A stretch of DNA of 34,358 nucleotides, taken from the NCBI GenBank assembly GCA_020439745.1, contig JAGQSC010000055.1, positions 1 through 34,358 on the forward strand. The letters run 5' to 3'. This document shows positions 1 to 34,358 of the stretch, one piece after another. The DNA comes from Acidobacteriota bacterium (GTDB lineage Bacteria > Acidobacteriota > Holophagae > Acanthopleuribacterales > Acanthopleuribacteraceae). How positions within the stretch are numbered: position 1 is the stretch's first letter; each line of letters begins with the position of its first letter. A program made the position numbers and the translations under genes. The notes under the pieces were generated by a model. It ran no database searches, was not told where the DNA came from, and saw only the letters and a list, made by a program, of their open reading frames with translations.

Positions 1-6
1 AGAAAC

Positions 7-62
7 TGACACCTGACTTCTGACCACTGACCACTGACCTCTGAGCTCTGAGCTCTGACCAC
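7..62. repeat. Degenerate 7-bp tandem repeat, eight units
   Basis: Eight consecutive heptamers in strict 7-bp register, all starting TGA and ending C: TGACACC, TGACTTC, TGACCAC, TGACCAC, TGACCTC, TGAGCTC, TGAGCTC, TGACCAC. The array starts at the window edge and may extend to the left. It lies just downstream of the stop codon of the universal stress gene, in non-coding DNA. Heptameric short tandem repeats of this kind are known between genes in some bacteria (for example STRR elements of cyanobacteria). No function is implied here. The rest of the stretch to position 142 shows only short palindromes such as GGGATCCC at 121-128. Confidence 0.85.
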
Positions 63-142
63 TGTAATGGTCACCCATGCACCAAAACGCGCCTATTCAG
101 GCCCAGTCAAGATTAAGGCTGGGATCCCAATCTGAGCCCAAT

Positions 143-1054
143 TCAATGTTCTGTGCCCGTCCATGGGATCTTGGATTTGATGCTGAGGACTGGAACGGTA
201 GCGGTACGGATCACGCGCTCGGCGGTGCTGCCCAACAGCAATCTGTTGAATCCGCTCCAGCCATGAGTGCCCAAAGCGATGGCGTCGATGTCCAAATCCT
301 CGACGACTTCCTGGATTCGGCGATAGGCCCGACCCACGGTGATCATGCAGTGTATGTCGATGGGGTTTTGGCAGTGCCGATTACAAAACTGCTTAAGCAA
401 GGTAAGTCGTTTTTCTTGAAGATCGGGAATGAGCTCCGAGATAGGAGCCATCCTTGCCGCGTCTTGTCCGATAAACTGATGGTCTTCGATGACATGTAAG
501 GTTGTGATTTTGGCTTGATTGCGTTCGGCCAGCCAGTCCGCAGCCCGCAACGAGGCTGCCGAACCAGGTGAAAGGTCTACAGGGCATAGAATATGTCGGA
601 TGGCATGCAGGTGAACGGGTTTTTTCCCCGAACGAATGGTCATCACAGGGCATGGTGCCAGGCGTACAACTTCTTCAGCGACACTCCCCATCAGAAAATG
701 CTGGAGCCCGCGACGACCGTGTGTGCCCATAACGATCATGGCTGCGTTGATCTCTTCGGCATACTGACGGATGACTAGGGGGACTGATTCTCCTTCTGAC
801 ACCTGCTGCACGATATTCATCGTGCGATCCATGTGCGGATCTAGTTGCTCAGCAAGTCGTTGTTGCATGACCACATCCATAGAGGAGCCCACTTCCAGTG
901 GCGAGAGCCATCTGGGCGGAACGTCACCTGGCGCATGAGCCACCAGCACATGAAGGGGCGCATTCAGGGATTCAGCGTGGAAAAGTGCGTGTGTTAGTGC
1001 AGATTGTGCACATTCGGAAAAGTCCGTAGGGAACAGAATGGGTTGGTCGGACAT
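143..1054 (-). CDS. Tandem-domain universal stress protein (UspA family)
   Basis: Cytoplasmic stress protein of 303 residues made of two UspA domains in one chain (about 1-142 and 152-295). Each half ends in the family ATP-binding signature G-x2-G-x9-G-S: GTHG...GS at residues 110-124 and GTHG...GS at 262-276. Both halves therefore look able to bind ATP, unlike many tandem Usp proteins where one site has decayed. The start is supported by an AAAGGAGG Shine-Dalgarno about 5 bases upstream. The gene diverges from the propeller diguanylate cyclase, and a sigma70-like promoter lies in the gap. Usp proteins are generally induced on growth arrest or stress; the particular role here is not evident from sequence. 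The family assignment is firm. Confidence 0.96.
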   Translation of the reverse strand: MSDQPILFPTDFSECAQSALTHALFHAESLNAPLHVLVAHAPGDVPPRWLSPLEVGSSMDVVMQQRLAEQLDPHMDRTMNIVQQVSEGESVPLVIRQYAEEINAAMIVMGTHGRRGLQHFLMGSVAEEVVRLAPCPVMTIRSGKKPVHLHAIRHILCPVDLSPGSAASLRAADWLAERNQAKITTLHVIEDHQFIGQDAARMAPISELIPDLQEKRLTLLKQFCNRHCQNPIDIHCMITVGRAYRRIQEVVEDLDIDAIALGTHGWSGFNRLLLGSTAERVIRTATVPVLSIKSKIPWTGTEH

Positions 1055-1087
1055 AGCGCCTCCTTTCCATGCCTTAGCGTCAAGTCC

Positions 1088-1116
1088 AGTATCGCAAAGT
1101 GCGAGTAGAGAATCAA
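1088..1116 (-). promoter_or_regulatory. Candidate sigma70 promoter for the universal stress gene
   Basis: Read on the minus strand: TTGATT (1116-1111), a 17-bp spacer, then GATACT (1093-1088). The leader to the start codon would be about 28 bases and contains the GGAGG site. Spacing is ideal and each hexamer matches consensus at four or five positions. Confidence 0.5.
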
Positions 1117-1140
1117 TTAATCACATAAGGTTTCTCGGCG

Positions 1141-1166
1141 CGAGCGCTCGTCAGCAATGGTACAAT
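1141..1166 (+). promoter_or_regulatory. Extended -10 promoter with upstream palindrome, for the diguanylate cyclase gene
   Basis: TGG-TACAAT at 1158-1166 is a good extended -10 element (TGn plus five of six consensus bases). It would start transcription about 26 bases before the chosen start at 1199. No clear -35 hexamer is present. Instead a perfect 10-bp palindrome, CGAGCGCTCG, sits at 1141-1150, where a regulator could bind. The role is inferred from position only. Confidence 0.4.
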
Positions 1167-1198
1167 CCTCCATCATTACCCTTTCTGCGAGTAAATTC

Positions 1199-4111
1199 AT
1201 GCGAACCAATGTCTTATTAGCGTTGGTGGTAGCACCATTCAGCTGGGCGCAACGCTTGCCGTTTCGCACCATTTCCATAGAACAGGGGCTGGCTCAGTCT
1301 GTGGTTTATGCGGTGGTCCAGGATCGCGACGGGTTTATGTGGTTTGGTACGCAAACGGGGTTGAGTCGATTTGATGGACTTCAGTTTGTCACGCTCACCA
1401 AAGAGCAAGGACTCAAGAGCGACCTTATTCGAGCTATTGTGCCTTGTCGTGAGGGCGGAATCTGGATTGGGACTGAAGATGGCGTGGGGAAGGTTGAGGG
1501 CCTCAAAGTCACCTGGTTGAATGCTCTGGAAGGCTCGTCTGTGCGCTGCCTTGCTGAAACCAAACAAGGCGATTTGTGGGTAGGCACTTATGGCGATGGG
1601 GCTTATCGGTTTTTCGACCAATCCGTGGAAGCCTGGACCAGTGATAAAGGTCTCCCATCCAACAGGATACGGTCCATTCTCGCCCAACGAGATGGTTCGG
1701 TTCTTGTGGGCACATACGGTGCGGGACTTGCCAGAATCAGGTCTGGAGAGATTGATTCCTGGGGTCTGGAACAAGGGCTTGGCGATCTTTTTGTTCGGGC
1801 ACTATTTGAGGATGAGTCCGGCTTGGTATGGGTCGGTACCAATCAAGGTGTCTACCATTTTGATGGCGTGAATATTTCTAGCCGCCAGGAGTATCGTGAG
1901 CTCAAGGACACGACCATCACGTCAATGATCCGAGACAGACAGTCCCGCATGTGGTTCGCCACGCGCGAGCGCGGTGTGTATGTTGAAGTATCGAAAGGCT
2001 TGCGTTTCTATGACACAAACGTGGGACTGGCCAACAACTCAGTTTATGCCATTGCCGAGGACCATGAAGGCAATCTGTGGTTCGGCACCTACGGCGGTGG
2101 CGTATCTCGGCTGAGTCATGAGGATTTCGTTATCATCGACCGAGACCACGGACTGCAAAACCCCAGTGTCTATGGTTTTGTCGAGGATCTGAATGGACAT
2201 ATGTGGTTTGCCACAAATGGAGGCGGCTTGTCTTGCTATGACGGCAACTCAGTCCGCACCTTAACACGAGAAGACGGCTTGGTTGACAATACCGTGTTAA
2301 CGATAGAAATGGACGCCAACGGTGATTTGTGGCTTGGCACCCTGAACGGAATTTCGATCTATTCCGATCGCAAATTTGAGACCTTAAGCTTGGACAGTCA
2401 TTTCGATTCACCGATCGTGTATGACATTTCCCAATCACCAGATGGCTCCATGTGGTTTGGCACTTATGATGGGGCCATCGTTTTGAATGCGGGGAAGTAC
2501 CGCGAGATTCCTGGCTTGGAGAGCCTGCGCATCAATGTCATCGAATTTGATGCAATGGGACGGGCATGGTTGGGAAGTCGCGACGGCCTCTTTATGTTGG
2601 ACGGTGACGTGCTGACGCGCTTCGACCAGGAACATGAATTACCCGATGCCTTTATTAACGATCTATATATGGACCCGAACGGAGGCGTTTGGGTCGCTAC
2701 ACCCGATGGTTGCGTACGCTTTCGCGATCATCAGGTGATTGATCGGGTGCAAGGTCTTCCAAGCTCATTTTGTACCGTTGTTACGGGTGATCCGAAAGCT
2801 GGAATATGGGTGGGCACAAATCGAGGCGTCGCAAGGGTAGACGAGGGTGTGGCACGGCTGTACACATCAAGTGATGGACTCCCCTCTAATGAAGTGAATC
2901 GCGGAGCTGGTTTTGTCGATCGAGCAGGGCTGGTGTGGATGGGGACCATTCGTGGCGTCGCATGCTTTGTCAACAGCCAGCCAAAACCAGCACTACCTGC
3001 ACCTCGCGTTCACATCGCGAGCGTGGAAAACCTGCAAAGAAAACTCGAGCTCGATCAATCACCCACACTGGCCTTCAACGAAAACTACCTTGTTTTCAAG
3101 TTTCTCGGCATTTCTCTTTCGCGCAGTGAGTCATTGCGATATCGCACCAAGCTGGAAGGACTGCATGACATTTGGCGCGAATTGGATGCTCGAGAAATTC
3201 AATACACCTCAATCCCCCCGGGGAGCTATCGCTTTTTGGTACAGGCCAGTAATGGTGATGGCATTTGGAGCGAACCGAAGAGCTATGCCTTTACAGTCGT
3301 ACCACCCATCTGGCGACAACCTTGGTTTATTGGCCTCGTCGTATCGCTTGCGGTGCTCATGGCGGCGGCATGGGTCACGCGTCTCAAGAGATACAATGCG
3401 GTCCTAGAACAAAAAGTGATGCAGCGAACTGCCGAAGTTCAGAAAATGTATGATGAGATTCAGCATCTCGCCGTCACGGATGACCTAACCGGACTACGCA
3501 ATCGCCGTTATTTAGATTTGATGATGCCCATGGAGCTCAAACGTCTCAATCGCAAGCGTGTCGAAGTGGGATTTCACGAACGCGAGCCTGAAAATCATGA
3601 AGAATGGGCGGGCGTGTTGTTGATTGACTTGGACTATTTCAAACAAGTCAATGACACTTTTGGGCACACGGCTGGCGATATGGTGCTGGTCGAAGTCGGC
3701 AACCTCCTCAGAGAGACGCTACGTGAAACAGATATCATCGCGCGACTTGGGGGTGAGGAGTTCATCGTCTACTTGGGCGACGTGGGTTACGACAAGATCT
3801 CGATGATCGCAGAGAAACTGCTGGCCGTCATTCGCACGCACGACTTCAAGGTAGAGATGCACAAGCCCATACGTGTTACCTGTTCCATCGGTTACACCAT
3901 GCTGCCGCATCACGAAGACTCTCGGCACCTGGATTGGCAAAGTCTGGTTCAGGTGGCTGATGCCGCTCTGTATCGCGCAAAAAAGACAGGCCGCGACAAG
4001 GCTGTTGGCTTGAATCCCATGCGAGATGTGCCTTTCCAGGAAGCTGTAACCATGCTTCATCGACACCCACTTGAAGCCTTGGATCAAGGCCTTTTTCAGT
4101 ACACTGTGTAA
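1199..4111 (+). CDS. Two-propeller sensor diguanylate cyclase (Reg_prop / Y_Y_Y / GGDEF)
   Basis: Membrane-bound sensor predicted to make cyclic di-GMP. I chose the ATG at 1199 because it begins a clean signal peptide (MRTNVLLALVVAPFSWA); an upstream in-frame ATG at 1157 lacks one. The periplasmic part holds 14 W-x-G-T/S-like blade motifs (such as WFGTQTGL, WVGTYGDG, WMGTIRGV), enough for two seven-bladed propellers. A Y_Y_Y domain (about 647-700), one transmembrane helix (about 710-728), a short coiled coil and a GGDEF domain (from about 758) follow. The active site reads GGEEF (851-855). An RETD I-site (842-845) lies exactly five residues before it, so product inhibition is expected. The periplasmic layout is that of hybrid two-component sugar sensors, but the output is a cyclase instead of a kinase. 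The ligand is unknown. Confidence 0.93.
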   Translation: MRTNVLLALVVAPFSWAQRLPFRTISIEQGLAQSVVYAVVQDRDGFMWFGTQTGLSRFDGLQFVTLTKEQGLKSDLIRAIVPCREGGIWIGTEDGVGKVEGLKVTWLNALEGSSVRCLAETKQGDLWVGTYGDGAYRFFDQSVEAWTSDKGLPSNRIRSILAQRDGSVLVGTYGAGLARIRSGEIDSWGLEQGLGDLFVRALFEDESGLVWVGTNQGVYHFDGVNISSRQEYRELKDTTITSMIRDRQSRMWFATRERGVYVEVSKGLRFYDTNVGLANNSVYAIAEDHEGNLWFGTYGGGVSRLSHEDFVIIDRDHGLQNPSVYGFVEDLNGHMWFATNGGGLSCYDGNSVRTLTREDGLVDNTVLTIEMDANGDLWLGTLNGISIYSDRKFETLSLDSHFDSPIVYDISQSPDGSMWFGTYDGAIVLNAGKYREIPGLESLRINVIEFDAMGRAWLGSRDGLFMLDGDVLTRFDQEHELPDAFINDLYMDPNGGVWVATPDGCVRFRDHQVIDRVQGLPSSFCTVVTGDPKAGIWVGTNRGVARVDEGVARLYTSSDGLPSNEVNRGAGFVDRAGLVWMGTIRGVACFVNSQPKPALPAPRVHIASVENLQRKLELDQSPTLAFNENYLVFKFLGISLSRSESLRYRTKLEGLHDIWRELDAREIQYTSIPPGSYRFLVQASNGDGIWSEPKSYAFTVVPPIWRQPWFIGLVVSLAVLMAAAWVTRLKRYNAVLEQKVMQRTAEVQKMYDEIQHLAVTDDLTGLRNRRYLDLMMPMELKRLNRKRVEVGFHEREPENHEEWAGVLLIDLDYFKQVNDTFGHTAGDMVLVEVGNLLRETLRETDIIARLGGEEFIVYLGDVGYDKISMIAEKLLAVIRTHDFKVEMHKPIRVTCSIGYTMLPHHEDSRHLDWQSLVQVADAALYRAKKTGRDKAVGLNPMRDVPFQEAVTMLHRHPLEALDQGLFQYTV

Positions 4112-4250
4112 ATACACGACCTTTACATAAGATTTTTTTACGGCCAGGCTTGTTTTGCAATCGCGTCCTAAATAGCTCCAAAAACGCAGCTTATCCTTTG
4201 TGCCGTTTAATGAATGGCGATTCAATTGTAAATGTTAGTTAAAAAAGTGT

Positions 4251-4280
4251 TTGACATTACGTTTTTGTGAGTCCTATACT
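4251..4280 (+). promoter_or_regulatory. Near-consensus sigma70 promoter for the subtilase gene
   Basis: TTGACA (4251-4256), 18-bp spacer, TATACT (4275-4280). The -35 is perfect and the -10 matches five of six bases. Transcription would begin near 4287, giving a leader of about 70 bases with GGAGG at 4347-4351. The 247-bp gap from 4112 is A+T-rich and contains no gene; a short GTGTA/TACAC inverted repeat (4106-4117) and a T run near 4133 follow the cyclase gene but make only a weak terminator. Confidence 0.8.
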
Positions 4281-4358
4281 CACGGCGTTCCACAAACACA
4301 ATCTAAAGTTTTGTGCGCTCCCAGTGGTTGACGGTGTGCGCGTTTCGGAGGCGAACTG

Positions 4359-7046
4359 ATGAAGTCCCTTGTCTTGTCCCTAATCTTGTCTGGATTTACC
4401 TGGCTCATGGCGGGTAATGTCACGTCTGTTGATGTAAATGCAGCCGTGGATGGTAACCGCGCCGAACACATACGCAAGATCGATCCGCGCATCAAACAAG
4501 CATTTGATGATCAGGATTACAACACCAAGAATGCACGTGTCCGCGTCATCATGCATATTGCCAATAATGGCGAACAAATTACTTTTGAAAGTTATCGCGG
4601 ATTGGATGCGGTGGCTGTCGTGGCTGAAGCTGTGGCATCGGCACAAGACGCGTTCATCAGCGGAGTGTCTGAACGATTCAGAGAATACGTCGGACCTGGG
4701 CGCCAAATTGAATTCGTCGACCTGCTGAGTCTGCAGTATGCCGTAGTCGCAACTGTCGAAGATCCCGAATTTCTGGACAAACTTGCTCAATATGACGGAT
4801 TGGGCTTTGTTGAATACGACAACTTGAATACGCTATTCACGGATGAGGGACGTGCACTGACCGGTTCGGATTTGGCCGCCCAGAGTGGTTACACCGGAAG
4901 CGGGGTCGGGGTCGCCGTGATTGATTCACATTTCGATCTGTTGCACCCGGAACTAGGCGGCACAACAAGTCTACCGAACAGCGTGGTTAAGGCAGGTTCC
5001 AACTTCTCGGATCCGGGTACTTCGATTCATTCACAGAACTTTAACGACTGCTATCACGGAACAGGTACAGCTTCCATCGTCCATCGTTATGCCCCCAACT
5101 CATCGATCTACGCCTTGACCGTGTTCCCCAATGCTTATGACTCGGTCATCGCCAATGCCATCAACTGGTGTATTACCAACAAGAACGGAACGGGTGGCGG
5201 ATCACCGATCAAAGTGATAAGCATGTCCCTCGGCGGCAGCCGCTACTACTCCGAATGTAACAGCGGCGCCATGCATACTGCAGCTACCAATGCACTTTCA
5301 AACGGCATTATCGTTTTTGCAGCCTCAGGTAACGATGGTTGGACCAACTCAATGGGCTCTCCTGCATGTTCTAATGCTGTGATTTCCGTGGGTTCGGTAT
5401 GGGACGAAGATGGCGCGGCCTACTCACCGTTCCCTCCGGCTAACTGCAATGACTTCAATCGCCTCGTAAACGAAAGAACCTGCTATTCCGATACGGCGTC
5501 ATTTCTAGATATATACGCACCTTCGGAAGAAGTGATGTGCGCTCGTTGCGGTGGTGGTACATGGGCCTTGGGAGGAACGTCGTCCGCCTGTCCTGCCGCT
5601 GCTGGCATGACGGCTCAGTTCCTACAAGCGCAACCGAGTTATGCAGGTAACAAAAGTGGACTCTTGTCCGTGTATCAGGGAACCGGAGTTACTGTGGTTG
5701 GTGACACCAGTAAGCGTCGCATTGACCTTGCCGCTGCGCTAAATCTGGGTTCTACACCTGCTCCTACGGCAAGCCTGACAGCGAGCCCTACCACGATCAC
5801 CGAGGGCCAAAGCGCCACATTGAGCTGGACCACCAGCAATGCAACGTCCGCATCCATCAACAACGGTGTCGGTGCAGCCACACCCGTTGCCTCCGGCTCA
5901 CGTACCGTGTCTCCGACCGTTACGACCACCTACACGCTCACGGCGACTGGCGATGGCGGCACATCCACAGCCTCAGCGACCATCGTTGTGAATTCTGCGG
6001 GTGGCGGCACCAGTACTCTGGATAACGGTGTCAGCAAGAATTACAGCTTGACGACTGGGAATACGGCTACTTACACCATGGCGATCCCCGCCAATGCCAG
6101 CAACCTGACGGTGACTATCACAGGATCAGGCGATGCGGACCTCTATGTGAAACGCTCTCCAGTCAACTGGCCAGCCGACCAAGGTCAACACAATGAGGCA
6201 GAATTCAAGGCTCCTTACGCCTCCGGATCAGCTGAATCGGTGACCTTCGCAAGTCCCGCCCAGGATACCTGGAACGTGTTGATCCACGGCTACAGTGGCA
6301 ATCCTTCTGGAACGATTGTTGCCTCGTGGACTGTGAGTGGCGGTGGGGGCGGCACACCAGAATTGGCAAATGGCGTGTCCCAGAACTACAGTACTTCGAC
6401 TGGCTCCTACACTGAGTACGTCATCAACGTGCCTGCCAATGCATCCGATCTCACGGTGACGATGACTGGTTCTGGCGACGCCGATTTGTACGTCAAGCGC
6501 GCTGCCATCAACTGGCCTGGAGATCAGGGTCGCCACGACGAAGCGGAATTCAAATCGCCATATCTCTCGGGCTCAGCTGAAGAAGTTGTGTTTCCCAGCC
6601 CTGCCCAGGATACTTGGCACGTGTTGATTTACGGTTATAGTGGCAATCCTTCGGGAACGATCGTAGCCAACTGGACGACCGGCGGTGGGGGCGGCGGCAC
6701 ACCCGAATGGCATTACGAGGCACTTGTGGAACAAACGCCACATAACTATGCCAACAACAAAACCTATGAATTCACGTACAGCAACCCCAGTGCGACTCAA
6801 GTGGGCATCCATTTTGAGAAACTTTATACGGAGGCCAACTATGACTTCCTGTATGTGTATGACCAAAATGGCACACAGCTCTACAAAGTGTCGGGCAATC
6901 TCATTTCCAGTGGTGCCGGCAACGCATTTGGCCGAACCGATGGTTGGGTTGTGATTAATGGAAACAGCATCCGAATACGGTTGGTCACGGATTACAGCGT
7001 GACCAAGTACGGATACAAAACTGATTGGGCGGGTGCTTTCTACTAA
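4359..7046 (+). CDS. Secreted subtilisin-like serine protease with Ig-like, two PPC and CUB-like domains
   Basis: Exported endopeptidase of the S8 family, 895 residues. A signal peptide (about 1-18) is followed by an N-terminal region (about 50-155) that fits an inhibitor-type propeptide. In the catalytic domain the triad is D189 (in VIDSHFD), H233 (in YHGTGTAS) and S408 (in GGTSSACPAAAG), with oxyanion N325 (in AASGNDG). Behind it come an Ig-like Thr/Ser-rich domain (about 466-545), two pre-peptidase C-terminal domains (about 552-660 and 667-775) joined by Gly-rich linkers, and a C-terminal CUB-like beta domain (about 784-895). The PPC copies are clear duplicates with a 345-bp (115-residue) period. 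PPC domains are commonly removed after secretion. GGAGG precedes the ATG. The gene is monocistronic, with its own strong promoter and terminator. Confidence 0.95.
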   Translation: MKSLVLSLILSGFTWLMAGNVTSVDVNAAVDGNRAEHIRKIDPRIKQAFDDQDYNTKNARVRVIMHIANNGEQITFESYRGLDAVAVVAEAVASAQDAFISGVSERFREYVGPGRQIEFVDLLSLQYAVVATVEDPEFLDKLAQYDGLGFVEYDNLNTLFTDEGRALTGSDLAAQSGYTGSGVGVAVIDSHFDLLHPELGGTTSLPNSVVKAGSNFSDPGTSIHSQNFNDCYHGTGTASIVHRYAPNSSIYALTVFPNAYDSVIANAINWCITNKNGTGGGSPIKVISMSLGGSRYYSECNSGAMHTAATNALSNGIIVFAASGNDGWTNSMGSPACSNAVISVGSVWDEDGAAYSPFPPANCNDFNRLVNERTCYSDTASFLDIYAPSEEVMCARCGGGTWALGGTSSACPAAAGMTAQFLQAQPSYAGNKSGLLSVYQGTGVTVVGDTSKRRIDLAAALNLGSTPAPTASLTASPTTITEGQSATLSWTTSNATSASINNGVGAATPVASGSRTVSPTVTTTYTLTATGDGGTSTASATIVVNSAGGGTSTLDNGVSKNYSLTTGNTATYTMAIPANASNLTVTITGSGDADLYVKRSPVNWPADQGQHNEAEFKAPYASGSAESVTFASPAQDTWNVLIHGYSGNPSGTIVASWTVSGGGGGTPELANGVSQNYSTSTGSYTEYVINVPANASDLTVTMTGSGDADLYVKRAAINWPGDQGRHDEAEFKSPYLSGSAEEVVFPSPAQDTWHVLIYGYSGNPSGTIVANWTTGGGGGGTPEWHYEALVEQTPHNYANNKTYEFTYSNPSATQVGIHFEKLYTEANYDFLYVYDQNGTQLYKVSGNLISSGAGNAFGRTDGWVVINGNSIRIRLVTDYSVTKYGYKTDWAGAFY

Positions 7047-7072
7047 CCACCTGACCCTTTCAATGTCCCCTC

Positions 7073-7109
7073 GAAGGCGCCCTCTCCCCGGGCGCCTTCT
7101 TTTTTTTTT
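7073..7109 (+). terminator. Rho-independent terminator of the subtilase gene
   Basis: A 10-bp perfect stem GAAGGCGCCC (7073-7082) / GGGCGCCTTC (7090-7099) with a 7-base loop, followed by ten T residues (7100-7109). The T run reaches into the TAA stop codon (7110-7108, minus strand) of the converging gene. Read from the other strand there is no T run after the hairpin, so it should work mainly for plus-strand transcripts. Confidence 0.93.
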
Positions 7110-7977
7110 AGAAACCGTAGGACTGCCCGCGGTTAAGCAAAGTGGCTTTGTCCATTTTCCCTTCACGGCAGGCAAGAAGATCACTTTTGTCGAAGACATA
7201 AATACGGTCTTGGGTTTCACCCTCATCGCTCAAAGAGCCGTTGTCAAATATGATGGTTAGATGTTCGTTGTCGGGTAGAGCGCGAAGAGCCGATCCGTAG
7301 TTGCACAGAATATCGACAATTTTGTGTTCAAAATCGGTCTGTTTGGATTGCCACTCCTGGCGCTGCTTTTCCCGGAGTTCATCGAGTTCTTCCGCATACT
7401 TCTTGGATATGTCTTTGAGTTCCGATTTGCTTTTTTGTATCTGATCGGAAATGGCTTGCCGTTCGTCGTCACTCATTTCACGACTGCGCTCCAGTTTCCT
7501 GCGAAGTTCGTCTGTCTTGCGCCTTTGCTCGTTGGACAGCTTGCGTTGTTCTTCACGTAACGCTCTCATTTTGTCTCGGATTTCCTTCGATGTGCCTTGA
7601 TCTCGTGAGATCTCGTCAAATTCAATGTAGACGTCTTGTAATTCCTCCATAGCATCCTCATAGGCTTCCCACGAGTCTTCCATGTCCTCAGGTGCGAAGG
7701 GCAAGGACACGGCGATTTCTGGAACCGCTATTTCGAAGTGAGGGAAATCGAAGTGCATGGGCGAGAATCCACCTGATTCGATGCGCAGGACGATGCCTTG
7801 TTCACGAAGGTAGGTGCCGTCCACGTCAATGTCATCGTGCCAGGAGCCGCGGTTGGATTCAAAAGCGGTTTCGAGCATATTGGCTATGATGCGGATCTCC
7901 TGGCGAAGATCGGAAAGGTTTGCTTGCTGAGCCTGAGTCGGTAAGGCGAGCAAGAGCATGAATGTGGCATGTTTCAT
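7108..7977 (-). CDS. Exported coiled-coil protein of unknown function, last gene of sigma-factor operon
   Basis: I do not recognise the family. The 289-residue product starts with a short signal peptide (MKHATFMLLLALPTQAQ) and should be periplasmic. Residues about 15-110 are mixed. Residues about 125-215 are strongly charged (E/K/R/Q) with heptad character and should form a long coiled coil. The C-terminal 70 residues look globular and contain two cysteines. The Shine-Dalgarno AGGAGA overlaps the TAG stop of the gene before it (7988-7986), so the two are probably translated together. Sitting behind a sigma factor and a membrane anti-sigma-like protein that has its own periplasmic coiled coil, it could be a partner or sensor for the anti-sigma protein. 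That role is inference from context. Confidence 0.8.
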   Translation of the reverse strand: MKHATFMLLLALPTQAQQANLSDLRQEIRIIANMLETAFESNRGSWHDDIDVDGTYLREQGIVLRIESGGFSPMHFDFPHFEIAVPEIAVSLPFAPEDMEDSWEAYEDAMEELQDVYIEFDEISRDQGTSKEIRDKMRALREEQRKLSNEQRRKTDELRRKLERSREMSDDERQAISDQIQKSKSELKDISKKYAEELDELREKQRQEWQSKQTDFEHKIVDILCNYGSALRALPDNEHLTIIFDNGSLSDEGETQDRIYVFDKSDLLACREGKMDKATLLNRGQSYGF

Positions 7978-7985
7978 AATGTCTC

Positions 7986-8651
7986 CTATTTCTTGACGTA
8001 TTGGGCCAGGCTGATAAGACCGTTTCGATTGGCCAGCGAGGCGTCATACAAATCTTGGTATCTACTGGAAATGACGTGCAGATCCAGGTCACGCTGTTTC
8101 CGCCAATTGGCCAGCAGCGTGTCAAATTCCTTGTTTCGCAGCGATTGTGATTGCTGGTCATATTCAGCAAGCAGTGCCTGCATGCGATCTTCTTGCTGTT
8201 CGGACATGTCTGTAAGAGCCTTGGTCAGATGCTGGCTAAATTCCTGATCTCGCTGATCCAAGACATCTTGAATTCCCTGTTCTACCTGCTTCAGCTGGCT
8301 ATCGGTGAGCTGATTGTGTCCGAACATGAGGTCAAAGCCATTTTCGGATTTCACGACCCGTACTTGAAACAAAACTGCGAGCATGAGACCGCATCCCAAA
8401 GCAAGGGGTGTCCAGCGAAACCAAGACATCCAACGAGAAGATGGTGGCAACTGGTAAGGTTGCCTGTGCCAATGGGGTACCTTTTCATCGCGCCATTGAT
8501 TGGCCAGCTGCTGCATTCGGTTCACGACATCCATTTCGGCCTGCCATTGAGGGTTGGTCGCGACAAGTTTTTCAAGCGAGCGTTGCTCTTCTTTGGTCAG
8601 GTTGCCTTCCGCATATCTAGCTAAAAGAGATTCAAATTCAACTTGCGACAT
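7986..8651 (-). CDS. Single-pass membrane protein, probable anti-sigma factor without zinc ligands
   Basis: 221 residues. The N-terminal about 50 residues (FESLLARYAEGNLTKEEQRSLE and following, ending NPQWQAEMD) match the helical pattern of anti-sigma domains, but the usual zinc-binding H-x3-C-x2-C residues are absent. One transmembrane helix (about 81-98) follows. The remaining 120 residues are periplasmic, rich in Q/E/D and predicted coiled coil. The start codon lies 14 bp inside the end of the sigma gene, typical for sigma/anti-sigma pairs kept at fixed ratio by translational coupling. The expected role is to hold the sigma factor at the membrane until an envelope signal arrives. The assignment rests on the gene pairing and topology more than on sequence identity. 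Confidence 0.8.
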   Translation of the reverse strand: MSQVEFESLLARYAEGNLTKEEQRSLEKLVATNPQWQAEMDVVNRMQQLANQWRDEKVPHWHRQPYQLPPSSRWMSWFRWTPLALGCGLMLAVLFQVRVVKSENGFDLMFGHNQLTDSQLKQVEQGIQDVLDQRDQEFSQHLTKALTDMSEQQEDRMQALLAEYDQQSQSLRNKEFDTLLANWRKQRDLDLHVISSRYQDLYDASLANRNGLISLAQYVKK

Positions 8652-9195
8652 GGTGTACCTCCAATAGGCTCTTTAGATTGCGCAGTGCAGCATAAAATCG
8701 TGACTTGATTGTGTTGGTTGAAATGGCGGTTAGGGTGGCGATTTCTTCAAAAGTCAGGTTCTGGAAGAATTTGAGTTCAATCACCATACGTTGATCTGGG
8801 TTGAGCTGAGTGAGCACATGCATGACCAGTTGGTTTTGGGTGCTCTTGAAGAAGGCATCTTCAGGTGTTGTCTGGTCTGAGGCTATGGTCGCCAGGGGCT
8901 CTTCATCGGCGTCATGGTCAGGCTTTCGCCGGCGAAAAAAATCGATGCAGCGATTGCTGGTGATTTTTAGCAGCCATGACTTGAAGTTACCGTCCTGTTT
9001 GAATTGATGCAGGTTGCTGTAGACGCCCATGAACACTTCCTGCATCAGATCTAAGGCATCGTCATGGTTACCGGTCATACGTAACGCGTGGTTGAACACC
9101 AAACGTTCGTGTCGTTTTACAAGTCGTTCCCAGGCACTGACAGAGCCTTCCATGGCTCGCTCAATCAATGCCAGATTGTTGTCCAACCCCAACAT
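8638..9195 (-). CDS. ECF-type RNA polymerase sigma factor
   Basis: 185-residue sigma70-family factor with only regions 2 and 4. Region 2 (about 20-90) includes the DALDLMQEVFMGVY core and the SWLLKITSNRCIDFFRRR segment that contacts -10 DNA. Region 4 (about 130-180) includes LNPDQRMVIELKFFQNLTFEEIA and the helix-turn-helix recognition segment TNTIKSRFYAALRNLK. I chose the ATG at 9195 because AAGGAGG lies immediately upstream at correct spacing; an in-frame ATG six codons earlier has no such site. It is second in a four-gene minus operon and overlaps the anti-sigma-like gene by 14 bp. The subfamily is close to RpoE/SigW-type envelope stress factors. I could not identify a convincing autoregulated promoter. 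Confidence 0.95.
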   Translation of the reverse strand: MLGLDNNLALIERAMEGSVSAWERLVKRHERLVFNHALRMTGNHDDALDLMQEVFMGVYSNLHQFKQDGNFKSWLLKITSNRCIDFFRRRKPDHDADEEPLATIASDQTTPEDAFFKSTQNQLVMHVLTQLNPDQRMVIELKFFQNLTFEEIATLTAISTNTIKSRFYAALRNLKSLLEVHHVAS

Positions 9196-9249
9196 CCGGC
9201 TCCTCCTTGCCATAGATGTCGCAGACGGGCTCGAAAAAGTTTGAGTCGG

Positions 9250-10281
9250 TCAGTATTCCGCCAAAATTTTTCCACTCTGATGGTCGACCAGTTGTAAGGT
9301 GTGAGGCGAATCAAGCTGTTCTAATTGGTTTTTTATCTTGGAGCTCAAGGTGATTTTTGCATTTTCCGGCATGATATCCATGGGGAAATTGAGGAGCATC
9401 ACTTGGATCTGATTGCCTTTAACTTGAAGTGAATCGAATTTTGGACCCATGATGGGGTGTGTTCGGAAAAACTGTTCGAGTTGTTGGTAGGGAGATGCAG
9501 GTGCCGCCTCGGCAAATTGAGGTTTCAAGGGTCGATGGGGGGCCATGATTTTGCCGAACGCCTTTTCAATCTCTACGGTACGATCCAGGTGCTCTTGTGC
9601 CTTCTGGGGTTTTTCGGTACGTGTATACAATAGATATAAATTAAAGTGCGCATGATAGTGGTTGGGAAATACAGCCACCGCTTGTTCGTATGCTTCGATC
9701 GCCTCATCGATTTGGTTGTTGTAGAAGTATTGCGTTCCCATGTCCGTGAGCACGTTGGCGTCGCCCGGCTGTAATTCGAGATATCTCTTGTAGGCGTCAA
9801 TCGCCTCGGGGTACTGATTCAGGTCGAAATGGGTGTCGCCCAGCTGTTTCCAGGTCCAAGCATCGTCCACTTGGGCAACGATTGCTTTAAGGGGCGTCAC
9901 AGCCTCTTGCAGGAGTTCTGGGTGTTGAGAAGATAACTCCTTGATCAACATGGCGTATGCCGCGAGGTCGGTGGGCGCGCCACTTTGGGCCGCATTCTTG
10001 AGCTGGGCTAGTCTTTTTGATGATGCCTCAGGCATGCTGGCATGGCTGGGTTCATGCGTGTGGCCATCGTCCGGTGTATGCACATGGTTATCTTGGTTTT
10101 GAGGTGGCGGCTTCATGGTTGCACGAAAACCAACAAATACGAATAAGCTCAACAACAATGCGCCGACGTATAACTTCCATGCCTGCCGTTGAGCTGCCAC
10201 GAAAGGTGCCCCGCAGGAAGCACAAAACCGGGCCTGTTGACGGTTCTTTGCATCGCAGGACTGGCACTGTTTCTTACTCAT
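9250..10281 (-). CDS. Zinc-ribbon, single-pass membrane, TPR-repeat protein
   Basis: 343 residues, first gene of the sigma operon, 54 bp before the sigma factor. The N-terminus is a cytoplasmic zinc ribbon with two CxxC pairs ten residues apart (C6, C9, C20, C23 counted from the ATG). A transmembrane helix (about 36-53) follows, then a His-rich linker (NHVHTPDDGHTHEPSH) and three to four TPR units (about 135-240, containing WKQLGDTHFDLNQYPEAIDAY). The last 90 residues form a small unassigned alpha/beta domain. The ATG at 10281 is preferred over a TTG one codon earlier; GAGGG lies upstream. Its position suggests a role in the same envelope response, perhaps as a scaffold, but its function is unknown. 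Confidence 0.88.
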   Translation of the reverse strand: MSKKQCQSCDAKNRQQARFCASCGAPFVAAQRQAWKLYVGALLLSLFVFVGFRATMKPPPQNQDNHVHTPDDGHTHEPSHASMPEASSKRLAQLKNAAQSGAPTDLAAYAMLIKELSSQHPELLQEAVTPLKAIVAQVDDAWTWKQLGDTHFDLNQYPEAIDAYKRYLELQPGDANVLTDMGTQYFYNNQIDEAIEAYEQAVAVFPNHYHAHFNLYLLYTRTEKPQKAQEHLDRTVEIEKAFGKIMAPHRPLKPQFAEAAPASPYQQLEQFFRTHPIMGPKFDSLQVKGNQIQVMLLNFPMDIMPENAKITLSSKIKNQLEQLDSPHTLQLVDHQSGKILAEY

Positions 10282-10401
10282 CAAAACCCTCGCTTTTCGC
10301 AGTCGCGCTCATGCTAGCACAATCGATGACCGCCAGTTGCTGTTCGTATCGCCCTCGCTTTCGGTTAGACTGATAACAAACCAACCACTTGGAAATGAGA
10401 C

Positions 10402-12171
10402 ATGGCACTTGTCGCAATAATCATCCTAGTGATAGCGCTCATTGGATTCTTCAGCGAGCGCATCCCCAACTTTGCGGTCACGTCATTTGTGATGGCTGCC
10501 TTGGCCCTTTCAGGAATATTGGATGTGAACGCCATCTTGAGTGGGCTTTCGAATTCAGCGGTGATTACGATCGCGACGATGTTTATCCTCAGCAGGGGAT
10601 TATTGAATACGGGTGCCCTTCAACCATTGACCGTGCGCATGGCGAGATGGTCGCGGGGCCAGACTGGTAGACTGGTTCTCGTGCTAGCCGTGACCGTTTC
10701 TGTGGCGAGCGGTTTTATCAACAACACGCCCATTGTCATCATGATGGTGCCAGTCCTTATGGCGCTTAGTCGAGAGTTTCAGGTTGCACCTTCCAAACTC
10801 TTTATCCCACTGGCGTATTTCGCCATTCTCGGTGGCACCTGCACCTTGATGGGGACGGCCACGAATCTGTTGGTCGATGGATTTTATCGCGATGCTGGAG
10901 GCTCTGGATTTTCGGTGCTGGAGTTCAGTCGACTTGGCATCTGGTTCTTACTAGTGGGTGTTTTGTATATGGTGTTGTTTGGCCAAAGGCTGTTGCCAGA
11001 ACGCGAGTCGCTGAGTTCTTTGTTACCGGAAGAAAAGCGTTCAACCTATGTCAGTGAAGTCGTGGTGACGCCCGACTCGGGCTTGTTGGGCAAACAAGTT
11101 GAACAAGCGTTTCCCAGCCTGGGTGTGATCCGGTTCCTGGAACTGGTGCGTGACGAAGAGATGTATCTGGGCGCAGAAGCCAGTGCCTATGTCCTCACCG
11201 AAGGGGATGCGCTGATATTGGAAGGTGAACCAGAAGACATTGCATCATTCCTGGAAAAGGAGCGTGCTGACCTTGCAACGGTGGTCGAGGACGATTCTCG
11301 TGTGCCGCTCCGAACAACCGAAACCACCGTTTATGAATTGGTGATTATTCCCGATTCAACGTTTGTAGGCCGAAGAGTACGCGACTTGGGACTGAATCGG
11401 CAGTTCGGTGTCAAGGTGATGGCCGTGCAAAGAAGTGGACGCCACCACCGCATGGATCTGCGAATGATGCGGTTGAAAGTCGGCGATACATTGCTTGTGC
11501 AGGCCGAGCCTGAGCATATGGCGCTTGTCAAAGAGGCTGGCAACGTGTTGGTTGTAGAAGAATACCGCATGGGTGAGCGAGCCCGCCGTGCCAAGCGGGC
11601 GATGGCGACCCTGGTAGCGGTGGTCGTATTGGCCATGTTGGGTGTCGCCCCGTTAGTCGTCCTGGCGCTGGCGGGCTGCGCGGTCATGGTGATGACGGGG
11701 TGTTTGCGCGGTGAAGAGGCGCTGCGTTCCATCGATGCCAACGTCATTTTGATCATGGTGGGAACCATACCCCTTGGAGAAGCGATGGTTGAAACGGGAC
11801 TTATTGGGATATTGGTGGAAGCCATGATGGAGTTTCTTGGCAGTGACCAGCCGGTCTTACTGGTCAGTGCTCTGTATTTGCTGAGCAATCTCTTGACAGC
11901 CGTGCTGTCCAACGCAACTGTCGCGGTACTTATGGCACCGTTCGCGTTTGCGCTGTCGGCGTCGCTTGGCGTCTCGGTTGAGCCCTTTCTCATGGCAATT
12001 GCCTTCGGCTCCTGTACCTGCTTTGTGTCGCCTATTGGTTATCAGGCCAATCTGATTGTCATGGGACCGGGCGGCTATAACGTGAAAGACTACGTTCGTG
12101 TTGGCCTACCATTGAGTTTCTTGCTGTGGGGTTTGGCCACGTTTGCCATTCCACGCCTGTGGCCCTTTTAG
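10402..12171 (+). CDS. SLC13/DASS-type anion permease with two RCK_C (TrkA-C) domains
   Basis: Inner-membrane transporter of 589 residues. The two inverted halves each carry the family fingerprints: NNT at 107-109 (SGFINNTPIVIM) with GTATNLL at 151-157, and SNAT at 503-506 with a PIGYQANLIV loop near 544-553. These motifs form the substrate and sodium sites in DASS carriers. Between the halves are two cytoplasmic RCK_C/TrkA-C domains (about 217-290 and 308-386), a layout found in putative sulfate or dicarboxylate permeases. The substrate cannot be told from sequence; sulfate or another divalent anion is likely. The gene diverges from the sigma operon across a 120-bp gap and ends 36 bp before the carboxypeptidase gene, so the two could be cotranscribed. 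Confidence 0.92.
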   Translation: MALVAIIILVIALIGFFSERIPNFAVTSFVMAALALSGILDVNAILSGLSNSAVITIATMFILSRGLLNTGALQPLTVRMARWSRGQTGRLVLVLAVTVSVASGFINNTPIVIMMVPVLMALSREFQVAPSKLFIPLAYFAILGGTCTLMGTATNLLVDGFYRDAGGSGFSVLEFSRLGIWFLLVGVLYMVLFGQRLLPERESLSSLLPEEKRSTYVSEVVVTPDSGLLGKQVEQAFPSLGVIRFLELVRDEEMYLGAEASAYVLTEGDALILEGEPEDIASFLEKERADLATVVEDDSRVPLRTTETTVYELVIIPDSTFVGRRVRDLGLNRQFGVKVMAVQRSGRHHRMDLRMMRLKVGDTLLVQAEPEHMALVKEAGNVLVVEEYRMGERARRAKRAMATLVAVVVLAMLGVAPLVVLALAGCAVMVMTGCLRGEEALRSIDANVILIMVGTIPLGEAMVETGLIGILVEAMMEFLGSDQPVLLVSALYLLSNLLTAVLSNATVAVLMAPFAFALSASLGVSVEPFLMAIAFGSCTCFVSPIGYQANLIVMGPGGYNVKDYVRVGLPLSFLLWGLATFAIPRLWPF

Positions 12172-12207
12172 GTGATAGAATCCTGAAACTTACGGAAGGA
12201 TTCTTTC

Positions 12208-14826
12208 ATGTTGTTCACTTTTCTGTGGCTGATTAGCGTTCAAAATCCGTTTGATGGGGCCGTTGATCCCGCCGTCCCCCACTTGAAGCAACTGCTGGGT
12301 TTAGATTTTGGCGAGGATGTAACCCACCCTTACGAGGTGAACCAGTACGTGCTCGCACTGGCCCAGTCATCACCCTACGTGTCCATCGAGACTATTGGTG
12401 TATCGTGGGAAGGAACGCCGCTCTATTTGCTGGTGATTACCTCCGAAGAACATCAGAAGAACCTTGATGTTCTCAAATCAGCCTATCGCGAGCTGGCAAC
12501 CGGGAGCCTTGAAGACGATTCAATTCGCTCTTTAAAGACAGGCCGCCTGCCTGTGGCCGTTTGGTTTGCAGAAAGCGTGCATGGAAACGAGACAAGTGGT
12601 ACGGACTCTGGATTGGCGTTAGCCTACTACCTGGCTGCGTCCCAGAGCGATGAAGCCAAACGCTTACGCAGCGATGCAGTTGTACTTCTGTTGATCATGC
12701 AAAACCCGGATGGTCGCGCGCGTTTCGTGAACAACCATCGCGAAAACCGGGGGCCAATTCCCAATGCCGACCCTCAAGCTGCTGACCACCATGAACCTTG
12801 GCCAAGTGGACGTCCTAACCATTATCTGTTTGATTTGAACCGCGACTGGTTTGCCATGACTCAGGTAGAAACCCGGGCGAAGGTGGCTGCGTTCCTAGAC
12901 TGGCATCCACAAGTCAGTGTGGACTTGCACGAGATGGGCACTGACGAGTCGTTCTTTGTGGCAACGCCAGCGCCACCGGCCAATCCCGTTCTTCCACAGA
13001 GCATGAAAGACCACTATCGCCAATTTGGTCAGGCCATAGCTAAGACATTGGATGAAGAAGGTGTAGATTACTTTCACTCCGAATTGTTCGACAGTTTTTA
13101 TCCAGGCTATGGTGAGTCATGGCCCAGCCTACAAGGCAGTGTTGGATTGCTATTTGAGCAAGCGCGTGCATTAGGCCCCATCATTGAAAAATCCGATGGG
13201 CGGTTATTGACTCACAGCGAGGCGGTGCAGCATCAACTTTGGGCGTCTTTGGCTGTCTTGCGCCACGCCGCCGCACATAAACACGAATTGCTCGATTTCT
13301 TTCACAATTACCGCCTGGAGTCTATGGAAGAAGTACGGGACATGGACGAGAAGGCTGCGGTTCTTTTGCCTGGCACCGACCCATTGAAGTCTTATGAACT
13401 GGCAAAATTGCTTATGAGCCAAGGTATCGAAGTGGGACAATTATCAGAGGCTGTCAAAAGTGTGGCCGTGCGGGATTTGATACGGCCTGAATCCATGAGG
13501 ATGGAGATACCCGTTGGGAGTTATGTCATCCCATTCAATCAACCCGCGGGGCGATTGGCCCGCAGTCTCTTGCTGCCGCGCATCGATATGGACGAATCGT
13601 TCATTGAAGAACAACATCGCCGATATGCCAAACGTTTGGGCGATCAAATCTACGATGTGACGGGATGGTCACTGCCATTTCTATATGGTGTGCCGACGAT
13701 CTTTACGGGTGGTGCGGGTTGGAAGGCCTTAGTTGCACCTGTTCCAGAGCCCCAAGTGACCGTGCCATCACACCCGGCACAACGCTGTTATCTCATACCC
13801 CAAAGCTTGGGACTGATTAGGAGCCTGGCGGAGTTAACCCGATTCGACATGTCGATCGTGTTCAAACCCATCGAACATCATGGCGTCCTGTTTCCCGCTG
13901 GTAGCGCTGTGATTCGTTCGGACGGGCCAGATGTTGGGTTGCTGGAAGAGCTGACCAAGTTGGCCAAGTCGAGACGGTTCTCTTTTTATGCTGCTAATGA
14001 ATCATGGTTCGATTCTGGTCCGAGTCTGGGATCAAGTGATGTAAAAACCGTTTCGCGACCCAAAGTGGCATTGATTTGGGGTGAACCCGCCCTTAATCTC
14101 TCGGCCGGATGGTTGCGCTACGCCCTGGAACAACAGCTTCACCTTTCCATGACTGCGATCCAGGCTTCTGATTTGGAAGCGGCGAGGCTGAGTAGGTACG
14201 ACGTTTTGCTTATGCCTGATGGGAAATGGCAACAGCTAAATACGACGACAACCCAGAAAATCACGGCTTGGATCCGTGAGGGTGGCACCTTAATAGGTGT
14301 GGGCGATGCGTTGGATTGGATGTGCGAAGTAGGTCTGCTGAACAGCAAACGCGAGTTCCGCGGTGGATATGTGGATGGTCCAGAATACGGTGCCCGACCG
14401 GAACATCCAGAAGAACCAATCAAGGACCAACGCCGCATGATCGAGCCGATTCGGGAATATCCTCGGCCCGCCCGGGGCGCAATTGTCCGCGCTGAAATTG
14501 ACTTGGAACACTGGATGACTTTTGGGTTGAGCCCTCAGCATGCGGTACTTATCGATTCAAATCGCATTTATCGACCGCTCAGATTGGATACGGGCAGCAA
14601 CCCTCTACGTTATGCAGGTGAAGACCTTGTATTGTCTGGATTTGTTCCAGACGAAACGGCCCATCAACTGGCGTTTAAGGCGTATGCCATGGAGCAGCAA
14701 TTGGGTCGCGGACGCGTGATTGCATTTGCTGAGGATCCCCTTTTTAGGGGCTTTAGCTTGGCTAACCTTCCTCTCCTTGCAAACAGCATTTTTTTGGCGA
14801 AGGTGATTAATTCGGTTGGGTATTAA
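12208..14826 (+). CDS. Exported M14-family zinc carboxypeptidase with C-terminal glutaminase-like domain
   Basis: 872 residues with a short hydrophobic N-terminus (MLFTFLWLISVQ) that fits a signal peptide. The zinc ligands are H125 and E128 (in VHGNETSG) and H241 (in VDLHEMG). The general base is E317 (in GLLFEQA). NPDGR (about 171-175) and NRDW supply the conserved substrate-side arginines. The catalytic set of the M14 family is thus complete. Residues about 600-720 form a class I glutamine-amidotransferase-like fold (KVALIWGEPALNLSAGWLRY, then LLMPDG and GGTLIGVGDA) without an obvious Cys-His-Glu triad, so it is probably structural or binding. The protein is likely to trim or degrade peptides outside the cytoplasm. 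AAGGA precedes the ATG. Confidence 0.92.
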   Translation: MLFTFLWLISVQNPFDGAVDPAVPHLKQLLGLDFGEDVTHPYEVNQYVLALAQSSPYVSIETIGVSWEGTPLYLLVITSEEHQKNLDVLKSAYRELATGSLEDDSIRSLKTGRLPVAVWFAESVHGNETSGTDSGLALAYYLAASQSDEAKRLRSDAVVLLLIMQNPDGRARFVNNHRENRGPIPNADPQAADHHEPWPSGRPNHYLFDLNRDWFAMTQVETRAKVAAFLDWHPQVSVDLHEMGTDESFFVATPAPPANPVLPQSMKDHYRQFGQAIAKTLDEEGVDYFHSELFDSFYPGYGESWPSLQGSVGLLFEQARALGPIIEKSDGRLLTHSEAVQHQLWASLAVLRHAAAHKHELLDFFHNYRLESMEEVRDMDEKAAVLLPGTDPLKSYELAKLLMSQGIEVGQLSEAVKSVAVRDLIRPESMRMEIPVGSYVIPFNQPAGRLARSLLLPRIDMDESFIEEQHRRYAKRLGDQIYDVTGWSLPFLYGVPTIFTGGAGWKALVAPVPEPQVTVPSHPAQRCYLIPQSLGLIRSLAELTRFDMSIVFKPIEHHGVLFPAGSAVIRSDGPDVGLLEELTKLAKSRRFSFYAANESWFDSGPSLGSSDVKTVSRPKVALIWGEPALNLSAGWLRYALEQQLHLSMTAIQASDLEAARLSRYDVLLMPDGKWQQLNTTTTQKITAWIREGGTLIGVGDALDWMCEVGLLNSKREFRGGYVDGPEYGARPEHPEEPIKDQRRMIEPIREYPRPARGAIVRAEIDLEHWMTFGLSPQHAVLIDSNRIYRPLRLDTGSNPLRYAGEDLVLSGFVPDETAHQLAFKAYAMEQQLGRGRVIAFAEDPLFRGFSLANLPLLANSIFLAKVINSVGY

Positions 14827-14899
14827 GCCGGCGACGCATGCAGAAAATCATTGGTCACACAGGCTCAGAATGATTGAATAAGGTTAAAACGGAGGGCGT

Positions 14900-15592
14900 A
14901 TGTCAGAGAAAAGGTCACCTTGGGTATATGTAGGAATCGGCTGTGTCGGTTTGGTTATCATTGCGGTAATTGGGGTTGCGGTGCTCGGCTTTTTGGGGTT
15001 TCGGATGGCCAAGGACACAGTGGAGGCCATGAAGGACCCCGTCAAGCGGGAAGAAAACGTGAAAGCAATTCTGGGCGCCACGGATTTGCCACCCGGCTAC
15101 TATGCGGGTCTGGCCGTGAAAATACCTTTTCTAATGGAGATGGCTATTCTTACGGATCGTGAAGGCGAGGACGGCCCCAATGAAGATTTCGACCAACGTG
15201 GCTTCATATATTTCAAGATCATTGGCAAGGTCGATTCAGAACTTAAAGACTATTTTGAAGGCAAGACAGACGATGCGACGGTGTTTAGACGCAACAATAT
15301 CAATTTGGATCTGGAATCCAACGTGTTGTTAGAACGGGGCTTAATTGAGGTGAATGGTCAGAACCTTATGTATCTGGCTCAGACCGGTCGGTTTTCCACT
15401 GAACATGGTCGCTCCGAAGGCATCCAGACACTGATCCTGGTCGAATGCCCCAAGGATAAGAAAATGCGTTTCGGAATCTGGTTCGGGCCACTTCCCGAGA
15501 CCGATGAAAACGGTTCCTATGTGTTAGCCGGTACCCCTGCCGACCGGGACCAGGTTCAGGGGTTCATGGGCCATTTCACCCTGTGCGATTGA
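14900..15592 (+). CDS. Single-pass membrane protein of unknown function
   Basis: 230 residues not assigned to a family. The N-terminus is short and positively charged (MSEKRSPW), then a Gly/Val/Ile-rich transmembrane helix spans about residues 10-34. The rest is a soluble domain, probably periplasmic, with an amphipathic helix and mostly beta character (LPPGYYAGLAVKIPF, then DQRGFIYFKIIG). GGAGGG lies directly upstream of the ATG, and a strong terminator follows 75 bp after the stop, so this is the last gene of its transcript. It lies 73 bp after the carboxypeptidase and could share its message. Nothing in the sequence shows an enzymatic function. Confidence 0.85.
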   Translation: MSEKRSPWVYVGIGCVGLVIIAVIGVAVLGFLGFRMAKDTVEAMKDPVKREENVKAILGATDLPPGYYAGLAVKIPFLMEMAILTDREGEDGPNEDFDQRGFIYFKIIGKVDSELKDYFEGKTDDATVFRRNNINLDLESNVLLERGLIEVNGQNLMYLAQTGRFSTEHGRSEGIQTLILVECPKDKKMRFGIWFGPLPETDENGSYVLAGTPADRDQVQGFMGHFTLCD

Positions 15593-15666
15593 TCATTGGT
15601 GACATGGGTCACAGCGTCTGCAACTACGAAGAATCACAATGATCAAGTTTCTTCCTTATGAGCTTC

Positions 15667-15691
15667 GGGCCCCTGCGGGGGCCCTTTTTTT
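15667..15691 (+). terminator. Rho-independent terminator
   Basis: Stem GGGCCCC (15667-15673) / GGGGCCC (15678-15684) with loop TGCG, followed by seven T residues (15685-15691). It ends the transcript of the membrane protein gene and isolates the tRNA gene downstream. Confidence 0.92.
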
Positions 15692-15706
15692 CAGCCCAGG
15701 TTTTGC

Positions 15707-15735
15707 TTGTTTCACGATGTTATCTCGTGTAACCT
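15707..15735 (+). promoter_or_regulatory. Possible tRNA promoter with inverted repeat in the spacer
   Basis: TTGTTT (15707-15712), 17-bp spacer, TAACCT (15730-15735), then a G-rich stretch before the tRNA. The spacer is exactly filled by an inverted repeat, CACGA (15713-15717) and TCGTG (15725-15729). The -10 is poor, so this is a tentative call based on position between terminator and tRNA. Confidence 0.3.
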
Positions 15736-15759
15736 AGGGGCGTTTCTGGCGCTTGAAAT

Positions 15760-15836
<77 letters not shown>

Positions 15837-16049
15837 TTTTCCTGGTTGCTGACCAGAACGATAGCCCGCTAAATTGAAGCTTGATCGCGCCGGTCAACAA
15901 TGTGCGGCAAGAATAGACATGCAAATGTGTCGTTCTAGCCGGTGCTTTGCGCAAATGCTCAGTGCCTCCATTTTTCCTGCACATTTGGTGGATAAATTTT
16001 GCTCCAGAACAGCCTCGCAGGGAGGCGATCAATGATTGGAGGCCATCAA

Positions 16050-16487
16050 ATGACCATTAGATTGTGCGTGTTGAGTATTCTAAGTTGCTGGACAATGGCG
16101 CAGGGTCCCACCGGACAGTCGGGACGACCGCCTCAGGGTATGCCGATTGTGCACCTGATTCACTTGGCCGATGCCAACGGCGATCAGGTCACCACACGGG
16201 AAGAATGGGCGGTACAACTGGATCAACTTTCGGAATTGGGACAGGGTGAAATCAACGACTCTGCCATTCGACAGTATTTGGAAGCCCATCGGCCTGGTGA
16301 CCGGCCCAAAGGTCCGGATCGACCCGATGCAAGGCCCAGTCATGATCAGAAACAAGGCAGACCGGCGCCACCCACCATGAATCGCCAATTCTTGGAGAAA
16401 CAATTCTCTGAGTTGGACAAAGACGGCGATGGTTCCGTGAGCCACCAGGAGCTTCCGAGCCGTGGTGGCCCACCACCCCGAGATTAG
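16050..16487 (+). CDS. Small exported EF-hand protein upstream of the BaeS-like kinase
   Basis: 145 residues with signal peptide MTIRLCVLSILSCWTMA. Two calcium-type EF-hand loops are intact at the ligand positions: D41-N43-D45...E52 (DANGDQVTTREE) and D123-D125-D127...E134 (DKDGDGSVSHQE). Between them is a Pro/Arg/Asp-rich linker (about 81-108). I chose the ATG at 16050 because TTGGAGG precedes it at seven bases and the signal peptide starts there; an in-frame ATG at 16032 also has GGAGG and would add six residues. It sits 94 bp before a two-component sensor gene on the same strand, so it may act as a periplasmic metal-binding partner of that sensor; this is inference. Confidence 0.88.
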   Translation: MTIRLCVLSILSCWTMAQGPTGQSGRPPQGMPIVHLIHLADANGDQVTTREEWAVQLDQLSELGQGEINDSAIRQYLEAHRPGDRPKGPDRPDARPSHDQKQGRPAPPTMNRQFLEKQFSELDKDGDGSVSHQELPSRGGPPPRD

Positions 16488-16581
16488 GCGGTGACATAAC
16501 ACCCATGGGTTTGTTCAAAGACGGCACAAGGTTCCGATACCTCCTGCTAAGATGGTTCATCAACAGCGAAAAGGCTGAAGC

Positions 16582-18063
16582 ATGCGATTGAGAATCGCTC
16601 ACAAGCTGTTCCTGAGTCTATTGATCACTAGTGGCGTATCCCTCATCGTATTGATGTTGTTGTTTCGCTGGAGTTTGGATCGGGGTTTTGTCGCCTACCT
16701 CAATCAGTTGGAGTTGGAACGACAAACGTCGCTGGTTGCATCCCTACAGCAAATCTATGTGGATCACGGCGGGTGGGATGTCCTGAGAGAAAGACCCGGG
16801 TTCTGGCGTGACTTGCTGGAGGCGTCGCGGAACCGTGTAGATGTCGACGACCACCGCGCACCCAGGAGACCGCCACCTCGTGAGCCTCAGGACGCTCGCG
16901 TCCCACCGTTTCATCCGGAGCGTCAGGGGCCACCCGGACCCAGGCCCAGGCCGCCGGGCGAGGGCGACAACCTGAGAATCACTTTATTTGATGTGAATCA
17001 AACGGCGGTGATTGGACCGAGTAAGTGGGACGATGAACAATCCAAACTCGAAATTATCGTCGACCATCAGACCGTGGGTTGGTTAGGTATCAGACCGTTT
17101 TTGGAGGTCACCGAAGCCCTTGATGTCGCGTTTCTCAAAGAACAAACACGCTTTGCATTGTTCTGCTTTTGTGCCTTGATTTTGCTCGCTATGGTCGTAT
17201 CTGCGTTCTTGGCCCGGCACTTCAATGCGCCCATACGTACCCTTGCAAAGGCATCTCACCAGCTAACCGAAGGCAAATTTGATGTGCGTATTGCGTCTGA
17301 AGGTTCTGATGAAATTGCCCAGTTGGCACGCGATTTCGATCAGATGGCGCAGGTTCTGGATAAGAATAGAAAGGCAAGACAAATCTGGATTTCAGATATA
17401 TCCCATGAGCTTCGAACACCTTTAACCATTCTCACGGGCGAGTTGGACGCCGTGAGTGATGGCGTGCGCCCACTTAACCCACAAACCATGGTTTCTATTC
17501 GCCAAGAAGTCGAGCGCTTGGAAAAGATGGTCAACGATTTGTATGACTTGTCACTTTCGGACATAGGTGCTCTGGATTATCACAAGACTTATGTGTCGTT
17601 AGTTGAGGTCTTAAACACATGCGTCACCACACATAGGGATCGTTTTGAGAAAAAGGGAATCGACCTCCAATGGGAGCACACAGGGGGCGATGCCACCCTG
17701 CTGATGGACGCCAATCGGATGAATCAGTTGATTAGCAATCTCTTCGAGAACAGCCTCCGGTACACAGACAGTCCAGGCACATTGCATTGCACACTTACCG
17801 TGACACCATCAACACTTGTAGCCGTATTTGAAGATTCAGCCCCCGGGGTGTCAGCCCAAGAGTGCGAATTGCTTTTCGAAAGGCTTTATCGGGTGGACAA
17901 ATCTCGGAGTCGCCGATACGGTGGAGCCGGTTTGGGACTGGCCATCTGCAAGAACATCGTTGAGGGGCATGGCGGTAAGATCCACGCCAGACCGTCCGTC
18001 ATGGGCGGACTTAAGGTCACCGTAGAGTTTCCAAAGCAAGGAAGTGGCGATGCAGTCAGCTGA
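16582..18063 (+). CDS. baeS: BaeS-like envelope-stress sensor histidine kinase
   Basis: Inner-membrane kinase of 493 residues. TM1 (about 9-28) and TM2 (about 191-211) flank a periplasmic sensor region. HAMP (about 209-262), HisKA with H275 in SDISHELRTPLTIL, and HATPase with N-box NLFENSLRYTDS, DSAPGVS and GGAGLGLAI follow. Stretches such as the RGF segment after TM1, GEL-A--DGVR after the H-box, SLRYTDS and DSAPGVS match what I know of E. coli BaeS, so the assignment is orthologue-like. The odd part is a Pro/Arg-rich insert of about 35 residues in the sensor domain (about 92-127), much longer than the short Pro-rich stretch there in BaeS. The gene overlaps the regulator gene by 14 bp. Confidence 0.9.
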   Translation: MRLRIAHKLFLSLLITSGVSLIVLMLLFRWSLDRGFVAYLNQLELERQTSLVASLQQIYVDHGGWDVLRERPGFWRDLLEASRNRVDVDDHRAPRRPPPREPQDARVPPFHPERQGPPGPRPRPPGEGDNLRITLFDVNQTAVIGPSKWDDEQSKLEIIVDHQTVGWLGIRPFLEVTEALDVAFLKEQTRFALFCFCALILLAMVVSAFLARHFNAPIRTLAKASHQLTEGKFDVRIASEGSDEIAQLARDFDQMAQVLDKNRKARQIWISDISHELRTPLTILTGELDAVSDGVRPLNPQTMVSIRQEVERLEKMVNDLYDLSLSDIGALDYHKTYVSLVEVLNTCVTTHRDRFEKKGIDLQWEHTGGDATLLMDANRMNQLISNLFENSLRYTDSPGTLHCTLTVTPSTLVAVFEDSAPGVSAQECELLFERLYRVDKSRSRRYGGAGLGLAICKNIVEGHGGKIHARPSVMGGLKVTVEFPKQGSGDAVS

Positions 18064-18736
18064 ATCTTTCACCATCCTCGTCGCCGAAGATGAGCCCAAA
18101 ATCGCTCAAATACTTAGCGACTACCTGAAAAGCCATGGCTATCAGGTCTTTTGTGTCGAGGACGGGTTATCGGTGGCTCCGACGGTGCAGTCGATGCAAC
18201 CCGACTTGTTGTTACTAGACCTGATGTTGCCTGGCAAGGATGGGCTGGACGTATGTCGCGAAGTTCGTCAGTTCTCCGACATACCCATTATCATGGTCAC
18301 CGCCAGAGTGGATGAGATAGACCGGGTGTTGGGCCTTGAACTCGGTGCCGATGACTACATATGCAAACCATTCAGCCCTCGAGAAGTCGTGGCCAGGGTG
18401 AAGGCGAACCTTCGTCGAACCCAGACAAGGTCGAGAATCGATTCTCAAAATCCAGCGATTGAAGTGGATCGCGAGAAACATCAGATCCGCGTGCATGGTG
18501 CGGTCCTTCCGCTCACCCGTCATGAGTACAACCTTCTGGCCGGTCTCGTTCAGCGGCCTGGTCGTGTATACTCCCGCGACCAGTTGATGGACATGATGTA
18601 TGACGATGGGCGCGTTGTGACCGATCGCACCGTAGACAGCCACATTAAGAATATTCGCCGAAAAGTGATGGATCTGGACCCTGAATTGGATGTGATCCAA
18701 TCCATCTATGGGGTTGGGTACAAGTTTGAGCCTTGA
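18050..18736 (+). CDS. baeR: BaeR-like OmpR-family response regulator
   Basis: 228-residue transcription factor. The receiver domain (about 8-120) has the acidic pair E13/D14, phosphoacceptor D57 (LLLLDLMLPGKDG) and conserved lysine in DDYICKPFSPREVVARV. A winged helix-turn-helix (about 135-227) ends in VVTDRTVDSHIKNIRRK and IYGVGYKFEP. The ICKPFSPREVVARVK and TDRT-DSHIKN stretches are characteristic of BaeR. AAGGAAG lies five bases before the ATG at 18050, which overlaps the kinase gene by 14 bp; a GTG at 18044 is less likely because it overlaps that site. In E. coli the pair controls efflux and envelope stress genes; no efflux pump is visible in this window. Confidence 0.92.
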   Translation: MQSAESFTILVAEDEPKIAQILSDYLKSHGYQVFCVEDGLSVAPTVQSMQPDLLLLDLMLPGKDGLDVCREVRQFSDIPIIMVTARVDEIDRVLGLELGADDYICKPFSPREVVARVKANLRRTQTRSRIDSQNPAIEVDREKHQIRVHGAVLPLTRHEYNLLAGLVQRPGRVYSRDQLMDMMYDDGRVVTDRTVDSHIKNIRRKVMDLDPELDVIQSIYGVGYKFEP

Positions 18737-18790
18737 TTTACTTGATTCCCGGTTGCTGCTAACGGTTCGTTAGGACTCGAGTACGGGTTC

Positions 18791-18806
18791 TTCACAAGCA
18801 CTTCAC
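18791..18806 (+). promoter_or_regulatory. Candidate response-regulator box (TTCAC direct repeat)
   Basis: Two TTCAC pentamers at 18791-18795 and 18802-18806, 11 bp apart start to start, one helical turn, as OmpR/PhoB-type regulators prefer. It lies between the regulator gene and the YHYH gene. A short palindrome CTAACG-GTT-CGTTAG (18759-18773) lies upstream and has no T run, so it is not a terminator. Binding is speculative. Confidence 0.25.
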
Positions 18807-18851
18807 GTTGTCTCCAATGTTTCTACACAGTTGGATCACAGAATGTACATG

Positions 18852-18891
18852 TGAGCCCGAAAATCACGTCTCATGTTGGGACGCAGGCTCA
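18852..18891 (+). promoter_or_regulatory. Predicted two-part stem-loop in the leader of the YHYH gene
   Basis: Outer stem TGAGCC (18852-18857) / GGCTCA (18886-18891) and inner stem CGTCTC (18867-18872) / GGGACG (18878-18883, one G-T pair) with loop ATGTT, separated by an asymmetric internal loop. It ends 26 bases before the proposed TTG start. There is no T run, so it is not an ordinary terminator. It could be a leader structure or operator. Confidence 0.35.
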
Positions 18892-18917
18892 TCAATGATA
18901 CTTAGATGAGGTGCACA

Positions 18918-20483
18918 TTGAAACGACTCGTTCATGCCCTTCAATTGGGCTTGGTCCTATTCATAGGTGTTACGACAAGTGCGCAGGTCAGGCTGATCGC
19001 ACACATTGCTAACGACTCCGCGCATTTTCGCAATACCCTGGCGGTCGCCAATTTTTCTGACCTAACTCGATCGTACGAACTCTTTGCTTATGACGATCTT
19101 GGCCAACCGATGGGTGGCCTTACGAATCAGATCATTGAGGGTTACACCACAAGGTTTGTCGATGCAACTGATCTCTTTCCCGAACTCCCATCTTATCTTT
19201 TGGTCGAAAGCGATGCCGATGTGGTTGTGAGCATGGGTTACACGTCGACTGATTCAAGTGGAGCCACGGCCCGGGTCCATGAATCGACCCAAACGTCTAA
19301 AGGATGGCGATTGTATCCAAGTAACGGGGCCTCGACTTTTGACGGTCTGGTGGTCTTGAATCTCACTGACAGCATGGCTCAGGTGTCCATCGAGCAAAAA
19401 GACGCGTCTGGTGGGTCATTGGATGCGACATCCCTGCAGGTGTTCCCCGGTCATAAAGAGAAGATGGTCCTCAGTACCTACTTCGATACGGTGGAGAACA
19501 CCTGCTTTGAAGTGATCGCTTCGGAACCTGTTGCGGTAATGGCCTTGACGGGTTCATTACCGGGGATTACGCCAAGCTATCTGTGGGAGAACCCCAGTGT
19601 GGCATTTACGCCGATTGCCGCTGAGGAATGTACGTCAAGTGTGGATCTAGACAGGTCCCGAGGCCCATGTAATGAAACGCTGCCATATTCTCCGCAAGTG
19701 TCCATATCCGTTGATGACGCAAACCGAACCATCACGTCAAATAACATTCCCGATCACCAGGTGGGACTGTTTGGACCGGTCTTTGGCTCATTGAACCCCA
19801 ATGCAATAGCCGAGCAGCATGCCAGCTACACCATAACCGCAAGACCTGAATGGGCTGACGAAATGACGGCCCTTCTGGGTCCCAACGGGCCCACGTATCG
19901 GTTTGGCGTACTATTCAATGGTGTGGAGCTTGATCCTGTGGCGGCCGAGCCCTTCCCCCATGAAGGTGGTTTTATGAACCCAAATGCCAATTGGGCCTGG
20001 AACTTGGAAGCGCTCAATGTTCGTATTGGCTTGGACTGCAACAATGCCCACGTGCAACCCAATGGCAAGTACCACTATCACGGTACACCTGTGTTGTATC
20101 TGCAGGATCTGAACATCAACGACCACGTAATGACCATGATCGGGTATGCCGCAGACGGGTTTCCCATCTATTACAAGTACGCTTACTCCGATGCCAACAA
20201 CCCTAATTCCGCAGTCATTGAAATGACCTCAAGCTATCGACTCAAATCCGGAATCCGACCCGGCGATGGCATCACGGCACCATGTGGAACCTACAACGGT
20301 GTTTATTCTGCAGACTACGAATTTGTCTCGGGTCTCGGAACCCTTGACGAGGCCAATGGCAGGTTTGGTGTGACCCCTGAGTATCCGCAAGGAATCTATT
20401 ACTACGTGATTACAGATGCTTTTCCGTCGATCCCTCGTTACCTGAGGGGCACGCCATCTAGTGACTTCAGGTTGCGGCCATGA
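18918..20483 (+). CDS. Exported YHYH-domain protein with two N-terminal beta-rich repeats
   Basis: About 521 residues with signal peptide (MKRLVHALQLGLVLFIGVTTSAQ). I prefer the TTG at 18918, which has GAGGTG six bases upstream; the ATG at 18906 adds four residues but has no ribosome site. Counting from 18906, residues 28-112 and 132-216 are two copies of an uncharacterised beta-rich module that also occurs in the LRR protein at 25852-29976. Residues about 260-525 are a YHYH domain, named for the YHYH motif at 389-392 (NGKYHYHGTPVLYL), with downstream IGYAADGFPIYY and CGTYNGVYSADYEF. The biochemical activity of YHYH proteins is not known; the His cluster suggests metal binding. Its stop overlaps the next start (ATGA). 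Confidence 0.88.
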   Translation: MKRLVHALQLGLVLFIGVTTSAQVRLIAHIANDSAHFRNTLAVANFSDLTRSYELFAYDDLGQPMGGLTNQIIEGYTTRFVDATDLFPELPSYLLVESDADVVVSMGYTSTDSSGATARVHESTQTSKGWRLYPSNGASTFDGLVVLNLTDSMAQVSIEQKDASGGSLDATSLQVFPGHKEKMVLSTYFDTVENTCFEVIASEPVAVMALTGSLPGITPSYLWENPSVAFTPIAAEECTSSVDLDRSRGPCNETLPYSPQVSISVDDANRTITSNNIPDHQVGLFGPVFGSLNPNAIAEQHASYTITARPEWADEMTALLGPNGPTYRFGVLFNGVELDPVAAEPFPHEGGFMNPNANWAWNLEALNVRIGLDCNNAHVQPNGKYHYHGTPVLYLQDLNINDHVMTMIGYAADGFPIYYKYAYSDANNPNSAVIEMTSSYRLKSGIRPGDGITAPCGTYNGVYSADYEFVSGLGTLDEANGRFGVTPEYPQGIYYYVITDAFPSIPRYLRGTPSSDFRLRP

Positions 20484-20968
20484 AGTGGACCTTTTTCTTT
20501 GCTGTTTTATGGGTGGGCCCGATGGTCCTGGCTCACAACCCCAACGAAGCCTATTTTGAGATTCACGAACAGGACCTGTATGTGGAGATAACGGCTGAAC
20601 TTCCATGGTCCATGAGATATGCGCTCGTTGAATCATTTCCCCTCTTGGAAACGTCCAAGAGCAGAGATGATTTTGATGCCGCCCTGTTCGATTACCTGGC
20701 GGACCGGATTCAATTGTTTGACGCTAAGGGTCAGGCAATGAAACTTGAGTCTGTGGTGGAACAGATTGACGAGCAACGACACAGTCACCAAAACAGCTTT
20801 ACGCTACGCTACCTGAAAACCAATCCCTTAAAACAGGTCGTTAACAGCGTGATGACCGAAATCTACGACACGCAAAAGAACATCCATCTTGTCGAGATAC
20901 AGGGTGAGACCGTCAGGGTGACCACCTCCAAATCCCAACCCAGTTTCGATGTCCCTTCAACCTATTGA
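20480..20968 (+). CDS. Small exported protein coupled to the YHYH gene
   Basis: 162 residues, no family recognised with confidence. A signal peptide ending in VLA is followed by a mature N-terminus HNPNEAYFEI and alternating beta and helical segments (EQDLYVEITAELPWSMRYAL). No cysteines remain in the mature part and no catalytic motif is seen. The start ATG overlaps the YHYH stop as ATGA, so the two products are translationally coupled and probably act together outside the cytoplasm. The beginning of the mature chain recalls small exported proteins that start HxPxxA and accompany HupE-like or YHYH-like proteins, but this is a weak resemblance. No terminator is visible after it. Confidence 0.8.
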   Translation: MKWTFFFAVLWVGPMVLAHNPNEAYFEIHEQDLYVEITAELPWSMRYALVESFPLLETSKSRDDFDAALFDYLADRIQLFDAKGQAMKLESVVEQIDEQRHSHQNSFTLRYLKTNPLKQVVNSVMTEIYDTQKNIHLVEIQGETVRVTTSKSQPSFDVPSTY

Positions 20969-21061
20969 TCCATTGAATTCTATGATCACGGTGTGCGCCA
21001 GGTGTTCACATGGTGCTGCCATATTTTTGGATCCTTTGTTTGGGAACTGTGCAAGGAGGTG

Positions 21062-21090
21062 TGTGTTCAAGGGCATAAACCAAATATAAT
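21062..21090 (+). promoter_or_regulatory. Possible promoter for the hydrolase-methyltransferase gene
   Basis: A perfect -10 hexamer TATAAT at 21085-21090 with only a weak -35 (TGTGTT at 21062-21067, 17-bp spacing). The leader to 21186 would be about 90 bases. The 217-bp gap from 20969 holds no gene. Confidence 0.4.
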
Positions 21091-21185
21091 AAGTGCCATG
21101 CATAAAATTGTGGTGACGGCATTGGTTCGCCTGACGCAATGCGGCATCTAACTTGCCGTGTTCTCGGTCTATGGAGGTAGTACCC

Positions 21186-22913
21186 ATGAATCAATGCACA
21201 TTGAAATCATTCACCAGCTTTGATGGTCAGGCGATTGCCTATAGGCATTGGCCAGCCAGTTCGGACACTGCAGTTATTCTGTTCCACCGAGGCCACGAAC
21301 ATTCTGGGCGAATAGCCCACTTGGTATCGGAACTAGGCGGGCCACATGCCTACTTTGCCTGGGATGCCCGTGGACATGGTCTGTCCCCTACGTCAGAGAA
21401 ATACCTACCCAGCGCGGCGGATTCGGTTCGTGATATCCAGTGTTTTGTGGATCACATCACTCAATCTCACGGAATTCCCGTGTCCAACATGATAATGGTC
21501 GCCCAAAGTGTGGCGGCGGTTCAGGTGGCAGCCTGGCTGCACGACTGCGCGCCTCAGGTCCGTGGCGCAGTTTTGGCGTCTCCTGCATTTGAGATTAAGT
21601 TGTACGTGCCGCTTGCTCGATCTTTCCTGAATCTGTGGTATCGCATCCGTGGAGATTTTGAGGTGAAGAGCTATGTGAAGGCACGGCACCTGACCCGAGA
21701 TATCGCTCGTCAACGTGACTATGAAAACGACCCTCTGATCACGCGTCCGATTTCGGCGAAGTTGTTGCTGGAACTGGACGATATGGCGAAACGAATTGTC
21801 GAGGACGCTGAAGCCATTGATGTACCGGTCCAATTGCTAATCTCGGGCAGGGACTACGTGGTGCGATCACAACCGCAGCACAGGTTCTTCGAAAAGTTGG
21901 GAAGTGCCTTCAAAGAACGTCGTCTATTCTCAGGTCTTTTGCACGATATCTTGGGCGAGCGCGACCGCACTGAAGTTGTGAACCGTGTCCGTATCTTCAT
22001 TGAGCAGTGCTTTGACGTGGAATCCAAGGCCAGTGATCTGACGTCAGCCCATCTGCAGGGATTCACACGTCGCGAAATGGACCGGCTTGAGAGTCCCTCA
22101 ACGGGCTGGCGGCGCTTCTTTTGGGCTTGCAACCGAATCGGCTTGCGACTGGGCAAATACTTATCATCCGGAATCGCCATTGGCTTCCGCAGTGGCTTCG
22201 ATTCGGGTGCCAGTTTGGACTACGTCTATGAAAATCGTCCTTCGGGATTCACGGTACTCGGTCGATGGATCGATCGACTTTACTTGAACGCGATTGGCTG
22301 GCGAGGCATTCGCGCCCGCAAAGTCATGATCGAAGCATTGACCCAAACTACCGCTCAACTATTACGAAGTAAGAACATGCCCATTCGAATCTTGGATATT
22401 GCCGCGGGAGGAGGACGCTATCTGTTGGACCACGCAAAGGAAATTATGCCTGACTATCTGCTGCTCAGAGACGCTTGTCCGCATAACGTCAAGCAGTGCC
22501 AGACCCGCATTCAGGCATCCGGTATGGCTGATTGGGCGCGTGCCGAGCTTGGCGATGCATTTGATCAAGACACAGTGGCTTCGAGTAGCCCTTCACCGAC
22601 GCTTGTGATCGTTTCCGGTCTTTATGAATTGTTTTCCGATAATGAGAAAGTCGCAAAGTCCCTGGCCGGTTGTGCCACTGCCGTCCCGTCCGGCGGGTAT
22701 TTGATCTACACAGGGCAGCCCTGGCACCCACAACTCGAAATGATTGCACGCTGTTTGCCCAATCATCGAGATGGCGGCCCGTGGGTCATGCGCCGCCGTT
22801 CCCAATTGGAGCTCGATCAACTAGTGGAGGCTGCAGGTTTTCGAAAGATCAAACAACACATCGACGATTTCGGAATTTTCTCCGTGTGCCTCGCCGTGCG
22901 CGTAGATGCCTAA
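21186..22913 (+). CDS. Bifunctional alpha/beta hydrolase - SAM-dependent methyltransferase fusion
   Basis: 575 residues, cytoplasmic. The N-terminal half (about 1-275) is a lysophospholipase-like alpha/beta hydrolase with nucleophile S108 in the elbow VAQSVAA, acid D223 (SGRDY) and H253 (LLHDILGE). The elbow lacks the usual glycines (A-Q-S-V-A in place of G-x-S-x-G), a variant also known to me in this fusion family. The C-terminal half (about 300-575) is a class I methyltransferase of the Methyltransf_20 type with SAM loop ILDIAAGGGRY (402-412). GGAGGT precedes the ATG at 21186; longer in-frame starts at 21153 (TTG) and 21171 overlap or precede that site. In proteobacteria the fusion occurs near phospholipid synthesis genes; here no such neighbour exists. 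The substrate is unknown, perhaps lipid. Confidence 0.92.
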   Translation: MNQCTLKSFTSFDGQAIAYRHWPASSDTAVILFHRGHEHSGRIAHLVSELGGPHAYFAWDARGHGLSPTSEKYLPSAADSVRDIQCFVDHITQSHGIPVSNMIMVAQSVAAVQVAAWLHDCAPQVRGAVLASPAFEIKLYVPLARSFLNLWYRIRGDFEVKSYVKARHLTRDIARQRDYENDPLITRPISAKLLLELDDMAKRIVEDAEAIDVPVQLLISGRDYVVRSQPQHRFFEKLGSAFKERRLFSGLLHDILGERDRTEVVNRVRIFIEQCFDVESKASDLTSAHLQGFTRREMDRLESPSTGWRRFFWACNRIGLRLGKYLSSGIAIGFRSGFDSGASLDYVYENRPSGFTVLGRWIDRLYLNAIGWRGIRARKVMIEALTQTTAQLLRSKNMPIRILDIAAGGGRYLLDHAKEIMPDYLLLRDACPHNVKQCQTRIQASGMADWARAELGDAFDQDTVASSSPSPTLVIVSGLYELFSDNEKVAKSLAGCATAVPSGGYLIYTGQPWHPQLEMIARCLPNHRDGGPWVMRRRSQLELDQLVEAAGFRKIKQHIDDFGIFSVCLAVRVDA

Positions 22914-23028
22914 GATGAAGGACACAGGTTCGGCTAATCGAACGCAGCCTGTGATGTTATGTGTGACCTATGTCATCGCAATTTATCGTGCAGAAACCTA
23001 GCTTGAACCCAAAAGGGCGGGGTGTGCG

Positions 23029-25803
23029 TTGCGAGCATTAATAGGGCTAGTTGGAATCATCGGCTGCATTTATAGCGGGGCAACCACGTTTTATGTGTCC
23101 AGCACGGATGGCAGCGATATGAATGACGGATTGACGCCCGCCACACCCTTCGCGACGATCGCTCACGTCAACACGCTCATGCTCATGCCCGGCGATGAGG
23201 TTCTTTTCAAGTGTGGCGACACCTGGCGGGGTCAAATGCTGGAGATCACACGATCGGGGTCCTCGGGCATGCCCATCCGTTTCGGTTCCTATCCCACTTC
23301 AGACTGCAGTGATAAGCCCAGCATCTCTGGTGCCTTCCCGGTCACGGGATGGAGCCCGATCGGTGGCCAGGTCTATGTGGCGGACCTGGATCTGGGTGCC
23401 AACGCAGGGTTGTTCCCGTTGGGTATGAACCAACTGTTCCGAGCAGGCGTCCGATTGGCGCCCGGGCGCTGGCCCAATGCCGATGAAGGCGACGGTGGAT
23501 ACAGCATCATTGAGAGCCAACCGGCATCTAACCGTATTCAGGACAACCAACTTCCGGCCACCAACTGGAACGGCGCATTGGTGCATATCAAGGGCATGCG
23601 TTGGTACATCATCAACCGATTCGTGACATCCACCTCAGGCACCACGCTGGTACTCAATGCCGATAATGGTTGTTGGGCCAACGACTGCACGGATTGGGGC
23701 TATTTTCTGAATAATCATCCGGCCACGCTCGACCGCGATGGCGAGTGGTACTTCGATGCGGCGACGAATCAAGTGCATCTGTATGCGGACGCACCTCCAG
23801 CAGACATGGAAGCGTCAGCGGTTATGGCAAACAACGATGATTTTCGCGGCGGTATCGTGCTTGGTCGGCATCTGCAAGAGCACATTTCCTATGTGATCGT
23901 TGAGAACTTTGAAGTGTCACGATGGGACATGAATGGCATCACCACGCCTACGAACCTGCAGAGCAGTGACAATTTCAATGTCACCATTCAGAACAACTGG
24001 GTTCACGATGTGGACGCCATCGGCATCAACATGCAGACTTGGGTGTGGCAGGCAGCCGTGGGTCCAAACGGTTGGCGGGGTGGCCACAACTTGCTGGTGC
24101 AAAACAACCTGGTTGAGCGGGCGAACCACATCGGCTTGAATAGCTACGCTTATGATTCTGATTTTATCGGCAATACACTTCAAGATATTGGTCTCATAAT
24201 CCTAGCCGGACTCACAGGTATCGGTTGCGGCGATACAAGTTTCGGCGGTTTTTGTACCGAATACGGGGACGGTCTACGCGTGAAAATAGACCAACCTGAC
24301 TATTCGGGGTTTGGTAACTTGATCTCCTGCAATCGTCTGGAACGGATCGGCCATAACGGGATGGATATTTTCGGGTCCGACAATGAACTCAGTCGAAACC
24401 TCATTTACGAGTCCTGCACCAGCAAAGGCGATTGCGGAGCAGTTCGCACCTTTGGGTCGGGAAGTCTGGCGACGTCACCTGTACACGATATCTTGTTGTC
24501 GGAAAACATCATCGTGGATGTCATAGGCAACACCGATGGCAACGCGCCGTTTTTCAAACCGCTTTTTGGAATAGGGCTCTACATCGACCAGTTCTCAGCT
24601 AATGTGACGGCCTCGGGCAATACCATTTCAGGTGCCACGATTGATGGCATTCTGTACCAGAATTCCTCGGGCACGGTTACCGACAACGTGTTGTTCAATA
24701 ACAATGCAGGCACCATGTTCCGCGGACAGATTGGCTTGTACGGATCACCTACCAGGGCATCACTCAGCGGGAACGTGATGGTGGCTCAGCAACCCATCGC
24801 CCGCACCCTCATTGCAGACGGTCTTGTGAATCTGACCGCTTCGAACATGAACTACTTCTTCAATGGGTATGAAGACGCCAACATTGTCGTAGGCAGTGCC
24901 CGTACCTTGGCTCAATGGCAATCGTTCAGTGGGCTGGATGGTCTGTCGGTCGCGAATTGGTATAGCTTGATGCTTCCAGACCCACCCTTGGCCGAGCTAT
25001 TCGTCAACGACACAAAGGACCCCTTAATGGTCAATCTGGGCGGATCGATTTACCTGGACCTGGATCAAAACGCGGTAACGGGTAGCTTTGTCATCCCGCC
25101 CTATAGGTCTCGCGTGTTGGTGCCCCAATTCGTGTGCAATCCCACGGCCACCGTAACGGGAGATGCCACAATATGCTCGGGCGGAAGTGCAACGATTTCG
25201 GTGGCTTTAACCGGAACAGGTCCTTGGGACCTGGTGTGGTCCGATGGCTTCATGCAAATGGGGGTGGGATCTAGTCCGACCATGAGAGTGGTGAATCCGA
25301 TGTCGACAACTACCTATAGTGTGGATCAGATAGACGATAGTCTTTGTACGGGTGTCAGTTCTGGCGCTGCTACGGTGATTGTAGGTGACATGCAACCGCT
25401 GTGGATCGATCCGCCGGCTGCGGCACAAGGTCTTTTCCCGCTCCAATTCACGGCCCGTATTCCCTGTGTGGGCCCCACCTATGGGTGGGAGTGGTTTCAA
25501 AATGGCCTTTCCCAGGTTGTGGATGTGAACCCGTTCACGTTGGCCTCCGTTTTGACGGCACCGGCAACCATCTCGGTGGCGGTGGATCAGGGCGGTCCGC
25601 CATTGACCGCCTCTGCTCTTGTACTGGTGGCCCAACACTTTGCTACCAATGGTGACCTGAATGGAGACGGCTGCAACACGCTTGAAGATCTTTGGCTTCT
25701 GGCCAATGATTGGCGTGAGCCGTCTACAACGGACCCCAATAATGACGGTATCGTGGACGTTCGTGACTTCCTATTCCTCAATACCAACGGTCCATGCCCC
25801 TAG
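23029..25803 (+). CDS. Exported right-handed beta-helix protein with dockerin-like C-terminus
   Basis: 924 residues. The start is TTG at 23029, chosen for the signal peptide (MRALIGLVGIIGCIYSG) and a purine-rich AGGGCGGGG site. The mature chain begins TTFYVSSTDGSDMNDG..TPFATI, the classic opening of parallel beta-helix proteins that act on polysaccharides. Helix coils rich in N, G, D (NNWVHDVDAIGINM, NNLVERANHIGLNSY, SGNTISGATIDGI) occupy about 280-620. An Ig/PKD-like domain follows (about 703-790). The tail has two calcium loops, D876-N878-D880 and D902-N904-D906-D910, arranged as a dockerin type I (DLNGDGCNTLEDLWLLANDW). A polysaccharide lyase or epimerase role is plausible but no catalytic set can be assigned. 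Confidence 0.85.
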   Translation: MRALIGLVGIIGCIYSGATTFYVSSTDGSDMNDGLTPATPFATIAHVNTLMLMPGDEVLFKCGDTWRGQMLEITRSGSSGMPIRFGSYPTSDCSDKPSISGAFPVTGWSPIGGQVYVADLDLGANAGLFPLGMNQLFRAGVRLAPGRWPNADEGDGGYSIIESQPASNRIQDNQLPATNWNGALVHIKGMRWYIINRFVTSTSGTTLVLNADNGCWANDCTDWGYFLNNHPATLDRDGEWYFDAATNQVHLYADAPPADMEASAVMANNDDFRGGIVLGRHLQEHISYVIVENFEVSRWDMNGITTPTNLQSSDNFNVTIQNNWVHDVDAIGINMQTWVWQAAVGPNGWRGGHNLLVQNNLVERANHIGLNSYAYDSDFIGNTLQDIGLIILAGLTGIGCGDTSFGGFCTEYGDGLRVKIDQPDYSGFGNLISCNRLERIGHNGMDIFGSDNELSRNLIYESCTSKGDCGAVRTFGSGSLATSPVHDILLSENIIVDVIGNTDGNAPFFKPLFGIGLYIDQFSANVTASGNTISGATIDGILYQNSSGTVTDNVLFNNNAGTMFRGQIGLYGSPTRASLSGNVMVAQQPIARTLIADGLVNLTASNMNYFFNGYEDANIVVGSARTLAQWQSFSGLDGLSVANWYSLMLPDPPLAELFVNDTKDPLMVNLGGSIYLDLDQNAVTGSFVIPPYRSRVLVPQFVCNPTATVTGDATICSGGSATISVALTGTGPWDLVWSDGFMQMGVGSSPTMRVVNPMSTTTYSVDQIDDSLCTGVSSGAATVIVGDMQPLWIDPPAAAQGLFPLQFTARIPCVGPTYGWEWFQNGLSQVVDVNPFTLASVLTAPATISVAVDQGGPPLTASALVLVAQHFATNGDLNGDGCNTLEDLWLLANDWREPSTTDPNNDGIVDVRDFLFLNTNGPCP

Positions 25804-25851
25804 TTGGGTCAAAGGTGTCCTCAATTCCGATAGCCAGCTACATTTTACGCA

Positions 25852-28800
25852 TTATTTCAACGGGGTAAGAAGTGCACCTCTTTCCGAGTTGTTGGTTGGG
25901 TAGATGGTACGCCTACGCACCATAAGACTTTCGGGATATTCCGCAGAAACGATTGCAACAAACCAGGGTGCCATCGACATGTTGAACCAATCACTAAGCG
26001 TCGATGTGGCGGAACCTGATTCTATGTACAGTTGTTCACTGTGGGTGCTTAATCCAGATGGATCATAAAGAACGATATGGACCATTTGAGCGACATTCGA
26101 TATGAACTCCAAATGATGCTCGCATTCCAAGGCGTTTTCAATGGGGGCGGAAATCCAGTGTTGTGACCATTCACATGGAAGATTGTAGCTTTCTGTTGAT
26201 TCTGGACCGTGATCAAGACGTCTCATGGTGATGGGTAGGTCTGCTAACCACTGATTCGCAGTATTGGCCTCAGAGCGGATTATCTCCGTATTTGCTAGCA
26301 AGGTTTCACCAGGGTTGAGCCAGAAGACTTCGCCTAATCTAGTTAAGGATTCGCTCCGCCCTGTTCGCGTCACCTGAGTTTGAGGTTGAACCATGGTCCA
26401 TTCTGTGAGAGTGTCGCGTGCTGGGAAATCCAAGAATCTTGAAGCGCTTGGTAGGGGGCTTGCGCTGGACCAAAGGCGTGTTTTCGGATTCTCGTTTCCA
26501 TGCAGGACATAAATCCAAATCGGCTGGTCGCTTTCCCAATGCAGTCGTGAAATTGAATCCTCGATGGTTGGGTCCATGATTTGATTCAAAAGGATCACTT
26601 TGTTGTGTCCGCCTACCACAGCTAGCTGGGATGAATCCACGGGGTTGGCCTTCAAATCGAAGAGCACAAAGTCGATGGTGGTTAATTGACTTTGTGGGTT
26701 GACGATCATAAGCCCATTCCAGTAATTGGATTGGGTCCATACAGGTATATCGCCCGTAATTCCTGGCTGATTATTCAATGGGACATCGCAAGCAATTCCG
26801 GAAGCTTTGATTCCAAACGACTGTTGAACTATCAGACGCTCAGGACATCTTAGTTCGATCCATGCGGGTGTGCTTTCCTCGGGTGTCGTCCGTGTGTTCA
26901 TCCACGATCCAATGCCTTCAAGCTGAAGTGTCTCTTCTTTAAGGATGACGCCATTCAGATCGCGTACGACCGCTAATACATCGACAGGAACATCATGGGG
27001 ATTCGCGATGCGATAAGACGTCCACCAACCTGGCGATCTGGGCATGTGGGGAATTGCATACCGATTCTGTTCTATAGTTGTGGGTTCGGGAACCGGCTTT
27101 GGGGGATTGGTCCAAAGGACTAAGTTGTAGGGTCCTGGGCCGGGTTTCTCTAGGCTTATCTCTGTGCAATGGGACCTGTTCTCCTCGTCTTCTTCATGCG
27201 GACCAACCGCAAATTGGTCCTCTAGATAATCTCGGGTGCCACCGCCCCGCCAGGAGACGAGAATCTCATTCTCGGTCTGTCGCGCATGGAGGTGTTGCGG
27301 TGGTTCCGTCGGATCGGAACGCAGACAGGTCCCATCTATGGGTGGATATAGAAACGTTTGGACTAGAATCTCTTCATATGCGCGGCCCAAATAGGTATAA
27401 AACCAATCTCTTTGATCCAGCACTCTTTGGACGGATACGCATGATTCGATGGGATTGTTGGTAACGGTCAGGTATTGGAGATCTGGAAGTTTTGAAACAT
27501 CAGGTACCATTGCCAACGAATTGGCGTCTAAGTAAAGGTATTTTAGGTTCATCCAGTCGAGATTGGGTAATGAGGTCAGGTTATTTCTATCGAGAGAAAG
27601 ATCAGTCAGCTTGTTGAGGTGATTGATTGGTGGGAGGTGAGTAATACGGTTGTCTTGCGCTTTGAGTTGACTTAGGTTGGGTAGCTCGGAGATCTCGCTT
27701 AACCTTTGTAATTGGTTGTCTGAGACGTCCAAGAAACTCAGTTCTGCAAGATGGACGATAGGGGGAAGTTGGATCAGTTGGTTGTTCCTGATTTCCAATC
27801 GTATGAGTTGGGATGGAAGTTCGAGGGATGCACTGCCGAGCTGGTTTTGATTAAGAATGAGAGTTTTCAAAGTGGACGGGAGGTTTGTCAATCGCTTGAG
27901 TTGGTTACGTGATAAGTCGAGCGACCCTAAAGGGACATCGTCGAATTCAGCTTCTTCAAGGATGCTGTCCGTAATGGTCACATCACCCAGATGAGGAAAT
28001 CTCCCACGCGTTTTGAAAACACGTAGCTGCGTGTCCTTCAAAGCCACAAACACGAGATTCCCCAGTACTCCGACCTGATCCAAAGATTGTAGGGGCGTGT
28101 AGCGAACCTGAAGTCGTTCAAGCGAGTTAGGCAAGCTTGGTAAGCTGTTGAAGGCACATTGAGAGATAATGATCTCTTTGATTGGGGGCAATTCGTCAAA
28201 AATCCAGCGATCCATCTCGCCTATCACAAGAAGGTTGAGTCGTCTCGGCATGATAAACGACTGCCACTCTAAGGCGCGTATGGTTAAAGAATCCAGTTCA
28301 ACATCCGAAAGGTCAAGCGAAGCGGGCGCTACATTTTCGATCCACATTGAAAGGCGCGACGTGCGAGGAAGATCGGGCCATGATTCAAGTCGCGTGCTTA
28401 GGAATGAAAGAAAACGAAGGTTGTTCAATCGATTGAGATCTGGCACGTTCACTGGACCCTCCAAACCAATCGATAGATCTATCAAGTTTTCGCAGTGCGT
28501 GATTCCCGTTAGGTCGCGAATGTCGCCATGTTGACGCGTCCGTAGGCTGATCCTTTTCACGTTGAGTGCTTCTTCGTAATCTATTTCACCGTCTTTGTTG
28601 ATGTCTACGAGTTTGACCAAATAGGCTTTGAAGCGCGGATCAGGTATGTAGATGGGCTCTGCTTGACGCTTAGGCGCACGCATTGGAAGTTTATTGATCG
28701 CGCTAAATAATTCGCCTAGTGGGGTAGGGATTGGCTGTGCTGCAGACTGGATCAGGTCCCCATGATCATTTCCCGACGGCATTTGGTTGAACCATACGAC

Positions 28801-29976
28801 TTCGTCATAGTTCAGGGAGGACAATGTCGCTCTGAGTTGACGAAGATCAGATTGAGACCATGGTGGCCCGGTGGAATCTGAATCTTGTGGATAAAAGCCG
28901 AGCTCTTTGATAATTTTGGGCTTTATCGCACCTATTGATGGGGCAATCGTTGCCATTGCATGATCGAGATTCTTTGTAGCGATCTCTATCCGCGTGACAT
29001 CAATAGGACTGCGTGGCACGTAAAAATTGATCCCTGCTCCTTGAACTCGACCTAGTTTTGGGACCTCGCTTAGTTGAGAGGCAAGTTCAGATACCCAATC
29101 TATGAAATCAGGATTGCTGCCGTTGAAAGTAGAAAGGAGTATTCCGCCCGGTCCTTCAAGTTCCACTAATGCATCATTGAATCTACGAAGTGCCCGCCCA
29201 TAGCTATCCGGTGAGACCCTCAGGAAACTGTCAGGTTCATTGCCCAGCACCCAATGAGCGATGATGTTATGGTCTTCACGTTCTCCTGCGGTTATGAGAG
29301 ATGATAGAAACTGTTTGAATTGACCCACTAGGAACTGGGTTAGGGGCGAATCTTGATTGCCAGCGCCCAAGTCGTTCGCGAGTTTGAACCGCGGGTGTTG
29401 GTAAATATCAGTGCCCGTTGTTTGACTGGTTTCACCGGGCCAAGAAGCTGGCCTGTCAGAGACCGATGGACCAATAACCAAAGGGATTAAGACTGGAACC
29501 TGCAATCGTTGCAACAGATGGATGGCATCGGGATGCGCATGACTTCGATAGAGCGTTATCACAGACCCGGCCCGATGAAAGCTCGATTCCGATCTCTTAA
29601 TCAAAGTCGAAGGCGTTGTTGCTTTAACCGCTACAAATTCGCCGCCAATTTCTAGCCAGTCGCCCACCTTTAGGTCTGTATCCAAAGAGACAGACAATTC
29701 TGAATCACCGGGACTCATGCTTTCAAGCAGCGTACCCCTTGTTGATTTCATTTCCCACGCCACACCTCCCAGCACGAGCAAGGTGGGATTGAAGTCTTCA
29801 ATGTGAGCGAGCAGTCCGTTAAGATCCTTATTCCACCATTGGACGGGCGTTTTGCCTTGATCGATCAGCCATTGGTCATATTGCCAAGCTAATTGACGAG
29901 GAAACGCCGCATGCGTGTGAAGCCCATAATTCAGCGATTGTTGCCCTACGCAGAAACACATGATGAATGCAAACAC
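25852..29976 (-). CDS. Giant exported protein: glycosidase-like barrel, EF-hand, leucine-rich repeats and beta-rich repeats
   Basis: 1374 residues. The start is GTG at 29976, with GGAGGTG six bases upstream and a short hydrophobic leader (MFAFIMCFCVG). Residues about 17-425 resemble a clan-A glycoside hydrolase barrel: WVLGNEPD gives putative acid/base E247, and IIKELGFY gives putative nucleophile E358. An insert at about 88-145 looks like a small beta domain. Residues 457-470 (VDINKDGEIDYEEA) form a calcium loop. About 485-850 are irregular leucine-rich repeats with LPxxLxxLxLxxNxL pattern. The C-terminal third carries three beta-rich modules (about 984-1060, 1078-1162, 1272-1360) shared with the YHYH protein. 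Its A+T content seems higher than its neighbours by eye. The beta-helix gene converges on it with a 48-bp gap and no visible terminator. Confidence 0.85.
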   Translation of the reverse strand: MFAFIMCFCVGQQSLNYGLHTHAAFPRQLAWQYDQWLIDQGKTPVQWWNKDLNGLLAHIEDFNPTLLVLGGVAWEMKSTRGTLLESMSPGDSELSVSLDTDLKVGDWLEIGGEFVAVKATTPSTLIKRSESSFHRAGSVITLYRSHAHPDAIHLLQRLQVPVLIPLVIGPSVSDRPASWPGETSQTTGTDIYQHPRFKLANDLGAGNQDSPLTQFLVGQFKQFLSSLITAGEREDHNIIAHWVLGNEPDSFLRVSPDSYGRALRRFNDALVELEGPGGILLSTFNGSNPDFIDWVSELASQLSEVPKLGRVQGAGINFYVPRSPIDVTRIEIATKNLDHAMATIAPSIGAIKPKIIKELGFYPQDSDSTGPPWSQSDLRQLRATLSSLNYDEVVWFNQMPSGNDHGDLIQSAAQPIPTPLGELFSAINKLPMRAPKRQAEPIYIPDPRFKAYLVKLVDINKDGEIDYEEALNVKRISLRTRQHGDIRDLTGITHCENLIDLSIGLEGPVNVPDLNRLNNLRFLSFLSTRLESWPDLPRTSRLSMWIENVAPASLDLSDVELDSLTIRALEWQSFIMPRRLNLLVIGEMDRWIFDELPPIKEIIISQCAFNSLPSLPNSLERLQVRYTPLQSLDQVGVLGNLVFVALKDTQLRVFKTRGRFPHLGDVTITDSILEEAEFDDVPLGSLDLSRNQLKRLTNLPSTLKTLILNQNQLGSASLELPSQLIRLEIRNNQLIQLPPIVHLAELSFLDVSDNQLQRLSEISELPNLSQLKAQDNRITHLPPINHLNKLTDLSLDRNNLTSLPNLDWMNLKYLYLDANSLAMVPDVSKLPDLQYLTVTNNPIESCVSVQRVLDQRDWFYTYLGRAYEEILVQTFLYPPIDGTCLRSDPTEPPQHLHARQTENEILVSWRGGGTRDYLEDQFAVGPHEEDEENRSHCTEISLEKPGPGPYNLVLWTNPPKPVPEPTTIEQNRYAIPHMPRSPGWWTSYRIANPHDVPVDVLAVVRDLNGVILKEETLQLEGIGSWMNTRTTPEESTPAWIELRCPERLIVQQSFGIKASGIACDVPLNNQPGITGDIPVWTQSNYWNGLMIVNPQSQLTTIDFVLFDLKANPVDSSQLAVVGGHNKVILLNQIMDPTIEDSISRLHWESDQPIWIYVLHGNENPKTRLWSSASPLPSASRFLDFPARDTLTEWTMVQPQTQVTRTGRSESLTRLGEVFWLNPGETLLANTEIIRSEANTANQWLADLPITMRRLDHGPESTESYNLPCEWSQHWISAPIENALECEHHLEFISNVAQMVHIVLYDPSGLSTHSEQLYIESGSATSTLSDWFNMSMAPWFVAIVSAEYPESLMVRRRTIYPTNNSERGALLTPLK

Positions 29977-30128
29977 CGTTCACCTCCGATTGAAGAATTG
30001 AAGGATGAAGGGGCAATATGCCTGCCAGGTTTGGGCGAACTCAGTACGTGAAAGATAGCTCCCATGCAGATTCGGATGTTCCCGATCTACTGACGATCAA
30101 ACGCGAACTTGGTTTATGGACACCGCTC

Positions 30129-32150
30129 TCAGTTTTGGATATTCGTGATGGTCAGTGTTTCGCCCTGCCAGAGGAAACACACGGAGCCAAGGGCCAGGAT
30201 TTCACGCAGCTCGGGGTATTTGGCCAGCAGTTCGAAATAGGCTTTGCTGGCGAACGTGATGGACTTTGCCCGTTGAGGATCTGCACCCGACTCCTGCCAG
30301 AGCGGACCTTGACGGGTGAACATCTTGCCGCCGATCCATTTGATTTCGCCCATGGGCTCCGGTTCCATGGAATAGCTGGAATCGGTAATGCTGGCCATTT
30401 CTTCGCTGGCCATCACACTGGCTTCGCCACTCTTTTGCGAAAGATTTCTAAACCTGTCTTCGGACTGATGTCGGATTGTTGGGGCAGAGGCCACGGGCAT
30501 GTCGTCTTCCAAAACCAGAAAACTGGTGTAAGGCGTGATGATGCCCCAGGTTTTGGCCAGACGCTTCACCTCGTCAATGAGTTCCCCTTGCTCGCCGTTC
30601 AGCCTGATTTGGTCCAGCAAGAACCCAACCCGGCGTTGCGCCCAAATTTTTGGGATATGGATGGATTGGACGCCACGGTCGGGTAGCACAATCTGAATGC
30701 GTTGCTTCACCTTTTTGCCTTCCACCATGCCTTCAAGGGTCAAGGCGGCTTTGCCTGTGCCCTGGTATCGGGCGAGCACTTGTAAATCTTGTCCATGAAA
30801 TAGATCGGGCAGGCGCTCTGGTGTGGTTTCCATCAGGCGCATTCCGGATGCGTTGATCTGGAGCTGGGTCATGACGGGTGCCTGGATTTTTGCGAAAAGC
30901 GCCGAAACCTTTACTTCCAGATCTTCTTCAGGTCGAACGTACGTGCGACTGCCGTGCTCGCTCATGCGGTCCAGTAGATGGGTATTCACATCAAAGCCCA
31001 CGCCTACCGAAAAGACACGTCGCTGGTCACTGGCCACCAGTGCGGTCAATTTGGATTCGTCTTGATTGCCGATGGTCGGTTTACCGTCGGTGATGAATAG
31101 GATCATTTGTACGCGGTCATTGGCCGGGCTCAAGGACTGGGTCGATTCCAAAGCCGCCTGAATATTGGTGCCACCCAAGGCTTGAAACTGATCGACAAAA
31201 GTGACTGCGTTCTTGAGGTTGGTTGGTTCAGCAGGCATCCAGTCTGACCCAAGAGGTTCCGATTCGGTGGAGAAGCGGACCACTTGGAAGCGGTCTTGAG
31301 GCTTCAACGCGCCCAGGCAGAATCGCAGGGCTGCTTGGGCCTGTTCCAGCTTGGCGCCTAACATACTGCCCGAGGTGTCGACCACAAAGGCAATGTCTTT
31401 GGGATGCGTTCGCTCTGTGGTTTTCAAGGTGGGTGGCACAATGCGCAACATCACCCAGCCTTCTCGGCCATCTACAGTGTGGAACTGAGCGCCCAATCCG
31501 GTTTGCGTGTCTTTGGGCGTGAAGACGAGTTCGACATCGCCACTCCATGTGGTTGCGTCAAAGGTCATGCCAGCGGGTGTGTCCTGCTGGTTGAGTTTGT
31601 GAGTGCCACTGCCGAGCCAACCCGACTCGGTAGTGCCGTGCAGCTTGAATTGATTGGGTTGCGCGTTCAGAGGAAGGCGGTAGGTGTACAACCCGTTGTC
31701 TTGATCGATGAGCTGTTGCAGTTGAATGGTGAGCACGCGTTCGGAGTGGGGTTCGATGGGGAAAATACGCGCTTGGATCATCTGATTCCCTGCATATGAA
31801 ACCAGAGCGGGATCCTTGGTGCGACGAACGATTTCCTCGTAAATGTCGCGCGCCTTGTTCGCATCCAGCAGTTCGGCTGGTGTGGCGACGCCGTTGATGT
31901 CCAGGGTCACCCGCGACACGGTGGATGCGGATGGAATGGGACACAGGAACGTGCCTTCCAAGCGCGAACCGTTGGGATTGTAGAAGTGGAGGGTGAGCAG
32001 CGTTTCGGCGGTGTGCTGATCCATTTGAACGTTCACATCCAGTGCCGACAGGACCATGGGCTGCAATTGGGGCATGCGGGGGATGGGGTCGATAATGATG
32101 TGCTGGGCAAACAGCGAGAGGGGAAACAGGATGCTGAACAGGGATCGCAT
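30129..32150 (-). CDS. Exported VIT and VWA domain protein
   Basis: 673 residues with signal peptide MRSLFSILFPLSLFA. A VIT domain (about 25-155, with FYNPNGSRLEGTFLCPIP and ANKARDIYEEIVRRTKDPAL) is followed by a VWA domain (about 250-420). Its metal site is complete: DTSGSM at 258-263, a downstream GGTN threonine, and FITDGKP. This pairing is that of inter-alpha-trypsin-inhibitor heavy chains and bacterial relatives, which bind proteins through a divalent metal. The C-terminal 200 residues include an AKTWGIITPYTSFLVLE segment typical of the family. No sorting signal or membrane anchor is present. The Shine-Dalgarno AAGGAG overlaps the TAA stop of the upstream VWA gene, so the two form a tight operon. 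Confidence 0.93.
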   Translation of the reverse strand: MRSLFSILFPLSLFAQHIIIDPIPRMPQLQPMVLSALDVNVQMDQHTAETLLTLHFYNPNGSRLEGTFLCPIPSASTVSRVTLDINGVATPAELLDANKARDIYEEIVRRTKDPALVSYAGNQMIQARIFPIEPHSERVLTIQLQQLIDQDNGLYTYRLPLNAQPNQFKLHGTTESGWLGSGTHKLNQQDTPAGMTFDATTWSGDVELVFTPKDTQTGLGAQFHTVDGREGWVMLRIVPPTLKTTERTHPKDIAFVVDTSGSMLGAKLEQAQAALRFCLGALKPQDRFQVVRFSTESEPLGSDWMPAEPTNLKNAVTFVDQFQALGGTNIQAALESTQSLSPANDRVQMILFITDGKPTIGNQDESKLTALVASDQRRVFSVGVGFDVNTHLLDRMSEHGSRTYVRPEEDLEVKVSALFAKIQAPVMTQLQINASGMRLMETTPERLPDLFHGQDLQVLARYQGTGKAALTLEGMVEGKKVKQRIQIVLPDRGVQSIHIPKIWAQRRVGFLLDQIRLNGEQGELIDEVKRLAKTWGIITPYTSFLVLEDDMPVASAPTIRHQSEDRFRNLSQKSGEASVMASEEMASITDSSYSMEPEPMGEIKWIGGKMFTRQGPLWQESGADPQRAKSITFASKAYFELLAKYPELREILALGSVCFLWQGETLTITNIQN

Positions 32151-32159
32151 AACGGCTCC

Positions 32160-33251
32160 TTACTGATTGAACTGGTACTGCTTGGTTCGAAGCTGTTGTC
32201 GGATGGCTTCGCGCAATTTGGCTTCCAGGCTATCCGTGACTTCCGGCTGGTTTTGTTTGATGAAGGCTTCCCGTTGTTTGGCAACCTCAGCCAGCTCCGC
32301 TTGAATGCGGGTTCGGTCGGCGCTGGCCTTGTCCACAGCAGCCTTGCGTTCTTCAGCGGAAAGTCCCTGCAAGGGTTCAGGCAACGCCTCCTCTTCCATG
32401 GTTTCCACTTCCACATCGCCACTGGCCACGGCGTCCACCAGGTCCCAGTCCTCGTTTTTGTAGAGTGACGTTGCTTTGCTGACGCTGCGTTGTACGGCGG
32501 CAGCAGGGGCTTCGGCTGCGGCGGTTCGGTCTTGGGCCCGTTGTCGCTTTTGCGAGGCCTCGCCTGCCGCGCCGTAGGCGAGATAGGTTTGGTTCAGTTC
32601 GGTATTGAGTTGCAGGATGCGGTCGTCAAAAGGTGTGGCGATAGCCACATCAGTGCGGTCCTGGTCAATGCAGGCATACTGGCCATCGGCCAGATCGGCA
32701 CCCTCCTTCCAAAACCCTTGAACACCTTCCTGGAAGGGGCCGCAGTGAATGGTGTTCACTACAATTCCCTTAGCAATGGAGGCTTTGCAGGCTGCTCGAA
32801 AATCGTAACTGCCCTGATTGAAGGGTTCGTTTCCGGCAATAAAAATGGCTTTGTAGCTGCCGGGCTGAGTGGACCAGGCCAGCTTTTGAACGGCATCGGC
32901 AATCACCACGCCACAATATTCCTCGCCACCGTTGGTGGACAATTGATGTAGTGCCTCGGACACGCGATCCAGGTCCGTGGTCAGTGCCAGTACCTGGCGG
33001 ACATACCCCTGCTGACTGGAAAGGCCGCTGTTACCGTATTCGAACAGTGCGACTTCAAGCGTGGGTGCAACGCCGTGACGACGTGCGGTGGCGAGGTCGT
33101 TCACGATGGTCCAAAGCTGGGTTTTGGCCTGGTGGATCAATCCGTCCATGCTGTTGGAGGTATCCAGTAGCAAGGCGATCTGAACGCGTGCGTCTTTTGT
33201 CTGGCCAAAGGCAAGTACGGTCAACAAACTGGCAAAGAATATTCGTTTCAT
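32160..33251 (-). CDS. Exported VWA domain protein, first gene of the VWA pair
   Basis: 363 residues from the ATG at 33251, chosen for the AAGGAG site and the signal peptide MKRIFFASLLTVLAFG; an upstream in-frame start adds 16 residues with no such support. The VWA domain (about 22-225) has a metal site DTSNS at 30-34 and later NGGEEYCGVVI and AIFIAGNEPFNQG. The C-terminal part (about 235-363) is Ala/Glu/Gln/Arg-rich and mostly helical, ending in a likely coiled coil. The two VWA products are probably co-expressed and may interact, but neither has an assigned partner or target. The function is unknown. Confidence 0.9.
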   Translation of the reverse strand: MKRIFFASLLTVLAFGQTKDARVQIALLLDTSNSMDGLIHQAKTQLWTIVNDLATARRHGVAPTLEVALFEYGNSGLSSQQGYVRQVLALTTDLDRVSEALHQLSTNGGEEYCGVVIADAVQKLAWSTQPGSYKAIFIAGNEPFNQGSYDFRAACKASIAKGIVVNTIHCGPFQEGVQGFWKEGADLADGQYACIDQDRTDVAIATPFDDRILQLNTELNQTYLAYGAAGEASQKRQRAQDRTAAAEAPAAAVQRSVSKATSLYKNEDWDLVDAVASGDVEVETMEEEALPEPLQGLSAEERKAAVDKASADRTRIQAELAEVAKQREAFIKQNQPEVTDSLEAKLREAIRQQLRTKQYQFNQ

Positions 33252-33561
33252 GGTGGGCTCCTTTATCATCGAACGACTGGGAGACGCCACCCCCACCAAA
33301 AGGTTTCACCTTGATGTTCACTCCGTTTGGCAGCCCACCGATTACCGAAAGGCAGCTCCCAAAATTCCCCTCCACCGGAGATAGAGTCTGGCGCAGCCAG
33401 ACGGGGTGGTCCTGAAGATGGTTCGTTCTGATGAAAATCCTAGGTGAAGTCGCCATTTTCGTAATGTTCAGACTCGAACAAGAAGATAAGGCGCAGAGGC
33501 AAGGAGAGGCCGCAAGGCCGATTGGCCCGGCAGCCCACCCCGACCAAAGCGAGGATAGTCA
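33252..33561. other. 310-bp intergenic region with inverted and direct repeats
   Basis: No gene is supported here. It holds the likely promoter region of the VWA operon (minus) and the 3' flank of the broken reductase gene. Three repeats stand out: GTCTGGC-GCA-GCCAGAC (33386-33402), GGCC-GCAA-GGCC (33509-33520, a GNRA-type hairpin), and an 11-bp direct repeat GGCAGCCCACC at 33329-33339 and 33530-33540. The composition (mixed purine runs around 33478-33510) is unlike the neighbouring genes and could be a dispersed repeat element. Confidence 0.45.
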
Positions 33562-34191
33562 CTAAGTCCGCACGTAGCGCAGATGGGTGGCAGATGCGCC
33601 ATGGATCACGTCGGTGATGCGGAACTGCGGGCCGGGTTCGTTCAGGTGCTCGAAGAGACGCCGACCTCCGCGAAAGAACACGGGTGCCAATGCAATCTCC
33701 AGTTCATCAATGACTTGGAGATTCAAATACTGTTGAATCACGTCGGCACCGCCCGATATGCGTACGTCGCGATTTCCAGCCGCGTCGTGGGCCAGCGTTA
33801 GCGCCCGTTCAGGGCCCTCGTTGATGAAGTGGAACGTCGTGCCGCCCGGTCGTTCCAAGGGGTCCCGTTTCTCGTGGGTGAGCACGAATACAGGTGTGTG
33901 GAATGGAGCTTACTCAAGCCAACTGACTTCGCCTTGATCGAACATGCGTTTACCCATGATGTAGGCGCCGGCGCGTTCAAAGGTGTGTTGCACCAAGTCA
34001 TTGACTGGGCCCGTCTCCCCGCCAGGACCGAACTTGAGCTTCTCGCGGAAGTACTTCTGATTGAGGATCCAGGCCATCAAAGCGCCCCATTTGGCGCCCC
34101 AATTCATGTGGCTGGGGTCGTCCATAGTCATGCCTTCAGGTGCCATGTAGCCATCCAAGCTCAACCCAATATTAACGAACTCTTTTCCCAT
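33562..34191 (-). pseudogene. RibD/DHFR-like reductase gene with one in-frame stop codon
   Basis: Read from the ATG at 34191 the reading frame gives MGKEFVNIGLSLDGYMAPEG through GAYIMGKRMFDQGEVSWLE, then TAA (33912-33910), then continues in the same frame with APFHTPVFVLTHEKRDPLER through DVRISGGADVIQQYLN to a TAG at 33564-33562. Together the halves form a full-length (about 209 codons) member of the RibD C-terminal/dihydrofolate-reductase family, which bind NAD(P)H through the conserved SGGADVIQQ segment. No bases are missing; family members usually have glutamate where the TAA stands (GAA to TAA is one change). The gene is probably dead, unless the stop is a base-call error or read through. 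The upstream promoter is probably displaced by the adjacent insertion sequence. Confidence 0.85.
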
Positions 34192-34229
34192 AAATATTGC
34201 TCTCGTGTGATTGCGGTTTTCGATCACAG

Positions 34230-34358
34230 ATGGCAGAGCAACAATTTTTCTGTAAATTTGTAGCGGATCAAGAGCTGATCTCCTGAGCTTGCATATTCAA
34301 GTAGGACCTTCCTGTGAGCCATTCCTCGTCCCATTCCATGAGGAGGGCGCTGACCAGG
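34230..34358 (-). mobile_element. 3' end of an IS256-type (Mutator) insertion sequence, cut by window edge
   Basis: The coding end of a transposase is followed on the minus strand by TTTACAGAAAAATTGTTGC (about 34255-34236), a sequence that resembles the terminal inverted repeats of IS256-family elements. The element boundary is probably near 34230-34235, about 40 bp before the start of the broken reductase gene. The other end and target duplication lie outside the window. Confidence 0.6.
34268..34358 (-). CDS. C-terminus of IS256-family transposase (partial)
   Basis: The last 29 codons of an open frame end at TGA (34270-34268). The translation includes LVSALLMEWDEEWLTGRSYL, which matches the conserved tail of Mutator/IS256 transposases (a pattern like LV-A-LME--EEW-TGR-YL). 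The DDE catalytic residues lie upstream outside the window, so activity cannot be judged. Confidence 0.72.
   Translation of the reverse strand, partial: LVSALLMEWDEEWLTGRSYLNMQAQEISS

Follow-up and report, generated by a model that had tools for sequence, protein, structure and literature searches.

Is a repeated module common to two exported proteins that otherwise show no relation, and if so, what is that module and what might it do? The question is raised by a 34,358-nucleotide stretch of DNA (the window), which covers one contig in full, from a 5.1-Mb genome of the Acanthopleuribacteraceae (Acidobacteriota). One of the two proteins carries a YHYH domain (residues 308-515; PF14240, E 6.9e-61 in Pfam) and the other carries leucine-rich repeats (LRR_4, E 4.9e-12 in Pfam). 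A preliminary description had aligned five segments by eye, two in the YHYH protein (Y1 and Y2) and three in the LRR protein (L1, L2 and L3), as copies of an uncharacterised beta-rich repeat, and suggested that this may be a lineage-specific surface-adhesion or export module (Table 1).

Evidence for a shared module

The coordinates and motifs given earlier for the five segments were correct. When the segments were aligned pairwise, Y2-L2 alone was clear (z 8.4), Y1-Y2 was marginal (z 2.2) and the remaining pairs scored at chance; alignment by eye alone would therefore not prove a module. A five-row profile of the segments found 74 matches at E ≤ 1 in the genome and, iterated over the retrieved open frames, 115 domains in 49 proteins, with zero matches to reversed sequences used as decoys. 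To avoid circularity, a leave-window-out profile was made from 108 copies from outside the window, with E-values scaled to 5,000 proteins. It recovered four of the five segments (Y1, Y2, L1 and L2; Table 1) and had zero matches among 1,550 shuffled sequences, so that these four withstood the profile comparison on which the by-eye alignment had been left to stand or fall.

The fifth segment, L3 (LRR protein residues ~1272-1360 in the by-eye alignment, ~1276-1364 in Table 1), scored 4.4 bits (E 10) with the leave-window-out profile at the 5,000-protein scale, and 9.7 bits in the correct register when scored alone. It lies 198 residues after L2, i.e., 2 × 99 and the expected repeat spacing, and its strand order is similar to that of the other modules in a low-confidence model of the LRR protein C-terminus. 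Since the spacing corresponds to two repeats but the proteome-scale E-value is 10, L3 is a probable, unproven fifth copy, and the five copies claimed become four recognised by profile and one that is probable on weaker support. The gap from L2 to L3 may hold another, degenerate module, although the profiles give no support there and the stretch is disordered in the model (pLDDT 26-32).

Table 1. Proteins and modules in the window (positions in nucleotides of the window; residues are those of the protein named).
Feature	Position	Strand	Basis or remark
YHYH protein, 525 aa, exported	18906..20483	+	ORF; module dyad at N-terminus, then YHYH domain
Module Y1, dyad position 1 of YHYH protein	18981..19247	+	leave-window-out profile E 1.7e-13
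Module Y2, dyad position 2 of YHYH protein	19296..19562	+	leave-window-out profile E 5e-14; model resembles TM1070/ASRT
LRR protein, 1374 aa	25852..29976	-	ORF; leucine-rich repeats ~650-850, modules within final 400 residues
Module L1, LRR protein residues 970-1056	26809..27069	-	leave-window-out profile E 2.1e-10
Module L2, LRR protein residues 1075-1163	26488..26754	-	leave-window-out profile E 2.2e-8; model resembles ASRT/TM1070
Possible degenerate module in the L2-L3 gap, LRR protein residues ~1177-1262	26191..26448	-	repeat spacing alone
Probable module L3, LRR protein residues ~1276-1364	25885..26151	-	repeat spacing; weak profile score

Fold and superfamily

The first lead to a fold came from a search of the profile against the PDB, which matched the Anabaena sensory rhodopsin transducer (ASRT; 2ii7, E 0.013) over 66 columns, i.e., most of the module. 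An IgA Fc receptor match (E 0.0086) was set aside, as its 37 columns took in no more than a generic beta hairpin. Comparison of the module profile with three ASRT proteins of the phylum using hhalign gave a probability of 77.5 and E 1.9e-5, against E 0.1 for the reversed profile and E 1.2 for the best of 150 column permutations.

In an AlphaFold2 model of the YHYH dyad (pLDDT 84.4, pTM 0.81), seven strands and a short helix were assigned per module, and the order and spacing of strands were identical in Y1 and Y2. In a VIA-align comparison of Y2 from this model, the ASRT/TM1070 entries, five among the matches listed, ranked above all others (Z 10.2-10.6, against 7.5 for the next row). L2, searched separately, placed the same five first (Z 11.8-12.4; next 7.0); the model of the LRR protein C-terminus is poor overall (pLDDT 49) and moderate to good for L2, the only part used (blocks 66-84), and the Y2 and L2 models share some alignment rows and so are not wholly independent tests. 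By these matches, both models have the ASRT topology, which in the superfamily is an eight-stranded beta-sandwich. Foldseek, run on the tandem model, ordered XepA, GH2 enzymes and others first by E-value at TM-scores of 0.2-0.3, and ASRT was absent among the 50 best matches listed. These TM-scores are low because two modules were aligned at once, and the Foldseek order was set aside since VIA-align resolved single modules.

Fold comparison thus agreed with the profiles for Y2 and L2, and the earlier claim of one beta-rich repeat common to both exported proteins, unrelated in other respects, holds, given the leave-out E-values and the same fold match from both. A reading in which chance or convergence makes five unrelated pieces of beta-sandwich look alike fits the many pairwise comparisons at chance and the weakness of L3, but it is scarcely credible and is already refuted for Y1, Y2, L1 and L2, though not for L3, by the significant leave-out E-values, the decoys without matches and the fold match common to both proteins.

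ASRT belongs to the ASRAH (Anabaena sensory rhodopsin transducer homology) superfamily, which was defined by De Souza, Iyer and Aravind in 2009 and predicted from context to bind sugars (PMC2739507). The hallmark Asn closing strand 2 is present in 110 of 113 module copies. Another hallmark, a Trp starting strand 1, seems to be kept only in part: by a crude positional count the strand-1 region has Trp in 31/113 copies and any aromatic in 102/113. Because profile-profile comparison and the two model comparisons agree, we place the module in this superfamily; on models and sequence profiles, it appears to belong there as a secreted member.

The closest structures are those of the ASRT family itself (PF07100; PDB 1nc7, TM1070, and 2ii7), which lead the structural matches of Y2 and L2 by 3-5 Z units, share the near-invariant Asn, and can be aligned with the module from strand 2 through the last strands. 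ASRT proteins, however, are intracellular, single-domain and tetrameric and carry SHExxCxxN, whereas the modules are secreted, tandem and fused to other exported domains. The signature is absent from the modules: where ASRT has the His, they mostly have W/F and otherwise other residues, and where it has the Cys, they mostly have Ala/Val; by these features they fall outside the ASRT family proper.

Standard annotation passes the module by. No copy in the genome was above the cut-off for PF07100, with sub-threshold matches in 2 of 43 copies, and none reached the curated cut-off of 26.2 bits for PF18986 (DUF5719), which gave 21 sub-threshold matches (best 21.7 bits). DUF5719 is nevertheless the best Pfam match of single modules (9/43 copies, all sub-threshold, best E 5.3e-5; E 0.0016 for Y2), and such a match may extend over both modules of a dyad, as at residues 31-161 of L067; DUF5719 may be the actinobacterial ASRAH family. 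The description "uncharacterised" therefore applies to these modules as far as Pfam cut-offs go, but not to their fold and superfamily, which are known (PDB 1nc7, 2ii7; PMC2739507). The founding paper makes no mention of Acidobacteriota (PMC2739507), and a term search of the comparative genomics paper on Acanthopleuribacteraceae found no mention of the module. In the collection of papers searched, no other paper appeared relevant by title for ASRAH and none was returned for DUF5719. The copies described here look like an undescribed secreted family within a known superfamily, a highly expanded branch in Acidobacteriota on which the founding paper is silent.

Copy number, cassettes and partner domains

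At least 142 copies at E ≤ 0.001 were found in about 65 distinct open frames of the host genome using a 43-row profile, with 150 of 213 candidates profile-scored. Across the class, genomes of the host family and of one other family have between 24 and at least 130 copies each, and none of 25 genomes of a third family has the module. It was present in 38 of 149 Acidobacteriota genomes sampled from the phylum, often with few copies each, and plasmid records contained none at E 0.01. A closely related module pair occurs in Acanthopleuribacter pedis, Sulfidibacter corallicola and MAGs of Holophagae and Acidobacteriota. The module is thus more widespread than the term "lineage-specific" allowed; what holds of that term is an expansion that is extreme in the host family and one sister family.

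Successive copies are spaced at about 100-110 residues and mostly form tandem dyads or tetrads, and 42 of 49 proteins have two, three or four detected copies, an arrangement also seen in secreted ASRAH proteins. Where three copies were detected, the gap in most cases turned out to hold a fourth that has diverged (hhalign E 1.2e-12). The two positions of a pair are distinct types, since the nearest neighbour of a module in another protein shared its pair position 74 times out of 82, and the pair therefore seems, on sequence, to be inherited as a hetero-dyad. Many cassettes either follow the signal peptide directly or close the protein at its C-terminus, where about 16-26 residues remain as a tail. 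By a crude measure, 41/49 module proteins have a hydrophobic N-terminus compared with 46/80 other frames, and 3/49 have a lipobox-like motif.

The partners of these cassettes include peptidases (S8, S41, M4, M12B and M23), PNGase F, glucose/sorbosone dehydrogenase (GSDH), copper monooxygenase and transglutaminase, as well as GH114-like, beta-lactamase-fold, DM13, PKD, Ig and VWA-like domains, FG-GAP, VPS10 and PD40 propellers, and LRR. The secreted ASRAH families described in 2009, fused or lipid-anchored, comprise amidase-fused tetrads of Chloroflexi and lipoprotein dyads of Actinobacteria (PMC2739507). The present modules resemble these in being secreted, in forming dyads or tetrads and in their domain fusions, but their copy number and partner variety are far larger, their partners are not chiefly amidases and the lipobox-like motif is rare.

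Possible role of the cassette

The ASRT cleft is lined by the His and the Cys of the SHExxCxxN strand, and both contact ethanediol in 1nc7 (PMC2739507). The signature His (TM1070 H25) is aligned by hhalign with the module position seven residues before the conserved Asn, where Trp is found in 51 and Phe in 13 of 113 copies. In 95/113 copies, either position -7 is aromatic or His, or position -8 is aromatic; the first (type A) modules often have no aromatic at -7 and one at -8 instead. Aromatics in beta-sandwich clefts often stack on sugars, as in carbohydrate-binding modules. Given such aromatics at the ASRT His position, we favour a glycan- or surface-binding accessory domain as the most likely role. 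By a narrow balance of judgement, we take the module to be an interchangeable, secreted ASRAH-superfamily cassette that probably binds glycans and localises its partner. Its fold and domain architecture are computational results, whereas the cleft, the ligand and the localising function are inferences.

Such a cassette might work as follows. Two or four modules would pack like ASRT subunits, and each would have a cleft on one sheet, its floor formed by strand 2 with the near-invariant Asn at its end. The aromatic often found on this strand could contribute to the binding of a sugar or of some other small surface ligand. Once bound, the cassette would tether its partner, be it an enzyme or a recognition domain, to the envelope of the cell itself or to glycans of a host or substrate. 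To our knowledge, secreted ASRAH domains have no known ligand, and sugar binding is a prediction within the superfamily itself. Against a glycan role, many partners (PKD, VWA-like and propellers) do not imply glycans, SHExxCxxN is lacking and the -7 aromatic is often missing from type A modules. Of the earlier proposal, surface adhesion or binding is plausible, and export finds no support because copies sit near the N-terminus in some proteins and near the C-terminus in others, and most of these proteins already possess a hydrophobic N-terminus.

A bolder version is possible but doubtful: that this large undescribed ASRAH family is the general secretome targeting module of the Acanthopleuribacteraceae and their sister family, with aromatic-pocket hetero-dyads and tetrads that bind animal-host or self-surface glycans and so place dozens of enzymes.

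We consider it rather unlikely that the ASRAH-fold modules are stalk or spacer units with no ligand of their own, serving to hold catalytic or recognition domains out from the cell surface. Tandem repeats at a constant spacing, cassettes at protein ends and the frequent company of PKD and Ig-like domains, themselves typical spacers, are all consistent with this, but there are usually just two or four copies rather than long arrays, and neither distinct types at the two pair positions nor aromatics kept at non-core positions of strand 2 would be expected of plain spacers. Less probable still, and in our view improbable, is a secretion or outer-membrane retention tag read by a lineage-specific export or surface-attachment machine. 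The attachment of one cassette to many unrelated exported proteins of a single genome, often at the extreme C-terminus with a short tail, does resemble the reach of a sorting domain; however, the cassette also occurs N-terminally, directly behind the signal peptide, a place not expected of a terminal sorting signal. In addition, copies are few in several unrelated families of Acidobacteriota, and sorting domains are normally single-copy per protein.

The module is missed by standard databases at their thresholds, yet it is among the most repeated extracellular modules of a lineage whose members include Acanthopleuribacter pedis, isolated from a chiton, and Sulfidibacter corallicola, isolated from a coral. 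With a name for the module, the ends of about 65 frames in a genome can be annotated together and linked to a superfamily for which structures have been solved and a ligand cleft predicted. It extends the ASRAH superfamily well past the families described in 2009 and provides a testable hypothesis on how these bacteria may position their peptidases and deglycosylases.

Distribution of the module within the class

The presence/absence boundary of the module between family f2 and the other two sampled families of the class is sharp. Among the relatives' genomes sampled, the module was absent from all those of f2 (25 of 25), and the other two families carry dozens of copies.

Neighbouring genes and calcium-loop patterns

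The gene downstream of the YHYH gene encodes a DUF6702 protein, and a 4-base overlap between the two suggests that they form one operon. Of the two adjacent exported VWA proteins, one is a VIT-VWA protein and the other a VWA protein with DUF1194-like similarity.

Features of the window
Feature	Position	Strand
DUF6702 protein gene	20480-20968	+
Beta-helix protein	23029-25803	+
LRR protein	25852-29976	-
Two exported VWA proteins	30129-33299	-

The N-terminal domain of the LRR protein, labelled a glycosidase in the preliminary description, was without a Pfam match. Between this domain and the leucine-rich repeats lies an EF-hand/dockerin-like loop (DINKDGEIDYEEA; residues 455-469; EF-hand E 0.058). 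The beta-helix protein ends in a C-terminal double calcium-loop pattern, which is dockerin-like (GDLNGDGCNTLEDLWLLANDW...DPNNDGIVDVRDFLFLN), and had no dockerin match in Pfam at 1e-3.

Fusion to a PNGase F-like enzyme

Elsewhere in the same genome, at locus L067 (2176-3831), a module dyad is followed by a fused PNGase F-like peptide N-glycosidase, and this enzyme is a handy partner for probing glycan targeting.
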